Source: Lysobacter sp. Root690 (GTDB lineage Bacteria; Pseudomonadota; Gammaproteobacteria; Xanthomonadales; Xanthomonadaceae). Taken from it: a stretch of 62,832 nt of DNA. Under the pieces are notes generated by a model. The model had not been told where the DNA came from. It saw nothing but the letters and a program-made list of their open reading frames with translations, and searched no databases. Shown here piece by piece: positions 1-62,832 of this stretch (position 1 is the first letter of the stretch; every line of letters starts with the position of its first letter). Made by a program: the position numbers and the translations under genes. The DNA is taken from contig NZ_LMHM01000013.1 of the NCBI RefSeq assembly GCF_001427785.1, positions 886,906-949,737 on the forward strand, read 5' to 3'.

Positions 1-44
1 TCGGGGAACGACAGCGGCGCGGTGGTCGGATTGACGTGCAAGAT

Positions 45-575
45 TTATGGGAACGAGGGGAAGATGCCTTCCAGCGCGATGCAGAAGTTCATCGCGAGAT
101 AGGGCTGGCGGTTTTCGTGCGGCTGGTTGTTGCCGGTGGGCAGGACCAGGGTGGGCGAGAACTGGGCGTTGGCGGCGGTGCCGGTGGCGAAGGCGTTGGT
201 GTTGGGCGAACCCAGCGAGTTCCCGCTGCTCGGTATGGCCGCCTTTTTCGCAGTGGTGTTTTGGTTGTACAAGGTGACGCCGTGAATATGGCTCGGCATT
301 TCCTGGGTGGTCAGGGTGACAGAGTTCGAGCCGAAGGTCTCGCCCATCGAACGATCGGTGAGGCCCGGTCCCTGGCCCTGGCTGCAGCCGACGCGGTTGG
401 CGAAGTTCGGCAACTGGAACGTGGTCCGCCCGTCCCCGCCGTACTGAGTGCCGAGCAGGGCGAACAAAGCGGTGTTCTGCTGGATCGGCAGGGTCGTGCC
501 GTCGCAGAACGACCAGCCGCGCGGAGCGAAGTTGAAACCGAAGATCTGGATTTGGCCGATGAAAGGCTCGGTCAT
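45..575 (-). CDS. Tail-collar domain protein (MdpB-like), copy 1
   Basis: A 176-residue protein of the phage tail collar family (microcystin-dependent protein type). The N-terminus MTEPFIGQIQIFGFNFAPRG, followed by a Cys-Asp-Gly segment, an LFALLGTQYGGDG stretch and an LPN(F/L)-type motif, is characteristic. The C-terminus ends in a conserved QPYLAMNFCIALEGIFP segment. No signal peptide is seen. A GAGGA ribosome site lies about 8 bases before the ATG. It is the last of three tandem paralogues of identical length on this strand, about 65 bases after copy 2. In phages such domains form short tail-fibre trimers. The role of chromosomal tandem copies is not established, and a surface or contractile-structure role is inference. 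Confidence 0.85.
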   Translation of the reverse strand: MTEPFIGQIQIFGFNFAPRGWSFCDGTTLPIQQNTALFALLGTQYGGDGRTTFQLPNFANRVGCSQGQGPGLTDRSMGETFGSNSVTLTTQEMPSHIHGVTLYNQNTTAKKAAIPSSGNSLGSPNTNAFATGTAANAQFSPTLVLPTGNNQPHENRQPYLAMNFCIALEGIFPSFP

Positions 576-640
576 GACGATGTCCTCTTATATCTGCCGC
601 TGCGACCGCTCGATGCGGCGCGCGGCGTGGGCGGGTGGGC

Positions 641-1171
641 TCAGCTCTGCGAGGGGAAAACACCGGCCCAGGCAATGCAGAACTGCACCGTCAATGTCGG
701 CATGAGGTTGGCGTGTGGTTGATTACCGCCGCTGGGAGTCAACGAAGCGGGATTCATCGTGATGGGGGTGGAGCCGCTGGTGTCGGTGACGTACATCAAG
801 TCGCCGTTGAGGCCGCCCAGTTCGACGCCGACGCCGATCTGGGTCGCGCCGGCGGTCGCCGGCGTCGCCAGCAGGGTGTGGCCGTGGGCCGGCATCTGTT
901 GCTGGGTAAGGGTGACGTTTTCGCTGCCGCTCGCCTGGCCGATCACATAGGTGCCCAAGCCCGGACCGGTGCCCTGGTGGATCGGCACCTGACCCTGCAG
1001 ATCGGGCACGGCGAAAGTGTTGACGCCGTCGCCGCCGTAGGTGGTGCCGAGCAGCGTGTACAGAACATCGTACTCGGCAATGGGTTTCAACTTGCCGTCG
1101 CAGGCAAACCAGCCATTGGGAACGCGGCCGAAACCAAACAGTCGGATCTCGCCGACATAGGGCGTACTCAT
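641..1171 (-). CDS. Tail-collar domain protein (MdpB-like), copy 2
   Basis: Middle member of the three-gene tail-collar array, also 176 residues. It begins MSTPYVGEIRLFGFGRVPNG, then shows a Cys-Asp-Gly motif, the LLGTTYGGDG segment and a terminal QPHANLMPTLTVQFCIAWAG. The family layout is conserved, but most variable loops in the second half differ from copies 1 and 3. This fits a shared fold with divergent tips. GGAG sits about 10 bases before the ATG. The gene is flanked by 65- and 73-base spacers, so the three genes are probably one transcript. No enzyme motif is present. Confidence 0.85.
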   Translation of the reverse strand: MSTPYVGEIRLFGFGRVPNGWFACDGKLKPIAEYDVLYTLLGTTYGGDGVNTFAVPDLQGQVPIHQGTGPGLGTYVIGQASGSENVTLTQQQMPAHGHTLLATPATAGATQIGVGVELGGLNGDLMYVTDTSGSTPITMNPASLTPSGGNQPHANLMPTLTVQFCIAWAGVFPSQS

Positions 1172-1244
1172 GGTAATTACTCCGGAACCTTGAATGCTGA
1201 AAGGTGTGGCCGCCTCGTGCGACCTTCTGGTAGCTGCCCGCGGC

Positions 1245-1775
1245 TCAATTGCGCGACGGGTAGATACCTTGTATGGCGATGCAGAAAACGATCACGCGGT
1301 AGGGCTGTAGGTTCGGGTGCGGCAGGGTGTTGCCGGCCTGACCGATAGTGGCCGGCGCCAGTGGCACTTGCGCCCCACCGGTGTTCGCGTAGATCGGGTT
1401 CGAGGTGGTTCCGTAGAAGTTGTTGGTCGGGTTGCGGCCGGTGGCCGCGGCGGTCACGCCGCACAGGTTGTGATTATGAGCCGGCAGTTGCGGCGTGAGC
1501 AGAGTGACGTTCTCGACGCCCCCGGTTTCGCCCTGTTGGTAGGGTGTGGGGCTCCAGCCCCCATCGCGCGACGTGCCGGCCCCCACCGGCGTCCGGCTGC
1601 GCAGGTCCGGCAATGCGAACGTGGTCTGGCCGTTGCCGCCGTACATGGTGCCCAGCAACGAGAACAGCGCCTGATTTTGCGCGATAGGCAGCAACTGACC
1701 GTTACATAGGGCAAAGCCCTTGGGCGCGAAATTGAACCCGACGGTCATGATCTGTCCCAGGAATACTTCTGTCAT
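1245..1775 (-). CDS. Tail-collar domain protein (MdpB-like), copy 3
   Basis: First gene of the putative collar operon, 176 residues from the ATG chosen here (MTEVFLGQIMTVGFNFAPKG). The reading frame stays open upstream, but the upstream part has arginine-rich out-of-frame-like composition. A purine-rich GGGGGAAGAG precedes this ATG, and the start aligns exactly with copies 1 and 2. Family marks are the Cys-Asn-Gly turn, LFSLLGTMYGGNG and a QPYRVIVFCIAIQGIYPSRN C-terminus. It starts divergently from the giant adhesin gene about 320 bases away, so the two units may share a regulatory region. Confidence 0.85.
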   Translation of the reverse strand: MTEVFLGQIMTVGFNFAPKGFALCNGQLLPIAQNQALFSLLGTMYGGNGQTTFALPDLRSRTPVGAGTSRDGGWSPTPYQQGETGGVENVTLLTPQLPAHNHNLCGVTAAATGRNPTNNFYGTTSNPIYANTGGAQVPLAPATIGQAGNTLPHPNLQPYRVIVFCIAIQGIYPSRN

Positions 1776-2092
1776 CTCTTCCCCCAGAGGATGTTTCCGG
1801 GCGCCGTGCGCGCTTCCGGATGAAATACCTCGCCTCCGCCGCACGGCCCGACCGCGCACGGCGGGAACGGGCCGGTCCGACCGGGCCAGGCATGGCGCGT
1901 GAGCGCCATGATCTTGCTTAACGCAGATCGGTGGCAAAGGCGGCCGGTTTTCCTGCCGAACTGCGTATCAGGTCATGGAAAGGGGCATGCCAGGGGCACG
2001 CGGCATGCAGACCAGGGCCAGATCGATCATTGGGTACACGGTGGCGGGGCCGGGCACGACGCCCGGGGCCGCACCGTCAGGGGATGACCAAC

Positions 2093-5000
2093 ATGCAACA
2101 GCAGTCAGCGCGCCATGCGGACGGTTCTTACGTCTCGCGTCTGCACACGGTACTTCGCTCCGGCGTGTTCGCGCTATGCGGACTTATGGCCCTATGGGCC
2201 GGATCGGCGGTGGCTCTGCCTCCCTCGGTACATTGCCCGGTGGTCACCATGTCGGTCGCCAACGGCGGCACTCAGACCCTCGACGTGAGCACCTGCGACG
2301 GGCCGGCCAACTTCGGCATCGGTATCGTCCGCGTCCATCCCGCGAACGGCACGGCCAGCACCGACCAGGATCTGCAAACGGTCACCTATACCCATAACGG
2401 CGGCAGCACGCTCACCGACACCTTCATTTTCGAGGACGGCGACAACGGCGATGTCACTGTTAACGTAACCATCGCACCGGGCACCAGCCCGATCACTGTC
2501 AATCCGGCGACGATCAATCCACTGCTCGGCGTGCCCTACAACCAGACGATGACCGCCACCGGCGGCGTCGCGCCCTATACCTATGTCCAGACGGCCGGCA
2601 CTCGGCCGACCGGTCTGAACTTCAGCAACGGTACCTTCAGCGGGACGGTAAGCCAGCGCGGCAACTTCGCGGTGGCGATCACCGTGACCGACTCGACCCT
2701 GCCCACGCCGATCACCACGGTCAAGTCGTATTCGATCTCGATTCCCAACACTCAGCCGGTGATCGGTCCGGACCCGCTGCCGGCGATGACGGTGGGTATT
2801 CCTTACTCGGTAGCGCTGACTTCGAGTGGCGGTTTCGCGCCCTACGACGACTACCTGATCGACAGCGGCGCCTTGCCGCCCGGTCTGACCATCAGCAATC
2901 TCGGCGTGATCAGCGGTACGCCGACCGCGACCGGCAATTTCAGCTTCACGGTGAAATCCACCGACCAGAGCACGGCCGGCCCGGGCGTGCCCTCGGTCGC
3001 GTTCGGTCTGAAGACCTATAACGTCACCGTCGCCCTCGCGCCCACCATCGTCGTCAACCCGGCCACCATACCCGGCGCCACCGTCGCCGTCGCCTACAGC
3101 CAGACCTTCACCGGCAGCGGCGGCACCGCGCCGTACACCTTCGCCATTACCGCCGGCGCACTGCCGGCCGGACTGAGCCTCAACACCACCACCGGCGCCC
3201 TGACCGGCACTCCGACCGCGGCCGGCACCTTCAACTTCACCGTGCGCGCCACCGACGCCAACAGCTTCGCCGGCACCCGCGCCTACACCCTCGTGGTGGC
3301 GCCGCCGACCACGGTGATCGCGCCGACCACCTTGCCCAACGGCACGGTCGCGAACGCCTACAGCCAGGCCATCACCGCCAGCGGCGGCATCGCGCCGTAC
3401 ACCTATGCGATCACCGCCGGCGCCTTGCCGGCCGGTCTGACCCTGAGCGGCACCGGCGCCCTGAGCGGCACGCCGACCGCGGGCGGCACCTTCAACTTCA
3501 CCGTCACCGCGACCGGCAGCAGCACCGGCACCGGCGCGCCGCACACCGGTTCGCGCGCCTATGCGCTGGTGATCGCGCCGCCGACCGTGCTGCTGCCGGC
3601 GACCAGCTTCGCCCCGGCCACCGTCGCGGTCGCGTACAGCGCCAACCTCAACCCCGCCAGCGGCGGCACCGCGCCGTACACCTACGCGCTCACCGCCGGC
3701 GCCTTGCCGCCCGGCATGACCCTGAGCAGCACGGGCACGTTGTCGGGCACGCCGACCGCGCCGGGCACGTTCAACTTCGCCGTCACCGCGACCGATACCA
3801 GCACCGGCAGCGGGCCGTACAGTTCGGCGCCGCGCGGCTATACCTTGCAGGTCGTCAATATTCCGCCGGTCGCCAATCCGGTCTCGGCCACGGTCGCTTA
3901 CAACAGCACCGCCAACCCGATCACCTTGAACATCACCGGCGGCGTTCCGACCTCGGTGGCGATCGCCACGGCGGCCGCGCATGGCACCGCGACGGCCACC
4001 GGCACCACGATCACCTACACCCCGACCGCCGGTTACGCCGGTCCCGACAGCTTCACCTACACCGCGACCAACACCGCCGGCACCTCGGCGCCGGCCACGG
4101 TGACGATCACGGTCGGCAACCCGACCATCACCGTCTCCGCGTCCGGTCCCTTGACCGCGCAGATCGGCGTCGCCTACACCCAGACCTTCACCTGGAACGG
4201 CGGCACCCAGCCGTTCATCGGCTACGCCGTCACCGGCCTGCCGGCCGGCCTGTCGAGCACCGCCAGCACCGCCAACAGCGTGACCGTCAGTGGCACGCCG
4301 AGCGCGGCCGGCAGCTTCACCCTCAACGTCAGCGCCACCGACAGCAGCACCGGCACCGGCCCGTTCACCACCGCCCAGGCGTTCACCCTGACGGTCAGCT
4401 CGCCGATCCTGACCCTGACCCCCGCGGCCGGCACGCTCAACGCCACCTACGGCGCCGCGTACAGCCAGACCTATGTCGCTGGCGGCGGCACCGCGCCGTA
4501 CAACTACACCGTGTCGGCGGGCGCATTGCCGGCCGGCCTGAGCCTGGATGCGAACACCGGCGTGCTGTCGGGCACTCCGACCGTGACCGGCCTGTTCACC
4601 TTCTCGGTGCGGGCACGCGACAGTTCCACCGGCAGCGGCGCACCGTTCGCGCGCACCCAGAACTACGTCATGCAGGTGGCCGCGCCGACCATCGTGATCG
4701 CGCCGCCGACCGTGCCGGCTGCGCAGGTCGCGACTGCTTACAGTCAGGCCTTGAGCGCCAGCGGCGGCATCGGCGTCTACACCTACGCGGTCACCGCCGG
4801 CGCCTTGCCGCCCGGCGTGACCCTGAGCGCCACCGGCACCATCGCCGGCACGCCGAGCGCGGGCGGCACCTTCAACTTCACCGTGACCGCGACCGACGCC
4901 AATGCGCAAAGCGGTTCGCGCGCTTATTCGCTGATCGTCGGCGCGCCGACCGTCGTGGTCGCACCGGCGACCCTGCCGGGCGGCGGCGTGGCCCAGGCCT

Positions 5001-8000
5001 ACAGCCAGACCGTGACCGCCTCGGGCGGCACCGCGGGCTACAGCTTCGCGATCACCGCCGGCGCCTTGCCGGGCGGCCTCAGCCTGGCCAGCAACGGCAC
5101 CCTCAGCGGCACGCCGAGCGCGGGCGGCACCTTCAACTTCACCATCACCGCGACCGACAGCAGCACCGGCAGCGGCCCGTACACCGGTTCGCGCGCCTAC
5201 AGCCTGACCATCGCGGCCTCGACGGTGATCCTGCCGCCGACCACCCTGGCCGCGGCGACGGTGACCAACCCGTACAGCGCCACCATCAACGCCGCCACCG
5301 GCGGCACCGCGCCGTACACCTACGCGGTCAGCGCCGGCAGCTTGCCGCCCGGCCTCAGCGTCAGCAGCGCCGGCGTGATCTCGGGCACCCCGACCGCGCC
5401 GGGCAGCTACAGCTTCAGCCTGCGCGCGACCGACAGCAGCACCGGCACCGGTCCGTACACCTCGGCGCCGCAGACGTATGCGCTGCAGGTCAACGACATC
5501 GTCCCGGTCGCCAATCCGGTCTCGGCCACGGTCGCCTTCAACAGCGCCGCCAATCCGATCACCTTGAACATCACCGGCGGCATTCCGGCCTCGGTGGCGG
5601 TGGCGACGGCAGCGGCGCACGGCACCGCGACCGCCAGCGGCACCACGATCACCTACACCCCGACCTCCGGTTACGCCGGGCCCGACAGCTTCACCTACAC
5701 CGCGACCAACGTGGCCGGCACCTCGGCCCCGGCGACGGTCACGATCACCGTCGGCAACCCGACCATCACCGTGACCGCGTCGGGTCCGCTGACCGCGCAG
5801 GTCGGCAGCCCGTATACGCAGACCTTCACCTGGGCCGGCGGCACCTCGCCGTACACCGGCTTCGCCGTCACCGGTCTGCCCGCGGGCCTAAGCGTCACCG
5901 GCACCACCGCCGACAGCGTGACCGTCAGCGGCACGCCGAGCGCGGCCGGCAGCTTCGCCCTCAACGCCAGCGCGGCCGACAGCAGCACCGGCAACGGGCC
6001 GTTCACCACGCCGCAGGCCTTCACCCTGACCGTGGGCGCGCCGACCCTGGCGATGACCCCGGCGCCGGGCAACCTGCCGATGAACTACGGCGTCGCCAGC
6101 ACCATCAACTTCGCCGCCAGCGGCGGCTCGGCGCCGTACAGCTTCAGCCTGGTCAGCGGCAGCCTGCCGATCGGTGTGTCGTTCAGTTCGGCCGGCGTGC
6201 TCAGCGGTACGCCGACGGTGCCGGGCAACTACAACATCGCGGTGCGCGTACTCGATTCCAGCACCGGCGCCGGCGCGCCGTTCGCCCTGCAGCAGAACTA
6301 CACCATCGTGGTCGGCACCCCGGTCATCACGATCGATCCGCCGACCCTGCCCAACGGCACCGCCGCGGTCGCCTACAACGCCAGCCTCAGCAGCACCGGC
6401 GGCGTCGCCCCGTACAGCTACTCGCTGCTCAGCGGCGCGTTGCCGATCGGCCTGGCCTTCAACTCGGCCGGCGTGTTCTCCGGCATCCCGCGCTCGGACG
6501 GCAACTTCAGCCTGACCGTGCAGTCCACCGACAACAACGGTCAGACCGCCTCGAAGGTCTACACCTTCACCATCGACCCGGCGATCGTGACCATCTCGCC
6601 GGCGACCCTGCCGGGCGGCACCGTCGGCGTGACTTACAACGAGAGCCTGAGCAGCAGCGGCGGCATCGCCCCGTACAGCTACGCGATCGTCTCGGGCAAC
6701 CTGCCGATCGGCTTGGCCTTCACCTCGGCCGGCGTGCTCAGCGGCACCCCGACCACCGCCGGCAGTTACACCGCTAACATCCGCTCGACCGACGACGCCG
6801 GTTACAACACCACCGTGCCGTACACGATCGTCATCGCCGACGCGGTGCCGGTCGCGAGAGACGACAGCGCGAGCACTCTGTCGAACGCGCCGGTGACGAT
6901 CGATGTCACTGCCAACGACACCGGCATCATCACCTCGATCGCGCTCGGCACCGCGCCTGCGCACGGCACCGCCACGCTCAGCGGCACCGACGTGATCTAC
7001 ACGCCGGCCGCGAACTACTTCGGCAGCGACAGCTTCACCTACACCGCCAGCGGCCCCGGCGGCACCTCGGCGCCGGCCACGGTCACGATCACGGTCAACG
7101 CCTTGCCGGTTCCGCAGGGCCAGCCGCAGACCGCGACCACGCTGTCGACCCAGCCGGTCACCATCGACGCCGCCACCGGCGCCACCGGTTCGCCGTTCAC
7201 CGGCGTGACCTTGCTCAATCCGCCGAGCTCGGGCACCGCGGTGGTGCAGGGCACCCAGATCGTCTACACGCCCGCGGCCACCACCGTCGGCGCGATCGCG
7301 CTGACCTACACCTTGAACAACGCCTTTGGCCCGTCCGCGCCGATCACCTCGACCATCACCGTCAACGCGGTGCCGGTCGCGCAATCGCGGCGAGTGCGCA
7401 CGGTCGCCGGCGCGACCATCACCGTCGACCTGGTCGCCGGCGCCACCGGCGGTCCGTTCACCGGCGCGAACCTGGTCTCGCTGACCCCGGCCTCGTCGGG
7501 CAGCGCGGCGGTCAGCGGCTCGGGCGGCAGCTACAAGCTGACCTACACCCCGGTGATCGGTTACTCCGGCATCGCGGTCGCGAGCTTCACCCTCAACAAC
7601 GCCTTCGCCACCTCGGCGGTGGCGACGATCGAGGTCGAAGTCATGCCGCGCAGCGATCCGTCCAAGGACGCCGAAGTGCTCGGCGTGCTGTCGGCGCAGA
7701 CCTCGGCCACGCGTCGCTTCGCTACCACCCAGATCGGCAACTTCCAGCAGCGCCTGGAAGGCCTGCACGGCGGCGGCGAAGAGGGCGCGCGCTTCGACAA
7801 CGGCCTGAGTTTCTCGATCGACCCGCGTTGCCGCGACGATGCGCCGCGCACCCCGGGCAACGACTGCCGTCAGCCGATGCTCGGCGACGAACGCGCCGCG
7901 ATCGAGTCCAGGCCGCCGGTGCAGGGCACGGGCTCGCGTTACGGCCTGTGGACCGGCGGTACCTTGAACAGCGGTAACCGCGACGGCCGCAGCGGCGGCG

Positions 8001-8770
8001 CGAGCGGCATCGACTTCGAGACCACCGGCATAAGCGCCGGCGCCGACTACCGTCTGCGCGACGACTTCGCCCTGGGCGGCGGCATCGGCTATGGCCGCGA
8101 CGACACCGAGGTCGGCCAGCACGGCAGCCGCAGCAAGGCCAACGGCTACAGCGCGGTGCTGTACGCCAGCTACCACCCGGGCAAGAGTTTCTACCTCGAT
8201 GGTCTGCTGGGTTACCAATGGCTGTCGTTCGACTCGCGCCGCTTCGTCACCGACACCGGCGGCATGGTCACCGGTTCGCGCGACGGCAATCAGTGGTTCG
8301 CCTCGATCTCGGCCGGCGCCGACTACCAGCGCGACCGCCTGCGGATCTCCCCGTATGCCCGCCTGGACGTCGCCCGCGCGCGCCTGGACGGCTACACCGA
8401 ACGCGGCGACGCGCAGTACGTGCTGAACTATCGCGACCAGGACATCGACACCACCACCACCAGCCTGGGCCTGCGCATGGACTACAGCTACCCGGTCCGC
8501 TGGGGCACGTTCGCGCCGCAGCTGCGCCTGGAATACCAGCACGACTTCCAGGACGACAGCTTCGCCACGATGAGCTACGCCGACATGGTCGGTGGCCCGT
8601 TCTACCGCGCCCGCATCGACGGCCTGGACCGCAACCGCTTCGTGTTCGGCTTGGGCGCGATCCTGCAGACCGAGCGCGACTGGGTGTTGCGCTTCGAGTA
8701 CCGCGGCCTGTTCGGCAGCGGCAACGACGACGACAACAGCTTCATGATCAATCTCGAGAAGAAGTACTGA
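2093..8770 (+). CDS. Giant putative-Ig-repeat autotransporter adhesin
   Basis: About 2225 residues. A signal peptide covers roughly the first 40 residues (hydrophobic SGVFALCGLMALWAGSAVA). The passenger contains about 17 immunoglobulin-like modules with the putative-Ig signature (PYTYA-x-AGALPAGL... SGTP-x-AG-x-F), plus several VANPVSATV/DSFTYTA cadherin-like modules. The last about 270 residues look like an autotransporter barrel, with alternating aromatic strands and a final NSFMINLEKKY ending in a C-terminal aromatic. Six consecutive modules at 3045-4680 are repeated at 4681-6316. The start uses AGGGG 9 bases before the ATG; ATG 2084 is in frame but lacks spacing. Likely outer-membrane anchored and surface exposed, acting in adhesion or biofilm (inference from family). 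Confidence 0.85.
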   Translation: MQQQSARHADGSYVSRLHTVLRSGVFALCGLMALWAGSAVALPPSVHCPVVTMSVANGGTQTLDVSTCDGPANFGIGIVRVHPANGTASTDQDLQTVTYTHNGGSTLTDTFIFEDGDNGDVTVNVTIAPGTSPITVNPATINPLLGVPYNQTMTATGGVAPYTYVQTAGTRPTGLNFSNGTFSGTVSQRGNFAVAITVTDSTLPTPITTVKSYSISIPNTQPVIGPDPLPAMTVGIPYSVALTSSGGFAPYDDYLIDSGALPPGLTISNLGVISGTPTATGNFSFTVKSTDQSTAGPGVPSVAFGLKTYNVTVALAPTIVVNPATIPGATVAVAYSQTFTGSGGTAPYTFAITAGALPAGLSLNTTTGALTGTPTAAGTFNFTVRATDANSFAGTRAYTLVVAPPTTVIAPTTLPNGTVANAYSQAITASGGIAPYTYAITAGALPAGLTLSGTGALSGTPTAGGTFNFTVTATGSSTGTGAPHTGSRAYALVIAPPTVLLPATSFAPATVAVAYSANLNPASGGTAPYTYALTAGALPPGMTLSSTGTLSGTPTAPGTFNFAVTATDTSTGSGPYSSAPRGYTLQVVNIPPVANPVSATVAYNSTANPITLNITGGVPTSVAIATAAAHGTATATGTTITYTPTAGYAGPDSFTYTATNTAGTSAPATVTITVGNPTITVSASGPLTAQIGVAYTQTFTWNGGTQPFIGYAVTGLPAGLSSTASTANSVTVSGTPSAAGSFTLNVSATDSSTGTGPFTTAQAFTLTVSSPILTLTPAAGTLNATYGAAYSQTYVAGGGTAPYNYTVSAGALPAGLSLDANTGVLSGTPTVTGLFTFSVRARDSSTGSGAPFARTQNYVMQVAAPTIVIAPPTVPAAQVATAYSQALSASGGIGVYTYAVTAGALPPGVTLSATGTIAGTPSAGGTFNFTVTATDANAQSGSRAYSLIVGAPTVVVAPATLPGGGVAQAYSQTVTASGGTAGYSFAITAGALPGGLSLASNGTLSGTPSAGGTFNFTITATDSSTGSGPYTGSRAYSLTIAASTVILPPTTLAAATVTNPYSATINAATGGTAPYTYAVSAGSLPPGLSVSSAGVISGTPTAPGSYSFSLRATDSSTGTGPYTSAPQTYALQVNDIVPVANPVSATVAFNSAANPITLNITGGIPASVAVATAAAHGTATASGTTITYTPTSGYAGPDSFTYTATNVAGTSAPATVTITVGNPTITVTASGPLTAQVGSPYTQTFTWAGGTSPYTGFAVTGLPAGLSVTGTTADSVTVSGTPSAAGSFALNASAADSSTGNGPFTTPQAFTLTVGAPTLAMTPAPGNLPMNYGVASTINFAASGGSAPYSFSLVSGSLPIGVSFSSAGVLSGTPTVPGNYNIAVRVLDSSTGAGAPFALQQNYTIVVGTPVITIDPPTLPNGTAAVAYNASLSSTGGVAPYSYSLLSGALPIGLAFNSAGVFSGIPRSDGNFSLTVQSTDNNGQTASKVYTFTIDPAIVTISPATLPGGTVGVTYNESLSSSGGIAPYSYAIVSGNLPIGLAFTSAGVLSGTPTTAGSYTANIRSTDDAGYNTTVPYTIVIADAVPVARDDSASTLSNAPVTIDVTANDTGIITSIALGTAPAHGTATLSGTDVIYTPAANYFGSDSFTYTASGPGGTSAPATVTITVNALPVPQGQPQTATTLSTQPVTIDAATGATGSPFTGVTLLNPPSSGTAVVQGTQIVYTPAATTVGAIALTYTLNNAFGPSAPITSTITVNAVPVAQSRRVRTVAGATITVDLVAGATGGPFTGANLVSLTPASSGSAAVSGSGGSYKLTYTPVIGYSGIAVASFTLNNAFATSAVATIEVEVMPRSDPSKDAEVLGVLSAQTSATRRFATTQIGNFQQRLEGLHGGGEEGARFDNGLSFSIDPRCRDDAPRTPGNDCRQPMLGDERAAIESRPPVQGTGSRYGLWTGGTLNSGNRDGRSGGASGIDFETTGISAGADYRLRDDFALGGGIGYGRDDTEVGQHGSRSKANGYSAVLYASYHPGKSFYLDGLLGYQWLSFDSRRFVTDTGGMVTGSRDGNQWFASISAGADYQRDRLRISPYARLDVARARLDGYTERGDAQYVLNYRDQDIDTTTTSLGLRMDYSYPVRWGTFAPQLRLEYQHDFQDDSFATMSYADMVGGPFYRARIDGLDRNRFVFGLGAILQTERDWVLRFEYRGLFGSGNDDDNSFMINLEKKY

Positions 8771-8780
8771 TCGATGGACC

Positions 8781-8804
8781 GGGCGCGGCCTTGGGGCCGC
8801 GCCC
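8781..8804 (+). terminator. GC hairpin after adhesin gene
   Basis: Ten bases after the adhesin stop, GGGCGCGGCC and GGCCGCGCCC form a perfect 10-base stem around a TTGG loop. No T-tract follows, so this is a terminator-like hairpin rather than a classical intrinsic terminator. Confidence 0.45.
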
Positions 8805-8909
8805 GGGAATCGGGAATCGGGAATCGGGGATCGAGAATCGAGAATCGAGAGTCGAGAGTCGAGAGTCGAGAGTCGAGAGTCGAGAGTCGAGAGTCGAGAG
8901 TCGAGAGTC
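8805..8909. repeat. Heptad tandem array ending in (GAGAGTC)9
   Basis: Fifteen consecutive 7-base units: three GGGAATC, one GGGGATC, two GAGAATC, then nine perfect GAGAGTC. The gradual drift from GGGAATC to GAGAGTC suggests slippage from the GGGAATC-type repeats seen elsewhere in this window (51994-52070, 60926-61190). It lies outside any credible gene. Confidence 0.9.
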
Positions 8910-8933
8910 GGCTTTGCCGGATCAGCTGTTGCT

Positions 8934-9258
8934 CGTCATCTCCGCGAACGCGGGGATCCAGGGCCTCATCGCGACATATCCGCAACCGCTCGACTCGCGA
9001 CAACAACAACGGCGCATCCCATTCTTCGCCGCTACTTTTTTGGATCGTCATTCCCGCGAACGCGGGAATCCAGCGACTTTCCGCGGTGTTGCCAGTTACC
9101 TGCGACACGACCGCAACCACTCATCTCGCCGCAACGGCGAAGACGCATTCATTCACCGCGCAATTCTCCAGACCGTCATCCCCGCGAAGGCGGGGATCCA
9201 GAGACTTCAGAGTCATGTAGCGATGAGGCCCTGGATCCCCGCCTTCGCGGGGATGACG
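8934..9258. repeat. Four copies of a 28-base palindromic repeat
   Basis: Copies of the type CGTCATTCCCGCGAACGCGG followed by GAATCCAG occur at 8934-8961, 9046-9073 and 9174-9201. A copy in opposite orientation lies at 9231-9258. Each has an internal CCCGCG-AA-CGCGGG-type palindrome, and the last two form a large inverted pair. This is a REP-like intergenic element. No gene is seen between 8771 and 9505. Confidence 0.85.
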
Positions 9259-9321
9259 ACTTGGGGTTTCGTCGCTACCAACAGCAAGCGACATCAACGA
9301 GATCGAATCAGCGGAACCAAG

Positions 9322-9390
9322 CCAACGGCACCAAACCAACGGCACCAAACCAAAGGCACCAAACCAACGGCACCAAACCAAAGGCATCGG
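9322..9390. repeat. 14-base tandem array
   Basis: Four full and one partial unit of CCAACGGCACCAAA or CCAAAGGCACCAAA. The two variants alternate in the later units, giving a 28-base higher-order period. No start codon with ribosome site reads through it, so it is probably non-coding. Confidence 0.8.
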
Positions 9391-9505
9391 CGAAGGATGC
9401 GGTACGGACGGAACTGACGGACGCCGCAATCACGGCAATCAGCCCAAACCGCGAAAACCCCAAAAATGCCAAGATGCCCGCACCGCCCCAAGCGTGCATC
9501 CCGCA

Positions 9506-10162
9506 ATGTCCGACCCCGCCAGCGAATCCCAAGGCCGCCTGACCGAGACCGCGTTAGCCGCGTTGCCGCTGTCCCTGCCGATGGAACAGCGCGCCGCGCT
9601 CGAAGCCGCCTACGCCACCCCGACGCGCGCGTATCACAACATCGGCCACGTCGCCGAAGTGCTGCGCCACTACGCCGACGTCGCCGCCGGACCCGGCTGG
9701 CGCCAGCCGCGCGAAGTCGCGCTGGCGGTGCTCTACCACGACGCGATCTACGCCGCCGGCCGGCGCGACAACGAGGCCCGCTCGGCGCTGCTGGCGCGCG
9801 AACACATCGCGCGCTGGCTGGCGGGCGAGGGCATCGACGCCGACCGCGTCGCCGAACTGATCGAACTCACCGCGCGCCACGGCGCGATCGCGCGCGACGA
9901 GGTCGACGAAGAAACCCGTTTGTTCCTCGATGGCGACATGGCCATCCTCGGCGCCGAACCGTCGGCGTTCGACGCCTACGACCGCGGCATCGCCGCCGAA
10001 TACCGCGGTCACGTGCCCGGCCCGTTGTTCCGGCTCAATCGCCGCCGCTTCCTGAAAGCCTTGCTCAAGCGCGAACGGATCTTTCTCAGCGACTATTATC
10101 ACCAACGCTTCGACGCGGCCGCGCGCAACAACCTGCGCCGTTCGATCACCACCAAGCGCTGA
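9506..10162 (+). CDS. HD-superfamily metal-dependent phosphohydrolase (predicted)
   Basis: 218 residues from ATG 9506; an in-frame GTG lies four codons earlier. The metal-binding HD layout is visible. An early YHNIGHVAEVL segment supplies histidines at about 44 and 48, LYHDAIY gives the His-Asp pair at 78-79, and a LFLDGDMAILG segment provides a later acidic residue. This matches the small stand-alone HD proteins annotated as predicted metal-dependent phosphohydrolases. Their substrate is unknown; nucleotides are only a family guess. No membrane segment is seen. The gene converges on the Tsx-like gene, whose stop lies 7 bases away. Confidence 0.8.
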   Translation: MSDPASESQGRLTETALAALPLSLPMEQRAALEAAYATPTRAYHNIGHVAEVLRHYADVAAGPGWRQPREVALAVLYHDAIYAAGRRDNEARSALLAREHIARWLAGEGIDADRVAELIELTARHGAIARDEVDEETRLFLDGDMAILGAEPSAFDAYDRGIAAEYRGHVPGPLFRLNRRRFLKALLKRERIFLSDYYHQRFDAAARNNLRRSITTKR

Positions 10163-10169
10163 GCCGCGC

Positions 10170-10961
10170 TTACAGACGCCAGACGACCAGCGCCTGCACG
10201 GCCGATTCGTCGGTGTCCGCATCGCCCAGCTTGTTGCGCCAATACTGATATTCCACGCCGACGAACAATTGGTTCGGCCGGCCCCACAGCTGTTCGCCGA
10301 GGTCGTAGCGAATCTGCGGCTGGGCCAGCACATGCGCCGGTGTGCGCTGGCCGAATTCGTTACGGCGCGAGGCCACGTACTCGACGTGACCTTCGATGCT
10401 GAAACTGGCTTTGCCGAGCTTGAACGGGCGCGCGCCGTTGAGGTCGAGCATCCAGCTATTGCCTTCCTTCGGCGCGCCGCCATGGCGCACACCGCGGCTG
10501 TCGTCGATATAGGCGGTGATGTCCAGGTTGAGGAAGGCGAAGCCCGGCGCGTCCAGCGACAGGCGCACGCCCGGCAGGTACTTGAGCACCTTGGCGTCTT
10601 CGGCGGCATTGACGCCGACCAGCAGGCCGATGTCCTTCACCGGGCCCCAGCCGGTTTTCGCGCCACGGATCTTGCCGAGGCTGAAATTGCCGTAGTACTC
10701 GCCGTAGGCGTCGAGCTCGCCATGGCCGCGGCTGAAGTCGATGAAGCCGAAGTTGTCGCCGTATTTCCAGCCGTCGGCGTGCTGCAAGGTCCACACGCTG
10801 GTCTGCGCGCTGGCGTTGGCGGAATAGGGAAGGTCGAGCCGGCCGCGCTGCCATTGCAGTTCGGTGGTCGACCAATCCAGGGCCTGCGCAGACGGAGCGA
10901 TCAGGCCGAGGGCGGCGATCGACAACAGACGAAGGTGAGCCAATCGCGACACGGCAGGCAT
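10170..10961 (-). CDS. Tsx/OmpK-like nucleoside-specific outer membrane channel
   Basis: 263 residues from ATG 10961, which begins MPAVSRLAHLRLLSIAALGL and gives a typical signal peptide ending at SAQA. The frame is open 32 codons further upstream but without a hydrophobic start. The mature part opens LDWSTTELQWQRGRLD and continues with alternating strands such as NFGFIDFSRGHGELDAYGEY, typical of the 12-strand Tsx family. It closes on a C-terminal VVWRL strand. In this family the barrel passes nucleosides or similar small solutes across the outer membrane. The substrate here is not determinable, and no nucleoside-metabolism gene is adjacent. Confidence 0.8.
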   Translation of the reverse strand: MPAVSRLAHLRLLSIAALGLIAPSAQALDWSTTELQWQRGRLDLPYSANASAQTSVWTLQHADGWKYGDNFGFIDFSRGHGELDAYGEYYGNFSLGKIRGAKTGWGPVKDIGLLVGVNAAEDAKVLKYLPGVRLSLDAPGFAFLNLDITAYIDDSRGVRHGGAPKEGNSWMLDLNGARPFKLGKASFSIEGHVEYVASRRNEFGQRTPAHVLAQPQIRYDLGEQLWGRPNQLFVGVEYQYWRNKLGDADTDESAVQALVVWRL

Positions 10962-11582
10962 CCGCGGTGCTGAAGGAATGGCCAGCTTCGGATTCGATTT
11001 TTCGTTTGTAAATGGCTGATTGGTATCAAAAATATTGTGCGTGGACGGAACGCGCATGGCGGTGTTGCGATCGGTGCCGGAGCGTCGTCCGGATGCACCG
11101 CGTTGGTGAAAAAATCATCGTGCGATCAAGGTCGTGCGCAGCGGCTCGCGCGGCTGGGGGGCTTGATCGATTTTTTCTGATGCACGCTGGCGAATTTCGA
11201 TCCAGGACCGACGCAGGCGGTCTGGCGCCGGCGCAATCGCGCGAAATTCGCGTCTCCGAGCGCCCGCGATTTGCTGATCGACACGATGCGCGCGGGTGTC
11301 GAAATCCTGCTCGGATCATCGGCTGCACCGAAGTTGCCGTAATCGCCAGGCTCGCATGGAGCCTGGCGAGTCCGATGCGATCGGATCGAGTTTATACGCG
11401 CCGGCCGTTAGCTTTGCCGGCGCTGTCGCGACACGAAATATCGGTTAGTGAATTCGTGAAACGGCGGCTCGCTCGTAGCGGTATCGGGTCGGTTTGCTCC
11501 GTTGCACCAAAGCATCCAACTGTGCGTATTTATTCGCGGGCTACCCGCCCGACCGCACGAACCACCGGCCGAACCACAACCA
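10962..11582. other. Intergenic, no credible gene
   Basis: About 620 bases between the Tsx-like and ribosome-hibernation genes. An AT-rich stretch near 11000-11040 probably holds the promoter of the Tsx-like gene. The open frames here have no ribosome site and have shadow-like composition. I see no RNA gene or repeat. Confidence 0.5.
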
Positions 11583-11894
11583 TCAGCTCGACAACCGCCC
11601 CAGCGAACTGTCCAGCACCCGCTGCAGCTTGCGCGCCGCGCCGCTGATCGCCGCGCGCATGGTGTCGGCGTCCTCGGTCGCGGCCACCGGCGGGCGGCCT
11701 TCCAGCCGCGCTTCGATGGTGCAGTGCTTGTCGCCGCCGCCGGCCTTGGCGCCGTTGACGTCGCGCAGATGCACTTCGACCCGGGTGACCTGATCGCGGA
11801 AACGCGCCAGGGAATGATCGACCACGCCCGCGACGTGCTGGCTGAGCGACGCGTCGCCGCGCAGATGGTGGTCGGTGTTGAGCTGTACCTTCAT
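11583..11894 (-). CDS. Ribosome hibernation promoting factor-like (HPF/RaiA family)
   Basis: A 103-residue protein of the HPF/YfiA type: MKVQLNTDHHL at the start, a central VTRVEVHLRDVNGAKAGG strand, a KHCTIEARLEGRPPVA strand and a C-terminal helix AISGAARKLQRVLDSSLGRL. This fits the beta-alpha-beta-beta-beta-alpha fold of short HPFs, which bind the 30S decoding region and inactivate ribosomes in stationary phase. The ribosome site AAGGAGG, about 7 bases before the ATG, is close to perfect and implies strong expression. It stands alone rather than beside rpoN or PTS genes, so it may be an extra stress-related copy rather than the canonical hpf. Confidence 0.8.
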   Translation of the reverse strand: MKVQLNTDHHLRGDASLSQHVAGVVDHSLARFRDQVTRVEVHLRDVNGAKAGGGDKHCTIEARLEGRPPVAATEDADTMRAAISGAARKLQRVLDSSLGRLSS

Positions 11895-12153
11895 GCAAAC
11901 GCCTCCTTATGGCGTGAGATCAGGACGATGCCCGCACGCTCGGGCGTTGGCCCTCGCTGCGGCACCTTGCGCGGCTCGCGTATTCGCTTGGCGGCCATGC
12001 AGAAATTGGGACAGCCGGGCCGTCGGAAGGTTCGCGGCACGGTTCAGGTCCGGCCCAGCCGGGTCGTGTCAGGCTCGCAAAGGCGCCGCCGGTTCGACCC
12101 CGGACCGAGGGCGCAAAACCGGGCCGCGACGGCGCTGGCTTAGAATGGCGGCC

Positions 12154-12894
12154 ATGATCGTCAACATCGCCGCCTACCACTTCACCGTCATCGACGATCC
12201 GCCGCAGCTCGCCGCCCACTTGCGCGAACAGGCCCAAGCCCTGGAACTGCGCGGCACCGCGCTGGTCGCGGGCGAGGGCATCAACCTGTTCCTGGCCGGC
12301 GCCGCCGCCGCGATCGAAACCCTGCTCGACGGCCTGCGCGCGCAGCCGCGCTTCGCCGGGCTCAGCGTCAAGTACAGCCACAGCCGGGCCCAGCCGTTCG
12401 CGCGGCTCAAGGTCAAGCTCAAGCAAGAGATCATCGCGTTCCGGCGCGAACGCGCCTCGCCGCTGCGCGAACGCGCGCCAAGCGTGACGCCCGACACACT
12501 CAGGCGCTGGCTCGATCGCGGCAGCGACGACAACGGCCGGCCGGTGGTGATGCTCGATACACGCAACCGCGAGGAGGTCGGCTACGGCAGTTTCGACCAT
12601 GCCCTGACCCTGCCGATCGACAATTTCACCGACCTGCCCGAAGCGCTGGCCCCGCACCGCGAGGCCTTGCGCGACGCCACCGTGGTCAGCTTCTGCACCG
12701 GCGGAATTCGCTGCGAAAAGGCCGCGTTATGGCTGCGCGCGGACGGCATGGACAATCTGCTGCAGCTCGACGGCGGCATCCTGGGCTACTTCGAACAGGT
12801 CGGCGATCAGCATTACCAGGGCCGCTGTTTCGTGTTCGACGAGCGGGTCGCGCTGGATCCGCGATTGCAGCCGCTGCACGACCGCGACGCCTGA
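12154..12894 (+). CDS. trhO: tRNA uridine(34) hydroxylase TrhO (rhodanese-fold)
   Basis: 246 residues with the YceA/TrhO layout: an N-terminal acylphosphatase-like domain (MIVNIAAYHF... LVAGEGINLFLAG) and a rhodanese domain with the active-site loop CTGGIRCEKA (Cys181, Cys187). VVMLDTRNREEVGYGSFDHA marks the start of the rhodanese fold. The family hydroxylates uridine 34 of tRNA to 5-hydroxyuridine in an oxygen-dependent reaction. The protein is shorter than E. coli TrhO because the cysteine-rich C-terminal extension is missing after the rhodanese domain. An in-frame ATG at 12145 is an alternative start. Confidence 0.88.
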   Translation: MIVNIAAYHFTVIDDPPQLAAHLREQAQALELRGTALVAGEGINLFLAGAAAAIETLLDGLRAQPRFAGLSVKYSHSRAQPFARLKVKLKQEIIAFRRERASPLRERAPSVTPDTLRRWLDRGSDDNGRPVVMLDTRNREEVGYGSFDHALTLPIDNFTDLPEALAPHREALRDATVVSFCTGGIRCEKAALWLRADGMDNLLQLDGGILGYFEQVGDQHYQGRCFVFDERVALDPRLQPLHDRDA

Positions 12895-13093
12895 GCGTTC
12901 GACGTTTTTGCCATTTATTACAAACTATTAACCCGTCCAAACGGGGCCAGCGGTTAGGCTGCGCGTTCGCACCGCGCCGGCGCCCCCGCGCCGATCCCCC
13001 GCGCGCAGCGAATGCAGCCAGGCCTCGCGTTCCAGCGGCAACCCGTATGGTGCCGTCCGCGCAGGCCCAGTCGATCAGCTACGAGGACCCCGA

Positions 13094-13723
13094 ATGAACC
13101 GACGCTTGTTCCCCGCCCCGACCGTGCTCGCGCTCGCCGTATTGGCGCTCGCCGCATGCAGCCAGGGTGCGCCGGTCAACACTGCCGCCCCGCAGGAAAC
13201 CACCGCCGCTCCGCCGCCGCCGCAACAGTCGGTGCCCGATCCGGACGCCGATCCGGTCGCGCGCGCTTCGCCGCCGACGCTGACGCCGGTCGCGCTGGGC
13301 ATCTTCGAACCGGGCAACCCGGTCGCTCAGGCGACCACCGGCAAGCTGACCATCGACGACCTGGAGCTCAAGGGCGAAAACGGCTCGTTGTACAAGACCG
13401 AGCGGGTCGCGATCGTGCGTGGTGGCGACCAGTATTCGGCCGGCCAGACCTACGGCGCGACCATGCAGGTCGAGGCCAGCCAGACGGTCGAACTGCGCCG
13501 CGTGATCGAGCAGGTCCCGCCGAAGGAAACCCCGGCCAACGCGTTCTGCGGCACCGTGCCGACCGGCTTCATCGCCCTGGCGAAGGTCAGCGAATCGACC
13601 GGCGACGTGGTCAAGCTGATGGCGTTGCAGGGCAGCGACCTGCCCGCGGCGACCGCGCAGGGCGTGGGTTTGTGCGCCTCGATGTTTTATATGGGCAAGA
13701 CGGCTGAGAAGGCGCCGGCTTGA
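13094..13723 (+). CDS. Hypothetical lipoprotein
   Basis: 209 residues. The N-terminus has a lipoprotein signal peptide (LALAVLALAAC, lipobox LAAC with Cys22), followed by a Pro/Ala-rich linker to about residue 55. The globular part then contains KLTIDDLELKGENGSLYKTE and two cysteines (an NAFCGTVPTGFIALAKV segment and a VGLCASMFYMG segment) that could pair. I do not recognise a named domain. It is probably anchored in the outer membrane facing the periplasm. It stands alone, with a 200-base leader upstream and a 290-base gap downstream. Confidence 0.75.
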   Translation: MNRRLFPAPTVLALAVLALAACSQGAPVNTAAPQETTAAPPPPQQSVPDPDADPVARASPPTLTPVALGIFEPGNPVAQATTGKLTIDDLELKGENGSLYKTERVAIVRGGDQYSAGQTYGATMQVEASQTVELRRVIEQVPPKETPANAFCGTVPTGFIALAKVSESTGDVVKLMALQGSDLPAATAQGVGLCASMFYMGKTAEKAPA

Positions 13724-13921
13724 GGCGACGTGGTTCGGCGGCGTAGCGGCCGCCGATCTTTGTTTGCGCGGAGCTGATTTGGTTTGATCTGGGTTCGATG
13801 TGAGCGCGCAGACTCGCGTGCTCGCAAATCCGTCAGCGTAAGTTGCGTCAAGCGCAATGATCAACCAAGCCTGCGTCAACGCCTCACTTTGAAATCGTAA
13901 CGACCCAAGCACGCGTCAATT

Positions 13922-13957
13922 AGCCCACTTTGAAAAAGGGGGCTGGCGCCCGGCGTA
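13922..13957. repeat. Truncated end of the CCCCCTTT-type inverted repeat
   Basis: GCCCACTTTGAAAAAGGGGG followed by a GGCGCCCGGCG-type tail matches the reverse complement of the right end of the large repeat found at 57072-57425 and 62655-62815. Only this end is present, so it is a degraded copy. The rest of the 13724-14014 spacer holds nothing I recognise. Confidence 0.6.
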
Positions 13958-14014
13958 TCTGTTTGATGTCGCTTCTGTGAGTGCGCCGGGGGATTTGCCG
14001 TTGCTCTTCGCAAC

Positions 14015-15316
14015 TCACCCGTTCGCTACGTCCAGCAAATACCGCGCCGCAGCCTCTCCCGCGATCAACCCACTGGCGAAACACGCAGTCAACAAATAAC
14101 CGCCGGTCGGCGCTTCCCAGTCCAGCATTTCGCCGGCGCAGAACATGCCGCGCGGCGATGAGCGCAGTTCCAGATCGGCGGTCATCGCCTCCAGGCGCAC
14201 GCCGCCCGCGCTGCTGATCGCTTCGGCGATCGGGCGCGCGCGCAGCAGGCGCAGCGGCAGGCGCTTGATGGTGCGCGCGACCACCGCCGGATCGTTCAGA
14301 CCGTCCTTGCCGAGCACTTCGAACACCAGCGCCGTCTTGACCGCGTCGAGCCCGGTCTGCCGGCGCAGATGTTCGCCGACGCTGCGGCCGCGGCGTGGTT
14401 GGGCGAAGTCGCGTTGCAGTCGATCCAGTTCGCGTCCCGGCGCCAGATCCAGTTGCAGGTCGGCGTGGCCGTGCATCGCGATCGCCTCGCGCAATGCCGC
14501 CGACAAGGCATAGATCAGGCTGCCCTCGATCCCGTCCGCGCTGACCACGCATTCGCCCTGCAGTGCCTGCGCCTGGCCGCGTTCGTCGAGCCAATGCGCG
14601 ATCACCGCCTTGAGCGGCGCGCCGGCGTGGCGGGCGACGAAATGTTCGCTCCAGCCGATGTCGAAACCGCAGTTGGACGGCTGCAGCGGCGCGATGTCGA
14701 TGCCGCGTTCACCCAGCCAGGCGGTCCAGGCGCCGTCGGAACCCAGCTCCGGCCAACTACCGCCGCCGAGCGCGAGCACGCTGGCGCGCGCGCGAACGCG
14801 GGTTTCGCCGTGCGGGGTTTCGAACCGCAGCGCGCCGTCCTCGCTCCAGCCCAGGCAGCGGTGTTGCACATGGAAACGCACGCCGTCCTCGCGCAAGCGC
14901 CGCACCCAGCCGCGCAGCAGCGGCGCGGCCTTGCGGTCCATCGGGAACACCCGGCCGGAACTGCCGATGTAGGTGTCCACGCCGAAACCGCGCGCCCATT
15001 CGCGCAACGCATCGGCATCGAAACGGTCCAACCAACGGCCGATGGCGTCGCTGCGCGCGCCGTAGCGTTGGTCGAACGCCGGCCGCGATTCGCCATGGGT
15101 GAGGTTGAGCCCACCCTTACCGGCGATCAGAAACTTGCGTCCGACCGAGCCCTTGGCCTCGAACAGATCGACCTGCACGCCCAGCGCGCGCGCGACCTGC
15201 GCGGCCATCAGGCCGGCGGGGCCGCCGCCGATCACGGCGAGGCCGGGCAGGGCCGTGTCGGGCAGAACCATGTCGGGCAGGGCCATGTCGGATAAATCAG
15301 GCGTGGGAACGGACAT
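14015..15316 (-). CDS. BaiN/HI0933-family FAD-dependent oxidoreductase
   Basis: 433 residues from ATG 15316. The dinucleotide-binding motif LAVIGGGPAGLMAAQVAR lies near residues 26-43, followed by the family stretch GRKFLIAGKGGLNLTHGE and a C-terminal GGYLLTACFASGLIAGEAAA that closes the FAD site. The TIGR03862-type aminoacetone oxidase / NAD(P)/FAD flavoproteins look like this; their physiological substrate is unclear. An unusual N-terminal leader has three near-repeats of LPD(M/T) before the flavin motif. The frame stays open upstream into the promoter of the divergent serine hydrolase, but that part lacks protein-like composition. Confidence 0.85.
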   Translation of the reverse strand: MSVPTPDLSDMALPDMVLPDTALPGLAVIGGGPAGLMAAQVARALGVQVDLFEAKGSVGRKFLIAGKGGLNLTHGESRPAFDQRYGARSDAIGRWLDRFDADALREWARGFGVDTYIGSSGRVFPMDRKAAPLLRGWVRRLREDGVRFHVQHRCLGWSEDGALRFETPHGETRVRARASVLALGGGSWPELGSDGAWTAWLGERGIDIAPLQPSNCGFDIGWSEHFVARHAGAPLKAVIAHWLDERGQAQALQGECVVSADGIEGSLIYALSAALREAIAMHGHADLQLDLAPGRELDRLQRDFAQPRRGRSVGEHLRRQTGLDAVKTALVFEVLGKDGLNDPAVVARTIKRLPLRLLRARPIAEAISSAGGVRLEAMTADLELRSSPRGMFCAGEMLDWEAPTGGYLLTACFASGLIAGEAAARYLLDVANG

Positions 15317-15443
15317 GCTCGGACAGGCGGTCGCGCGGAACGGTCGGACATTATGCGGCTTGGACACACGGCGAGCCTCTGGCATCCGCCGCCGCGATCG
15401 CCGACAGTGATGCCTTGACGGTTTGACCAGGGATACAGACACG

Positions 15444-17102
15444 ATGCGAGCCACCGACTGGAAGGCGCACGGCGCCGGCCTGCTGATCTGCGTGAGCGCC
15501 GCCGGCGCGGCCGCGCAAGCGCCGGCGACGACCGAAACGAGCATCGCGCCGGAGCAGGCGTTGCCCGAACAACTGCAGGACTTCGACGCCTACGTCGACG
15601 CGGTGCGCAAACAGTTCGAGGTGCCCGGGATCGCGGTGGCGATCGTCAAGGACGGCCGGATCGTGCTCGAACGCGGCTACGGCCTGCGCGAACTCGGCAA
15701 GCCCGAGGCGGTCGACGCGCACACCCTGTTCGCGATCGCGTCCAACACCAAGGCCTTTACCTCGGCCTCGCTGTCGATGCTTGCCGACGACGGCAAGCTG
15801 AGCCTGGACGACCGGGTGATCGATCACCTGCCGTGGTTCCGCATGGCCGACCCTTACGTCACCCGCGAAATGCGCGTGCGCGATCTGCTCGCGCATCGCA
15901 GCGGCCTCGGCCTGGGCGCGGGCGATCTGCTGTACTGGCCGGGCACCGATTACAGCAACGAGGAAGTCGCGCGGCGCCTGGCCGAAGTGCCGCTCAGCGG
16001 CGGGTTTCGCGGCCAATACGCCTACGACAATATTCTCTACGGCGTCGCGCAACTGGTGATCGAAAAGGCCAGCGGCCAGAGTTATCGCGAGTTCCTGGCC
16101 CAGCGCATTTTCAAGCCATTGGGCATGGACGAGACCCGTTACAACTCCGATGCGCTGCGCGCCGGCGACAACGTCGCCAGCGGTCACGCCAAGGCCGATT
16201 TCAAGGACCTGCAGGCGGCGCCGCGGATGACCTGGTCGAACGTGGCCGGCGCGGGCGGGCTGTATTCCAGCGTCCACGACATGAGCAAGTGGATGCGCGT
16301 GCAACTCGATGGCGGCGTCTACGCGCGCGAGGGCGACAAGGAACAACGCTTGTTCAGCGCCAAGCGTCAGAAGGAGATGTGGTCGGTGGTCACGCCGATG
16401 CCGATCGCCGAACCGGCGGTGCCGGAACTCGCGCCGGTCAAGCCGAATTTCTCCGGTTACGGCGAAGGCTGGCAGCTCACCGACTATCGCGGCAAGAAGC
16501 TGGTGTGGCATACCGGCGGCTGGCCGGGCATGGTCTCGCGGGTGACTTTGGTGCCCGAACACAAACTGGGCGTGGTTGTGCTGACCAACGCCGAACTCGG
16601 CGGCGCGTTCCAGGCGGTGACGATGCGCGCGCTCGATGCGTATCTGGGCGCGCCCAAGACCGATTGGAATGCCGCGTACGGCGCGGCGCTGGCGAAGAGC
16701 CGCGGCAAGGCCGACGAGGACTGGAACCAGCACCTCAAGGCGCGCGATGCGAAATCGAAACCGTCGCTGCCGTTGTCGGGCTACGCCGGCACGTACCGCG
16801 ACCCGTGGTATGGCGATGTCTATGTTGAAGCGGCCGCGGGCGGCAAACTGCGTCTGCGCTTCGGCCGCACCAAGGACCTGATCGGCGAACTCAGCCCGTG
16901 GCAGCACGACACCTTCGTGGTGCGCTGGGATCAGCGTTGGCTCAATGCCGACGCCTTCGTCAATTTCTCGCTGACCCCGGACGGCAAGGTGCGCGAGGTG
17001 CGGATGGAGGCGATCTCGCCGCTGACCGATTTCAGCTTCGATTTTCAGGATCTGCGCCTGACGCCGGTGGCGCCGCCGGATGCGGGCAAGAAGGCGGGGT
17101 GA
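15444..17102 (+). CDS. Beta-lactamase-fold serine hydrolase (class C/PBP4*-like) with C-terminal DUF3471-like domain
   Basis: 552 residues. A signal peptide (AGLLICVSAAGAAAQA) sends it to the periplasm. Catalytic motifs of the serine beta-lactamase/esterase fold are clear: ASNTKAF gives Ser100-x-x-Lys103, YAYDN gives Tyr194-x-Asn196, and VWHTGGWPGM supplies the His-Thr-Gly triad motif. The last about 110 residues (GYAGTYRDPWYGDVYVE onward) form the extra lipocalin-like domain seen in peptidase or esterase members. AGGGA lies 10 bases before the ATG. Substrates in this family range from D-amino peptides to esters, so real beta-lactam hydrolysis should not be assumed. Confidence 0.88.
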   Translation: MRATDWKAHGAGLLICVSAAGAAAQAPATTETSIAPEQALPEQLQDFDAYVDAVRKQFEVPGIAVAIVKDGRIVLERGYGLRELGKPEAVDAHTLFAIASNTKAFTSASLSMLADDGKLSLDDRVIDHLPWFRMADPYVTREMRVRDLLAHRSGLGLGAGDLLYWPGTDYSNEEVARRLAEVPLSGGFRGQYAYDNILYGVAQLVIEKASGQSYREFLAQRIFKPLGMDETRYNSDALRAGDNVASGHAKADFKDLQAAPRMTWSNVAGAGGLYSSVHDMSKWMRVQLDGGVYAREGDKEQRLFSAKRQKEMWSVVTPMPIAEPAVPELAPVKPNFSGYGEGWQLTDYRGKKLVWHTGGWPGMVSRVTLVPEHKLGVVVLTNAELGGAFQAVTMRALDAYLGAPKTDWNAAYGAALAKSRGKADEDWNQHLKARDAKSKPSLPLSGYAGTYRDPWYGDVYVEAAAGGKLRLRFGRTKDLIGELSPWQHDTFVVRWDQRWLNADAFVNFSLTPDGKVREVRMEAISPLTDFSFDFQDLRLTPVAPPDAGKKAG

Positions 17103-17394
17103 GGGGATTCGGCTTCGGTCGCGCGGCTTTGGGTAGTGCTTTCGTGCGAACTTCGCCGAGCCCGGTGATTGCGGGGCGGGGCTGGAGTCCCGCCAGCCAA
17201 TGATTTCGAAACCGCGCCGTCTGTTGCGTTTCAGTCCGTGATCGGAATTCACTGGAGCTGCGCGTGGCCCGGGCACGTGTTCGCGATACCGGTTTGGGCC
17301 CGATCCCCATACCGCGGGGCACCAGGCTCGGCCGATCGCTCGATCGTGGCCGGGACGGGGTAGGGAGATGCGCCGCCCGCGTCGTTGTTGTCTA

Positions 17395-17530
17395 GGACTG
17401 GACTTCGGTCCGGTCCGCCCGTCGGCGTGGCTCCAGGACGCCGGCGGCCGCTTGTGGCCGAGCGGGACCGTGCCCGCTCGCCACTTCCGGCCCCGCACCG
17501 CGGCGCTACGCGGTGCGGGGCTTTCTCGTT
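17395..17530 (+). ncRNA. Candidate structured RNA: four consecutive hairpins ending in a terminator
   Basis: Four strong stems follow one another on this strand. 17395-17416 is a 9-base-pair stem capped by a TTCG tetraloop (GGACTGGAC-TTCG-GTCCGGTCC). 17419-17447 is a 10-pair stem with a GGCTCCAGG loop. 17454-17484 is a 12-pair stem with one bulged C. 17491-17520 is a perfect 12-pair stem followed by CTTTCTCGTT. The last looks like an intrinsic terminator for this strand. The region lies between the serine hydrolase and the convergent LysR gene. It could be a small RNA or an elaborate 3-prime end; I do not recognise a named family. The rest of the 17103-17582 gap shows no gene. Confidence 0.45.
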
Positions 17531-17582
17531 GCGGGTGGGCGTGCGTGCAATCCCGGACGAGCCCGGACCGAACGAGTCAGCC

Positions 17583-18494
17583 TTATTCCCAAGCCTCCTC
17601 GCCACCGCTTGGGGTCAGCCGCTGGGCGACGAAATCCAGGAAGCACGCGATCCGCGACGCCAACTGGGTATTGCGGTAATACACCGCGTTGATCGGCTGG
17701 CGCACGTCCAGAGTCTCGCGCGCGAACAACTGCACCAGCGCGCCGTCGTGGCGGTCGCGGCGGGTCATGAAGTCGGAAAGACAGACGATGCCTTCGCCGG
17801 CCAACGCGAGCTGGCGCAAGGTCTCGCCGCTGGACGCGTGCAGGTTGGGCGCGATGTCGAGTTCGTTGCCGTGCGCGTCGCGCAGCGGCCAGCGATTGAG
17901 CGTCGCGGTCGGCGCGAAACCCAGCAGGGTGTGCGCGCTCAGATCGGCCACCTCGCGCGGCTTGCCATGGATCTTCAGATACGCCGGACTGGCCAGCACG
18001 CGCAGGCGGCTGCTCGGCAGCGGCCGCGCGTGCAGGGTCGAATCGGCGAGCGCGCCGATCCGGATCGCGATGTCGGTGCGCTGCTCGAGCAGGTCGATGA
18101 TCTGATCGTTGGTGTTGAGCTCGAGTTCGATCTGCGGGTATTTGACGCGGAAATCGCCGATCAACGGCACGATCGCATGCAGCATGAACGGCGACGCCGC
18201 GTTGACCCGCAAGCGCCCGGCCGGCTGCTGCCGGCGCAGCGCCATCTGCTCCTCGGCATCCTCGACCGATGCCAGGATCGCGCGCGCGCGGGCCAGCATG
18301 CTCTGGCCTTCCTCGGTCAATTCCAGCCGGCGCGTGGTCCGCCGCAGCAGGGTGGTGCCGAGCTTCTCCTCCAGCCGGCTCAGCGCGCGGCTGACCCCGG
18401 ACACGGTCTGCTCCAGCGACTCGGCCGCGGCCGTGATCGAACCGGTGTCGACCACGGTGGCGAAGGCCAGCAGTTCGTCCAGGGTGATTTTCAT
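17583..18494 (-). CDS. LysR-family transcriptional regulator
   Basis: 303 residues, the usual LysR length. The N-terminal winged helix (MKITLDELLAFATVVDTGSI ... TVSGVSRALSRLEEKLG, recognition helix about residues 30-50) is followed by the ligand-binding domain from about residue 92, with the typical GRLRVNAASPFMLHAIVPL entry. The tail ends INAVYYRNTQLASRIACFLD, as in the single-gene LTTR subgroup that often acts on a neighbouring oxidoreductase. The nearest divergent gene here is the cold-shock/Excalibur protein, with about 100 bases between them. Effector and targets are unknown. Confidence 0.9.
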   Translation of the reverse strand: MKITLDELLAFATVVDTGSITAAAESLEQTVSGVSRALSRLEEKLGTTLLRRTTRRLELTEEGQSMLARARAILASVEDAEEQMALRRQQPAGRLRVNAASPFMLHAIVPLIGDFRVKYPQIELELNTNDQIIDLLEQRTDIAIRIGALADSTLHARPLPSSRLRVLASPAYLKIHGKPREVADLSAHTLLGFAPTATLNRWPLRDAHGNELDIAPNLHASSGETLRQLALAGEGIVCLSDFMTRRDRHDGALVQLFARETLDVRQPINAVYYRNTQLASRIACFLDFVAQRLTPSGGEEAWE

Positions 18495-18598
18495 GCCTGC
18501 ATTCTAGGCACGAGCGCCGCCGCTGCGCTGTGTTACGGGCCTTGTCTGGCGGTACTCCCCGGCGAATACTGGGACGACCTCGCTTGCCTGCGCCGCAT

Positions 18599-19246
18599 AT
18601 GAGAACCCACGGAACCCTGGTCAAATGGAATGACGAGCGCGGCTTCGGTTTCATCGCCCCGGCGCAGGGCAGCGACGAACTGTTCGTGCATGTGTCGGCG
18701 TTCCGGCGCGGTGGCGCCCGGCCGCAGGTAAACGAGTTGGTGTCGTTCGAAATACGCACCAAGCCCGACGGCAAGAAAGAAGCGATTAACGTGATGCGTG
18801 CCGGCGAAGCCGCGCGGCGGCCGGCGCATCGCCGATCGTCACGCGATGCGGCTGCGCCGCGTACGGGGTTGATCGGAAGCGCGCTGAGCATCGCCGCCGT
18901 TGTCGCGATCGGCTGGGTGGGCTACGACCGTTATTTCGGCGGTCGCGATGTCACGCACGCGCCGATGGCCGAATCCGCTGACGCCGCTTTATCCGGCAGC
19001 CATCGGGCATCGCCCGGGTCGGTCGCTCGCGTGTCGGATAGTCGTCCTGCAATGCCCGCGTCGACGGCGGAAGCGGCCGAATCCGCGGCCGCTGCATCCC
19101 GCCCTCGTCCGGCATTCGTTTGCGACGGGCGCGAGCATTGTTCGGAAATGACCTCCTGCGCAGAGGCGAGGTTCTTTCTGCAGCACTGCCCCAATACGAA
19201 GATGGATGGCGACGACGATGGCCTGCCCTGCGAGCAAGAGTGCTGA
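18599..19246 (+). CDS. Cold-shock domain / membrane helix / Excalibur fusion protein
   Basis: 215 residues from ATG 18599. Residues 1-66 form a cold-shock nucleic-acid-binding fold, with RNP1-like GFGFIAP (15-21) and RNP2-like LFVHVSAF (28-35). A basic linker leads to one transmembrane helix at about 90-108 (LIGSALSIAAVVAIGWVGY). A low-complexity Ala/Ser stretch then leads to a C-terminal Excalibur-type calcium-binding domain (about 173-215) with CSEMTSCAEARFFLQHCPN and DGDDDGLPCE. The topology puts the RNA/DNA-binding part in the cytoplasm and the Excalibur part outside. The function of this combination is not established. Confidence 0.8.
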   Translation: MRTHGTLVKWNDERGFGFIAPAQGSDELFVHVSAFRRGGARPQVNELVSFEIRTKPDGKKEAINVMRAGEAARRPAHRRSSRDAAAPRTGLIGSALSIAAVVAIGWVGYDRYFGGRDVTHAPMAESADAALSGSHRASPGSVARVSDSRPAMPASTAEAAESAAAASRPRPAFVCDGREHCSEMTSCAEARFFLQHCPNTKMDGDDDGLPCEQEC

Positions 19247-19510
19247 GGAAACGCGCGATAACCCGCGCGGCTCTTTTGCAGGAAGCTTGAGCCCCGACGC
19301 TGTTCACTGGGTCGCATCGAAACGCCGCTGAAAACTGAGCGAAAAGCGCCGGGGGCTGAAACCCATCCACAAAAGGCCTCGCAGAGCGCGAGCGGTCGCG
19401 CAAAACCGGCGTGCTTCACATTACGAGTATCGACTCGCCGCGTTTCTCGCCGGCTTTACTTCCTGCGCCGCATCCTCGCCGCAGGCATCGCTCGCCCCAG
19501 GAGTCCGACC

Positions 19511-20827
19511 ATGATCCGTTCGCCGCGGGTGACCGCGTTATCGATCGCCGCCACACTGGCGCTCACCGCCTGCGGCGAAAGCGCGACCCTGCGGGTCTCC
19601 GACGGCACCGGCGCGTCGCCGACGCTGCCGTCGCCGAATCCGACCACGTTGCCGACCGTCAACATCGCGCCCGCGATCGGTTGGCCGCGGGGCGCCAAGC
19701 CGACGCCGGCGCCGGGATTGGCGGTGACCGCGTTCGCGGTCGGGCTGGATCATCCGCGCTGGCTGCAGGTGTTGCCCAACGGTGATGTGCTGGTCGCCGA
19801 AAGCAATGCGCCGTCCGACGGCGAGAAACCCTCAGGTTTCAAGGCTTGGATGGCAGGCCGGGTGATGAAGAAGGCCGGCGCGACGGTGCCGAGCGCCGAT
19901 CGGATCAGCCTGCTGCGCGATGCCGACAACGATGGCGTCGCCGAGTTACGCACGGTCCTGCTCAAGGACCTGCATTCTCCGTTCGGCATGGCCCTGGTCG
20001 GCAACGAACTGTATGTCGCCAACGCCGATGCAGTGTGGCGTTTTCCGTATCGCGAAGGCGAGACCACGATCGCCGACAAGGGCAGCAAGGTCACCGATCT
20101 GCCGGCCGGGCTCAATCATCACTGGACCAAGAACCTGATCGCCAGCCGCGACGGCGGCAAGCTCTACATCACCGTCGGTTCCAACAGCAATGTCGGCGAG
20201 AACGGGCTGGACAAAGAAGAGGGACGCGCGGCGATCTGGGAACTCGATCGCGCCAGCGGCGAAAAGCGTTTGTTCGCGACCGGGCTGCGCAATCCCAACG
20301 GCCTGGCCTGGGAGCCGGGCACCGGCGCGCTGTGGACCGCGGTCAATGAACGCGACGAGATCGGCAGCGACTTGGTCCCCGACTACATCACTTCGGTCAA
20401 GGACGGCGGGTTTTATGGCTGGCCTTACAGCTATTACGGCCAGCATGTGGATGCGCGGGTGAAACCGCAGAACCCCGAACTGGTCGCCAAGGCCCTGGTG
20501 CCCGATTACGCACTCGGGCCGCATACCGCCTCGCTCGGCATCGCGTTCTCGCAGGGCACCAGCCTGCCGGAGGCGTTCGCGAACGGTTTGTTCGTGGGCC
20601 AGCACGGTTCGTGGAATCGCAAACCCAAGAGCGGCTACAAGGTGATCTACGTGCCGTTCAACAACGGCAAGCCCGATGGCGCGCCGGTCGATGTGCTGAC
20701 CGGTTTCCTCAATGCCGACGAAGACGCGCAAGGGCGGCCGGTGGATGTACGCCTGGACAAGCACGGCGCCTTGTTGGTCAGCGACGACGTCGGCAATACG
20801 GTGTGGCGGGTGACCGCGGCGAAGTGA
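19511..20827 (+). CDS. PQQ-type sorbosone/glucose dehydrogenase-like lipoprotein
   Basis: 438 residues with a lipoprotein signal (ATLALTAC, Cys21), then a six-bladed propeller of the soluble PQQ glucose/L-sorbosone dehydrogenase group. The blades can be followed through [80 protein letters not shown] and [25 protein letters not shown] sits 8 bases before the ATG. Members oxidise aldoses in the periplasm with PQQ, but no pqq genes are nearby, so the cofactor and substrate are inferred only. The gene stands alone. Confidence 0.85.
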
Positions 20828-20863
20828 GCGTTCGAAACCGCGAAGATCGACGCGGACGCGCGA

Positions 20864-21535
20864 TCAATCGCAGCCGTCGCGTCCGCCGTCGAACAACACC
20901 GCTTGTTGCGCCTTCGCCGCTTGCGGTCGCAGGCCCGCGGCGCTGACGCTGAGTTTGAGGTGTTCGGCCGAGACCTCGACCCGCAGGCGCTTGCCGCCGC
21001 CGCGCTCGAGGTATTCGATCACCCGCGTGCCCGCGACGGCGTTCTTCGCCGGTGGCGCGCTCGCGGCGGAGCGGACGTATTCGATTTGTCCGCTGGGATT
21101 TGCGATCAAGGTCGGCATCGCATCCGGGTTGGATTTGCGTGCCTTGGCCGAGCGCAAGGTCTTGACCGGCGCGTCGGCGTGAGCGGTTGCCGGCGCGGAC
21201 ACGATCGGCGCGGTCGCCATCGCCGCGTGCTGGCCGTCGCGCGAGAACATCAGGCGCAGGCGTTTGTCCGGATCGTCGCCGTCGGCGCGCTGCAACTGGC
21301 CGGTGAGCCAATCGGAACGTTCGCGGTCGGGCAGCAGGCGCAGCAGCAAGGTGGCGCGGCCGTTGGGTTCGACTTTCTGGATCCAGCAGCCGCGTACCGC
21401 GTCGATATCGGCCGTTGCGGCGGGTGGCGTGGGCGGAGTCGGTGGCGTTGCGGCCGCGGCATCGAAGGCGGCGAACGCGAACAGTAGCGGCGCGGCGAAA
21501 CGCAGCGAGCGACGGGCAGCGGATGAGCGGGCCAT
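20864..21535 (-). CDS. Hypothetical exported protein
   Basis: 223 residues. A Sec signal peptide is likely (RFAAPLLFAFAAFDAAAA), followed by a short repeat of TPP and an otherwise unrecognised globular part with CWIQKVEPNGRATLLLRLLP and a basic middle (TLRSAKARKSNPDAMPTLIA). Two cysteines, one after the signal and one three residues from the end (RDGCD), may form a disulphide. It converges with the sorbosone-dehydrogenase-like gene (37 bases apart) and is followed, on the same strand, by no partner. Function unknown. Confidence 0.7.
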   Translation of the reverse strand: MARSSAARRSLRFAAPLLFAFAAFDAAAATPPTPPTPPAATADIDAVRGCWIQKVEPNGRATLLLRLLPDRERSDWLTGQLQRADGDDPDKRLRLMFSRDGQHAAMATAPIVSAPATAHADAPVKTLRSAKARKSNPDAMPTLIANPSGQIEYVRSAASAPPAKNAVAGTRVIEYLERGGGKRLRVEVSAEHLKLSVSAAGLRPQAAKAQQAVLFDGGRDGCD

Positions 21536-21640
21536 GCGGGACTCTCGCGAAGGTGACCGGGCTCGATCTTAAGCGTCCGCGCCGCCGATCCCGGGTTTTA
21601 GGCGCCTCGCCGTGGCCGGCGGTTCAGCGAGCGGCGCGCG

Positions 21641-24019
21641 TCATTGCACCACCGCCACCTCGATCTCGCGCTCATCGCTGCGGCCATGATCGTCGACCAC
21701 CGACAGACGGAACTGGCCGGTGCGGTCCGGCGTCCAAGCCAGCGCCTTGCCCGCGTCGGCGCTGCCGATGAAGGTGTTGCCGACGAACCAGAACACCTTC
21801 GACACGTCGGCATCCACCGTCGCGGCCAGACTCAGGTTGACCTGATCGGGATGCGACAGCCGCATCGTGTAGCGGGTGGCGCGATACGGCGAGGTGATGC
21901 TCGGCGCCGAGCCCAGCCAGTCCTGCGCGCCGCCGCAGTCGTGGCCGGCCGGCGGCCGCCGGCGCGGAATTCCGGCCTGCACGAACACCTGGGCCAGATC
22001 CGACGGCCAGAATTCGAACACTTCGGTGCGCATCGTGCTCGGGTCGAAACGTCCGCACACCGGTCGGCCGGTGGCGCGGTCGAGCGCGATCGCGCGATGC
22101 ACGGTGCTGATCCGGATCGGCGACTTGCCCGGTATGAACCAGGTCATGCCGCGCTGCGGGCACCACGCGTTGGGCAGATCGCCGCTGGCGCGACACACTT
22201 CGACTCGCTTGATGTTGATCGGCCATTGCCGCACCGGTTCGGCCAGATCCACGCGCGCGGCCTGCAGACCGTCGACGATGTCGAAGAACAGCGGCGCGGC
22301 GGCTTCCACCCCGATCAACGCCGGATTGCTGGAGCCGTCGAAGTTGCCCAGCCACACCACCAACACGTAAGGCCCGACGATGCCGGCGCTCCACGCATCC
22401 CGGAACGCCCACGAGGTGCCGGTCTTCCACGCCACCGGCAAGGGCCGCGAGGCCGATTGCGAACCCGCGTCGGGACGCGGATTCTGCCGCAGCATGTCGC
22501 GGGTGATGTAGGACGCCTCGGCGCTGAGCAGGCGCGCGCCTTCCTCCTGCGGATCGTCCTCGCGCCAGCGCAGCGGACGCAGGCGGCCGTCGTTGCCGAG
22601 CATCGCGTACATGCGCGCGAGTTCCTCCATCGTCACTTCGCCGCCGCCGAGCACCAGCGCGAGGCCGTAGTGATCCTTGCTGGCCATGCGGCTGACCCCG
22701 GCCTGGCGCAGGAAATCGTAGAACGTGGGTTGCTTGAGTTGCGCGGCGACGCTGACCGCGGGGATGTTGCGGCTGCGCACCAGCGCTTCGGTCGCGGTCA
22801 CTGGCCCCATGAAGCGGCCGTCGAAGTTTTCCGGCGTGTACGGTCCGAACGCGCTGGGTACGTCGCGGAGCACGGTCTGCGGATGCAGCACGCCTTGATC
22901 GAGGGCGAGCGCATAGATGAAAGGCTTGAGTGTGGAGCCGGGCGAACGCTTGGCGTCGCTGCCGTTGACCTGGCCCTGGATCGAGGTGTCGAAATAATCG
23001 GCCGAACCGACCAGCGCGCGCACGCCCATGTCGCGGGTGTCGATCAGGATCGCGCTGGCGTTGCGCAGGCCGCGGCTGCGCTCGCGTTGCAGATGATTGC
23101 GCACGCGTTCTTCGAGCAGCCGCTGCAGGCGCGCGTCGAGGGTCGTCTTGAGTTCCGGCCCGGCCTGCGGATGCCAGGCGCGTTCGGCCAACACGCGATC
23201 GACCAGATGCGGCGCGCGGAACGGCAGTTCGCGCGCGCTGTGCAGGCGCAGCGGCAGATTGAGCAGCGCGTCCTCGGCGAGGTCTTCGGGATGACGTTCA
23301 CGCCAGCGCGCATACAGACGGGCGCGCGCGGCTTCCAGGCCGGTGCCGATGTAGAACGCGTCGTCATCGCGCGCGGCGAGTTTGCCGCGGCGCGAGGGCG
23401 CTTGCGGCAATACCGCGAGCGCCAACGATTCTGGAAGGGTTACGCGATCGGGTGGCTTGCGGTAATAGATCAGGCTGGCCGCGCCGACGCCTTCGATATT
23501 GCCGCCGTAGGGCGCGAAGTTGAGGTAGGCCTCGAGGATTTCGTCTTTCGAATAGAACAGCTCCAGTTGCAGCGCGCGCGCGATCTGCACCAGCTTGCCG
23601 CGCACGTCGCGGGTCTGCAGGCGCCAGCGCAGACGCGCGAGCTGCATGGTCAGGGTCGAGCCGCCGATTCGCGCCTCGCCGCTGCCGTAGGTCGACCACG
23701 CGCCGCGCACCAGGCTGATCGGGTTGAAGCCCGGATGCCAGCGGAACCAGGCGTCTTCCTGCAGCATCACCGCTTCGACCAGTTGCGGCGAGATGTCCTT
23801 GAGTGGCACCCACAGCCGGTAACGCTGATCGCTGGCGAGGGTCAGCCGCAACAGCCGGCCCTCGCGATCGCGCACGACGGTGGACAGCGGGATCGATTCG
23901 GATAACGAAGGGTGGGGCCACCACCGCGCGCCGATCAGCACCGCGGCGAGGACGGTGAGGCTCAGCAGCCACCACCGCCATCGCCGCAGACCGCGGCGCA
24001 AGCTTGCGCGCACGGTCAT
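21641..24019 (-). CDS. pbpC: Penicillin-binding protein 1C
   Basis: 792 residues, bifunctional class A layout. An N-terminal membrane anchor (WWLLSLTVLAAVLIGARWW) is followed by a glycosyltransferase-51 domain with the QEDAWFRWHPG motif (Glu88) and GGSTLTMQLAR (119-129). The transpeptidase domain has SPGSTLKPF (Ser362, Lys365), and VAWKTGTSWAFRDAW supplies the KTG box. A C-terminal BiPBP-C domain spans about residues 700-792. PBP1C polymerises glycan strands in the periplasm. The start ATG overlaps the stop of the alpha-2-macroglobulin gene by four bases, the same pairing as yfhM-pbpC in enterobacteria, where macroglobulin is thought to protect the envelope from proteases. Confidence 0.93.
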   Translation of the reverse strand: MTVRASLRRGLRRWRWWLLSLTVLAAVLIGARWWPHPSLSESIPLSTVVRDREGRLLRLTLASDQRYRLWVPLKDISPQLVEAVMLQEDAWFRWHPGFNPISLVRGAWSTYGSGEARIGGSTLTMQLARLRWRLQTRDVRGKLVQIARALQLELFYSKDEILEAYLNFAPYGGNIEGVGAASLIYYRKPPDRVTLPESLALAVLPQAPSRRGKLAARDDDAFYIGTGLEAARARLYARWRERHPEDLAEDALLNLPLRLHSARELPFRAPHLVDRVLAERAWHPQAGPELKTTLDARLQRLLEERVRNHLQRERSRGLRNASAILIDTRDMGVRALVGSADYFDTSIQGQVNGSDAKRSPGSTLKPFIYALALDQGVLHPQTVLRDVPSAFGPYTPENFDGRFMGPVTATEALVRSRNIPAVSVAAQLKQPTFYDFLRQAGVSRMASKDHYGLALVLGGGEVTMEELARMYAMLGNDGRLRPLRWREDDPQEEGARLLSAEASYITRDMLRQNPRPDAGSQSASRPLPVAWKTGTSWAFRDAWSAGIVGPYVLVVWLGNFDGSSNPALIGVEAAAPLFFDIVDGLQAARVDLAEPVRQWPINIKRVEVCRASGDLPNAWCPQRGMTWFIPGKSPIRISTVHRAIALDRATGRPVCGRFDPSTMRTEVFEFWPSDLAQVFVQAGIPRRRPPAGHDCGGAQDWLGSAPSITSPYRATRYTMRLSHPDQVNLSLAATVDADVSKVFWFVGNTFIGSADAGKALAWTPDRTGQFRLSVVDDHGRSDEREIEVAVVQ

Positions 24020-27000
24020 GGCGTCGGCACGGTCACCTGCAACTCACCGGCCGGGCCGCCCTGCGCGTACACCGAGCGCTCGTACATCGATTCGGCATAC
24101 ACCGGCGGCACCACGAACTTGCCGCTGTTGTTGGCGCGCACCTTGTACTTGAACTCGGTGACCGCGCTGCCGACGTTGCCGTACAGGACGATGCGGTCTT
24201 CGCGCTGTTCGACATGCTCCGGAGTGAAGGTCGAACCGGGCAGGGCGAGGGTCTGCTGCGGCGCGGCGTTCGGGTCTTCGCCGTCGCGCGAGGGCTGGCC
24301 GTCCTCGTCGCCGCCTTCGCTGTCGCCGCATTCCTCCTCGCAGCCTTCTTCCTCCGAATCGCTGCTGCCGGCATCGCTCGCGGTCGGCACGACGGCGTAC
24401 TGCATGATCGGTTCGAAACCGCCCGGCAGCAGGTCGACCACCGCGATGTTGCCGCGCACCTGCGCACCCAAGGCTCGCACCCGCAGGCGCACAGTGACTT
24501 CCTGGCCCTGCTTGAGCGCGGCGATCGGCTTGCCGGCGTCGTCGAGGTAATCGCGGATCACTTCCAGGCCCTTGTCCTGCACGGCCTTCGGCAGCGCGCG
24601 ATCGAAACCGCTCTGATTGACCAGATACCAGGCCGGCGCCGGACCGCCCGGCGCGACCCACAGGCGCAGATCGCCGCCGGCGAAACCGCCGCGCGCGATC
24701 GAACCCTGGGCGGCGCCGATGCGCCGCGACTTGCCGTCCTTGCCGGCCGCTTCCAGCACCGGCAGCGGTTGCTGCGGCTGGGCGCCGGCATAGGCGTCCA
24801 TCGCCAGCACGGTCAGCGCCGCGGACAAGGTGTTGTAGCGGTTGTTGCGCAACGGATCGAGCAGATGCTCCAGCGCCGTGGGCTTGAGCTGGTCCTTGGC
24901 CAGCGCGGCGAAGTGGCGATTGAGCAGGTACACGCTCCAGGCCTGGGCGATGCCGCTGTCGTAATAGACCGAATAATCGGTGCCGGCGCCCGGCGAGCCG
25001 AGGTTGGCGCGGATCAACGCCTTGTTGGCGAGCGGCCGCGCGGCCTTGTCCTGCTGCAACAGCTGATAGCTCGACGCGATCAGCAGCCCGGCCACGTCGT
25101 TTTCCCAGGTCTTCGGCTGGTCGCGCTTGATCTGCTCATGCACGCCGCTGAGCAGGTTGCTCGCGGTGCGCCCCTGACGGACCAGCAGGTACACGGCCAG
25201 CGCGCGGCTGCGCAGCGAGGCCAAGTCGTTGCCGGAACGGTCGGCGGCCATCTGTTCGAGATAACCGTTGAGCGAACGCAGCAGATCGTCGGGCACGGCT
25301 TGACCACGGTCGCGCGCTTCGAGCAGATACAGCGCCGCGTAACCGGTGACGAAATCGTCGGCATCCGGCGTCGCCGTCCACAGACCGATGCCGCCTTCGC
25401 TGTTCTGGCGCGAGCGCAGCACGTCGATGATGCCGAGCCTGGGATTGCCCGCGCCCGGGCCGATCACCTTGCCCAGTTCCGGATGCGACTGCAGCACCAG
25501 CGCCGGGAACGCACCGCTGAGCAACTGCTCGCTGCACTGGTGCGGGTAATCGCCGAGGTAGGCGGTCAGCCCGTCCAGCGCCACCAGCGGCGACACCGAG
25601 GCCGAGATCTGACGCGTGGCGTGCTGGTCGTACATCGAACGCAGCGGCTGGATGATCGTGCGCTTGTCGGTGCGGCCGGCGATCAGGTCCTGGCGTGCGA
25701 CCAGTGCCGGTCGCAACGACAGTTCGATCCGTCGCTGCGCTTTGTACGCCGTGCCCGACGCGGCCTGGATGCCGATCGGCAAGGCGCCGAGCGCATTGCC
25801 GGCGCGCACCCGGAATCGCACCGTGGTTTCGCTGCGCGGCGCGATCGAGACCGCCGCAGGCGCCGCGCCGACCAGGGTCAGCGACGGCGGCAGTTGCAGG
25901 CTCACCGCGACTTGCGCCGCGCTCTTGGCGCCTTCGATGGTGTTGGCCACGCCGACCGGCAGGTCGAACTCGTCGCCGGGCGCGACATGGGTCGGCACGG
26001 TCGGGGTCAGCACGAAATCGCCGCGCACGATCGCATCGCGCTGGATCACGCCGATGCGTTCGGGCGTGACCGCCACCGCGACCACCCGCACCTTGCCGTT
26101 GAAGTGATCGGGCAGGGTGAACTTGAACTGGTGGGCGCCGTCGACATCGACAATGCCCGACCACCACACCGCCGGTTTCTCCGATTTGCGTTTGAACGGG
26201 TTGAGGTGCTTGGACATGCCGCCTTCACCGTCGCCGCCGGGCGCGGCCGAGGCGGCGATGCGGCTGAACTCCGGCAGCAGCAAGTCGAGGATCTGCGTGG
26301 TGTCGACCTGCAGCGCCTTCTTGCGGAAGAAGTGATCCAGCGGTTCGCCGACCTTGTAGCGCGCGACCTGCAGGATGCCTTCGTCGACCGCGAACAGGAC
26401 CACGCGCGCCTTGCTGTCGGTGGTGACGTCGGCGGTCATCGGCGTGCCGGGCTTGGTCACCTTCGGCAGCGTCAAGGTCAGCGGCTGGGTGCGCGCGCTG
26501 CGATCGACCGCGAACGGCGCCACGCCGTACGACAGCGGGCTCATGTAGATCTCGTCGGAGTTCGGATCGCGCAGGAACTGCACGTTGATATAGCCGTTGC
26601 CCTCGAAATCCGCCGGCACGGTGATCTTCTGCACGCTGGCGTTGCTATCGGCGCGGAACCACACGTGGGCGTAGACCTTGTCGCGCTCCAGCGTGATCAG
26701 GCCGCTGCCGGCGTACGGCGCGCGCACGCTGACCTCGATGGTCTCGCCCGGCTTGTAGCTGGGCTTGGACAAGGTGAGGCTGAGTTCGGCGTTGCGTTCC
26801 AGCGAACGGCTCAGATTGGCCGCGCCGGCGATGCGGTAGCCGATCTGGTTGAGCACCTTGCCGTCGCTGCCGCGCACTTCGAGCACGAAGTCGCCGGGCT
26901 GGTCGGTCGGCAAGGTAACGGTCTGACGGCCGCCCGCCATCGCGACCGGCTGATCGCGCAGGTCGTAGCGGCGCTCGTGCGAGACGTAGCGGTACAGACC

Positions 27001-29946
27001 CGAGTCCTGCTTGGTCAACACCGACACATACCGCTTCTCGACCACCACCGCATGCAGGCCGTCGACCGCCTTGGCCTTGCCGTCCTGACCGATGCTGAGC
27101 AATTGCAGGGCGCGCTTGGCGCCGCGCTTGACGTAGTTGAGATCGTCGAGCGGCTTGATGCCGACCAGGAAGTCGTTGTTCGACACCAGCGCGGTGGTCT
27201 GCGCGGCGACGCTGCGGCCGCTGCCGGGTTCGAACGCGCGCGCCAGGAAACTCAGCTGGTAGGTCGCGCGTTCGTACTTGGTCAGGTCGAGCTTGAACTC
27301 GGCCTTGCCGTCGGCGTTGGTGGTCTGGTCGCTGAGCGCTTCGTCGTAGCCTTCCTTGGCCCGCTGCGGGTCGAAGAACTGGTAACCCGGGTGCTGGGCG
27401 AAACTCGGGAAGTACGGACGCAGCACCATCGTGCCTTCGACCCGGCGTTGCTGCGCGGGGGTGCCGAACAGGTTCTCGGCCTCGACCGTCGCCGACAATT
27501 GCTCGGGCTTGATCCAGCCGTTGGGGTTATCCGACGACAGCTTGGCGCTGACCTTCATCGTGTCGGGCGCGAACTCGCGCACCTGCACCGAGGTCGAGCC
27601 GATCGTGGTGCGCTGGTTGTCGCGGCCGAGCAGGAACAGCTGGATCTGCCAGGTGCCGCTGGGCGCGCTGTCGCTCGGCGCGAAGCTGGCGCTCTCGAAG
27701 CCTTGTTCACTGAGCTTGAGCTTCTCGCGCTTGGCCACGTTGCCGCGCGGATCGGTGAACTCCCACTCCAGCGGCAGGCCGGTCAGCGGACGCTTCCAGT
27801 CGGCGGCGCGCACGATCATGCCGATGTTGATGGTGTCGCCCGGCCGGTACAGGCCGCGATCGGAGAACAGGAAGGCGTTGAGCGCGCCGGCTTCCAGATC
27901 GTTGGGTTCGCCGCCGATGTCGAAGCGCGAGTAATCGAGCTTGCGCTGTTGGTCGTCGATCGGCAGGAACGAATAATCCTCGCCCTGGCTGACGGTCAGC
28001 ATCGCCGGTTGTTTTTCGCGCTTGAAACCGGTCAGCGACGGCAGCTGCGCGCGGCCGCTGGCGTCGGTGTCGGTTTCGATCAGGGTCTCGCCGTTGCGCG
28101 CCACCGCGCGCACGCGCGCGCCGGCCACCGGTGTGCCGTTGGCCAGCGATTGCACGAACACGTCGCGGCGTCCGTCCATCGCTTGCTTGACCACGATGCC
28201 CAGGTCGGTCAGCACGATCAGGCGGGTGTCTTCCTCGCTGCCGGCGTCGTCGGCCAAGGTTTCCTGCGCGCTACGTTTGCTGTCGTCCTCGCTCATCGTG
28301 CGCAGGCTCAGCAGGAACACGCCGCGGCGGCTGGGCTTGAGGTACTGGCCCAGGTCTACGCCTTCGTAATGGGCCTTGGCCGGATTTTCGGCCGGCAGCA
28401 CCAGACGTTTTTCCTCGCGTTCGACCAGGCTGTCGGCGCTGAGGTTGTAGAAGGTCGGCTTGTCATAGGTGCCGTTGTTGTTGAACACCAGGTGCTGGAT
28501 CTGATCCGGCAGGACGCGTGCAATCTCCAGGCGCGCGGCCGGCACGTTGCGCGAGACCACGCTGATCCGGCGTTCGCCGCGCAGCGACAGCAGCGCGCCG
28601 TCGCCGACGAAACGCAGCAGCTTGGGATACTCGGGCACGGTCTGCACGGTGGCGTAATTCGCGCCGAGCATGAAGCCGCCAAAGGCCTTCAGGCCCTTGT
28701 TGACGCGCAGATAGATGCGCCGGCCCGGCGGGGCCTGGAACTTGAAGCTGTGGCTTTCGATGTATTCGCGTTCGGTCGGCATCGCGCTCAGCGGCAGCGC
28801 GGTGGCGGCCTTGAGCACCGCCTCGTCGACATCGCTCTGCGACCAGCTGTAATTGCCGCTCTGCTGCGCCGCCGGACGGCGCGGGTCCTTGGCCGGCAGC
28901 AGCCAGGCGCGAACCGCGCCGGCCACGTCGGTGTCGCGCATGGCGTTGTTGAAGGTCAGCACCAGCACTTGTTCGGGTTCGAAGCGTTCGTTCTCGACCA
29001 GGGTCGCGGCCACGTCGCTGACGTTGACGCTGTACAGCGAAGGCAGGCGCACGCTGGCGCTGAGCTTGTCCGCGCTGCCGGTGCCGCCGCGCTTGGCCGG
29101 CACGCCGGCGGCGAGGTCGAGCACCACGGTGCCGCCGTTCTCGGGCAGGGTCAGCGGTTCGGAATGGACCCAGGCCTTGAGCCGGCGTTCGTCGTAAGTG
29201 ACGGTGTACTTGGGCGCGGCCAGCGCGGTGGACGCGCCATCGGCGAGCTTCAGCGTGATCCGCCGCTGCAGTTCGGTTTCATCGACCGGGTGCGAGAACT
29301 TGAGTTCGAACACCGCTTTCTTCAGCGCCGGATCCTGCGGGTCTTGATAGAACTCGCTGTTGGCGATCTCGGCCTTGAACGGCGCGGTCTCGAACTCGAA
29401 CGCGTTCTCCTGCAGCACCACCTTGGGCGCTAGGGTCTGCTTCGGGTCGAGTTCGATCGAGTATTGGGTCTTGACCGGCCAGTCTTCCGACGGGGTGAAC
29501 ACCAGGGTCTTGTCGTCTTCCCAGGTCCACGCGCCCTTGAGTTCCGGGGTCATGGTCACGCCGACCGGCGCCGAACCGACTTGCTTGATCGGCGCGGCCG
29601 AGTCGGAAAAGCTCAGCCGCAGGCTGTCGACCTTGGGCGGGGTGCGGTCGTAATCGGTGAGCTCGGGGGTGTGCAGTTCGACCGCGAGCGCGCCGGGAAT
29701 CACCGGCTTGGGCCGGGTGACCAGCCAGTAGCTCAGCGAGCCGACCACGATCAGGCCGAGCAGGCTGCCGAGGTAGAGGCGGGGTTTTTGCCGGATGCGC
29801 GCGAACAGCGCGGCGAGCCAGGACGGCGGCGACCAGGCGATGTCGCCGAACACGGCGCGGCTGGCGCGGGTCCACGGTTTCGGGCGGCCGGCGTCGCCGG
29901 ACTCCGCGGCGGGAGCCGGTTGCGGGGGCGGGGCAGAGGTTTGCAT
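24016..29946 (-). CDS. yfhM: Bacterial alpha-2-macroglobulin (YfhM-like)
   Basis: 1976 residues from ATG 29946. Residues about 55-78 form a single membrane anchor (LYLGSLLGLIVVGSLSYWLV) rather than a lipobox. Several MG-type beta-sandwich domains follow, then the bait region, and the thioester motif YPHQCSEQ with Cys1471. The C-terminal alpha/alpha thioester domain shows helical repeats around 1480-1760. Near residues 1850-1900 there is a strongly acidic Glu/Asp/Ser-rich insertion containing cysteines. The protein traps proteases in the periplasm through the thioester and is expected to work with PBP1C downstream. An upstream extension of the frame is rejected because it lacks protein-like composition. 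Confidence 0.92.
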   Translation of the reverse strand: MQTSAPPPQPAPAAESGDAGRPKPWTRASRAVFGDIAWSPPSWLAALFARIRQKPRLYLGSLLGLIVVGSLSYWLVTRPKPVIPGALAVELHTPELTDYDRTPPKVDSLRLSFSDSAAPIKQVGSAPVGVTMTPELKGAWTWEDDKTLVFTPSEDWPVKTQYSIELDPKQTLAPKVVLQENAFEFETAPFKAEIANSEFYQDPQDPALKKAVFELKFSHPVDETELQRRITLKLADGASTALAAPKYTVTYDERRLKAWVHSEPLTLPENGGTVVLDLAAGVPAKRGGTGSADKLSASVRLPSLYSVNVSDVAATLVENERFEPEQVLVLTFNNAMRDTDVAGAVRAWLLPAKDPRRPAAQQSGNYSWSQSDVDEAVLKAATALPLSAMPTEREYIESHSFKFQAPPGRRIYLRVNKGLKAFGGFMLGANYATVQTVPEYPKLLRFVGDGALLSLRGERRISVVSRNVPAARLEIARVLPDQIQHLVFNNNGTYDKPTFYNLSADSLVEREEKRLVLPAENPAKAHYEGVDLGQYLKPSRRGVFLLSLRTMSEDDSKRSAQETLADDAGSEEDTRLIVLTDLGIVVKQAMDGRRDVFVQSLANGTPVAGARVRAVARNGETLIETDTDASGRAQLPSLTGFKREKQPAMLTVSQGEDYSFLPIDDQQRKLDYSRFDIGGEPNDLEAGALNAFLFSDRGLYRPGDTINIGMIVRAADWKRPLTGLPLEWEFTDPRGNVAKREKLKLSEQGFESASFAPSDSAPSGTWQIQLFLLGRDNQRTTIGSTSVQVREFAPDTMKVSAKLSSDNPNGWIKPEQLSATVEAENLFGTPAQQRRVEGTMVLRPYFPSFAQHPGYQFFDPQRAKEGYDEALSDQTTNADGKAEFKLDLTKYERATYQLSFLARAFEPGSGRSVAAQTTALVSNNDFLVGIKPLDDLNYVKRGAKRALQLLSIGQDGKAKAVDGLHAVVVEKRYVSVLTKQDSGLYRYVSHERRYDLRDQPVAMAGGRQTVTLPTDQPGDFVLEVRGSDGKVLNQIGYRIAGAANLSRSLERNAELSLTLSKPSYKPGETIEVSVRAPYAGSGLITLERDKVYAHVWFRADSNASVQKITVPADFEGNGYINVQFLRDPNSDEIYMSPLSYGVAPFAVDRSARTQPLTLTLPKVTKPGTPMTADVTTDSKARVVLFAVDEGILQVARYKVGEPLDHFFRKKALQVDTTQILDLLLPEFSRIAASAAPGGDGEGGMSKHLNPFKRKSEKPAVWWSGIVDVDGAHQFKFTLPDHFNGKVRVVAVAVTPERIGVIQRDAIVRGDFVLTPTVPTHVAPGDEFDLPVGVANTIEGAKSAAQVAVSLQLPPSLTLVGAAPAAVSIAPRSETTVRFRVRAGNALGALPIGIQAASGTAYKAQRRIELSLRPALVARQDLIAGRTDKRTIIQPLRSMYDQHATRQISASVSPLVALDGLTAYLGDYPHQCSEQLLSGAFPALVLQSHPELGKVIGPGAGNPRLGIIDVLRSRQNSEGGIGLWTATPDADDFVTGYAALYLLEARDRGQAVPDDLLRSLNGYLEQMAADRSGNDLASLRSRALAVYLLVRQGRTASNLLSGVHEQIKRDQPKTWENDVAGLLIASSYQLLQQDKAARPLANKALIRANLGSPGAGTDYSVYYDSGIAQAWSVYLLNRHFAALAKDQLKPTALEHLLDPLRNNRYNTLSAALTVLAMDAYAGAQPQQPLPVLEAAGKDGKSRRIGAAQGSIARGGFAGGDLRLWVAPGGPAPAWYLVNQSGFDRALPKAVQDKGLEVIRDYLDDAGKPIAALKQGQEVTVRLRVRALGAQVRGNIAVVDLLPGGFEPIMQYAVVPTASDAGSSDSEEEGCEEECGDSEGGDEDGQPSRDGEDPNAAPQQTLALPGSTFTPEHVEQREDRIVLYGNVGSAVTEFKYKVRANNSGKFVVPPVYAESMYERSVYAQGGPAGELQVTVPTP

Positions 29947-30102
29947 TGCGGAGATTCCGATCCGTGGTGCGGTGGCTAGTGCCGGGCCGGGCGATCCTGC
30001 CCGGCCGGTCCCCAAGAGTTTTCGACTGCATTTCGACCGCGCGGGGTGTGCTTTGCGGCACATACGCGTATCGATCGATGCGGTAGACCCAAATGTTAGG
30101 AA

Positions 30103-30131
30103 ATTGTTCCTGCCGTTCGTCGGCTTGTCGA
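30103..30131 (-). promoter_or_regulatory. Candidate sigma-70 promoter for the macroglobulin-pbpC operon
   Basis: Read on the minus strand: TCGACA, a 17-base spacer, then AACAAT, lying about 155 bases before the macroglobulin ATG in an AT-richer patch. Spacing is ideal but the hexamers are only fair matches. The remainder of 29947-30441 holds no gene I can support. Confidence 0.3.
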
Positions 30132-30441
30132 GATTTTTTTATTGCTGGGCGTTGGTGGCGGTTTGGCGGCGGGTCGAACGCCGGGGTTCGAACGCGTCGA
30201 TCGGCCCGCTGGCGGGGCCGCTTTGGTCCTGGCAAGGGCGTGATAGTGACAGCAAGTCGCGCGCTTTCGCGCCGCGACCTGACAAAGCTGGCAGGTGGAT
30301 GCTTTCGCCTGCGCCCGACTTTGCCGATGGCGACATTCATCGCCCGACACATCTGCCTGCGGCGACAGCCCCTGCCGATGGCACTTGGTCGGCCACCGCC
30401 GCACGTTCTAAGCTCGGGGCCGTTTTGTTGCTGGAGTCTGC

Positions 30442-30594
30442 ATGGACATCGTCGCCATCCTCGTCGTCGTCGTCGGGTTGTATCTGGCGTTCAAACTGGT
30501 CGGCCTGCTGTTGAAGGGCGCGATGTGGCTGCTGGTGATCGGCGGCTTGTACTGGCTGATCGCGCCGCTCGCGGGCTGGCCGATGCCGGGCTGA
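30442..30594 (+). CDS. Small 50-residue membrane protein
   Basis: An open frame encoding MDIVAILVVVVGLYLAFKLV, then a short charged turn and a second hydrophobic span (AMWLLVIGGLYWLIAPLAG). GGAG lies 6 bases before the ATG. Two transmembrane hairpin segments fill almost the whole protein, so it is probably an inner-membrane small protein. Its codon pattern is GC3-rich like its neighbours. It precedes the next gene by 67 bases and may be co-transcribed with it. Function unknown. Confidence 0.65.
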   Translation: MDIVAILVVVVGLYLAFKLVGLLLKGAMWLLVIGGLYWLIAPLAGWPMPG

Positions 30595-30661
30595 GGTCGG
30601 GCAGGACGTTGGTTTGGCTGTGGGTTCGGGTTTCGACCATCACCGAGGAGAGTGCCGCGTC

Positions 30662-31132
30662 ATGAACGACTCGCATCAAGCCGTGCCCGCGCAGTGGGTC
30701 GCCGACACCCAGGACATCGGCCGCCTGGTCCGCGCGATCTACGAATGCATTTCCGGCCCGGCCGGAGCGCCGCGCGACTGGGCGCGGTTCCGTTATCTGT
30801 ACCACCCGCGCGGCCTGAGCTTGCGCACCGTGGTCGAGGCCGATGGCTCGACCCGCGCGGTGGTGTTCGATGTGGAAAGCTATATCGCCGACGTCGAGGC
30901 GCTGTTCGCCACGCAATCGTTTTACGAGGTCGAGACCGACCAGCGGATCGAACGCTTCGGCCAGATCGCGCATGTGTGGAGCAAGTACGACGCGCGTCCA
31001 AGTCCCGACTCGCCGGCGCTGCTCAAGCGCGGCGCCAACAGCATCCAGCTGTGCCATGAGCACGGGCGCTGGTGGGTGTTCTGCACGATCTGGGACAACG
31101 AGCGCGAAGGTTTGAATTTCGACCTGTTCTGA
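30662..31132 (+). CDS. Conserved hypothetical protein, NTF2/SnoaL-like fold suspected
   Basis: 156 residues starting at ATG 30662, with GAGGAG 11 bases upstream. It has an early helix (TQDIGRLVRAIYECISGPAG), then RFRYLYHPRGLSL, an FDVESYIADVEALF helix and a run of strands (QIAHVWSKYDAR, NSIQLCHEHGRWWVFCTIWD). This order of a helix pair followed by a curved sheet ending in W-W-V-F-C is what NTF2-like ketosteroid-isomerase folds look like. No catalytic residues can be assigned. It follows the small membrane gene on the same strand. Confidence 0.7.
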   Translation: MNDSHQAVPAQWVADTQDIGRLVRAIYECISGPAGAPRDWARFRYLYHPRGLSLRTVVEADGSTRAVVFDVESYIADVEALFATQSFYEVETDQRIERFGQIAHVWSKYDARPSPDSPALLKRGANSIQLCHEHGRWWVFCTIWDNEREGLNFDLF

Positions 31133-31146
31133 GCGCGGCATTCAAA

Positions 31147-31206
31147 CCTCTCTCCCGCGCGCGGCGACCGTAGGACGTGCGCGGCTGAGAGGGGTTGGGT
31201 GAGGGC
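31147..31206. repeat. Palindromic CTCTCCC...GGGTGAGGGC element
   Basis: CCTCTCTCCCGCGCGCGGCG and its partial complement CGCGGCTGAGAGGGGTTGGG followed by TGAGGGC flank a short centre. This is the same type as the repeats at 49541-49680 and 58893-59053 but more degenerate. Confidence 0.55.
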
Positions 31207-31335
31207 ACGACAACGCAGGATCTTGCGATAAGGGCCACCAGGGCAACACAGAAGCGCCGATCCGGACCGAATACGGCGCTGGAATCGCGCGCCGCGGCCC
31301 CCAGATCGTAAGCACTCCCCCCGGAACACCCCCGC

Positions 31336-32325
31336 ATGCTGCCGTATTCCGTGCTCGACCTCGCCCCCGTCACCCAGGGTAGCGACGCCCGTCAGGCCTT
31401 CGCCAACAGCCTGGACCTGGCCCGTCACGCCGAAGCGCTGGGCTACAACCGCTACTGGCTGGCCGAACATCACAACATGCCGGGCATCGCCAGCGCCGCG
31501 ACCGCGGTGCTGATCGGCCATATCGCCGGCGGCACTTCGACCATCCGGGTCGGCGCGGGCGGGATCATGCTGCCCAATCACGCGCCGCTGCAGGTCGCCG
31601 AGCAGTTCGGCACCCTGGCGTCGCTGTACCCGAACCGCATCGATCTGGGCCTGGGCCGCGCGCCCGGTACCGATCAAGCCACCGCGCGCGCGCTGCGTCG
31701 CTATTACGACGGCGCCGACAGCTTTCCGCAGGATGTCGCCGAACTGCTGCATTACTTCGGCCCGGTGCAGCCGGGCCAGACCGTGCAGGCGGTGCCCGGC
31801 GGCGGGCTGGAAGTGCCCGTTTGGCTGCTCGGGTCGAGCTTGTTCAGTGCGCGCCTGTCGGCGGCGATGGGCCTGCCGTTCGCATTCGCCTCGCATTTCG
31901 CGCCCGACGCGATGGACGAGGCGCTGACCTTGTACCGGCGCGATTTCAAACCCTCCGCGCGCCTGCAACGGCCGCACGCGATGCTGGCCTTGAACGTGGT
32001 CGCGGCCGACGACAGCGCGCAGGCCAAGCGTCTGTTCACCACCCAGCAGCAATCGTTCGTCAATCTGCGACGCGGCCGGCCCGGGTTGATCCCGCCGCCG
32101 ATCGACGACATCGAGACCTTCTGGACGCCGATCGAAAAAGCCGGCGTGGCCCAGGCACTGGCCTGCGCGGTGGTCGGCGATGCAGTCGAGGTGCGCGACG
32201 GCATCGCCGCCTTCATTGAGCGGCATCGGCCGGACGAACTGATGATCACCGCGAACGTGTTCGAGCACGGCGCGCGGCTGCGTTCGTTCGAACTGGCGGC
32301 GCAGGCGTTGCGGGCGAGCGCTTAG
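31336..32325 (+). CDS. LLM-class flavin-dependent oxidoreductase (luciferase-like)
   Basis: 329 residues of the bacterial luciferase-like monooxygenase fold. Family marks are [20 protein letters not shown] at the start, [20 protein letters not shown] (substrate/flavin pocket), [20 protein letters not shown] and [18 protein letters not shown]. The C-terminus has the [20 protein letters not shown] helix and [16 protein letters not shown] strand. These proteins use reduced FMN supplied by a separate reductase; no reductase lies next to it. The substrate is unknown. It is a single gene, convergent with the GTPase operon across a shared hairpin. Confidence 0.9.
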
Positions 32326-32341
32326 TCGTTACCGCGAAAAG

Positions 32342-32371
32342 ACGCGGGGCTCGTCGCGGCGAGCCTCGCGT
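32342..32371. terminator. Bidirectional hairpin between convergent genes
   Basis: ACGCGGGGCTCG and CGAGCCTCGCGT form a 12-position stem with one mismatch around a six-base loop. On the minus strand it is followed by CTTTTCGC, giving a reasonable terminator for the GTPase operon. On the plus strand the T-run is poor. Confidence 0.55.
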
Positions 32372-32392
32372 TGGCGTTGTCCTGGCGTCGGC

Positions 32393-32959
32393 TCAGGCCG
32401 ACGTCGACGCGCGCTGGTTCACCACCGACTCGGCGTAGCGGTACGACAGCAGAATCCGGATCAAGGCCTCGACCTGCGAACCGTCGCGCGCGTCCAGCCG
32501 CACCACCGGCAGCTTGTGGCCGAGCTGGGTCAGCGCGTCGCGGAAATGCAGCAGGCCGAAGTCGTTGCTCACGTCGGTGTGGGTGACCCCGACCGCGAAC
32601 GAAGCCTGCGGCGCGATCTTGGCGAACTCGACCAGCAGCATGTCGGTCTGCGCGACCATGTCGCCGGAATCGGCCGCGACCAGCACGATGATGCCGACCG
32701 CGCCGTCGCACACGAGCGGCCACATGAAGTTGAGGTAGCGCTGACCCGGCACACCGTACACGTGCAGCAGTTCGCCGCCGTCCAGCTCGATGGTGCTGTA
32801 GTCCAGCGCCACCGTGGTGTGGGTCTTCTCGCCCATCAGCGCGTGGCTGATCGGCATTTCGGTGCTGACCGGTTCGACGTCTGAGATCGCGCGGATCGCG
32901 GTGGTCTTGCCGGCGCCCATGCCACCGACGAAGGCGAGTTTGATCACGTCACTGGCCAC
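32393..32959 (-). CDS. Small GTPase of the Roadblock-linked (COG2229/MglA-like) group
   Basis: 188 residues, starting at GTG 32959. The P-loop GGMGAGKTT (12-20) is followed by a Thr-rich switch 1 (GEKTHTTVALDY), a G3-like VYGVPGQRYLNFMW in switch 2 and VGVTHTD in the place of the usual NKxD. The Gly-Gln after G3 resembles MglA/Arf-type small GTPases. The gene overlaps the upstream unknown by 11 bases, so the two are translationally coupled. In related operons such GTPases act downstream of Roadblock proteins, which stimulate or recruit them. The signal and output here are unknown. It is the fourth gene of the operon. Confidence 0.85.
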   Translation of the reverse strand: MASDVIKLAFVGGMGAGKTTAIRAISDVEPVSTEMPISHALMGEKTHTTVALDYSTIELDGGELLHVYGVPGQRYLNFMWPLVCDGAVGIIVLVAADSGDMVAQTDMLLVEFAKIAPQASFAVGVTHTDVSNDFGLLHFRDALTQLGHKLPVVRLDARDGSQVEALIRILLSYRYAESVVNQRASTSA

Positions 32960-33911
32960 TGCCGGCTCCCAGGAAATTCAGGCCGAACCGGCGCGCGAGG
33001 CGCCGGATCAGACCCAGTTCGGACGATCCGCCCTGACGATGCGCGGGCATCGCGACGGGCGCGGCTTCGGCCAGTCCGGTGGCCAGGGCGACCGCGAACA
33101 GTCGCTTCAATTCAGCGTGCGGCGTGGCGGTGGCCTCGGCCAGCGCCGGCAGCGACCACGGACTGCGCAACAGACACCCCAGCGGTAGCAGCCATTGCGT
33201 CGGCAACGCGGTCGACGGCATCAGCGGCCAGCCGCGCAACTGCAGCGGGCGCAGCGGATCGACCTGCGCCAGCGGCGCGTCGTGGCCGATGGCGATGTCC
33301 CACAGCAACGATTCCAGCGAATAACTCTGGGTCACGTCCTGCTGGTATTTCTCGACGTACTGCTTTTGCGTCAGCGCGGTGATGAACCAGTTCGGGCTCA
33401 TCGCTTCAGCGACCAGCTCCGGGTAGGGCATGCGCCGGATCATATGCATGCGCGAGGCGCCCAGGTCGGCGACCAGCCGGAACAAACCAGATTCGAACAG
33501 ATACAGACCCTTCGGCGCGCTCAACAGGTGTTGCACGAACGGCAGCGCGTCGGCCGCGGTCGCATCGTTGGCCTCGGATTCGTCGCGGCCGTGGCGCAGG
33601 CGTTCGCGCACGCTGCGGCCGAGTTCGCCGGACTCGATGTTGATGTCGACCGAATACACCGAATCGGGGTCCCACGGCAGCCGGCCGATGCGCAGCACCG
33701 GAATGCCGCGGCGCATCGCCTGCTCGACCGCGTTGCGGCTCAGGCTGGTTTCGGTGCCGGTGATCAGCAGATGCGCGGGGCGGTCGCTCCACGCCTGCAG
33801 ATCGATGTCGAGTCCCTGCTCGCGCAGGCCGACGCACGCGGCATGCAGACGCGCATGCCGCGATTTGTCGAGATCGGCGCTGACGACGAGGTAGCGTTTG
33901 GACGATGGCAT
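32949..33911 (-). CDS. Unknown signalling protein, receiver-like N-terminus and winged-helix-like C-terminus
   Basis: 320 residues from ATG 33911 (an ATG at 33926 is also possible). Residues 1-75 (KRYLVVSADLDKSRHARLHA... GIPVLRIGRLPWD) read like a Rossmann or receiver fold but lack obvious phospho-acceptor acids. A middle helical part has YPELVAEAMSPNWFITALTQ. The C-terminal SPWSLPALAEATATPHAELK onward looks like a winged helix. I do not recognise a named family. It sits between a Roadblock gene and the GTPase gene, and overlaps the latter, so it probably bridges the Roadblock sensor and the GTPase, in the position of DUF742 proteins in Streptomyces conservons (analogy only). Confidence 0.7.
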   Translation of the reverse strand: MPSSKRYLVVSADLDKSRHARLHAACVGLREQGLDIDLQAWSDRPAHLLITGTETSLSRNAVEQAMRRGIPVLRIGRLPWDPDSVYSVDINIESGELGRSVRERLRHGRDESEANDATAADALPFVQHLLSAPKGLYLFESGLFRLVADLGASRMHMIRRMPYPELVAEAMSPNWFITALTQKQYVEKYQQDVTQSYSLESLLWDIAIGHDAPLAQVDPLRPLQLRGWPLMPSTALPTQWLLPLGCLLRSPWSLPALAEATATPHAELKRLFAVALATGLAEAAPVAMPAHRQGGSSELGLIRRLARRFGLNFLGAGSGQ

Positions 33912-33963
33912 GCGCGTGTCTCGCATCAACCGGTGGCGGTCATGGCGCGCGGCCGCGCGGCCA

Positions 33964-34323
33964 TCACTTGAAGTCGAGGGTCTTTTCGAACGACTTGAGT
34001 TCGTGACGGGCCATCGCCAGGTTGGCGCGCGCGCGGTCCAGCACCACGTACAGGAACAGGGTCGGGTTGCTTTCGAGCGGACGGATCAGGTGGTACTGCT
34101 TGCTCAGGCTGATCAGCACGTCTTCGATCGTGTCGTTGAGGCCGAGCTGCTCGGCGACGCGACGCTTGGCGCGCACCACTTCGGAGTTGCCAGCCGCGGC
34201 GACTTCCAGGTCGACGTTGCCGCCGCCGGAGGTGGCCAGGGCCATGCCGCTGTCGCTGTCGACCAGCGCGGCGCCGACGAAGCCGGCCAGGTTGTTGAGT
34301 TCGTCCAGTTGCAGTTTCGACAT
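33964..34323 (-). CDS. Roadblock/LC7-domain protein, second copy
   Basis: 119 residues, almost exactly one Roadblock domain: MSKLQLDELNNLAGFVGAAL, then DSDSGMALATSGGGNVDLEV, a helix with NSEVVRAKRRVAEQLG and strands DVLISLSKQYHLIRPLESNP and LFLYVVLDRARANLAMARHE. GGAG lies about 7 bases before the ATG. Such proteins dimerise and act as GTPase-activating or scaffolding partners (MglB in Myxococcus is the known example). It follows the other Roadblock gene by 123 bases and precedes the unknown by 52 bases, as part of a four-gene operon. Confidence 0.85.
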   Translation of the reverse strand: MSKLQLDELNNLAGFVGAALVDSDSGMALATSGGGNVDLEVAAAGNSEVVRAKRRVAEQLGLNDTIEDVLISLSKQYHLIRPLESNPTLFLYVVLDRARANLAMARHELKSFEKTLDFK

Positions 34324-34446
34324 GTGCGGCTCCGTTGCGGTTCGATGGGAAGTGCGGTGGTTCGGGCGTGTAGCGGGTGGCGCGGTTGAAGCCGGTGCGC
34401 GCATTCGCCGCGCGCGCACGGATGCGCGCACGAGGGCGGATGCGGG

Positions 34447-34887
34447 TTAGCGGCGCGCGAGCAGGGCGCCGATGCGGGCGGCGCAGTCGCGGGTGGCGAC
34501 CAGCAGCAAGGCCAGGTTGGTGTCGGCGCCGGCCATCGCCAGCAAGGTCAGCGGCTTGGGCGCATCGATGCGGAACAGCACGATGTTGCCGCGCGAGGTG
34601 CACACGGTGGCGTAATCGGCGCCGCTGAGCTTGACCTCTTTGGCCAGGGTCTCGCCCAGGGTCAGGAAGGAATTGGCCATCGCCGCGATCCGGCGCGCAT
34701 CGGCCTCGCCGGATTCGAGTTCGGCCAGCGGCCGGCCGTCGGCCGTGGACACGCAAATCGTGCGCAGGTCCGGCAGCCGTTGCTTGCAGCGAGCGAGTTC
34801 CTCCGTCAGCACTACGCCGAGCGAGTTCTCGGTACGGTGGGACGATTCCAGTCGCCCCAGTAACAACTCCACCGTGGTTTGCTGCAT
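34447..34887 (-). CDS. Roadblock/LC7-domain protein, first gene of GTPase operon
   Basis: 146 residues from ATG 34887 with AGGGG 11 bases upstream. A short N-terminal helix (LLLGRLESSHRTENSLGVVL) precedes a Roadblock fold: LRTICVSTADGRPLAELESG, a helix through RRIAAMANSFLTLGETLAKE, DYATVCTSRGNIVLFRIDAP and a final ATRDCAARIGALLARR helix. The sequence clearly differs from the second copy, which suggests a heteromeric pair. It lies immediately downstream of the AT-rich region with a long palindrome and is probably the first gene transcribed. Confidence 0.8.
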   Translation of the reverse strand: MQQTTVELLLGRLESSHRTENSLGVVLTEELARCKQRLPDLRTICVSTADGRPLAELESGEADARRIAAMANSFLTLGETLAKEVKLSGADYATVCTSRGNIVLFRIDAPKPLTLLAMAGADTNLALLLVATRDCAARIGALLARR

Positions 34888-34927
34888 GTCTTTGCGATCC
34901 CCTGAGCACACTTGACGCAGATTGTGC

Positions 34928-34954
34928 TGTGATTATTTAGTGTAATAAATCACA
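34928..34954 (-). promoter_or_regulatory. 27-base palindrome in the Roadblock-GTPase promoter region
   Basis: Arms TGTGATTATTTA (34928-34939) and TAATAAATCACA (34943-34954) are inverted repeats matching at 10 of 12 positions around GTG. They lie about 45 bases before the first ATG in an AT-rich island that contrasts with the GC-rich surroundings. The TGTGA/TCACA half-sites recall CRP/Clp operators, but the spacing is 17 bases rather than 6, so a different regulator is likelier. Confidence 0.5.
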
Positions 34955-35111
34955 AAAAAATATGCATTGCGTCACAGTGTAGGGCAAGTGGCGGACAGGA
35001 ACTACTGCCCCACTGTCAGTTTTTGCAGTCGCTTGCTAACGACCGGATAGGCAAAGTCTTGTTCGTGTGGTGATCGATTGGCGTCGCGCGAGCCTCGGCA
35101 CGCCTTCGGAA

Positions 35112-35400
35112 GTCGCGAACGTCGCAGCCCGGGTGCCGTGATTTGGGGCCGCTCCCTGTAGGAGCGGCGCGAGCCGCGACCGCGTCATCGGGCCTACGGC
35201 GCTGGTATCGATGCAGATGAGTTATCGCGGTCGCGACTTACGGCGCTCCTACAGCCGCGAACGTTGCAGCCCGGTCGCCGTGATTTGAGGCCGCTTCCTG
35301 TAGGAGCGGCGCGAGCCGCGACCGCGTCATCGGGCCTGCGGCGCTGGTATCAATGCAGATGAGTTATCGCGATCGCGACTTGCGGCGCTCCTACAGTCGC
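35112..35400. repeat. 142-base unit repeated twice, with REP-like inverted ends
   Basis: Two tandem copies with a 142-base period, each containing CTGTAGGAGCGGCGCGAGCC ... and the inverted CGGCGCTCCTACAG about 95 bases later. A third partial start follows at 35396. The two copies differ at only a handful of positions. The inverted ends could fold into a long cruciform. With 34955-35111, where I see nothing else, this fills the spacer before the FKBP gene. Confidence 0.8.
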
Positions 35401-35449
35401 GAACGTTGCAGCCCGGGTTGGGACGCGGGCACGCGGCCCGCGCGCCGAT

Positions 35450-35998
35450 TCAATGCGCCTGCACGCCCAGCAATTCGACTTCGAACACCAGCGAGGCATC
35501 CGGCGGGATCACGCCGCCACCGGCGCCGTCGCGGCCGTAGGCCATGTCCGAGGGCACCATCAGCACACGCTTGCCGCCGACCCGCATGCCGGCCACGCCG
35601 TCGTCCCAGCCGCGGATCACCCGGCCGGCACCGAGCAGGAAGCTGAAAGGCTTGCCGTGATCGTAGGAACTGTCGAACTTGCTGCCGCGCTTGTTCGCGG
35701 CCTTTTCGTCGTAGAACCAGCCGGTGTACTGCACGATCACTTCCTGGCCCGACTGCGCGACCGCGCCGGTGCCCGGGCGTTCGTCGATGGTCTGGAACTG
35801 GGCGATGCGGCCGCTGAACACCTTCGGCGCGGCGGCTTGTTCTTCTTGCGCAGCCGGACGCTTGCAGGCGCTCAGGCTCACGGTCGCGGCGGCCAGCGCC
35901 AAGGCCAGCGGCAATGCGGACGCGCCGCGTCGCAGCACCGAGCGCAGACGGCGGGTCGGCAGGTTTGCATCGGCGGACAGGTAACGGACGAAGGGCAC
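35450..35998 (-). CDS. FKBP-type peptidyl-prolyl isomerase, lipoprotein
   Basis: 182 residues starting at GTG 35998. The N-terminus has a hydrophobic stretch and lipobox (ATVSLSAC, Cys45), then a short linker and one FKBP domain: VIVQYTGWFYDEKAANKRGS, FDSSYDHGKPFSFLLGAGRV, IRGWDDGVAGMRVGGKRVLM and IPPDASLVFEVELLGVQ. The pocket residues of active FKBPs (Tyr, Phe-Asp, Ile, Trp, Tyr, Phe) are present, so catalysis is expected. The start is at an unusually long distance from the lipobox. The protein is expected in the periplasm, assisting the folding of exported proteins. It stands alone. Confidence 0.88.
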   Translation of the reverse strand: MPFVRYLSADANLPTRRLRSVLRRGASALPLALALAAATVSLSACKRPAAQEEQAAAPKVFSGRIAQFQTIDERPGTGAVAQSGQEVIVQYTGWFYDEKAANKRGSKFDSSYDHGKPFSFLLGAGRVIRGWDDGVAGMRVGGKRVLMVPSDMAYGRDGAGGGVIPPDASLVFEVELLGVQAH

Positions 35999-36100
35999 GC
36001 GCGGCCTCGGTGTGACGATGACGGGTTCACAGCTTAGCCGCTAAGCGCGCGCCGCGGCCTTGGCAAGCGGTGCGGTTGCCGCGCGGACGCCGATGCGCGC

Positions 36101-36565
36101 TCAATCCAGCGCGATCGCAAGGATGGCTTGATTGCGACGCAGAAGAATATTGCCGAGCGCGTCTTCGACGCTGTCGCCGAAGCGGCGCAGGCTGTCGTCG
36201 TATCCGCCGAAGATCGCGCCGTCATCGCCGATCAGATAGGTCAGATGCGCGCTGTAGCCCTGGCCGATCGGCAACAGGCGCTGTCGCGCCGCCGGTTCGT
36301 AGCGCTCGCTGGCCCAGGCGCGGTCGAAACGCGCGATCGCGAGGACCGGGTCGAACAAGGACTCATCGGTATCGGTGCCGGACCACGACGGATGGCGCAG
36401 GCGCAGCCCGGCGAAAGCGCGCGCGAAACGCAGGCCGCTGGCGAGCACGCGGTAGCCGTCGTTCTCCCAGGCGCGTTGAATCGCGCCGACCTCGACGTCG
36501 CGGTCGGCGCGCCAGCCGTGCCGCTGCAGCGCGGCGCGGGTTTCGGGATCGAACCTCCAGTGCAT
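36101..36565 (-). CDS. SUKH-3-like immunity-family protein
   Basis: 154 residues. The opening (MHWRFDPETRAALQRHGWRA) with a GWRADRDV turn, the VLASGLRFARAFAGLRLRHP helix-loop and a final GDSVEDALGNILLRRNQAIL fit the SUKH-3 branch of the SMI1/KNR4 immunity superfamily. SUKH proteins commonly neutralise nuclease or other polymorphic toxins. No toxin gene is next to it. It lies 7 bases after the XRE regulator and is probably co-transcribed with it. The family call rests on pattern recognition only. Confidence 0.6.
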   Translation of the reverse strand: MHWRFDPETRAALQRHGWRADRDVEVGAIQRAWENDGYRVLASGLRFARAFAGLRLRHPSWSGTDTDESLFDPVLAIARFDRAWASERYEPAARQRLLPIGQGYSAHLTYLIGDDGAIFGGYDDSLRRFGDSVEDALGNILLRRNQAILAIALD

Positions 36566-36572
36566 CGCGCGC

Positions 36573-37409
36573 TCAGTGCCCGTCGCGCATGCGGCCTTGC
36601 GCCGGATCGTCCGGCGCCAGGCTCGCGCCGAACGCGCGCATCGCCTGCGCGGTCGCGGCGTCGGCGGGGAAGAACGATTCGATCGCCAGTTCCGACAAGG
36701 TCACGTCCATCGGCGTGCCGAACACGGTGGTGGTGCTGATGAAGGCCAGTTCGCCCAGTTCGCTGCGCAGGCGGAACGGCACGGCGACGTGCAGCGACGA
36801 CGGCAGTTCGGTTTCGTCGTACTCCTCGGGCGCGGGGTAGGCCGCGAGTTCCTCATACAGCGCTTGCAGCACCGGGTCGCCGGTGGTGTCGATCTGGTGG
36901 CGCAGCCGATGCAGGATATGCGCGCGCCATTCGCCCGGATTGACGATGCGGGTGGCCAGGCCTTCGGGGTGCAGGCTCGCGCGCAACACGTTGGCCGGCC
37001 GCGCGAGCAGGAAGTCGGGCAGGCCGGCGAGCAGCGGCGCGACCGCGCGGTTATGGGCGATCAGATTCCAATGCCGGTCGACCGCCAGCGCCGGGTGCGG
37101 TTCGTGCCCGTACAGCACCAGTTCGATCGCGGCGTAGGCCTCGTGCAGGGCCGGATGGTCGAGGCTGCGTTCGGAATACATCGGCGCCAGGCCGGCCGCG
37201 GTCATCAGCTGATTACGCTCGCGCAAGGGCACGTCGAGGCGGTCGGCCAGGCGCAGCAGCATCGCCCGGCTCGGCAGCGAGCGGCCGGTTTCGATGAAGC
37301 TGACATGGCGGGTCGAGATCTGCGCCAGATCGGCCAGATCGAGTTGGGTCAGACGGCGGCGCTGGCGCCAATCGCGCAGCAGCTCGCCCACGGGGCGTTG
37401 ATCGTTCAT
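36573..37409 (-). CDS. XRE-family regulator with MmyB-like C-terminal domain
   Basis: 278 residues from ATG 37409. The helix-turn-helix spans about residues 8-62 (RLTQLDLADLAQISTRHVSF, then ETGRSLPS). From about 90 a MmyB-like ligand-binding (PAS-like) domain follows: HEAYAAIELVLYGHEPHPAL and AVDRHWNLIAHNRAVAPLLA. It ends with DVTLSELAIESFFPADAATA. Regulators of this type often control an adjacent divergent gene encoding a small membrane or dehydrogenase protein. Here the divergent neighbour is the four-helix membrane protein 131 bases away, the likely target. Confidence 0.88.
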   Translation of the reverse strand: MNDQRPVGELLRDWRQRRRLTQLDLADLAQISTRHVSFIETGRSLPSRAMLLRLADRLDVPLRERNQLMTAAGLAPMYSERSLDHPALHEAYAAIELVLYGHEPHPALAVDRHWNLIAHNRAVAPLLAGLPDFLLARPANVLRASLHPEGLATRIVNPGEWRAHILHRLRHQIDTTGDPVLQALYEELAAYPAPEEYDETELPSSLHVAVPFRLRSELGELAFISTTTVFGTPMDVTLSELAIESFFPADAATAQAMRAFGASLAPDDPAQGRMRDGH

Positions 37410-37540
37410 GCCGGCCACGATAGCCCAGCGGCGGCGCGCATTGGCATTACCTGGCACGTAATCGACCGGCCGCGGGTGCGGGTGTGTGATGGCGTCAAGC
37501 AAACACGAACGATCACGACGATCACCCACAGGAGACGATC

Positions 37541-37948
37541 ATGGCCATTACCTTTCAACCGCAGGCTTCCACCTTGTTGCGCCGCGCACTGGTGCTCGAC
37601 GCCGGCGTGTCCGGCGCCGCCGGCTTGTTGCAACTCGCCGCGACCGCGCCGTTGTCGCGCTGGCTCGCGATCGATCCGGGCTGGCTGCGCGGAGGCGGCG
37701 CGGTGTTGCTCGCCTGGATGCTGTTCGTGGGCTGGGTGGCCACGCGCAAACCGATCGCGCCGGCGCTGGCGTGGACGGTGATCGGGGTAAACCTCGCCTG
37801 GGTCGCCGGCTCGGTGTTGTTGCTGGTCGAGGGTGCGATCACGCCGAACGCGCTGGGTCTGACCTTCGTGCTCGCGCAGGCGGCGGTGGTGGCGGTGTTC
37901 GCCGAGCTCCAGTTCTTCGGTCTGCGCCGTCAACTCAAGGCGGCGTGA
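37541..37948 (+). CDS. Small integral membrane protein
   Basis: 135 residues with four predicted transmembrane helices, at about 15-37 (LVLDAGVSGAAGLLQLAATA), 47-66 (LRGGGAVLLAWMLFVGWVAT), 75-97 (LAWTVIGVNLAWVAGSVLLL) and 102-125 (ALGLTFVLAQAAVVAVFAEL). A short charged tail ends RRQLKAA. It is divergent from the XRE gene, and a good ribosome site (GGAG, about 9 bases) precedes the ATG. The protein resembles small membrane proteins often placed beside XRE-MmyB regulators, but its role is unknown. Confidence 0.8.
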   Translation: MAITFQPQASTLLRRALVLDAGVSGAAGLLQLAATAPLSRWLAIDPGWLRGGGAVLLAWMLFVGWVATRKPIAPALAWTVIGVNLAWVAGSVLLLVEGAITPNALGLTFVLAQAAVVAVFAELQFFGLRRQLKAA

Positions 37949-38076
37949 GGCGAGCGGACAGCCGATAAAAGTAGTCGCGTCGTCAGTTGTTTTCTGTGAT
38001 GCGCACGAAGATTTTCAGTGTCGTAACACGCCGTGGCGAGCGTATTTCTGACAGCTAGATCCCACCGGAAACGCGA

Positions 38077-38085
38077 TGCTATAAG
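38077..38085 (+). promoter_or_regulatory. Extended -10 promoter for the peptide-P450 unit
   Basis: TGCTATAAG is an extended -10 element (TGn plus TATAAG), which can act without a strong -35; no good -35 is visible at the right spacing. Transcription would begin near 38091, just at the 5-prime edge of the leader hairpin and about 70 bases before the peptide ATG. Confidence 0.45.
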
Positions 38086-38091
38086 GCCGGT

Positions 38092-38115
38092 ACTGTGCGG
38101 TTTTCGCCGCACAGT
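38092..38115 (+). promoter_or_regulatory. Leader stem-loop at the mRNA start
   Basis: ACTGTGCGG and CCGCACAGT form a perfect 9-pair stem with a TTTTCG loop. The position relative to the extended -10 puts it at the very 5-prime end of the transcript, where such stems stabilise the message. It could instead terminate the upstream membrane-protein gene, but no T-run follows. Confidence 0.4.
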
Positions 38116-38160
38116 CCACCGTTGCGTACTGATACGTACTCATAGACAAGGAGATGAGAG

Positions 38161-38259
38161 ATGGCAAGGTTGCTTCGCGCTGCTCGTGTCGCTATGAACA
38201 TCCATCCCAACGAAACCAGCAGCCTGTGGAAGACGTGGCCGCTGTGGGTGGAATTCTGA
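38161..38259 (+). CDS. Candidate P450-associated RiPP precursor peptide (32 aa)
   Basis: A 32-codon gene too short for standard ORF calling. It encodes MARLLRAARVAMNIHPNETS followed by SLWKTWPLWVEF. AAGGAG ends exactly 7 bases before this ATG, ideal spacing; an ATG at 38154 abuts the site and is out of frame. Residues 1-20 read as a basic leader. The C-terminal 12 carry three Trp at 23, 26 and 29 (W-x2-W-x2-W) plus a final Phe. The P450 gene begins 113 bases later on the same strand. P450-crosslinked peptides such as tryptorubins, cittilins and biarylitides use exactly this arrangement of short aromatic-tail precursor plus one P450. Precursor function is inference; no peptidase or exporter is seen. 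Confidence 0.65.
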   Translation: MARLLRAARVAMNIHPNETSSLWKTWPLWVEF

Positions 38260-38324
38260 TCCTAGGCTCTATCCGCACGCTCGCCTGACCTGGTCAGGAC
38301 GATGTGAGCAGGACCATGTAAGCA

Positions 38325-38353
38325 GGAGGGCGGCCGATCGCCGGTCGCCCTCC
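38325..38353 (+). promoter_or_regulatory. Hairpin between precursor and P450 genes
   Basis: GGAGGGCG and CGCCCTCC, extended inward by three pairs, form an 11-pair stem with a seven-base loop in the 113-base gap. No T-run follows. Such stems between a precursor and its enzyme can act as processing or stability barriers that keep precursor output high. Just upstream are a 13-base palindrome (38285-38297) and two 14-base repeats. Confidence 0.45.
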
Positions 38354-38372
38354 GATCAGAACGAGGCGCTCC

Positions 38373-39593
38373 TTGACCATCCAACCCGATCCCGCGGACG
38401 ATCCCGCGGCGCGCCTGCTCGAGCGCGTGCGTCGCGAAGGCCCGGTGCTGCCGTTGCCCGGCGGTGTCGTCGGCATTTTCAGTCCAGCCCTGGCCAACAA
38501 GGTCGACAAGATCAACTCCGACGATCTCAAGGTCATCGATTCGCTCGCCGACGTGCTCGGCATGCGCAAGTCCGAACCGGTGACCTGGCGCGAAGTGCGC
38601 GCCCTGCTGACCGAGCGCAGCGGCGCGCTGGTCACGCCCGAACAGATGCGCGCGTTGCACCGGCGCATGCAGACGTATCTCAGCGAGCACACCGGACGCG
38701 AGCAAGACCTGACCAAGCTGATGTGGCGCACGGTGTCGCGCGCGCTGATTCCGCTGGCGATCGACGGCATCGACGGCCGCGATCTGCGCACCCTGATCGA
38801 CGAGCAGGAACTGCGTTTTCGCATCCAGCTCGAACAGCACGTACCGCTGTGGCGGCGGATTCCCGATTTCCTGCTGCACCGCGCGGCAACGCGGGCGATT
38901 ACCCGGCAGATCAAGCAACGCGTCGCGCGTGGCGAGTCGCGCGACGATTTCACTCAACCTTTGCTCGGGTTGGTGGATCGGATCGGGGTGGATCGCGTCA
39001 CTTACTTGGTGACCGTGCAGATGATCGCGATCTCCGGCGTGCCCGGCATGATGGCGGCCTGTCTGGTGTATGCGATGTCGAATTACCCGCAATGGCGCGA
39101 GCACTTGCAGGAGGAAATGGACGCGCTGGAGTGGGAGGAGTTGTACACCCTGCCGATCCGCAAGCTGCCGCACACCATACGTTTCATCAAGGAAGCGATG
39201 CGGCTGTGGACGACGCCGTTCGTGACCCGGCGGGTCGCTCAACGTGATATCGATCTCGACGGCGTGTCGGTCAAGAAAGACCAGATCTACGAGTTGAGTT
39301 CTTACATCCTGCATCACTCCGAGGAATACTGGGACGAGCCGGAAACCTTCGATCCCGACCGCTGGCTGTCGTCGCGGCGGCAGGAGGCCAAGGGCGCCTA
39401 CGTGCCGTTCGGTTTCGGCCCGCGCTCGTGCGTCGGCGCCTCGGTCGGGCATGCCCAGTTGGTGTTGTTCTGCGCGATGATGGTGCGCGACTTCCGCTGC
39501 GACCTCAGCCCGGTGCATTCGCCGTGGATGCGCAAGGAAGGTTTCGCGGTGCCGACCGATTTCGTCGGCGTGGTTTCGCTTCGTCAACGTTGA
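38373..39593 (+). CDS. Cytochrome P450, partner of the Trp-rich peptide
   Basis: 406 residues from TTG 38373, preceded by GAGG. P450 marks are EAMR (Glu274, Arg277 of ExxR), FDPDRW (326-331) and the haem loop FGFGPRSCVGASVG with Cys353. The I-helix oxygen-activation segment reads AISGVPGMMAA (219-229), lacking the usual acid-Thr pair, which is unusual and suggests radical coupling or a changed proton path. Redox partners are not encoded nearby. The immediately upstream Trp-rich peptide is the probable substrate, so the enzyme may cross-link or oxidise Trp side chains. A terpene or fatty-acid hydroxylase role is the main alternative. The convergent greB gene starts 54 bases after its stop. Confidence 0.9.
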   Translation: MTIQPDPADDPAARLLERVRREGPVLPLPGGVVGIFSPALANKVDKINSDDLKVIDSLADVLGMRKSEPVTWREVRALLTERSGALVTPEQMRALHRRMQTYLSEHTGREQDLTKLMWRTVSRALIPLAIDGIDGRDLRTLIDEQELRFRIQLEQHVPLWRRIPDFLLHRAATRAITRQIKQRVARGESRDDFTQPLLGLVDRIGVDRVTYLVTVQMIAISGVPGMMAACLVYAMSNYPQWREHLQEEMDALEWEELYTLPIRKLPHTIRFIKEAMRLWTTPFVTRRVAQRDIDLDGVSVKKDQIYELSSYILHHSEEYWDEPETFDPDRWLSSRRQEAKGAYVPFGFGPRSCVGASVGHAQLVLFCAMMVRDFRCDLSPVHSPWMRKEGFAVPTDFVGVVSLRQR

Positions 39594-39646
39594 ATGCTCG
39601 ATGCGCGAGTGCGTCGAGCTGGCCCGCTGCGCTTGACCCGCCGCGC

Positions 39647-40171
39647 TCACTCCGGCGTGTTTGGACCCGCGCCGCTGTAATCGACCTGCACGATCGCGAA
39701 CCGCGCCATGCCGCCGGGCAGCATCGCTTCGAATTCGTCGTCGACCCGGCGCTTGAGCATCGCCCGCGCCAGCGGCGAATCGATGCTGATGTGGCCCAGG
39801 CGCGCGTCGGTTTCGTCGGGGCCGACGATCCGGTACCGCGCCAGCTCGCCGTCGGCGACTTTTTCGACTTCGACCCAGGCGCCGAAGAACACCGACTGCG
39901 GGTCGCTCGGCGTGGTCTCGATCACCCGCAGCAGCGGCAGGCGCTTGCTCAGGTAACGCACGCGCCGGTCGATCTCGCCGAGTTGTTTCTTGCGGTAGGT
40001 GTATTCGGCGTTTTCCGAACGATCGCCCTCGGCCGCCGCGGCGGCCAGGGCTTTGACGACTTCCGGGCGGCGTATTCGCCACAGGTCGTCGAGTTCGTGC
40101 TTGAGCCGCGCGTGGCCCTCCCGCGTGATCAGGGCGGTGCCGGTTTCGGCGGGAGGACGCCAGCGACCCAT
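39647..40171 (-). CDS. greB: Transcription elongation factor GreB
   Basis: 174 residues. The N-terminal coiled coil carries the acidic tip motif ([20 protein letters not shown], with the D-x-x-E-N-A-E-Y of Gre factors), and the C-terminal globular domain has [20 protein letters not shown] and [20 protein letters not shown]. GreB inserts the tip into the RNA polymerase secondary channel and triggers transcript cleavage to rescue backtracked complexes. The start ATG is supported by a good GGAGG-like site within the upstream NlpE-like region. It follows the NlpE-like gene by 7 bases, so the two may be co-transcribed. Confidence 0.92.
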
Positions 40172-40178
40172 AGCGGCC

Positions 40179-40673
40179 TTACTGCGCCGCGCTTGCGCGC
40201 TTGAGGCTGAGGTTGGCCTGCGATTCGATCGCCTTGCCCTCGGTGTCGAGCTGGCGGATTTCCTCGTGCGAGACCACTTCGAACAGGCGATCGGGATCGG
40301 TCTTGCTGTTCGGGTCCAGGCGCAGGCGCTTGCCGTCTTCCTCGGCGGTCCAGGTGCCGTCGCCCTTGAAGGCGCCATCCTTCTTGCCCTGGTAGGTTTC
40401 GTCGACCGCGTAGCTGCCGTCGGCCTTGAATTCGATCTTGGTGTCGATGCCGCTGCAATCGGCGCAGGGCAGGGTGCCGCTGAAGCTGCCGGCGAAGGCG
40501 GCGGCGTCGAAGCCGGCCTTGGGCGCTTCGGCGACCGGGGCGGGTTCCGGCGCCGGCGCGGGTTCGGCGGCCTTGGCGGCTTCGGCCGGCGCGGCCGGCG
40601 CTTCGGCGGGTTTATTGCAGGCGCTCAGTGCGAGCGCGGCGAGGCAGGCGAGAGCGAGCAGTTTCTGATTCAT
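40179..40673 (-). CDS. NlpE-like outer membrane lipoprotein
   Basis: 164 residues from ATG 40673 with AGGAAG upstream. The lipobox LSAC (Cys19) is followed by a long Ala/Pro/Glu linker and one NlpE N-terminal domain: [20 protein letters not shown] (Cys70-x-x-Cys73), then [20 protein letters not shown] and [18 protein letters not shown]. In E. coli NlpE this domain and a second one sense adhesion and lipoprotein sorting stress and bind copper. Here only the N-terminal domain is present, so an exact NlpE role should not be assumed. Confidence 0.85.
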
Positions 40674-40749
40674 GTGCGGCTTCCTGTGCAATGAGTGGAA
40701 ACGAACGGTGTTGGATTGAAACGATCGATGCGGTCGCGCGCCGGTGGCC

Positions 40750-42285
40750 TCAGCGCTTGCCGCCGAAAATGCCGCCGAGCAGACCGCGCAGGATCTGCCG
40801 GCCCACCTGGTTGCCGACGGTGCGCGCGGTCTGCTTGGCCATGGTCTCGACCATGCCTTGGCGGCGCTTGGTGCCGAACACCGCGTCCTTGACCGCCTGA
40901 CCGAAGCCGCCTTCTTCCTGGTCGTCCTGTTCGCGGGTCTTGGCCGGCGGCGCCTGCGCCTGTTCGGTCGCGGCCTGCGCGCGTTGCAGCAACATTTCGG
41001 CGGCGGACTCGCGGTTGATCGCGGTGTCGTACTTCGGCCCGATCGGGCTGGTCGCGCGCACCTGGGCGCGTTCGGCCTCGGTGATCGCGCCCATGCGGCA
41101 GCGCGGCGGCGCGATCAGGGTGCGTTCGACCGGCATCGGCACGCCCTTGTCCTGCAGGGTCGAGACCAGCGCTTCGCCGGTGCCGAGCTGCGAGATCGCT
41201 TCGGCCACGTTCAAGGCCGGGTTCGGCACGAAGGTCTCGGCCGCGGTCTTGACCGCTTTCTGGTCGCGCGGGGTGAACGCGCGCAGCGCGTGCTGCACCC
41301 GGTTGCCGAGCTGGCCGAGGATGTTGTCGGGGATGTCGTCGGGGAACTGCGAGCAAAAGTAAACGCCCACGCCCTTGGAACGGATGATCCGCACCACTTG
41401 TTCGACCCGCTGCTGCAGCGCGGCCGGCGCATCGTCGAACAGCAGGTGCGCTTCGTCGAACACGAACACCAGCTTGGGCTTGTCGATATCGCCCACTTCG
41501 GGCAGCTGTTCGAACAATTCCGACAGCAGCCACAACAAGAAGCTGGAATACAGGCGCGGCTTGAGGATCAGCGAATCGGCGGCGAGCACGTTGACCACGC
41601 CGCGGCCGTCGGTGCTGGTGCGCATCAGGTCGGCCAGCTGCAACGCCGGTTCGCCGAAGAAATGATCGCCGCCTTCCTGTTCCAGGCGCAGCAGCGAGCG
41701 CTGGATCGCGCCGACCGACTGGGTGCTGACCAGGCCGTAGCTGGTCGAGATGTCCTTGCGCTCGTCGGCGACCAGGCCGAGCAGGGCGCGCAGGTCTTCC
41801 AGATCAAGCAGCAGCAGGCCGCGGTCGTCGGCAAGCTTGAACACGATGTCGAGCACGCCGGACTGGGTGTCGTTGAGTTCGAGAATGCGCGCGAGCAGGG
41901 TCGGGCCCATTTCGCTGACCGTGGTGCGCACCGGATGGCCGAGTTTGCCGAACAGGTCCCAGAACACCACCGGGCTGGCGCTCGGCGCCCAGTCGGCGAT
42001 GCCGATCTCGGTCAGCCGCGACTGCAGTTTGTCGTTGGACGCGCCGGGCATCGCCAGGCCGGCCACGTCGCCTTTGACGTCTGCCAGGAATACCGGCACG
42101 CCCTGCCGCGAAAAACCTTCGGCCAGGGTCATCAGGGTGACGGTCTTGCCGGTGCCGGTCGCGCCGGCGACCAGGCCGTGGCGGTTGCCCAGCTTGGTGT
42201 GCAGGTAGACCAGGCCGCTGTCGGGCGTGGTGACGGCCTTGCCGAGCAGGATGTCGTTCGGGCGTGCGTCGGGGGTCGGGGCCAT
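40750..42285 (-). CDS. HerA-like/DUF853 P-loop ATPase
   Basis: 511 residues from ATG 42285. The Walker A motif GATGTGKTVT (41-50) and a Walker B-like LVFVFDEAHLLFDDAP are clear, and the middle has QSVGAIQRSLLRLEQEGGDH. The C-terminal half ends GNQVGRQILRGLLGGIFGGK. This is the stand-alone HerA-type helicase annotated DUF853 in many Gammaproteobacteria, a hexameric ATPase thought to act on DNA. Partners such as NurA nuclease are not seen nearby. It diverges from the MltD-like gene. Confidence 0.88.
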   Translation of the reverse strand: MAPTPDARPNDILLGKAVTTPDSGLVYLHTKLGNRHGLVAGATGTGKTVTLMTLAEGFSRQGVPVFLADVKGDVAGLAMPGASNDKLQSRLTEIGIADWAPSASPVVFWDLFGKLGHPVRTTVSEMGPTLLARILELNDTQSGVLDIVFKLADDRGLLLLDLEDLRALLGLVADERKDISTSYGLVSTQSVGAIQRSLLRLEQEGGDHFFGEPALQLADLMRTSTDGRGVVNVLAADSLILKPRLYSSFLLWLLSELFEQLPEVGDIDKPKLVFVFDEAHLLFDDAPAALQQRVEQVVRIIRSKGVGVYFCSQFPDDIPDNILGQLGNRVQHALRAFTPRDQKAVKTAAETFVPNPALNVAEAISQLGTGEALVSTLQDKGVPMPVERTLIAPPRCRMGAITEAERAQVRATSPIGPKYDTAINRESAAEMLLQRAQAATEQAQAPPAKTREQDDQEEGGFGQAVKDAVFGTKRRQGMVETMAKQTARTVGNQVGRQILRGLLGGIFGGKR

Positions 42286-42494
42286 GTCCGCGTCCGTGGT
42301 TCGATTAGGGAGCAAGCGGTCGATTCTAGCGGCAGGCGTGGGTGGTTCGTGAACGCTGGCAGCGTGTGAATGGCCGTCAAGACCGCCGAGCCACTCGCCA
42401 CGCACGGAAAACCCGATCGCGTCGCAGTTCTTGCCGCGCGCGGACCCGCGCCGTTACCCTGGCCCCCCGCAACAAGGACCTGCCGCGCGCCCTC

Positions 42495-44087
42495 ATGCCC
42501 GTTTCCTTTAGCTTCGCTTCGTTCAATGGCCGCGCCTTGTTCGCGCCGCTCGCCGCCGCACTGGCCCTGTGCAGTCTCGCTCCCGAAGCCGCCGCGTTGT
42601 CCAAGCGCGATCAGGCCGCGGTCGACGCGCTGACCCAGCGCATGCAATCGGCCGAGACCCGTTACCAGTCGGCCCTGGTCAAGATCCGCAACGCCGATCC
42701 CAGCGGCCGCCAGGACAGCGACGCCGCGCTGGAGGACATGGAGGACGTGATCGCGGTCTGCCTCAAGCAGAAGGGCTGCCAGGTCAACACCATGCTGGCC
42801 GGCTACAAGCGCCTGCTGAAAGCCAACGCCGATGCCTCGGCCGCGAACAACGACGACGGCGACGACACGACCGCCCTGGACAGCGACAACTTCGCCGCCG
42901 ACGTGCCCGAGGCCGCGCAGGCGGCCGCGTTGCTCAGCGACGACGGCCAGCGCTTCGTCAAGATGGTCCAGTACAACCCGGCGGTGCAGGCCGGCATCCG
43001 CCGCTGGCTGACCGACATGCGCGGCCCGCTGATGCAGAGCTACGACAACTATCAGTACATGCGCCAGATGATGTGGCCCTCGTTCGAGCGCGAAGGCCTG
43101 CCCGAGGCGTTGCTGTTCGGGATCATGGCCAAGGAATCCAACGGCCGCGTGCATTCGACCTCGCGCGCCGGTGCCGCCGGGCCGTTGCAGTTCATGTTCG
43201 CCACCGGCAAGCGCTTCGGCCTGGGCGACGACGGCAGCGGTTTCGACACCCGTTACGACCCGCGCGCGTCCTCGCAGGCGGCGGCCGAGTATTTGAACGA
43301 ACGTCTGGGCCAGCTCAACAACAGCATCGAGATGTCGCTGGCCGCCTACAACGGCGGCGAAGGCCGCGCGCTGCGCATCAACAACGCCAGCGGCGGGCGC
43401 AATTTCTGGGACGAATCGGTCTACAACCAGTTCCCGGCCGAAACCCGCGACTACGTGCCGATGGTGATCGCCGCGGCCTGGTTGTTCCTGCATCCGCGCG
43501 AATACGGCCTGCAATTCCCGAAAGTCGACAACAAGGCGGCGACCATGCGCCTGGTCAAGCCGACTTCGATTTATGAGCTGACCATCTGCATGGGCAGCAG
43601 TGGCAGCCGCGAGGGCTACATGCGCGCGCTGCGCAACCTCAACCCGCGCTACAAGGGCGAAAACTACCTGGCCGCGGGCACCACGCTCAACGCCACGCCG
43701 AAGATGGTCAGCCTGTACAACCGCTGGTGCGTGCAGGGCAAGCGCGCCGAGCTCGCGCGCACCTTGGTGATGAGCGATGCGACCACCGCGATCGTGCGCA
43801 CCGGCCCGTTGACCGTATTGCCGGCCGACGCCACCGGCGAAGACGGCACCGTGCCGGTCACCGTCGCCACCGGCGTGCCGACCACGGTGGCCACCGGCAA
43901 GCCGGCGCCGGCCAAGAAGCCCGCCGCGCCGCGCACCCACAAGGTGCAGCGCGGCCAGACCCTGACCGATGTCGCGCAGAAGTTCCAGTGCGACACCAAG
44001 CAATTGGCCAAGGCCAACGGCATCAAGGGCCCGCGTTACATGGTCAAGCCGGGGCAGACGCTGAAGTTGAGCGGCTGCGGGGGCTGA
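42495..44087 (+). CDS. Lytic transglycosylase with LysM domain (MltD-like)
   Basis: 530 residues from ATG 42495. A signal peptide (LFAPLAAALALCSLAPEAAA) is followed by a helical region, the SLT domain with MAKESNGRVHSTSRAGAAGP (catalytic Glu214) and AYNGGEGRALRINNASGG, and then a C-terminal LysM at about 478-526 (KVQRGQTLTDVAQKFQCDTK). A low-complexity Thr/Val linker separates the domains. It cleaves peptidoglycan glycan strands with anhydro ends in the periplasm. It is longer than E. coli MltD and has a different N-terminal helical domain. No lipobox is seen. Confidence 0.9.
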   Translation: MPVSFSFASFNGRALFAPLAAALALCSLAPEAAALSKRDQAAVDALTQRMQSAETRYQSALVKIRNADPSGRQDSDAALEDMEDVIAVCLKQKGCQVNTMLAGYKRLLKANADASAANNDDGDDTTALDSDNFAADVPEAAQAAALLSDDGQRFVKMVQYNPAVQAGIRRWLTDMRGPLMQSYDNYQYMRQMMWPSFEREGLPEALLFGIMAKESNGRVHSTSRAGAAGPLQFMFATGKRFGLGDDGSGFDTRYDPRASSQAAAEYLNERLGQLNNSIEMSLAAYNGGEGRALRINNASGGRNFWDESVYNQFPAETRDYVPMVIAAAWLFLHPREYGLQFPKVDNKAATMRLVKPTSIYELTICMGSSGSREGYMRALRNLNPRYKGENYLAAGTTLNATPKMVSLYNRWCVQGKRAELARTLVMSDATTAIVRTGPLTVLPADATGEDGTVPVTVATGVPTTVATGKPAPAKKPAAPRTHKVQRGQTLTDVAQKFQCDTKQLAKANGIKGPRYMVKPGQTLKLSGCGG

Positions 44088-44539
44088 TCCGCACTGCGCG
44101 GTGTCGCGGGCTGACGCATGGATGTGCACAGCTCCGCTCTAGACGGCTTCGTCGCCATGGCGACCAAGCCTTCCGTTGCCAGGCTGGCTAGGCAAACGCG
44201 TCCGGCGATCTGTCGTCGCGACAGTCGCGGCGGTCGAGCCGGATCGCAACTTCATCGGCGCATCGATCCTGCCGATGGGGTCGATCCCGGCTTGTGGTGT
44301 TTGCAAGCCGACACCAACACGGCCTGCCGTGCGTATTCGCCGCGATGCGCGGCGACCGGGCCGATGCGCGCGCCAGTGCCGCGTTTCAATCGCCGTGAAG
44401 AGAATTCGGTTTTCGCCGCGACCCTGGCGAGTCAGACACGTTCGCGCGAATGCATCGAGGCCATAATCGATCAAGCCGGCATCGCAGCCGGCGCCGCGCC
44501 GGTACGCGGATCGGTTGCGATCACTCAGGATGCAAGCGC
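44088..44539. other. Intergenic, no credible gene
   Basis: About 450 bases between the MltD-like gene and the YhhN gene. One frame stays open from 44118 but has no ribosome site and odd composition. No repeat, RNA gene or promoter I can defend was found, apart from AGGA 9 bases before the next start. Confidence 0.5.
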
Positions 44540-45220
44540 ATGAATCAGACGATCGACGATTCCGTGACCGCGCCGCGCGCATGGCGGGCGGCGGTGGCCG
44601 CGTCGGCCTTGCTCGCGATCGCCGGCGCCTATTTTTCGCCATGGCTGCACTACCTGTTCAAGCCGCTGACCACGCTGTTGATAGTGGCCATGGTCTGGCG
44701 CCACGGGCGCGTGGCCGAGCCCGGTTATCGCCGCGCGATCGTGATCGGCTTGCTGCTGTCGACTTGTGGCGATGTGTTCCTGATGCTGCCCGGCGACTGG
44801 TTCGTGTTCGGACTGGGCTCGTTCCTGTGCGCGCACATCGCGTATCTGCTCGGGCTGGCGCGGCGCGCGCGCCTGTTCGCGCGGGTGTGGCCGTATCTGG
44901 CCTATGCGCTGCTCGCCGGCGCGGTGTTGAGCGTGCTGTGGGCGCATCTGCCGGGCGAACTGCGCATCCCGGTGATCGTCTACGTGGCGGTGCTCGCGGC
45001 GATGGCGGCGCAGGCCGCGGCGGTGTGGCGATGCCATCGCTCGCGGTCGACCGCGCTCGCGGCGCTGGGCGGCGCGTTCTTCGTCGCCTCCGATGCCACC
45101 CTGGCGATCGACCGCTTCGCCGCGCCGTTCGGCGCCGCGTCGGCGGTGGTGCTGGCGACCTACTGGATCGCCCAGAGCCTGATCGGTCTGTCGGTATGCA
45201 CGTCGCACAAGCCGGAATAG
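44540..45220 (+). CDS. YhhN-family membrane protein (lysoplasmalogenase-like)
   Basis: 226 residues with about eight transmembrane helices covering most of the length (WRAAVAASALLAIAGAYFSP, PLTTLLIVAMVWRHGR, RAIVIGLLLSTCGDVFLMLP and so on). The motif KPLTT and a conserved Gly-Asp near GDVFLMLPGDWF, plus a terminal SDATLAIDRF segment, identify the YhhN/TMEM86 family. Human and some bacterial members hydrolyse lysoplasmalogen vinyl-ether bonds. Whether this one does is not shown. ATG 44540 is preceded by AGGA at 9 bases. It is monocistronic. Confidence 0.85.
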   Translation: MNQTIDDSVTAPRAWRAAVAASALLAIAGAYFSPWLHYLFKPLTTLLIVAMVWRHGRVAEPGYRRAIVIGLLLSTCGDVFLMLPGDWFVFGLGSFLCAHIAYLLGLARRARLFARVWPYLAYALLAGAVLSVLWAHLPGELRIPVIVYVAVLAAMAAQAAAVWRCHRSRSTALAALGGAFFVASDATLAIDRFAAPFGAASAVVLATYWIAQSLIGLSVCTSHKPE

Positions 45221-45327
45221 AGGTGAGCGCCACGGTGGCGATGCGACGCCAGAAACCGTTTTAAAGCGCGCCCACGAAGCGCGGCGACGGCGAGCCGCCG
45301 CGCAACCACCATCCGACTCTCGATTGC

Positions 45328-46386
45328 CTAATCCCGATCCCGCTTTTTAGTCTCTTCGCCCGCGTCCTTCGCGGCCCCATCCGCGGGCGCCACCGCCTCG
45401 CGCGCCTTGTTCCACCATTGCGCCGCGGTGGCCTTGGCCTTGCCGGTGCCATCCTTGACCGAACCGCTCAGCGCCGCCCAATCGGCCTGCTCCTCGGCGA
45501 AACCGGTGGCGGTGCGCAGCAGTTGCGGGCCTTCGCTGGCGATCATTTCCCAGGTCAGGGTCGCGACCAGGCGCGGCATGAAGATCGCCGAATCGACATC
45601 GCCGCCCTTGGCTTCGACTTTCGCGATCAACGCGACCAGTTCCTTGCGCACTTCCGTCGGCGCGGTCGGATCGACGCTGAGTTTCTTCAGCGCGCTCAGG
45701 CCGTCGCGGGTGCGGCCTTCCTTGAATGCGATGCCGACCGGCGGTATCTGCGCGAACCACGGCTGTCCCAGCAAATGGCCGAGCGCGTCGAAATGCACCT
45801 GCGCGCGTTCCCATTCCTGCTCGCTGGCGGCGAAATACGCCAGCGCCGCGTGCAGCACCACCATGTGTTCGGCCGGCGGCAGATCTTCGCCGGCCTGCGT
45901 CGGCAGCGCCCAGGCCTTCGCGCCCTCCAGCTTGGCCAGTCCGGGCCATTGCTCGCGCTGGAACACCACCGCGCGCAGCGAGGTCGCCGCGGCGCGATTG
46001 AACGCACTGCACGATTGGCCTTCGACGATGTCGCTTTCGGCCAGGGCGATGGTGTTCTTGTTGGCGATCAGCGCGCCGTAGGCCATCAGCACATGCACCA
46101 CGCACAGGTCGGCTTCGCTGAAATCGCCCTTGGGCAGGTCGGCGGTGGGATTGTTGCTCGCCCAGTTTTCGCCGCTCCACTTCAGACCTTTCTGGTACGC
46201 GGTCAGGCCGCCGGGCAGGCCGTTTTCGGACAATCGGCGGTACTGGGTGTAGGTGATGCCGTCGCGCAGTTCGGCCAGTTGTTCGGTTTCGCTCTTGCTG
46301 CCGCACGCGGCCAGGGCCAGAGTCAGTAACGCGACGGTCGCGCTCAGGCAAGCCCGGCGCAGGGCCGGGCGGTGGGTCGATGGCAT
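45328..46386 (-). CDS. Hypothetical lipoprotein
   Basis: 352 residues from ATG 46386, preceded by AAGGAAGGG. The lipobox LAAC gives Cys28. After it come mainly helical segments (EQLAELRDGITYTQYRRLSE, VVLHAALAYFAASEQEWERA, VRKELVALIAKVEAKGGDVD) that read like TPR-type repeats, then a charged C-terminal tail (AVAPADGAAKDAGEETKKRD). I do not recognise the family. It is followed downstream by the convergent YhhN gene and lies just after psd on the same strand, 32 bases after its stop, so it may be in that operon. Confidence 0.75.
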   Translation of the reverse strand: MPSTHRPALRRACLSATVALLTLALAACGSKSETEQLAELRDGITYTQYRRLSENGLPGGLTAYQKGLKWSGENWASNNPTADLPKGDFSEADLCVVHVLMAYGALIANKNTIALAESDIVEGQSCSAFNRAAATSLRAVVFQREQWPGLAKLEGAKAWALPTQAGEDLPPAEHMVVLHAALAYFAASEQEWERAQVHFDALGHLLGQPWFAQIPPVGIAFKEGRTRDGLSALKKLSVDPTAPTEVRKELVALIAKVEAKGGDVDSAIFMPRLVATLTWEMIASEGPQLLRTATGFAEEQADWAALSGSVKDGTGKAKATAAQWWNKAREAVAPADGAAKDAGEETKKRDRD

Positions 46387-46418
46387 GGTCCCTTCCTTAG
46401 GAGAAGCGTTGATGGGGT

Positions 46419-47267
46419 TCAGTCGCTGCGTCGGGCCAGGGCCTGGCCCAGGCGCACCGCGGTTTCCGCGCCCAGGCCGGCGTCCAGCGCGGCCACGCCC
46501 GGCGGCAGCAGCACGATCACGGTCGAGCCGTAATTGAAGCGGGCCATTTCGGCGAAACGCTCCAGGGTGATGGTTTCGCCGCGATAGTCCTTGGTGGTGA
46601 CGATGTCGCCGTAGCGCGGAATCTCCACGCCGCTCCAGACCGTCTCCACGCCCGAGACCAGCAGCGCGCCGACCATCACCATCGCCATCGGCCCGAACTC
46701 GGTGTCGAAGTGGCAGACCAGGCGCTCGTTGCGCGCGAACAAACGCGGCACGTTGCGCACCGCGTCGGGGCCGACGCTGAACAAGCGGCCCGGGACATGC
46801 ACGGTTTCGCGCAGGGTGCCGGTCCACGGCATGTGCACGCGGTGGTAGTCCTTCGGCGACAGGTACACGGTGGCGAACACGCCGTCGCGGAACGGCGCGG
46901 CCGCCGCTTCGTCGCCGCCGAGCAGTTCGGTGGCGGTGAACGACTGGCCCTTGGCCTGGAAGATCTCGCCGTCGCGGATCGGCCCGCATTGGCTGATGCG
47001 GCCGTCGGCCGGCATCAGCAGCACGCGCGGATCGGGATCGGGCACGCGCGCGCCGGGCTTGAGCGCGCGGGTGAAGAAGGCATTGAAAGTCGGGTACGAG
47101 CGCGGATCGGAGTTGGCCGCTTCGCCCAGGTCGACGCCGAACTTGCGCGTCACCGTGTCGATCAGCCAGCGGCTGACGCCGGGGCTGTCGGAATAGGCCA
47201 GCGTGCGCGCGAGCGACGACATCAGCCGGTGCGGCAGGACGTAGGTGAGGGTGGTGACGAGGCTCAA
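46419..47267 (-). CDS. psd: Phosphatidylserine decarboxylase
   Basis: 282 residues. Key segments are [60 protein letters not shown] and the self-cleavage site [14 protein letters not shown]. Ser248 of the GST motif becomes the pyruvoyl group after proenzyme cleavage. The enzyme forms phosphatidylethanolamine from phosphatidylserine at the inner membrane. The start overlaps the stop of the SCO1-like gene by four bases, so the two are translationally coupled. This pairing is not one with an obvious biochemical link. Confidence 0.94.
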
Positions 47268-47908
47268 GGCGCGGCCTCCGTCAGCACGGTCATGTCCTTG
47301 GCGATCACGTTCGGGTCGAACGGCGGACGCAGCAGCCCGGCCATGCGGCCCTGCGGATCGAGCACGACCATGCTGGCGCTGTGATCGAGGGTGTACTGGT
47401 CCGCCGGGGCGCCGTCGGGCGCCGGCACCTTGGCGAACACCATGCTCAGCGACTTGGCGAAGCTCTCCAGCGCCGGAACATCGGCGGTGGCGGCCAGGGT
47501 GTCCTTATGGAAGCCGTGGGCGTATTCGCCGATCTTGTCGGGCGTATCGCGCTCGGGATCGACCGAGACGAACAGCACCCGCGGCCGGGTCGCTTCGGGA
47601 ATCGATTCCCAGGCTTTCTGTGCGACCGACATCTGCGCCAGGGTGGTCGGGCACACGTCGGGGCAGTGGGTGAAGCCGAGGAACACCAGGGTCCAGTGGC
47701 CCTTGAGCTCGCCGGGAATCAGCTGGGTGCCGTCGGACTGGCGCAGCGAGAACGCGGGCAGGGTGCGGAGCGGTTCGATCAGGCGGACCGCTTCGGTCTG
47801 CGGCAGCGACGCGTGCCGCACGCTGCCGAAATACTTCTGCGAGGCCCACAGGCCGAGCGCGGCGGCGAGCGCGGCGATGAGGACGATGGCGGTGGTGCGA
47901 TTGAACAT
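47264..47908 (-). CDS. SCO1/SenC-family copper chaperone-like protein
   Basis: 214 residues. A single N-terminal membrane anchor ([20 protein letters not shown]) is followed by a thioredoxin-like domain with [14 protein letters not shown] (Cys82, Cys86) and a downstream His (TLDHSASM, His176), the three residues that bind copper in SCO proteins. SCO1-type proteins help insert copper into cytochrome c oxidase CuA or act as redox switches. No oxidase genes are adjacent. It overlaps psd. Confidence 0.9.
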
Positions 47909-47997
47909 GGCGGTTCCAGCGTGTGTGCCGGGCCATGATACCGGCGATGGCCGGCGAGGCGGGTTTGCTTGTGCCCGCAGAATCGAAGGCGTGATAC

Positions 47998-48120
47998 CCC
48001 GTGCTTTTCCCCCATTTGGAAAAGGGGGGCAGGGGGGATTCGCTTTTAGCACCGTACAAACGATGCACTCCGAGCCAAAAGCGAATCCCCCCTGGCCCCC
48101 CTTTTCCAAAGGGGGGAACC
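47998..48120. repeat. Large inverted repeat element (GGGGGATTCGC type)
   Basis: The left arm (CTTTTCCCCCATTTGGAAAA ... GGGGGGATTCGCTTTT) is complementary to the right arm (AAAAGCGAATCCCCCCTGGC ... CCTTTTCCAAAGGGGGG), with about 37 bases between. It is the same family as the elements at 57072-57425 and 62655-62815, but with a different centre. It sits in the spacer before prmB. Confidence 0.85.
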
Positions 48121-48242
48121 CGTCGGGTGGGTTTAGCCAGGAATCACAAGTTCGCGCCTCCCCAAACCCCGCGAAAACCATCGCAAACGCAAGCCAAAAC
48201 GCCCCAAACCGCGCAACCCCCGCGATAACGCCCCTGCCGCCG

Positions 48243-48248
48243 GTATAC
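48243..48248 (+). promoter_or_regulatory. -10 element of prmB
   Basis: TATACT lies about 30 bases before the chosen GTG start. A clear -35 is not visible. The start of transcription near 48255 would leave TTG 48257 almost at the RNA 5-prime end, which favours the GTG. Confidence 0.4.
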
Positions 48249-48277
48249 TGCGCGCCTTGTTTCGCCCTGGACCCACC

Positions 48278-49207
48278 GTGCCCGCTCCCGTCTCCTTCGA
48301 ATCGCTGACCCTCGTCGACCTGATCCGCTACGGCGCCAGCCGCTTCAGCGCGGCCGGGCTGACCTTCGGCCACAGCTACGACAATGCCCTGGACGAGGCC
48401 ACCCAACTGGTCCTGCACGCGCTGCACCTGCCGCACGACCTCAGCCCGGTCTACGGCCAGGGCAAGGTCACCAGCGAGGAGAAGGATGCGGTGCTGGCGC
48501 TGTTCGAACGCCGCATCGGCGAGCGCATCCCGGCCGCTTACCTGACCGGCGAAGCCTGGTTCGCTGGCCTGAGCTTCAAGAGCGACAGCCGCGCCCTGGT
48601 GCCGCGTTCGCCGATCGCCGAACTGATCGAGTCCGGCTTCGAGCCCTGGCTCGGTGGGCGCGAGGTCGAGCGCGCGCTGGACCTGTGCACCGGTTCGGGC
48701 TGCATCGCCATCGCCACCGCGCATTACCACCCCGATTGGCAGGTGATCGGCGCCGACATCAACGACGCGGCGCTGTCGCTGGCGGCCGAGAACAAGGAAC
48801 GCCTGCACACCGGCAACGTCGAACTGCGCAAGTCCGACCTGTTCCAGGGCCTGCGGGGCGAGGTCTTCGATCTGATCGTGACTAACCCGCCGTACGTGAC
48901 CAACGACGAAACCGACGCGCTGCCGCGCGAGTATTCGCACGAGCCCGAACTGGGCCTGCGCGCCGGCGACGACGGCCTGGACCTGGCGCTGAAGATCCTG
49001 CGCGACGCGCCCGATCACCTCAGCGAACACGGCGTGCTGATCTGCGAAGTCGGCGAGGCCGAGCGCGCATTGGTCGAACTGCTGCCGCAGTTGCCGCTGG
49101 CCTGGGTCGAATTCAAGGTCGGCCAGATGGGCATCTTCGTGGCCGAGCGCCACGACCTGGTCGAACACCACGACACGATCAAACGGCTCGCCGACGCGCG
49201 AGCCTGA
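48278..49207 (+). CDS. prmB: Ribosomal protein L3 glutamine N5-methyltransferase
   Basis: 309 residues starting from GTG 48278 (a TTG seven codons earlier is also open). The fold is a class I methyltransferase: SAM motif DLCTGSGCIAIA (135-146), and the NPPY catalytic signature VTNPPY at 202-206. The N-terminal helical domain (LTLVDLIRYGASRFSAAGLT) is the PrmB type rather than PrmC. It methylates a glutamine of L3 in the assembling 50S subunit. A TATACT box lies just upstream. aroC starts about 670 bases later on the same strand, with repeats in between. Confidence 0.93.
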   Translation: MPAPVSFESLTLVDLIRYGASRFSAAGLTFGHSYDNALDEATQLVLHALHLPHDLSPVYGQGKVTSEEKDAVLALFERRIGERIPAAYLTGEAWFAGLSFKSDSRALVPRSPIAELIESGFEPWLGGREVERALDLCTGSGCIAIATAHYHPDWQVIGADINDAALSLAAENKERLHTGNVELRKSDLFQGLRGEVFDLIVTNPPYVTNDETDALPREYSHEPELGLRAGDDGLDLALKILRDAPDHLSEHGVLICEVGEAERALVELLPQLPLAWVEFKVGQMGIFVAERHDLVEHHDTIKRLADARA

Positions 49208-49540
49208 GCCACGCGCGTCGGCGGCCGGTAGCGAAAGGCGGATCGCGCCTTTCGCAGCGCCGCGCGTTGCGCTGATCGCCAGCGTTACGTCCCGGCGCCA
49301 AGCCGGTCGGAACTTATCTGTTGCCGGTGGGCCTGCGGTTAGCGGGTCTGTCGCGAGCGGGTGAGCGCCGGAAGCGAATTTCCGACGAATGCCCGCGGGT
49401 TTCAGCCTCCGTGGCGGATGCGCGTGGGACCTTCGTTACAGCGGAAACCGGGCATGTCGGCTATCGTGGCTTGGGTCGGTGGTACGTTCGCGATAGTGGT
49501 TTGCGGGTGTTGGCGGAAGCGTTCATCGCTTTAGCGTTCG

Positions 49541-49680
49541 GCCCTCACCCCAACCCTCTCCCGCAAGCGGGAGAGGGAGCTGAAACGCGGCGAACCCAGT
49601 CTTCGCGCTGCTTCAAGCACCGATGCACCGCTCCCTCTCCCGCTTGCGGGAGAGGGCCGGGGTGAGGGCCAACGCCAGCC
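49541..49680. repeat. Inverted CTCTCCCGC...GCGGGAGAGGG repeat pair
   Basis: CCCTCACCCCAACCCTCTCC ... and the complementary ... GGGCCGGGGTGAGGGCC bound a 140-base element with two internal palindromes, CTCTCCCGCAAGCGGGAGAG and CTCTCCCGCTTGCGGGAGAG. The rest of 49208-49878 contains no gene I can support. Similar elements lie at 58893-59053 and 31147-31206. Confidence 0.85.
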
Positions 49681-49878
49681 GCCGCGATTGCATCAACCGT
49701 GGTTCCGAGCCCGCAACAATGCTCATTTCCACAAGCGAACGCCGCGTCATACCATCGAAGCGACAAGCGCGACGCAAGCGCAAGCCACGACCCACTTCAT
49801 AAAAAGCACACGCGCAGCACCGAACATTCTCCTCGCCCCACACGCCGGCCGCGACCGGCACGTACCAGGAAACCCGTC

Positions 49879-51009
49879 GTGTCCAGCAACAGCTTCGGAA
49901 AGCTCTTCACCGTGACGACCTTCGGCGAAAGCCACGGCCCGGCGATCGGTTGCGTGGTCGACGGTTGTCCGCCGGGGCTGTCGATCGCGCCGGAAGATTT
50001 CCGTCGCGATCTGGACCGCCGCGCCACCGGCAAGACCCGCCACACCTCGGCGCGGCGCGAGACCGACGACATCGAAATCCTCAGCGGCGTGTTCGAAGGC
50101 CGCACCACCGGCACCCCGATCGGGCTGCTGATCCGCAACACCGACGCGCGCAGCAAGGACTACGGTTCGATCGCCGAACAATTCCGTCCCGGCCATGCCG
50201 ACTACAGCTATTGGCAGAAATACGGCCTGCGCGACCCGCGCGGCGGCGGGCGCTCCTCGGCGCGCGAGACCACCATGCGCGTGGCCGCCGGCGTGATCGC
50301 CAAGAAGTGGCTGGCCGAACGCTTCGGCGTGGTCGTGCGCGGCTTCATGTCGCAGATCGGCGAAGTCGTGCCGAACGCGTACGACTTGGCGGTGGTGGAA
50401 GGCAATCCGTTCTTCTGGCCGGACGCGGCCCAGGTCGCCGAGCTGGAAACCTACATGGACGCGCTGCGCAAGTCCGGCGACTCGGTCGGCGCGCGCGTCG
50501 ACGTGATCGCCGACAACGTGCCGCCGGGTTGGGGCGAGCCGATCTACGGCAAGCTCGACGGCGAGTTGGCGGCGGCGTTGATGAGCATCAATGCGGTCAA
50601 GGGCGTGGAGATCGGCGACGGCTTCGCCTCGGTCGCGTCCAAGGGCAGTGCGCATCGCGACGAGATCTCGCTGCGCGGCTTCGCCAGCAACCATGCCGGC
50701 GGCATCCTCGGCGGCATCAGCACTGGCCAGCAACTGCGCTGTTCGACCGCGTTCAAGCCGACGTCCAGCCTGCGCCTGCCCGGTCGCAGCGTCGACATCC
50801 ACGGCAACGAAGTCGATGTGATCACCACGGGCCGGCACGACCCCTGCGTCGGCATCCGCGCCACCCCGATCTGCGAGGCGATGGTCGCCCTGGTGTTGAT
50901 CGATCAGGCGCTGCGCCATCGCGCCCAGTGCGGCGACGTCGGCACGATCACCCCGCGCATTCCCGCCGACCCCGGTTTCGACCGCCACGAGTCCGGCCAC
51001 GATGACTGA
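49879..51009 (+). CDS. aroC: Chorismate synthase
   Basis: 376 residues from GTG 49879, with AGGAA 8 bases upstream. Family motifs are clear: [60 protein letters not shown] and a C-terminal [20 protein letters not shown]. The enzyme makes chorismate from EPSP with reduced FMN, supplying the precursor of tryptophan whose last enzymes lie further right. The hydroxyacid-dehydrogenase gene overlaps its end by 8 bases, so they form an operon. Confidence 0.95.
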
Positions 51010-51994
51010 GCGTCCGCGCGTATGGGTGTCGCAGCCGCTGTTCGACGATGTGATCGCGCGGCTGGGCCAGTATTTCGAGGTGTCGGCGACGACCGCGGTG
51101 ACCCAGCACGCACCCGAGGCCGTCGCCGCCGCGCTGCGTGAGGCCGACGGCGCGCTGGTCACGCTCAACGATCCGATCGGCGCGGCGCAGATCGCCGGCG
51201 CCACCCGCCTGCGCGCGATCGCCAACGTCGGCGTCGGCTACAACAATCTCGACCTGCCGGCGCTGAGCGCGGCCGGCATCCTCGCCACCAACACGCCCGA
51301 CGTGTTGACCGAGACCACCGCCGATTTCGGCTGGGCGCTGATGATGGCGACCGCGCGGCGGATTTCCGAGGCCGAACGCTGGTTGCGCGAAGGCCACTGG
51401 CAGCGCTGGAGTTTCGACAGCCTGCTCGGCGGCGACGTGCACGGTTCGACCCTGGGCATTCTCGGCATGGGCCGGATCGGCCAGGCGATCGCGCGACGCG
51501 CGACCGGTTTCGGCATGCGCGTGATGTACCACAACCGCACCCGCCTGGCGGCGACGGTGGAACGCCTGCATTGCGCCGAATACGTCGGCTTCGACGATCT
51601 GCTCGCGCACGCCGATCACCTGATCCTGGTGCTGCCGTATTCGCCGCAGTCGCATCATCTGATCGACGCGGCGGCGCTGGCGAAGATGCAGGCGCATGCG
51701 ACGCTGACCAATATCGCGCGCGGCGGCATCGTCGACGAGAATGCGCTGTGCGACGCGCTCGAACAAGGGCGATTGGCCGCGGCCGGGCTGGATGTCTATG
51801 AAGGCGAGCCCAGGCTCAATCCACGCTTGCTCGAACAGCGCCGGGTGGTGCTGACCCCGCATATCGCCAGCGGCAGTCTGGCCACGCGCCGGGCGATGGT
51901 GGCGTTGGCGGTCGACAATCTGATCGCTGCGTTGGGCCATGGCCCGAATGCCGGCAAGCCGCCGTCGCTGTTGAATGCCGAGATTCGAGATTAG
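51002..51994 (+). CDS. D-2-hydroxyacid dehydrogenase (glyoxylate/hydroxypyruvate reductase-like)
   Basis: 330 residues. The NAD(P)-binding motif [16 protein letters not shown] lies near 151-166 and the catalytic triad Arg240 ([10 protein letters not shown]), Glu269 (YEGEP) and His287 (TPHIAS) is complete. The early [20 protein letters not shown] is typical of the GhrB-type branch. It reduces 2-oxo acids such as glyoxylate or hydroxypyruvate. The exact substrate is not visible. It overlaps aroC by eight bases, which implies coupled translation but not a shared pathway. Confidence 0.9.
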
Positions 51995-52070
51995 GGATTC
52001 GGGATTGGAAAGCGGATACCTCGAAAGCGAACGTGCTTTTGCGAATCCCCAATCCCCAATCCCGAATCCC
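51994..52070. repeat. 15-base perfect inverted repeat in the gap before asd
   Basis: GGGATTCGGGATTGG (51994-52008) is the exact complement of CCAATCCCGAATCCC (52056-52070). The first arm overlaps the stop codon of the dehydrogenase gene. It belongs to the GGGATTC-type repeats also seen at 8805 and 60926, and may act as a weak terminator. Confidence 0.75.
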
Positions 52071-52129
52071 CGCTTCAAACCGCCGGAAATGGGTCCGGCG
52101 GTCCCCACAAGTCAGGTAACTGAGAACAG

Positions 52130-53152
52130 ATGAACGCCAAGACGTCCTGCAATGTCGCCGTGGTCGGTGCTACCGGCGCGGTCGGTGAAACCATGCTGAA
52201 GGTGCTGGCCGAGCGCAAATTTCCGATCGGCACGCTGCATGTGTTGGCGAGCGAACGCTCGGCGGGAGAAAAACTCGAGTACGAAGGCAAAACCATCGTG
52301 GTCGAGGATCTGGCGAAGTTCGATCCGAGCGGCGTGGACATCGCGTTGTTTTCGGCCGGCGGTTCGGTGTCGAAGGAATACGCGCCCAAGTTCGCCGCGG
52401 CCGGCGCGGTGGTGATCGACAACTCCTCGGCGTTCCGCTACGACGACGACGTGCCGCTGGTGGTCAGCGAGGTCAATCCCGAAGCGGCGAAGAACCGCCC
52501 GCGCGGGATCATCGCCAATCCGAACTGCTCGACCATGCAGATGCTGGTCGCGCTGGCGCCGATCCACCGTCAGGCCAAGATCGAGCGCATCAACGTGGCG
52601 ACCTATCAGTCGGTGTCGGGCACCGGCAAGCGCGCGATGGAAGAACTCGGTAAGCAGACCGCCGCGCTGCTGAGCTTCCAGCAGATCGATCCGCAGGTGT
52701 ATCCGGTGCAGATCGCCTTCAACGTGATCCCGCACGGCGGCGACTTCACCGACAACGGCTACACCACCGAGGAAATGAAACTGGTCTGGGAGACCCGCAA
52801 GATCCTCGGCGACGACAGCATCGGGGTCAACGCGACCGTGGTGCGGGTGCCGGTGTTCTACGGCCATTCCGAGGCGGTGCATATCGAGACCCGCGACAAG
52901 CTCTCGGCCGCCGACGCGCGCGCGCTGCTGGAAAAGGCGCCGGGCGTGGTGGTGGTCGACGAACCGGTCAACGGCGGCTATCCGACCCCGGTCACCCACG
53001 CCTCCGGGCAGGACCCGGTGTTCGTCGGCCGCATCCGCGAGGACATCTCGCACCCGCGCGGGCTGTCGCTGTGGGTGGTGTCGGACAACATCCGCAAGGG
53101 CGCGGCGACCAATGCGGTGCAACTGGCCGAGCTGGTCTGGAACGAGCGCTGA
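52130..53152 (+). CDS. asd: Aspartate-semialdehyde dehydrogenase
   Basis: 340 residues. The NADP-binding NVAVVGATGAVGETMLKVLA, the catalytic IIANPNCSTMQM (Cys133), a QSVSGTGKRAMEEL and a VPVFYGHSEAVHIETR segment (with the active-site His) identify the enzyme. It converts aspartyl phosphate to the semialdehyde, feeding lysine/diaminopimelate, threonine and methionine. A strong terminator follows at 53190. fimV starts about 300 bases later. The same asd-fimV-truA order is common in Xanthomonadaceae. Confidence 0.95.
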   Translation: MNAKTSCNVAVVGATGAVGETMLKVLAERKFPIGTLHVLASERSAGEKLEYEGKTIVVEDLAKFDPSGVDIALFSAGGSVSKEYAPKFAAAGAVVIDNSSAFRYDDDVPLVVSEVNPEAAKNRPRGIIANPNCSTMQMLVALAPIHRQAKIERINVATYQSVSGTGKRAMEELGKQTAALLSFQQIDPQVYPVQIAFNVIPHGGDFTDNGYTTEEMKLVWETRKILGDDSIGVNATVVRVPVFYGHSEAVHIETRDKLSAADARALLEKAPGVVVVDEPVNGGYPTPVTHASGQDPVFVGRIREDISHPRGLSLWVVSDNIRKGAATNAVQLAELVWNER

Positions 53153-53189
53153 TCGCCAGGGCCCCCGCTGAGGCTCGCTGTCGTGATTG

Positions 53190-53220
53190 AAGATCGGGCC
53201 CCGCGGGGCCCGATCTTGTT
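53190..53220 (+). terminator. Intrinsic terminator after asd
   Basis: AAGATCGGGCCCC and GGGGCCCGATCTT form a perfect 13-pair stem around a two-base centre, followed by GTTT, 37 bases after the asd stop. This is the clearest terminator in the window and separates asd from fimV. Confidence 0.85.
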
Positions 53221-53447
53221 TGCGGCGCTATCTTATTAATGTCGGTGATGGCGACGCCGCGCCCGCGCGGACTTCGATGCACCGCATGTGACCGCGTTGC
53301 GATAGCGTGATCGCCGCCGACAAAACCGCGCCGCGATGCCTGGATTGCCCGGCGTTCGCAACGAAATCTTCACTCCGCGTTGCGCATCACGCCCGCGGAC
53401 CGCTAGAGTCGCCGCCTGACTTTGGGTTAATGGGGATCGTCCGCAAG

Positions 53448-55505
53448 ATGTCGTCCGTGAGATCGGGTTTCGCACGCACCGCCCTGGCTCTGGCGCTGGC
53501 TCTGGCCAGCGGAGCGGCCTGCGCGCTGGGTCTGGGCCAGATCGAGGTCAAGTCGCGCGCGGGCCAACCCTTGCTGGCGGAGATCCCGGTGATTTCCACC
53601 GGACCGGAGGAACTGGCGCAGTTGCGCGCCGGCCTGGCCTCGCCGGAAACCTTCCGCCGCATCGGCCTGGACGCGCCGCAGGGCATCGTCACCGACCTGC
53701 GCTTCACCCTGGCGTTGGACGCCGCCGGCAAGCCGGTAATCCGCGTCACCAGCACCCAGCCGGTCACCCAGCCGGCGCTGACCTTCCTGATCGAAGTCGA
53801 TTGGGGTCAGGGCCGCCTGACTCGCGAGTACTCGGCGCTGATCGACGCGCCGCGCACGGTGTCCGCGCCGATGCAGCCGCCGATCCAGTCCGCGACCGGC
53901 GCCAACCCCAACACCATCGAACGCCCGCTGGACGCGCCGCTGCCGTTCGGCGCGCAGCCGGCGGCGACCGATCCGCTGGCGGTGGAAAACCAGCTCGACC
54001 GCTACGACCCCGGCAGCGTGATCGCGCCGGGCGAGCCGCAGGCGCAGCCGTTGCCGGCCGAACCGATCGCGGTCGAGGCCGATCCGGTCCCCGCCGCGCC
54101 GGCGCAACCGGCGCCGCAACGTCCCAATGCCGGCAAGATTCCGCGTGAGCCGCGCGAACCGCGCCCGGTCGCGGCCGCGCCCAAGGTCGCCGCCGAAGGC
54201 GACATCACCGTGCAGGGCGGACAGACCCTGTCGGGCATCGCCGCCGGCCTGAGCGGCCCGCACACGCTCAACCAGACCATGATCGCCTTGCTGCGGGCCA
54301 ACCCCGAGGCGTTCATCGGCAACAACATCAACCGGCTCAGGCAGGGCGCGGTGCTGCGCCTGCCGCCCACCCATCAATTGGCCACGCTCGATCCGCGCGA
54401 AGCCAGCGAGCTGGTCCGGGTCCAGGTGCAGCAGTGGCGCCAGGGCGTGGCCAGCGCGCCGGTGCCGCAGCCGATCGGGCTGGAGTCGGACGCGGTCGCC
54501 AAGGCGCCGGTCGCGCCGGCGGCCAACGCGCCCGGCGCGGCGCGCAGCGACGACGCACGTTTGGAAATCGTTCCGCCGGGCGCCAGCCGCGCGACCCAGG
54601 CCGGGGCACAGTCCGGCATCAGCGCCGGAGGCGAGGGCGACATGGTCCGTCAGGACAATCAACAGACCACCGAGACCCTCGCCGCGCGCGAGCAGGAACT
54701 GGCCGAGCTCAAGAGCAAGGTCGCCGATCTGGAGCAGTTGCAGAGCAAGCAGCAGAAGCTGATCGCGATGAAGGACAGCGAGCTGGCCGCGAGCCAGCAG
54801 CGTCTGGCCGAACAGCAGGCGCGCAGCGACGGCGGTTCGCCACTGCCGTGGATCTTCGGCGGTCTGGGCGTGTTGGCGTTGCTGGTCGGCGGCTGGGTGA
54901 TGAGCCGGCGCGAACCGAAGAAGCCGGCGTTCCGCGCGCCGCTGCCGGGCGCGGACGTGGCGAGCGAGCGTTCCGCGCCGCTGGCCGATCCGGTCGATTC
55001 GCTGCGCCGCCGCCCCGAACCGGCCGCGCCGGTGATTGATCCGGTCGCGCAATTGCTCGGCGAATCCGAGACCGACAGCCCGGCCAAGCCGGCCGATCCG
55101 GTCCCGGCCGCTGCCTCGACGGTCGCCGAAGAACCGGCCAGCGCGCCGTTCTGGACCGCGCCGAAGGCCGAGCCGCAAAACACGGCCAAGGTGCCGACCT
55201 GGCATTCCGGCGAAGTCGGTACCAGCGCGGCGCGCAGCGGCGCGGCCCCGGCACGGGTCGAACCGGCGGTTGCGCCCGCGGCGGCCGTCGCCGCTGCGGC
55301 TGCGCCGGCTCAAGCCAATCAGACTCCGGCCAACCCGGGCCAGACCAATCCCGGTCAGGAGCGCATCGAACTCGCCCGCGCCTACCTCGACCTGGGCGAT
55401 CAAAGCAGCGCCCGTCAGTTGCTCGGCGAGGTGCTGATCAACGGCGACCACGCCGCCCGTCAGCAGGCCGCGCGCCTGCTGCGCGAGATCGAGGCGTCCA
55501 GCTGA
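53448..55505 (+). CDS. fimV: FimV-family type IV pilus assembly protein
   Basis: 685 residues from ATG 53448 (ATG 53430 possible). A signal peptide ([20 protein letters not shown]) leads to the FimV N-terminal domain with [18 protein letters not shown] periplasmic LysM-like region ([20 protein letters not shown]) follows, then a coiled coil ([20 protein letters not shown]), one membrane helix ([18 protein letters not shown]) and a cytoplasmic acidic tail ending in the FimV C-terminal motif ([20 protein letters not shown]). FimV supports type IV pilus secretin assembly and regulates adenylate cyclase in Pseudomonas. It lies between asd and truA as in related genomes. Confidence 0.9.
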
Positions 55506-55542
55506 AGCGCATCAGCGCGGCGAGCGGGCAGGGCAACGACCG

Positions 55543-56385
55543 ATGGCGGTAGAGCAGCAACAGTCTCAGACCAGCGACGGCGGCGCAGCGGTGCGCCGCT
55601 ACGCCCTGGGCGTGGAATACGACGGCAGCGAATACTCCGGTTGGCAGCGCCTGGTGCGCCCCGGCGAGCCGGACCTGCGCGGCGAAGCGACCGTGCAGAC
55701 CACCCTGGAGCAGGCGCTGAGCTTCGTCGCCGGCGCGCCGATCGACGTGACCTGCGCCGGACGCACCGATTCGGGGGTCCACGCGGCCTGCCAGGTCGTG
55801 CATTTCGACAGCCCGGTCGAACGCGAGCCGCGCGGCTGGGTGCTGGGCACCACCTCGCGGCTGCCGCCGTCGGTGTGCGTGCGCTGGTGCGTGCCGGTCG
55901 CGCCCGGCTTCCATGCGCGGTTCTCGGCGCGCTCGCGCCGCTACCGCTACCGCATCCTCAACCGGCCGGTGCGGCCGGCCCTGCAACGCCAGTACCTGAC
56001 CTGGGAGCGGCGCCCGCTCGACGCCGACGCCATGCACCGCGCCGCCCAGGCCCTGCTGGGTGAACACGACTTCTCCGCATTCCGCACCGTGCACTGCCAA
56101 GCCCCGCACGCGCGCCGCGATCTGCAGCACATCGGCCTGCGCCGCGACGGCGAGGTGGTGGAGATGGAAGTGCAGGCGAATGCCTTTCTTCACCATATGG
56201 TGCGCAACATTGTTGGAAGCTTGCTGCTGGTCGGCCGCGGCGAACAACCTGAAACCTGGATCGCCGAGTTGCTGGCCGGTCGCGACCGCACGGTCGCCGG
56301 CCCGACGGCGCCCTCGTCGGGCTTGGTGTTCGTCGGGCCGCGCTACCCCGTCGAGTGTCAGTTGCCTGCCGAGGTCACCCTTTGA
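55543..56385 (+). CDS. truA: tRNA pseudouridine(38-40) synthase
   Basis: 280 residues. Motifs are [19 protein letters not shown], the catalytic [11 protein letters not shown] (Asp76), [17 protein letters not shown] and [19 protein letters not shown]. The enzyme isomerises uridines in the tRNA anticodon arm. It is followed directly by trpF, whose TTG start overlaps the truA stop, and preceded by fimV at 37 bases. The fimV-truA-trpF group is expected to be one transcript. Confidence 0.95.
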
Positions 56386-57044
56386 GCCAGCCCCGTACCC
56401 TGTTCCGTACCCGTATCAAATTCTGTGGTTTCACCCGTCCCGGCGACGTGCGCTTGGCCTGCGAGCTCGGCGCCGACGCGATCGGCTTCGTGTTCGCCGC
56501 CGGCAGCAAGCGCCGGGTCGCGCCCGAGGAAGCGCGCGCGATGCGCCAGGCCCTGGCGCCGCTGGTCGACGCGGTCGCCTTGTTCAGCGACAACCCGGTC
56601 GACGAGGTGCGCGAAGTCGTGCGCCAGGTCCGGCCGAGCCTGCTGCAGTTCCACGGCAACGAGGACGACGCGTTCTGCCGCGGCTTCGGCGTGCCGTACC
56701 TGAAAGCGATCCCGATGGGCGGCGAACTCGCCGACCAGCACCCCTCGGCGCTGCATATGCGCTACCCGGGCGCGGCCGGCTTCCTGTTCGACAGCCATGC
56801 CCGCGGCGGCAGCGGCGGCAGCGGCAAGACCTTCGACTGGAAGCGCATTCCGGTCGGCGTGCAGAAACCCTTCGTGCTGGCCGGCGGGATCACCCCGGAC
56901 AACGTGTTCGAAGCGATCCTGGCGACCTTGCCCTGGGGCGTGGACGTGTCCAGCGGCATCGAGAGCGCGCCGGGTTTGAAGGACGGCGACAAGATGCGTC
57001 ATTTCGTCGAACAAGTGCGCAAGGCCGATTGCCACGTCGATTGA
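56382..57044 (+). CDS. trpF: Phosphoribosylanthranilate isomerase
   Basis: 220 residues from TTG 56382, which overlaps the truA stop codon; GAGG lies 7 bases upstream. The TIM barrel shows [20 protein letters not shown] (catalytic Cys15), [20 protein letters not shown] and a general-acid Asp137 in [16 protein letters not shown]. The GGITPDNV and [14 protein letters not shown] ends form the phosphate site. It opens ring-modified PRA to CdRP in tryptophan synthesis. trpB starts about 600 bases later after a cluster of repeats. Confidence 0.93.
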
Positions 57045-57071
57045 GGGGCGCGGGCACGATATCGCCGCAAC

Positions 57072-57425
57072 TGCTTTTCCCCCCTTTGAAAAAGGGGGGC
57101 AGGGGGGATTCGCTTTTGCCCTCAAGCACACCGCGTCACGCGAGTAAAAGCGAATCCCCCGCGCTCCAATTCTTCGCATCGAAACGCACCGCCGCCGGGC
57201 GCTCGCCCCCTTTTCCAAAGTGGGCGATGGAGTTCGTGCGACCTCCCCGATTGCCCGAATGCATTCCCCCCTTTGGAAAAGGGGGGCTAGGGGGGATTCG
57301 CTTTCACCCTCAAGCGCGCCGCGTTGTGCGAATAAAAGCGAATCCCCCGCGCTCCAATTCTTCGCGTCGAAACCTACCGACGCCGGGCGCGCGCCCCCTT
57401 TTCCAAAGTGGGCGATGAAGTTCGC
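57072..57425. repeat. Two tandem copies of the large palindromic element
   Basis: Two near-identical units with a 187-base period start at about 57079 and 57266. Each opens with CCCCCCTTTGAAAAAGGGGG or CCCCCCTTTGGAAAAGGGGG, reads AGGGGGGATTCGCTTT ..., then AAAAGCGAATCCCCCGCGCT and ends in CCGGGCG ... GCCCCCTTTTCCAAAGTGGG. A third copy lies at 62655-62815, a relative at 47998-48120 and a stub at 13922. The elements are non-coding and MITE-like in form; the rest of the trpF-trpB gap holds no gene. Confidence 0.88.
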
Positions 57426-57638
57426 GGGCCGCGACGACAGGCCAACTGCGCGGTCTTTCTGGATACGTTCGCGCTTCGAAAGCGAGGCGTCGGTAGGAAT
57501 CCACGCCTGCCCACCCGATCACAACCCGACCGCGCGGCCCATTCCGGCACGCCTCGATGCGTACGGTCGGCGCCGCGATGCCCTAAACTGGCGCTTCCGC
57601 CGCGCGCCGCGTGGCGTCTGCCGAACGAACGCCAGCCG

Positions 57639-58865
<1,227 letters not shown>

Positions 58866-58892
58866 TTGTCGCCACTCAACACGCTTGCTGAT

Positions 58893-59053
58893 TCCCTTCT
58901 CCCGCTTGCGGGAGAAGGTGCCCGAAGGGCGGATGAGGGAAGCAACGAAGCTGCGACAGCGACATAAGCATGAGATCGGCGCTCCAACCGAGTCGTCACC
59001 GCTCCGCCGGACCCCTCACCCCAACCCCTCTCCCGCATGCGGGAGAGGGGCTT
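58893..59053. repeat. CTTCTCCCGC palindrome pair between trpB and trpA
   Basis: CCTTCTCCCGCTTGCGGGAG (58895-58914 and a few bases on) and CCCTCTCCCGCATGCGGGAG within 59026-59048 are internal palindromes of one element that ends GAGAGGGG. It is the same family as 49541-49680. It lies within what is otherwise the trp operon and might affect trpA expression. Confidence 0.8.
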
Positions 59054-59076
59054 AAAGCAGAAGCTTTGACCAACGC

Positions 59077-59889
59077 ATGAACCGAATCGACGCGAAGTTC
59101 CAACAACTGCACGCCGCCGGCCGCAAGGCCCTGATCCCGTTCGTCACCGCCGGCGATCCGTCGCTGGAAGCGACGGTGCCGGTCATGCACGCGCTGGTCG
59201 AGGCGGGCGCCGACGTGATCGAACTCGGGGTGCCGTTCTCCGATCCGATGGCCGACGGCCCGACCATCCAGCGCAGTTCCGAGCGCGCGATCGCGCGCGG
59301 CGCCGGATTGAGCTGGGTGCTCGAAGCGGTGCGCGAGTTCCGCGCGCGCGACGCCGAGACGCCGGTGGTGCTGATGGGTTATTTGAATCCGATCGAGATC
59401 CGCGGTTCGACCCGCTTCGCCGACGACGCGGTCGCAGCCGGCGTCGATGGCGTGCTGCTGGTCGACCTGCCGCCGGAAGAAGCCGCCGAACTGCGCGCGG
59501 CCTTCGCCGCGGCCGGACTGGCGCTGATCCTGCTGGCCTCGCCGACCACCACCGAAGAACGCATCGCCCTGCTGTGCGACGACGCGCAGGGCTATCTGTA
59601 CTACGTCAGCTTCGCCGGCGTGACCGGCGCGGCCGACCTGCTCGACACCGGCGCGGCCAACGACCGCCTGCACCGCATCCGCGCGCGCAGCAAGGTGCCG
59701 GTGGTGGCCGGTTTCGGGATCAAGGACGCCGCCAGCGCCGCGACCATGGCGCGCGAGGCCGACGGCGTCGTGGTCGGCAGCGCGCTGGTCGCGATGCTGG
59801 CCGAAACCTCTGATGCCGCGGCGGCGGCGCAGGCGGCAACTGCGTTCCTCGCGCCGCTGCGTCAGGCCCTGGACGGCGCCGCCGGCTGA
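59077..59889 (+). CDS. trpA: Tryptophan synthase alpha chain
   Basis: 270 residues. The catalytic pair is Glu49 (DVIELGVPFSDP) and Asp60 (ADGPTIQ), with YLYYVSFAGVTGA and VVAGFGIKDAASAATMAREA completing the phosphate-binding barrel. It cleaves indole-glycerol phosphate to indole, channelled to TrpB. ATG 59077 directly follows the palindromic element, so the ribosome site (about AAGC) is weak. accD begins 133 bases later. Confidence 0.95.
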   Translation: MNRIDAKFQQLHAAGRKALIPFVTAGDPSLEATVPVMHALVEAGADVIELGVPFSDPMADGPTIQRSSERAIARGAGLSWVLEAVREFRARDAETPVVLMGYLNPIEIRGSTRFADDAVAAGVDGVLLVDLPPEEAAELRAAFAAAGLALILLASPTTTEERIALLCDDAQGYLYYVSFAGVTGAADLLDTGAANDRLHRIRARSKVPVVAGFGIKDAASAATMAREADGVVVGSALVAMLAETSDAAAAAQAATAFLAPLRQALDGAAG

Positions 59890-60022
59890 ATGCGGGCGCG
59901 GCGGGCGCCGCGGCCGGCTGCGTTAGACTGAACCCATTACGTGCCGGCGAGCATGGCTCGCGGCGCTCCGGTCCGCAGCATCGGGACCGCCTGAACACGT
60001 TTGAATAGGAAACCCCCAACGC

Positions 60023-60896
<874 letters not shown>

Positions 60897-60910
<14 letters not shown>

Positions 60911-60992
60911 CGGCCGCTTCGACGGGAATCGGGAGTGGGGAATCGGGAATCGGAAAAACCAAAGCCAAAGCCGCAACTCGCGCTTTGGCTTT
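60897..60992 (+). terminator. Double hairpin at the end of accD
   Basis: TCGAAGCGGCC and GGCCGCTTCGA (60897-60907, 60912-60922) pair around a TGAC loop that contains the stop codon. Further on, AAAGCCAAAGC (60961-60971) and GCTTTGGCTTT (60982-60992) pair around CGCAACTCGC and are followed by TTCG, with an A-run before, like a bidirectional terminator. Confidence 0.6.
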
Positions 60993-61190
60993 TTCGATTC
61001 CCCATCCTCGATTCCCCCTCCCGCATCACCCAAGGAACTGTGAACCCGGAAGCGCTAAGCGACCTCGTTCAGCCGCGCGGCACCGTAGCGCATGCGGCAT
61101 GCGGCAAACTCGGACTGCGGCGATCCCCCGACGGCACCACGCCGTACCGCGCCGCCCGGCTTTGATTCCCCATTCCCGATTCACTATTCC
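60926..61190. repeat. GGGAATC-type degenerate repeats
   Basis: Runs of GGGAATCGGGAATCGG and their complements (GATTCCCC) flank the second accD hairpin and reach to just before the glmM start. This is the same short motif as in the heptad array after the adhesin gene. The 61024-61160 part is unremarkable. Confidence 0.65.
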
Positions 61191-61202
61191 CGAACCAAAC
61201 AC

Positions 61203-62543
61203 ATGACTCGTAAATATTTTGGTACCGACGGCATCCGCGGACGCGTGGGCGAAGGCGCGATCTCCGCCGATTTCGTCCTGCGCCTTGGCAACGCTTACGG
61301 CCACGCGCTGATCCGGCGCGGTTGGCGCAACCCGATGGTCATCATCGGCAAGGACACGCGCATCTCGAACTACATGTTCGAGGCCGCGCTCGAAGCCGGG
61401 CTGGTCGCCGCCGGCGTGGACGTGCAATTGATGGGGCCGATGCCGACCCCGGCGGTCGCGCACCTGACCCGTTCGCTGCGCGCCGACGGCGGCATCGTGA
61501 TCTCGGCTTCGCACAATCCGCATTACGACAACGGCATCAAGTTCTTCTCGGCCGAGGGCGAAAAGCTCGACGACGAAACCGAACTGGCGATCGAAGCCGC
61601 GCTGGAAGAACCGTTCCGCACCGTCGACTCCGAACGCCTCGGCAAGGCCGTGCGCACCCGCGACGCGATCGGCCGCTATCTGGAAGCGTGCAAGAACTCG
61701 GTGCCGCGCGGTTTCGACCTCAGCGGCATGCGTATCGCGATGGATTGCGCCAACGGCGCGACCTATCAGACCGGCCCGCTGGTGCTGCGCGAACTCGGCG
61801 CGCGCGTGGATGCGATCGGCATCGATCCCAATGGCTTGAACATCAACGACGGGGTTGGCTCGACTCATCCGCAGACCCTGGTCGAACGCGTCCAGGCCAC
61901 TGGCGCCGATCTGGGCATCGCCTTCGACGGCGACGGCGACCGGGTGCTGTTCGTCGACGGCGAAGGGCGCATCTGCGACGGCGACGATCTGCTGTACGTG
62001 CTGGCGACCGACTGGCAGCGCAGCGGTCGCCTGCAAGGCCCGGTGGTCGGCACCTTGATGACCAACTACGGCCTGGAGCGCGCGTTCGAACAGCGCGGCA
62101 TCGGGTTCCTGCGCGCCAAGGTCGGCGACCGCTACGTGCATCAGCAGTTGATCGCGCACGGCGGCACCCTCGGCGGCGAAGCCTCCGGTCATCTGTTGTG
62201 TCTGGACCGTACCAGCACCGGCGACGGCATCGTCAGCGCCTTGCAGGTACTGGAAGTGCTGGGCCGCACCGGCCTGACCTTGCGCCAGGCGCTGGACGGA
62301 TTGAGCCGGGTGCCGCAGAAGACCGTCAACGTGCGTTTCGAGGGGACGTCCAAGCCAACCGAAGCGGTGTCGGTCAAGGACGCCTTGAAACAAGCCGAAG
62401 CGGCCGTCGCCGGTCATGGCCGCGCGTTCCTGCGACCTTCCGGCACCGAGCCGGTAGTGCGCGTGACTGTCGAAGCCGACGATGCGACGCTGATGCAGAA
62501 CACCCTCGACAGTCTTGCGGCGGCGGTGCGCGCGGCGGTTTGA
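61203..62543 (+). CDS. glmM: Phosphoglucosamine mutase
   Basis: 446 residues. The phospho-serine loop [14 protein letters not shown] places the catalytic serine at 103, the metal-binding [14 protein letters not shown] lies near 240, and [16 protein letters not shown] provides the phosphate site near the C-terminus. The enzyme converts glucosamine-6-phosphate to glucosamine-1-phosphate for peptidoglycan and LPS. It is separated from accD by repeats and a terminator, so it is probably transcribed on its own. In relatives tpiA and secG follow, which would lie outside the window. Confidence 0.95.
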
Positions 62544-62654
62544 GTCGCGCGGTGGCGGGGTTGCGCGGAGCAGTTGCGTTCCCTCAGGTCGCTTGTATGC
62601 ATTGCCTCATAAAGGCGACCTGCCTGGCAGTACCTCCCGATCGCCTGAATGCGT

Positions 62655-62815
62655 TCCCCCCTTTGAAAAAGGGGGGCTAGGGGGGGATTCGCTTTTCCTC
62701 CAAGCGCACCGCGCCGTGTGGAAAGAGCGAATCCCCCGCGCTCCGATTCTTTGCATCGAAACGAACCAACGCCGGGCGCTCGCCCCCTTTTCCAAAGTGG
62801 GCGATGAAGTTCGCG
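62655..62815. repeat. Third copy of the large palindromic element
   Basis: It begins CCCCCCTTTGAAAAAGGGGG, passes GGGGGGGATTCGCTTTT and AGCGAATCCCCCGCGCTCCG, and ends GCCCCCTTTTCCAAAGTGGG. Apart from a few substitutions it matches the units at 57079 and 57266. No gene is seen in 62544-62832. Confidence 0.88.
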
Positions 62816-62832
62816 TACCACCCCGAGAGGTC

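Follow-up and report, generated by a model that had tools for sequence, protein, structure and literature searches.

Among P450-modified peptides, those of the cittilin type have a Tyr-rich core. The atropopeptides or bitryptides (tryptorubin, scabrirubin) are encoded by two-gene loci whose precursor has a KSLK-type leader motif near residues 17-20 and an xWxxxx core (PMC11450843). They are reported from Streptomyces, Xanthomonas, and related genera (PMC11450843), and putative clusters of Xanthomonas and related Pseudomonadota are described in two papers (PMC11450843, PMC12352619). The enzyme ScaB joins the Trp residues in WxxW through a C-N bond, and the bond that it makes in WxxY is C-C (PMC12352619). 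Biarylitides derive from a five-residue precursor and have clusters in Pseudomonadota, and a reference line of the same paper gives the title of the hyalucidin study, which names tandem P450 catalysis (PMC13417212). The aminopyruvatide precursor ApyA has 66 aa and a YLY motif, and proteins of the MNIO, methyltransferase, and B12-radical SAM types are encoded in its cluster (PMC13192836, PMC11117315).

The locus described here lies in a 62.8-kb stretch of DNA that was analyzed as a whole (the window). It consists of a short precursor gene and a P450 gene on the same strand, and we interpret it, with a probability of about 0.78, as a minimal two-gene P450-modified RiPP cassette in which the P450 joins the side chains of Trp residues at a spacing of three. 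Since relatives keep both the peptide-P450 pair and the Trp residues unchanged, a small ribosomal product cross-linked by the P450 is very probable. A preliminary description of the window had proposed a two-gene RiPP unit of this kind; the linkage of the pair and the selection on the peptide support this proposal, within which the cross-link is what we infer. The precursor gene, its ribosome-binding site, and the three Trp residues (W23, W26, W29) lie exactly where that description had put them, and the P450 frame starts, as it had reported, 113 nt 3' of the end of the precursor gene (Table 1).

The precursor ORF translates to MARLLRAARVAMNIHPNETSSLWKTWPLWVEF (32 aa and a stop codon). Only four ORFs of 20-45 aa (ATG or GTG start) with a strong ribosome site occur in the whole window, and the precursor ORF alone among them has a tail of the form [WY]xx[WY]xx[hydrophobic or aromatic]. 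Under a laxer rule that admits weaker ribosome sites and asks for 24-45 aa with at least three aromatics among the last 10 residues, two ORFs pass on the forward strand of the window and none on the reverse strand. The extended -10 element noted previously is present; a consensus scan of positions 37900-39700 gave neither a full sigma-70 promoter nor a -35 partner, so that what is seen is the -10 half alone. A predicted hairpin in the 5' leader would presumably have a function.

The P450 was used to search for related loci at several taxonomic levels. Matches at E ≤ 1e-20 were obtained in 19 of 297 family genomes, including 15 strong (E ≤ 1e-60) and four weak ones (group C), and the strong matches fall into clade A (seven genomes, 48-100% identity) and clade B (eight genomes, 33-38% identity). 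The window's own genus has matches in 9 of 20 genomes (five clade A, four clade B). The genus of genome G124 holds 26 loci in 18 of 91 genomes, and that of G061 has matches in 3 of 11 genomes (one A, two B), all of them already in the family set. Among 369 genomes of the class, nine gave a match at E ≤ 1e-25, with a score above 101 bits in the window's own genome only, and no comparable upstream peptide was found at the class-level matches beyond it; a contig scan gave five distant P450s, none with such a peptide beside it. Two arrays with several P450 matches in a row (G192:C55:92633-97983 and G214:C1:797003-802926) were also observed, which we take to be possibly gibberellin-type operons.

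All 32 clade A loci (eight found initially and 24 found after the pattern was seen) have one peptide of 32-33 residues, led by a ribosome site, directly upstream of the P450; a selected short precursor gene linked to a P450, the broad mark of P450-modified RiPPs, is thus found at 32/32 clade A loci. P450 relatives lacking a short aromatic-tailed ORF had been named beforehand as grounds for rejecting the proposal, and such an ORF is present at 16/16 clade A and B loci of the first set, a tally that used [WY]xx[WY]xx[FI] as a filter (15/16 are also in the unfiltered lists), and at 24/24 later clade A loci. For these 24 the rule required a ribosome site, a length of 24-45 residues, and three or more aromatics among the ten C-terminal residues, and the tail-motif filter was not applied; it picked one peptide at each locus, with its end 115-120 nt upstream of the P450 match. 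Applied to the first 1 kb of each of the 24 P450 genes and to the antisense strand of the upstream stretch, this rule gave 0/24 in both cases. A precursor profile has strong matches (E ≤ 1.8e-12) in the 15 strong-P450 family genomes and nothing better than E 0.0027 in the other 282 of 297, that is, no orphan precursors; since the loci behind the A1 profile are among those it recovers, the recovery is by construction, which the absence of orphans is not.

The clade A precursors comprise 14 distinct peptides of two types, A1 and A2, with seven each. In all 19 genes of type A1, to which the window peptide belongs, W23, W26, W29, E31, and F32 are unchanged, as are the leader residues R3, R6, A7, R9, V10, N13, I14, H15, P16, E18, S20, and S21. 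Variation in the tail is confined to positions 22 (L/V), 24 (K/N/T), 25 (T/V), 27 (P/Q), 28 (L/Y/I), and 30 (V/I), and the alignment proposed as a check on the precursor came out with an invariant Trp spacing and variable residues in between. Type A2 (13 genes) ends in [KR]YxYWxxF, with one Trp and two Tyr replacing the three Trp. The two tails together indicate that the i,i+3 aromatic pair and the terminal Phe are common to clade A, the third Trp being specific to A1. The A2 P450s are separated in the P450 tree with 100/100 support (three sequences). Three tree builds agree on clades A, B2, and A+B2, with A grouped with B2 at 100/100 or 97/97; the atropopeptide P450s branch next to A/B2, but their placement and that of B1 involve long branches and carried a warning, and they are not used as evidence.

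Table 1. Features of the peptide-P450 cassette in the window. L007 and L026 are loci of close relatives.
Feature	Position	Strand	Basis or remark
Extended -10 promoter half TGCTATAAG	38077..38085	+	sequence; identical in L007 and L026
Predicted 5'-leader hairpin, stem CTGTGCGG/CCGCACAG	38088..38121	+	forms in L007 and L026 as in the window copy
Ribosome-binding site AAGGAG	38148..38153	+	7 nt before precursor ATG; invariant in L007 and L026
Precursor peptide gene	38161..38259	+	ORF; synonymous-only change in close relatives; held-out profile E 4.5e-20
Putative leader part, residues 1-21	38161..38223	+	inferred boundary; 12 residues invariant in 19/19 A1 genes
Putative core part, residues 22-32, LWKTWPLWVEF	38224..38256	+	inferred boundary; W23, W26, W29, E31, F32 invariant
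Trp codons of the precursor core	38227-38229, 38236-38238, 38245-38247	+	
Intercistronic hairpin, 12-bp stem, no T-run	38325..38353	+	z -2.3 for 38260-38372
GAGG, possible P450 ribosome site	38363..38366	+	6 nt before TTG; conserved in L007 and L026; inferred role
Cytochrome P450, 406 aa, TTG start	38373..39593	+	PF00067 E 1.8e-35; predicted full P450 fold
I-helix Gly222-Val223 of P450	39036..39041	+	Asp/Glu-Thr at that place in other P450s
P450 heme Cys353	39429-39431	+	invariant in 15 aligned P450s

The 32-codon ORF is a genuine gene under purifying selection. Both L007 and L026, the P450s of which are 96% identical to that of the window, encode the same 32 residues. Across the three genomes, 2 of the 99 bases of the gene vary, both synonymously and without a stop codon or frameshift, and the neighboring non-coding DNA shows more changes and gaps. 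The random substitution among close relatives that would have spoken against a precursor is hence not seen. The peptide dN is 0 among these three, while their P450 genes stand at dS 0.21-0.25. Compared with more divergent A loci, the window peptide has dN 0.19 and dS 2.07 (L012) or dN 0.13 and saturated dS (L008); A2-type peptides, with dN/dS of 0.42-0.46, are under weaker constraint. A profile trained without the window's lineage recovers the window peptide from six-frame translations (E-value in Table 1), and the A2 peptides are the top matches of an A1-trained profile (E 4e-4 to 3e-3).

The P450 is the sole PF00067 match found in the 6.3-Mb genome of the window. The Pfam match covers residues 229-394, with the N-terminal third divergent from the model, and the full P450 fold is predicted by structure modeling. 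The ExxR residues E274 and R277 are, like the heme Cys, invariant in 15 aligned P450s. The Asp/Glu-Thr pair of the I-helix is lost in 8/8 clade A P450s and kept in 16/16 other P450s compared. A VIA-align search with the predicted structure, which excludes nothing, gave no known peptide-cross-linking P450 that we noticed among the 50 matches listed.

The two genes make up the entire unit, as had been stated previously. The downstream neighbor is a GreA/GreB-type gene on the opposite strand, the upstream neighbor, an ORF of 135 aa, matches no Pfam or NCBIfam family, and no gene for a leader protease, an exporter or other transporter, or a redox partner lies inside the two-gene unit. Further upstream (36573-37948), an MmyB-like regulator (PF17765) is divergent from the 135-aa ORF; this DNA aligns in most same-genus genomes without the cassette and is thus probably outside the unit. 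The P450 is missing from 11 genomes of the same genus. Eight of them can be aligned on either side of the unit, with a gap of 262-422 nt in four and 0.9-1.4 kb of other DNA in the remaining four; in three, alignment is limited to the downstream flank. A search of the 11 corresponding stretches gave no precursor (best E 0.058). The cassette is a discrete block of ~1.7 kb with two genes only, and it is absent as a unit. At each of the 10 clade A loci that were folded, the intercistronic region forms a strong hairpin (z -1.7 to -3.4), the sequence of which differs among the sub-groups, and the window copy may be an attenuator or stabilizer. Rfam gave no match in the window at the gathering threshold.

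In the genus of G124, 18 genomes have a match and eight of them combine cassettes of types A1 and A2; in six of these eight the two share one contig, within ~4 kb of each other; such paralogous pairs are seen in G1064, G1066, G1073, G1076, G1088, and G1089. Mobile insertion of the cassette, considered because it seemed to occupy different spots in G267 and G124, was rejected, since the co-occurrence in the larger set means that presence or absence of two neighboring cassettes explains the differing spots.

The clade B loci have a more elaborate composition. At 8/8 of them a second, divergent P450 precedes one to three precursors and the clade B P450 follows them; the 17 precursors end in WRWxxYHNI, with one in YHTI. 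At one locus (L104), the next genes encode a MatE protein and two M16 peptidases according to Pfam, and BLAST clustering found a MATE-cluster gene at 7/8 loci and at least one M16-cluster member at 8/8. Since a crude GC rule was used to call the ORFs, single gene calls in clade B may be wrong. These loci (L102-L109, in G062, G070, G008, G013, G173, G015, G217, and G089), with precursors of the form MKKxICAMRAAFGVRG...WRWxxYHNI, are RiPP-like clusters that are possibly hyalucidin-related. They look like full RiPP clusters, and in this they support the reading of the clade A P450s. Neither the clade A nor the clade B peptide profile finds the other, so that the link between A and B is based on the P450s, the position, and peptide length and tail, and not on peptide homology.

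Compared with the atropopeptides, the cassette has the same two-gene composition, an unsplit leader, and WxxW in the core, and differs in the core itself, which in atropopeptides is a six-residue xWxxxx end. Membership in that family was rejected: residues 17-20 of the window peptide are NETS, no listed KSLK variant occurs anywhere in it, and it has no match to NF038372 tryptorubin_fam at E up to 0.1. The atropopeptide family is also represented in the window's bacterial family. At L132 and L133 (G006, G058), a precursor MKLLFSIKHLLSSKKPLKSYAWYIWY at position 687 in match orientation stands beside a P450, and its AWYIWY core is presumably that of tryptorubin; as a positive control, the L132 peptide scored 54.7 bits with NF038372 (cut-off 33). 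The window P450 matches known atropopeptide P450s in BLAST over 42 aa only (E 8e-5). Its best NCBIfam match is ApyO (NF050147; 77 bits, below the cut-off of 525), which is also the best match of the atropopeptide P450 of L132 (66.9 bits). The size of ApyA, its YLY motif, and its multi-gene cluster set aminopyruvatide apart from the window cassette. Biarylitides resemble it in their minimal peptide-P450 loci, aromatic coupling, and occurrence in Pseudomonadota, and membership there was rejected because the linked, selected ORF has 32 aa and not five residues. A further set of loci (L021-L024, L112, L119-L121) has a 26-aa peptide ending in LGYIY[IST]Y followed by an ApyO-like P450; at L112 this P450 scores 190 bits against the cut-off of 525 and a sulfotransferase gene (PF17784) lies downstream. 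A Tyr-coupled, sulfated RiPP is a possible product of these loci.

A short Trp-rich ORF followed by a hairpin is found in trp attenuator leader peptides, and here, too, Trp codons precede a strong hairpin upstream of a single gene, with a hairpin at every clade A locus folded. That the ORF is a Trp-rich regulatory leader peptide that controls the P450 through the intercistronic hairpin, and not a precursor, is nevertheless scarcely credible, and we rejected it. Conservation extends along the entire peptide, non-Trp residues included, with synonymous turnover; type A2 has one Trp and two Tyr instead of the three Trp; clade B loci can contain as many as three peptide genes; and the hairpin of the window copy, lacking a T-run, was not called a terminator. 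Hyalucidin A is another point of comparison, through a weak N-terminal precursor similarity and the use of P450 enzymes. The NCBIfam model Hya_RiPP (NF053510, cut-off 35) gave 16.3 bits with the window peptide over residues 1-16 only, 15.3-17.1 bits over the N-terminal 16-20 residues in 4/7 clade A peptides, and 14.1-21.1 bits end to end in 5/5 clade B peptides, and it matched 0/9 shuffled peptides. Above the cut-off it found nothing in 398 phylum and 297 family genomes; the controls of one of these two scans gave no match either, which means that absence is not demonstrated, and the many weak rows of the other were mostly short matches inside long frames. We rejected membership in the hyalucidin family because the precursor scores below the cut-off and both the unit and the genome have one P450, not two. 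The hyalucidin motif reportedly needs Trp-Tyr; the window peptide has no Tyr, and such a product would thus be impossible for it. A divergent hyalucidin-family member making benzofuranoindoline is for these reasons very unlikely, despite the sub-cut-off matches and the tandem P450s of clade B, which recall the hyalucidin title (PMC13417212). Clade B may be a hyalucidin relative, with clade A further off.

It is also unlikely, to a lesser degree, that a genuine RiPP precursor and its P450 are present and the reaction is hydroxylation, dehydrogenation, or C-terminal oxidation instead of aromatic cross-linking. The reaction is not readable from sequence, the three Trp could serve recognition or bioactivity, and the window P450 is distant from characterized cross-linking P450s. 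Against this, the loss of the acid-Thr pair from the I-helix of clade A would suit coupling over oxygen insertion, the i,i+3 aromatic pair persists even where Trp is changed to Tyr, and atropopeptides cross-link at equal i,i+3 spacing (PMC12352619).

Under the cross-linking interpretation, the 32-aa precursor would be made, probably in excess, and its basic N-terminal part (M-A-R-L-L-R-A-A-R-V-A-M-N-I-H-P-N-E) would act as a leader, binding the P450 and offering it the C-terminal WKTWPLWVEF. The enzyme would then oxidatively couple W26-W29 and/or W23-W26, each bond costing 2 H. For the untagged full-length peptide, with a calculated [M+H]+ of 3824.00, one bond would mean a shift of -2.016 and two bonds a shift of -4.031. 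By analogy, the nearest precedent for such coupling is the chemistry of ScaB. House-keeping redox partners could supply the electrons and house-keeping proteases could cut off the leader, to give a small cyclic or bicyclic Trp peptide. A more detailed version, which we consider tentative and rather doubtful, is that this P450 of an undescribed clade, devoid of the I-helix acid-threonine pair, forms both the W23-W26 and W26-W29 bonds and yields a bicyclic indole ladder that is neither an atropopeptide nor a hyalucidin, in a family that diversifies via cognate paralogous A1 and A2 cassettes side by side.

The preliminary description had regarded a proteobacterial peptide-P450 pair with a three-Trp ladder as new. 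The pair as such is already in print, given the putative atropopeptide clusters of Xanthomonas and related Pseudomonadota (PMC11450843, PMC12352619) and the biarylitide clusters (PMC13417212). What is left is narrower: neither P450 clade A nor a WxxWxxW core associated with it was found in the literature searched, which covers few subscription journals.

This cassette is a compact addition from Gram-negative bacteria, in which a peptide with three Trp in its core is paired with a P450 of a clade separate from the described two-gene families compared here. The 14 distinct clade A precursors, with their invariant aromatics and variable spacers, allow a direct test of the rules by which WxxW and YxxW are coupled. 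Taken together, clades A and B form a natural series, with a single P450 at one end and two P450s accompanied by export and protease genes at the other.
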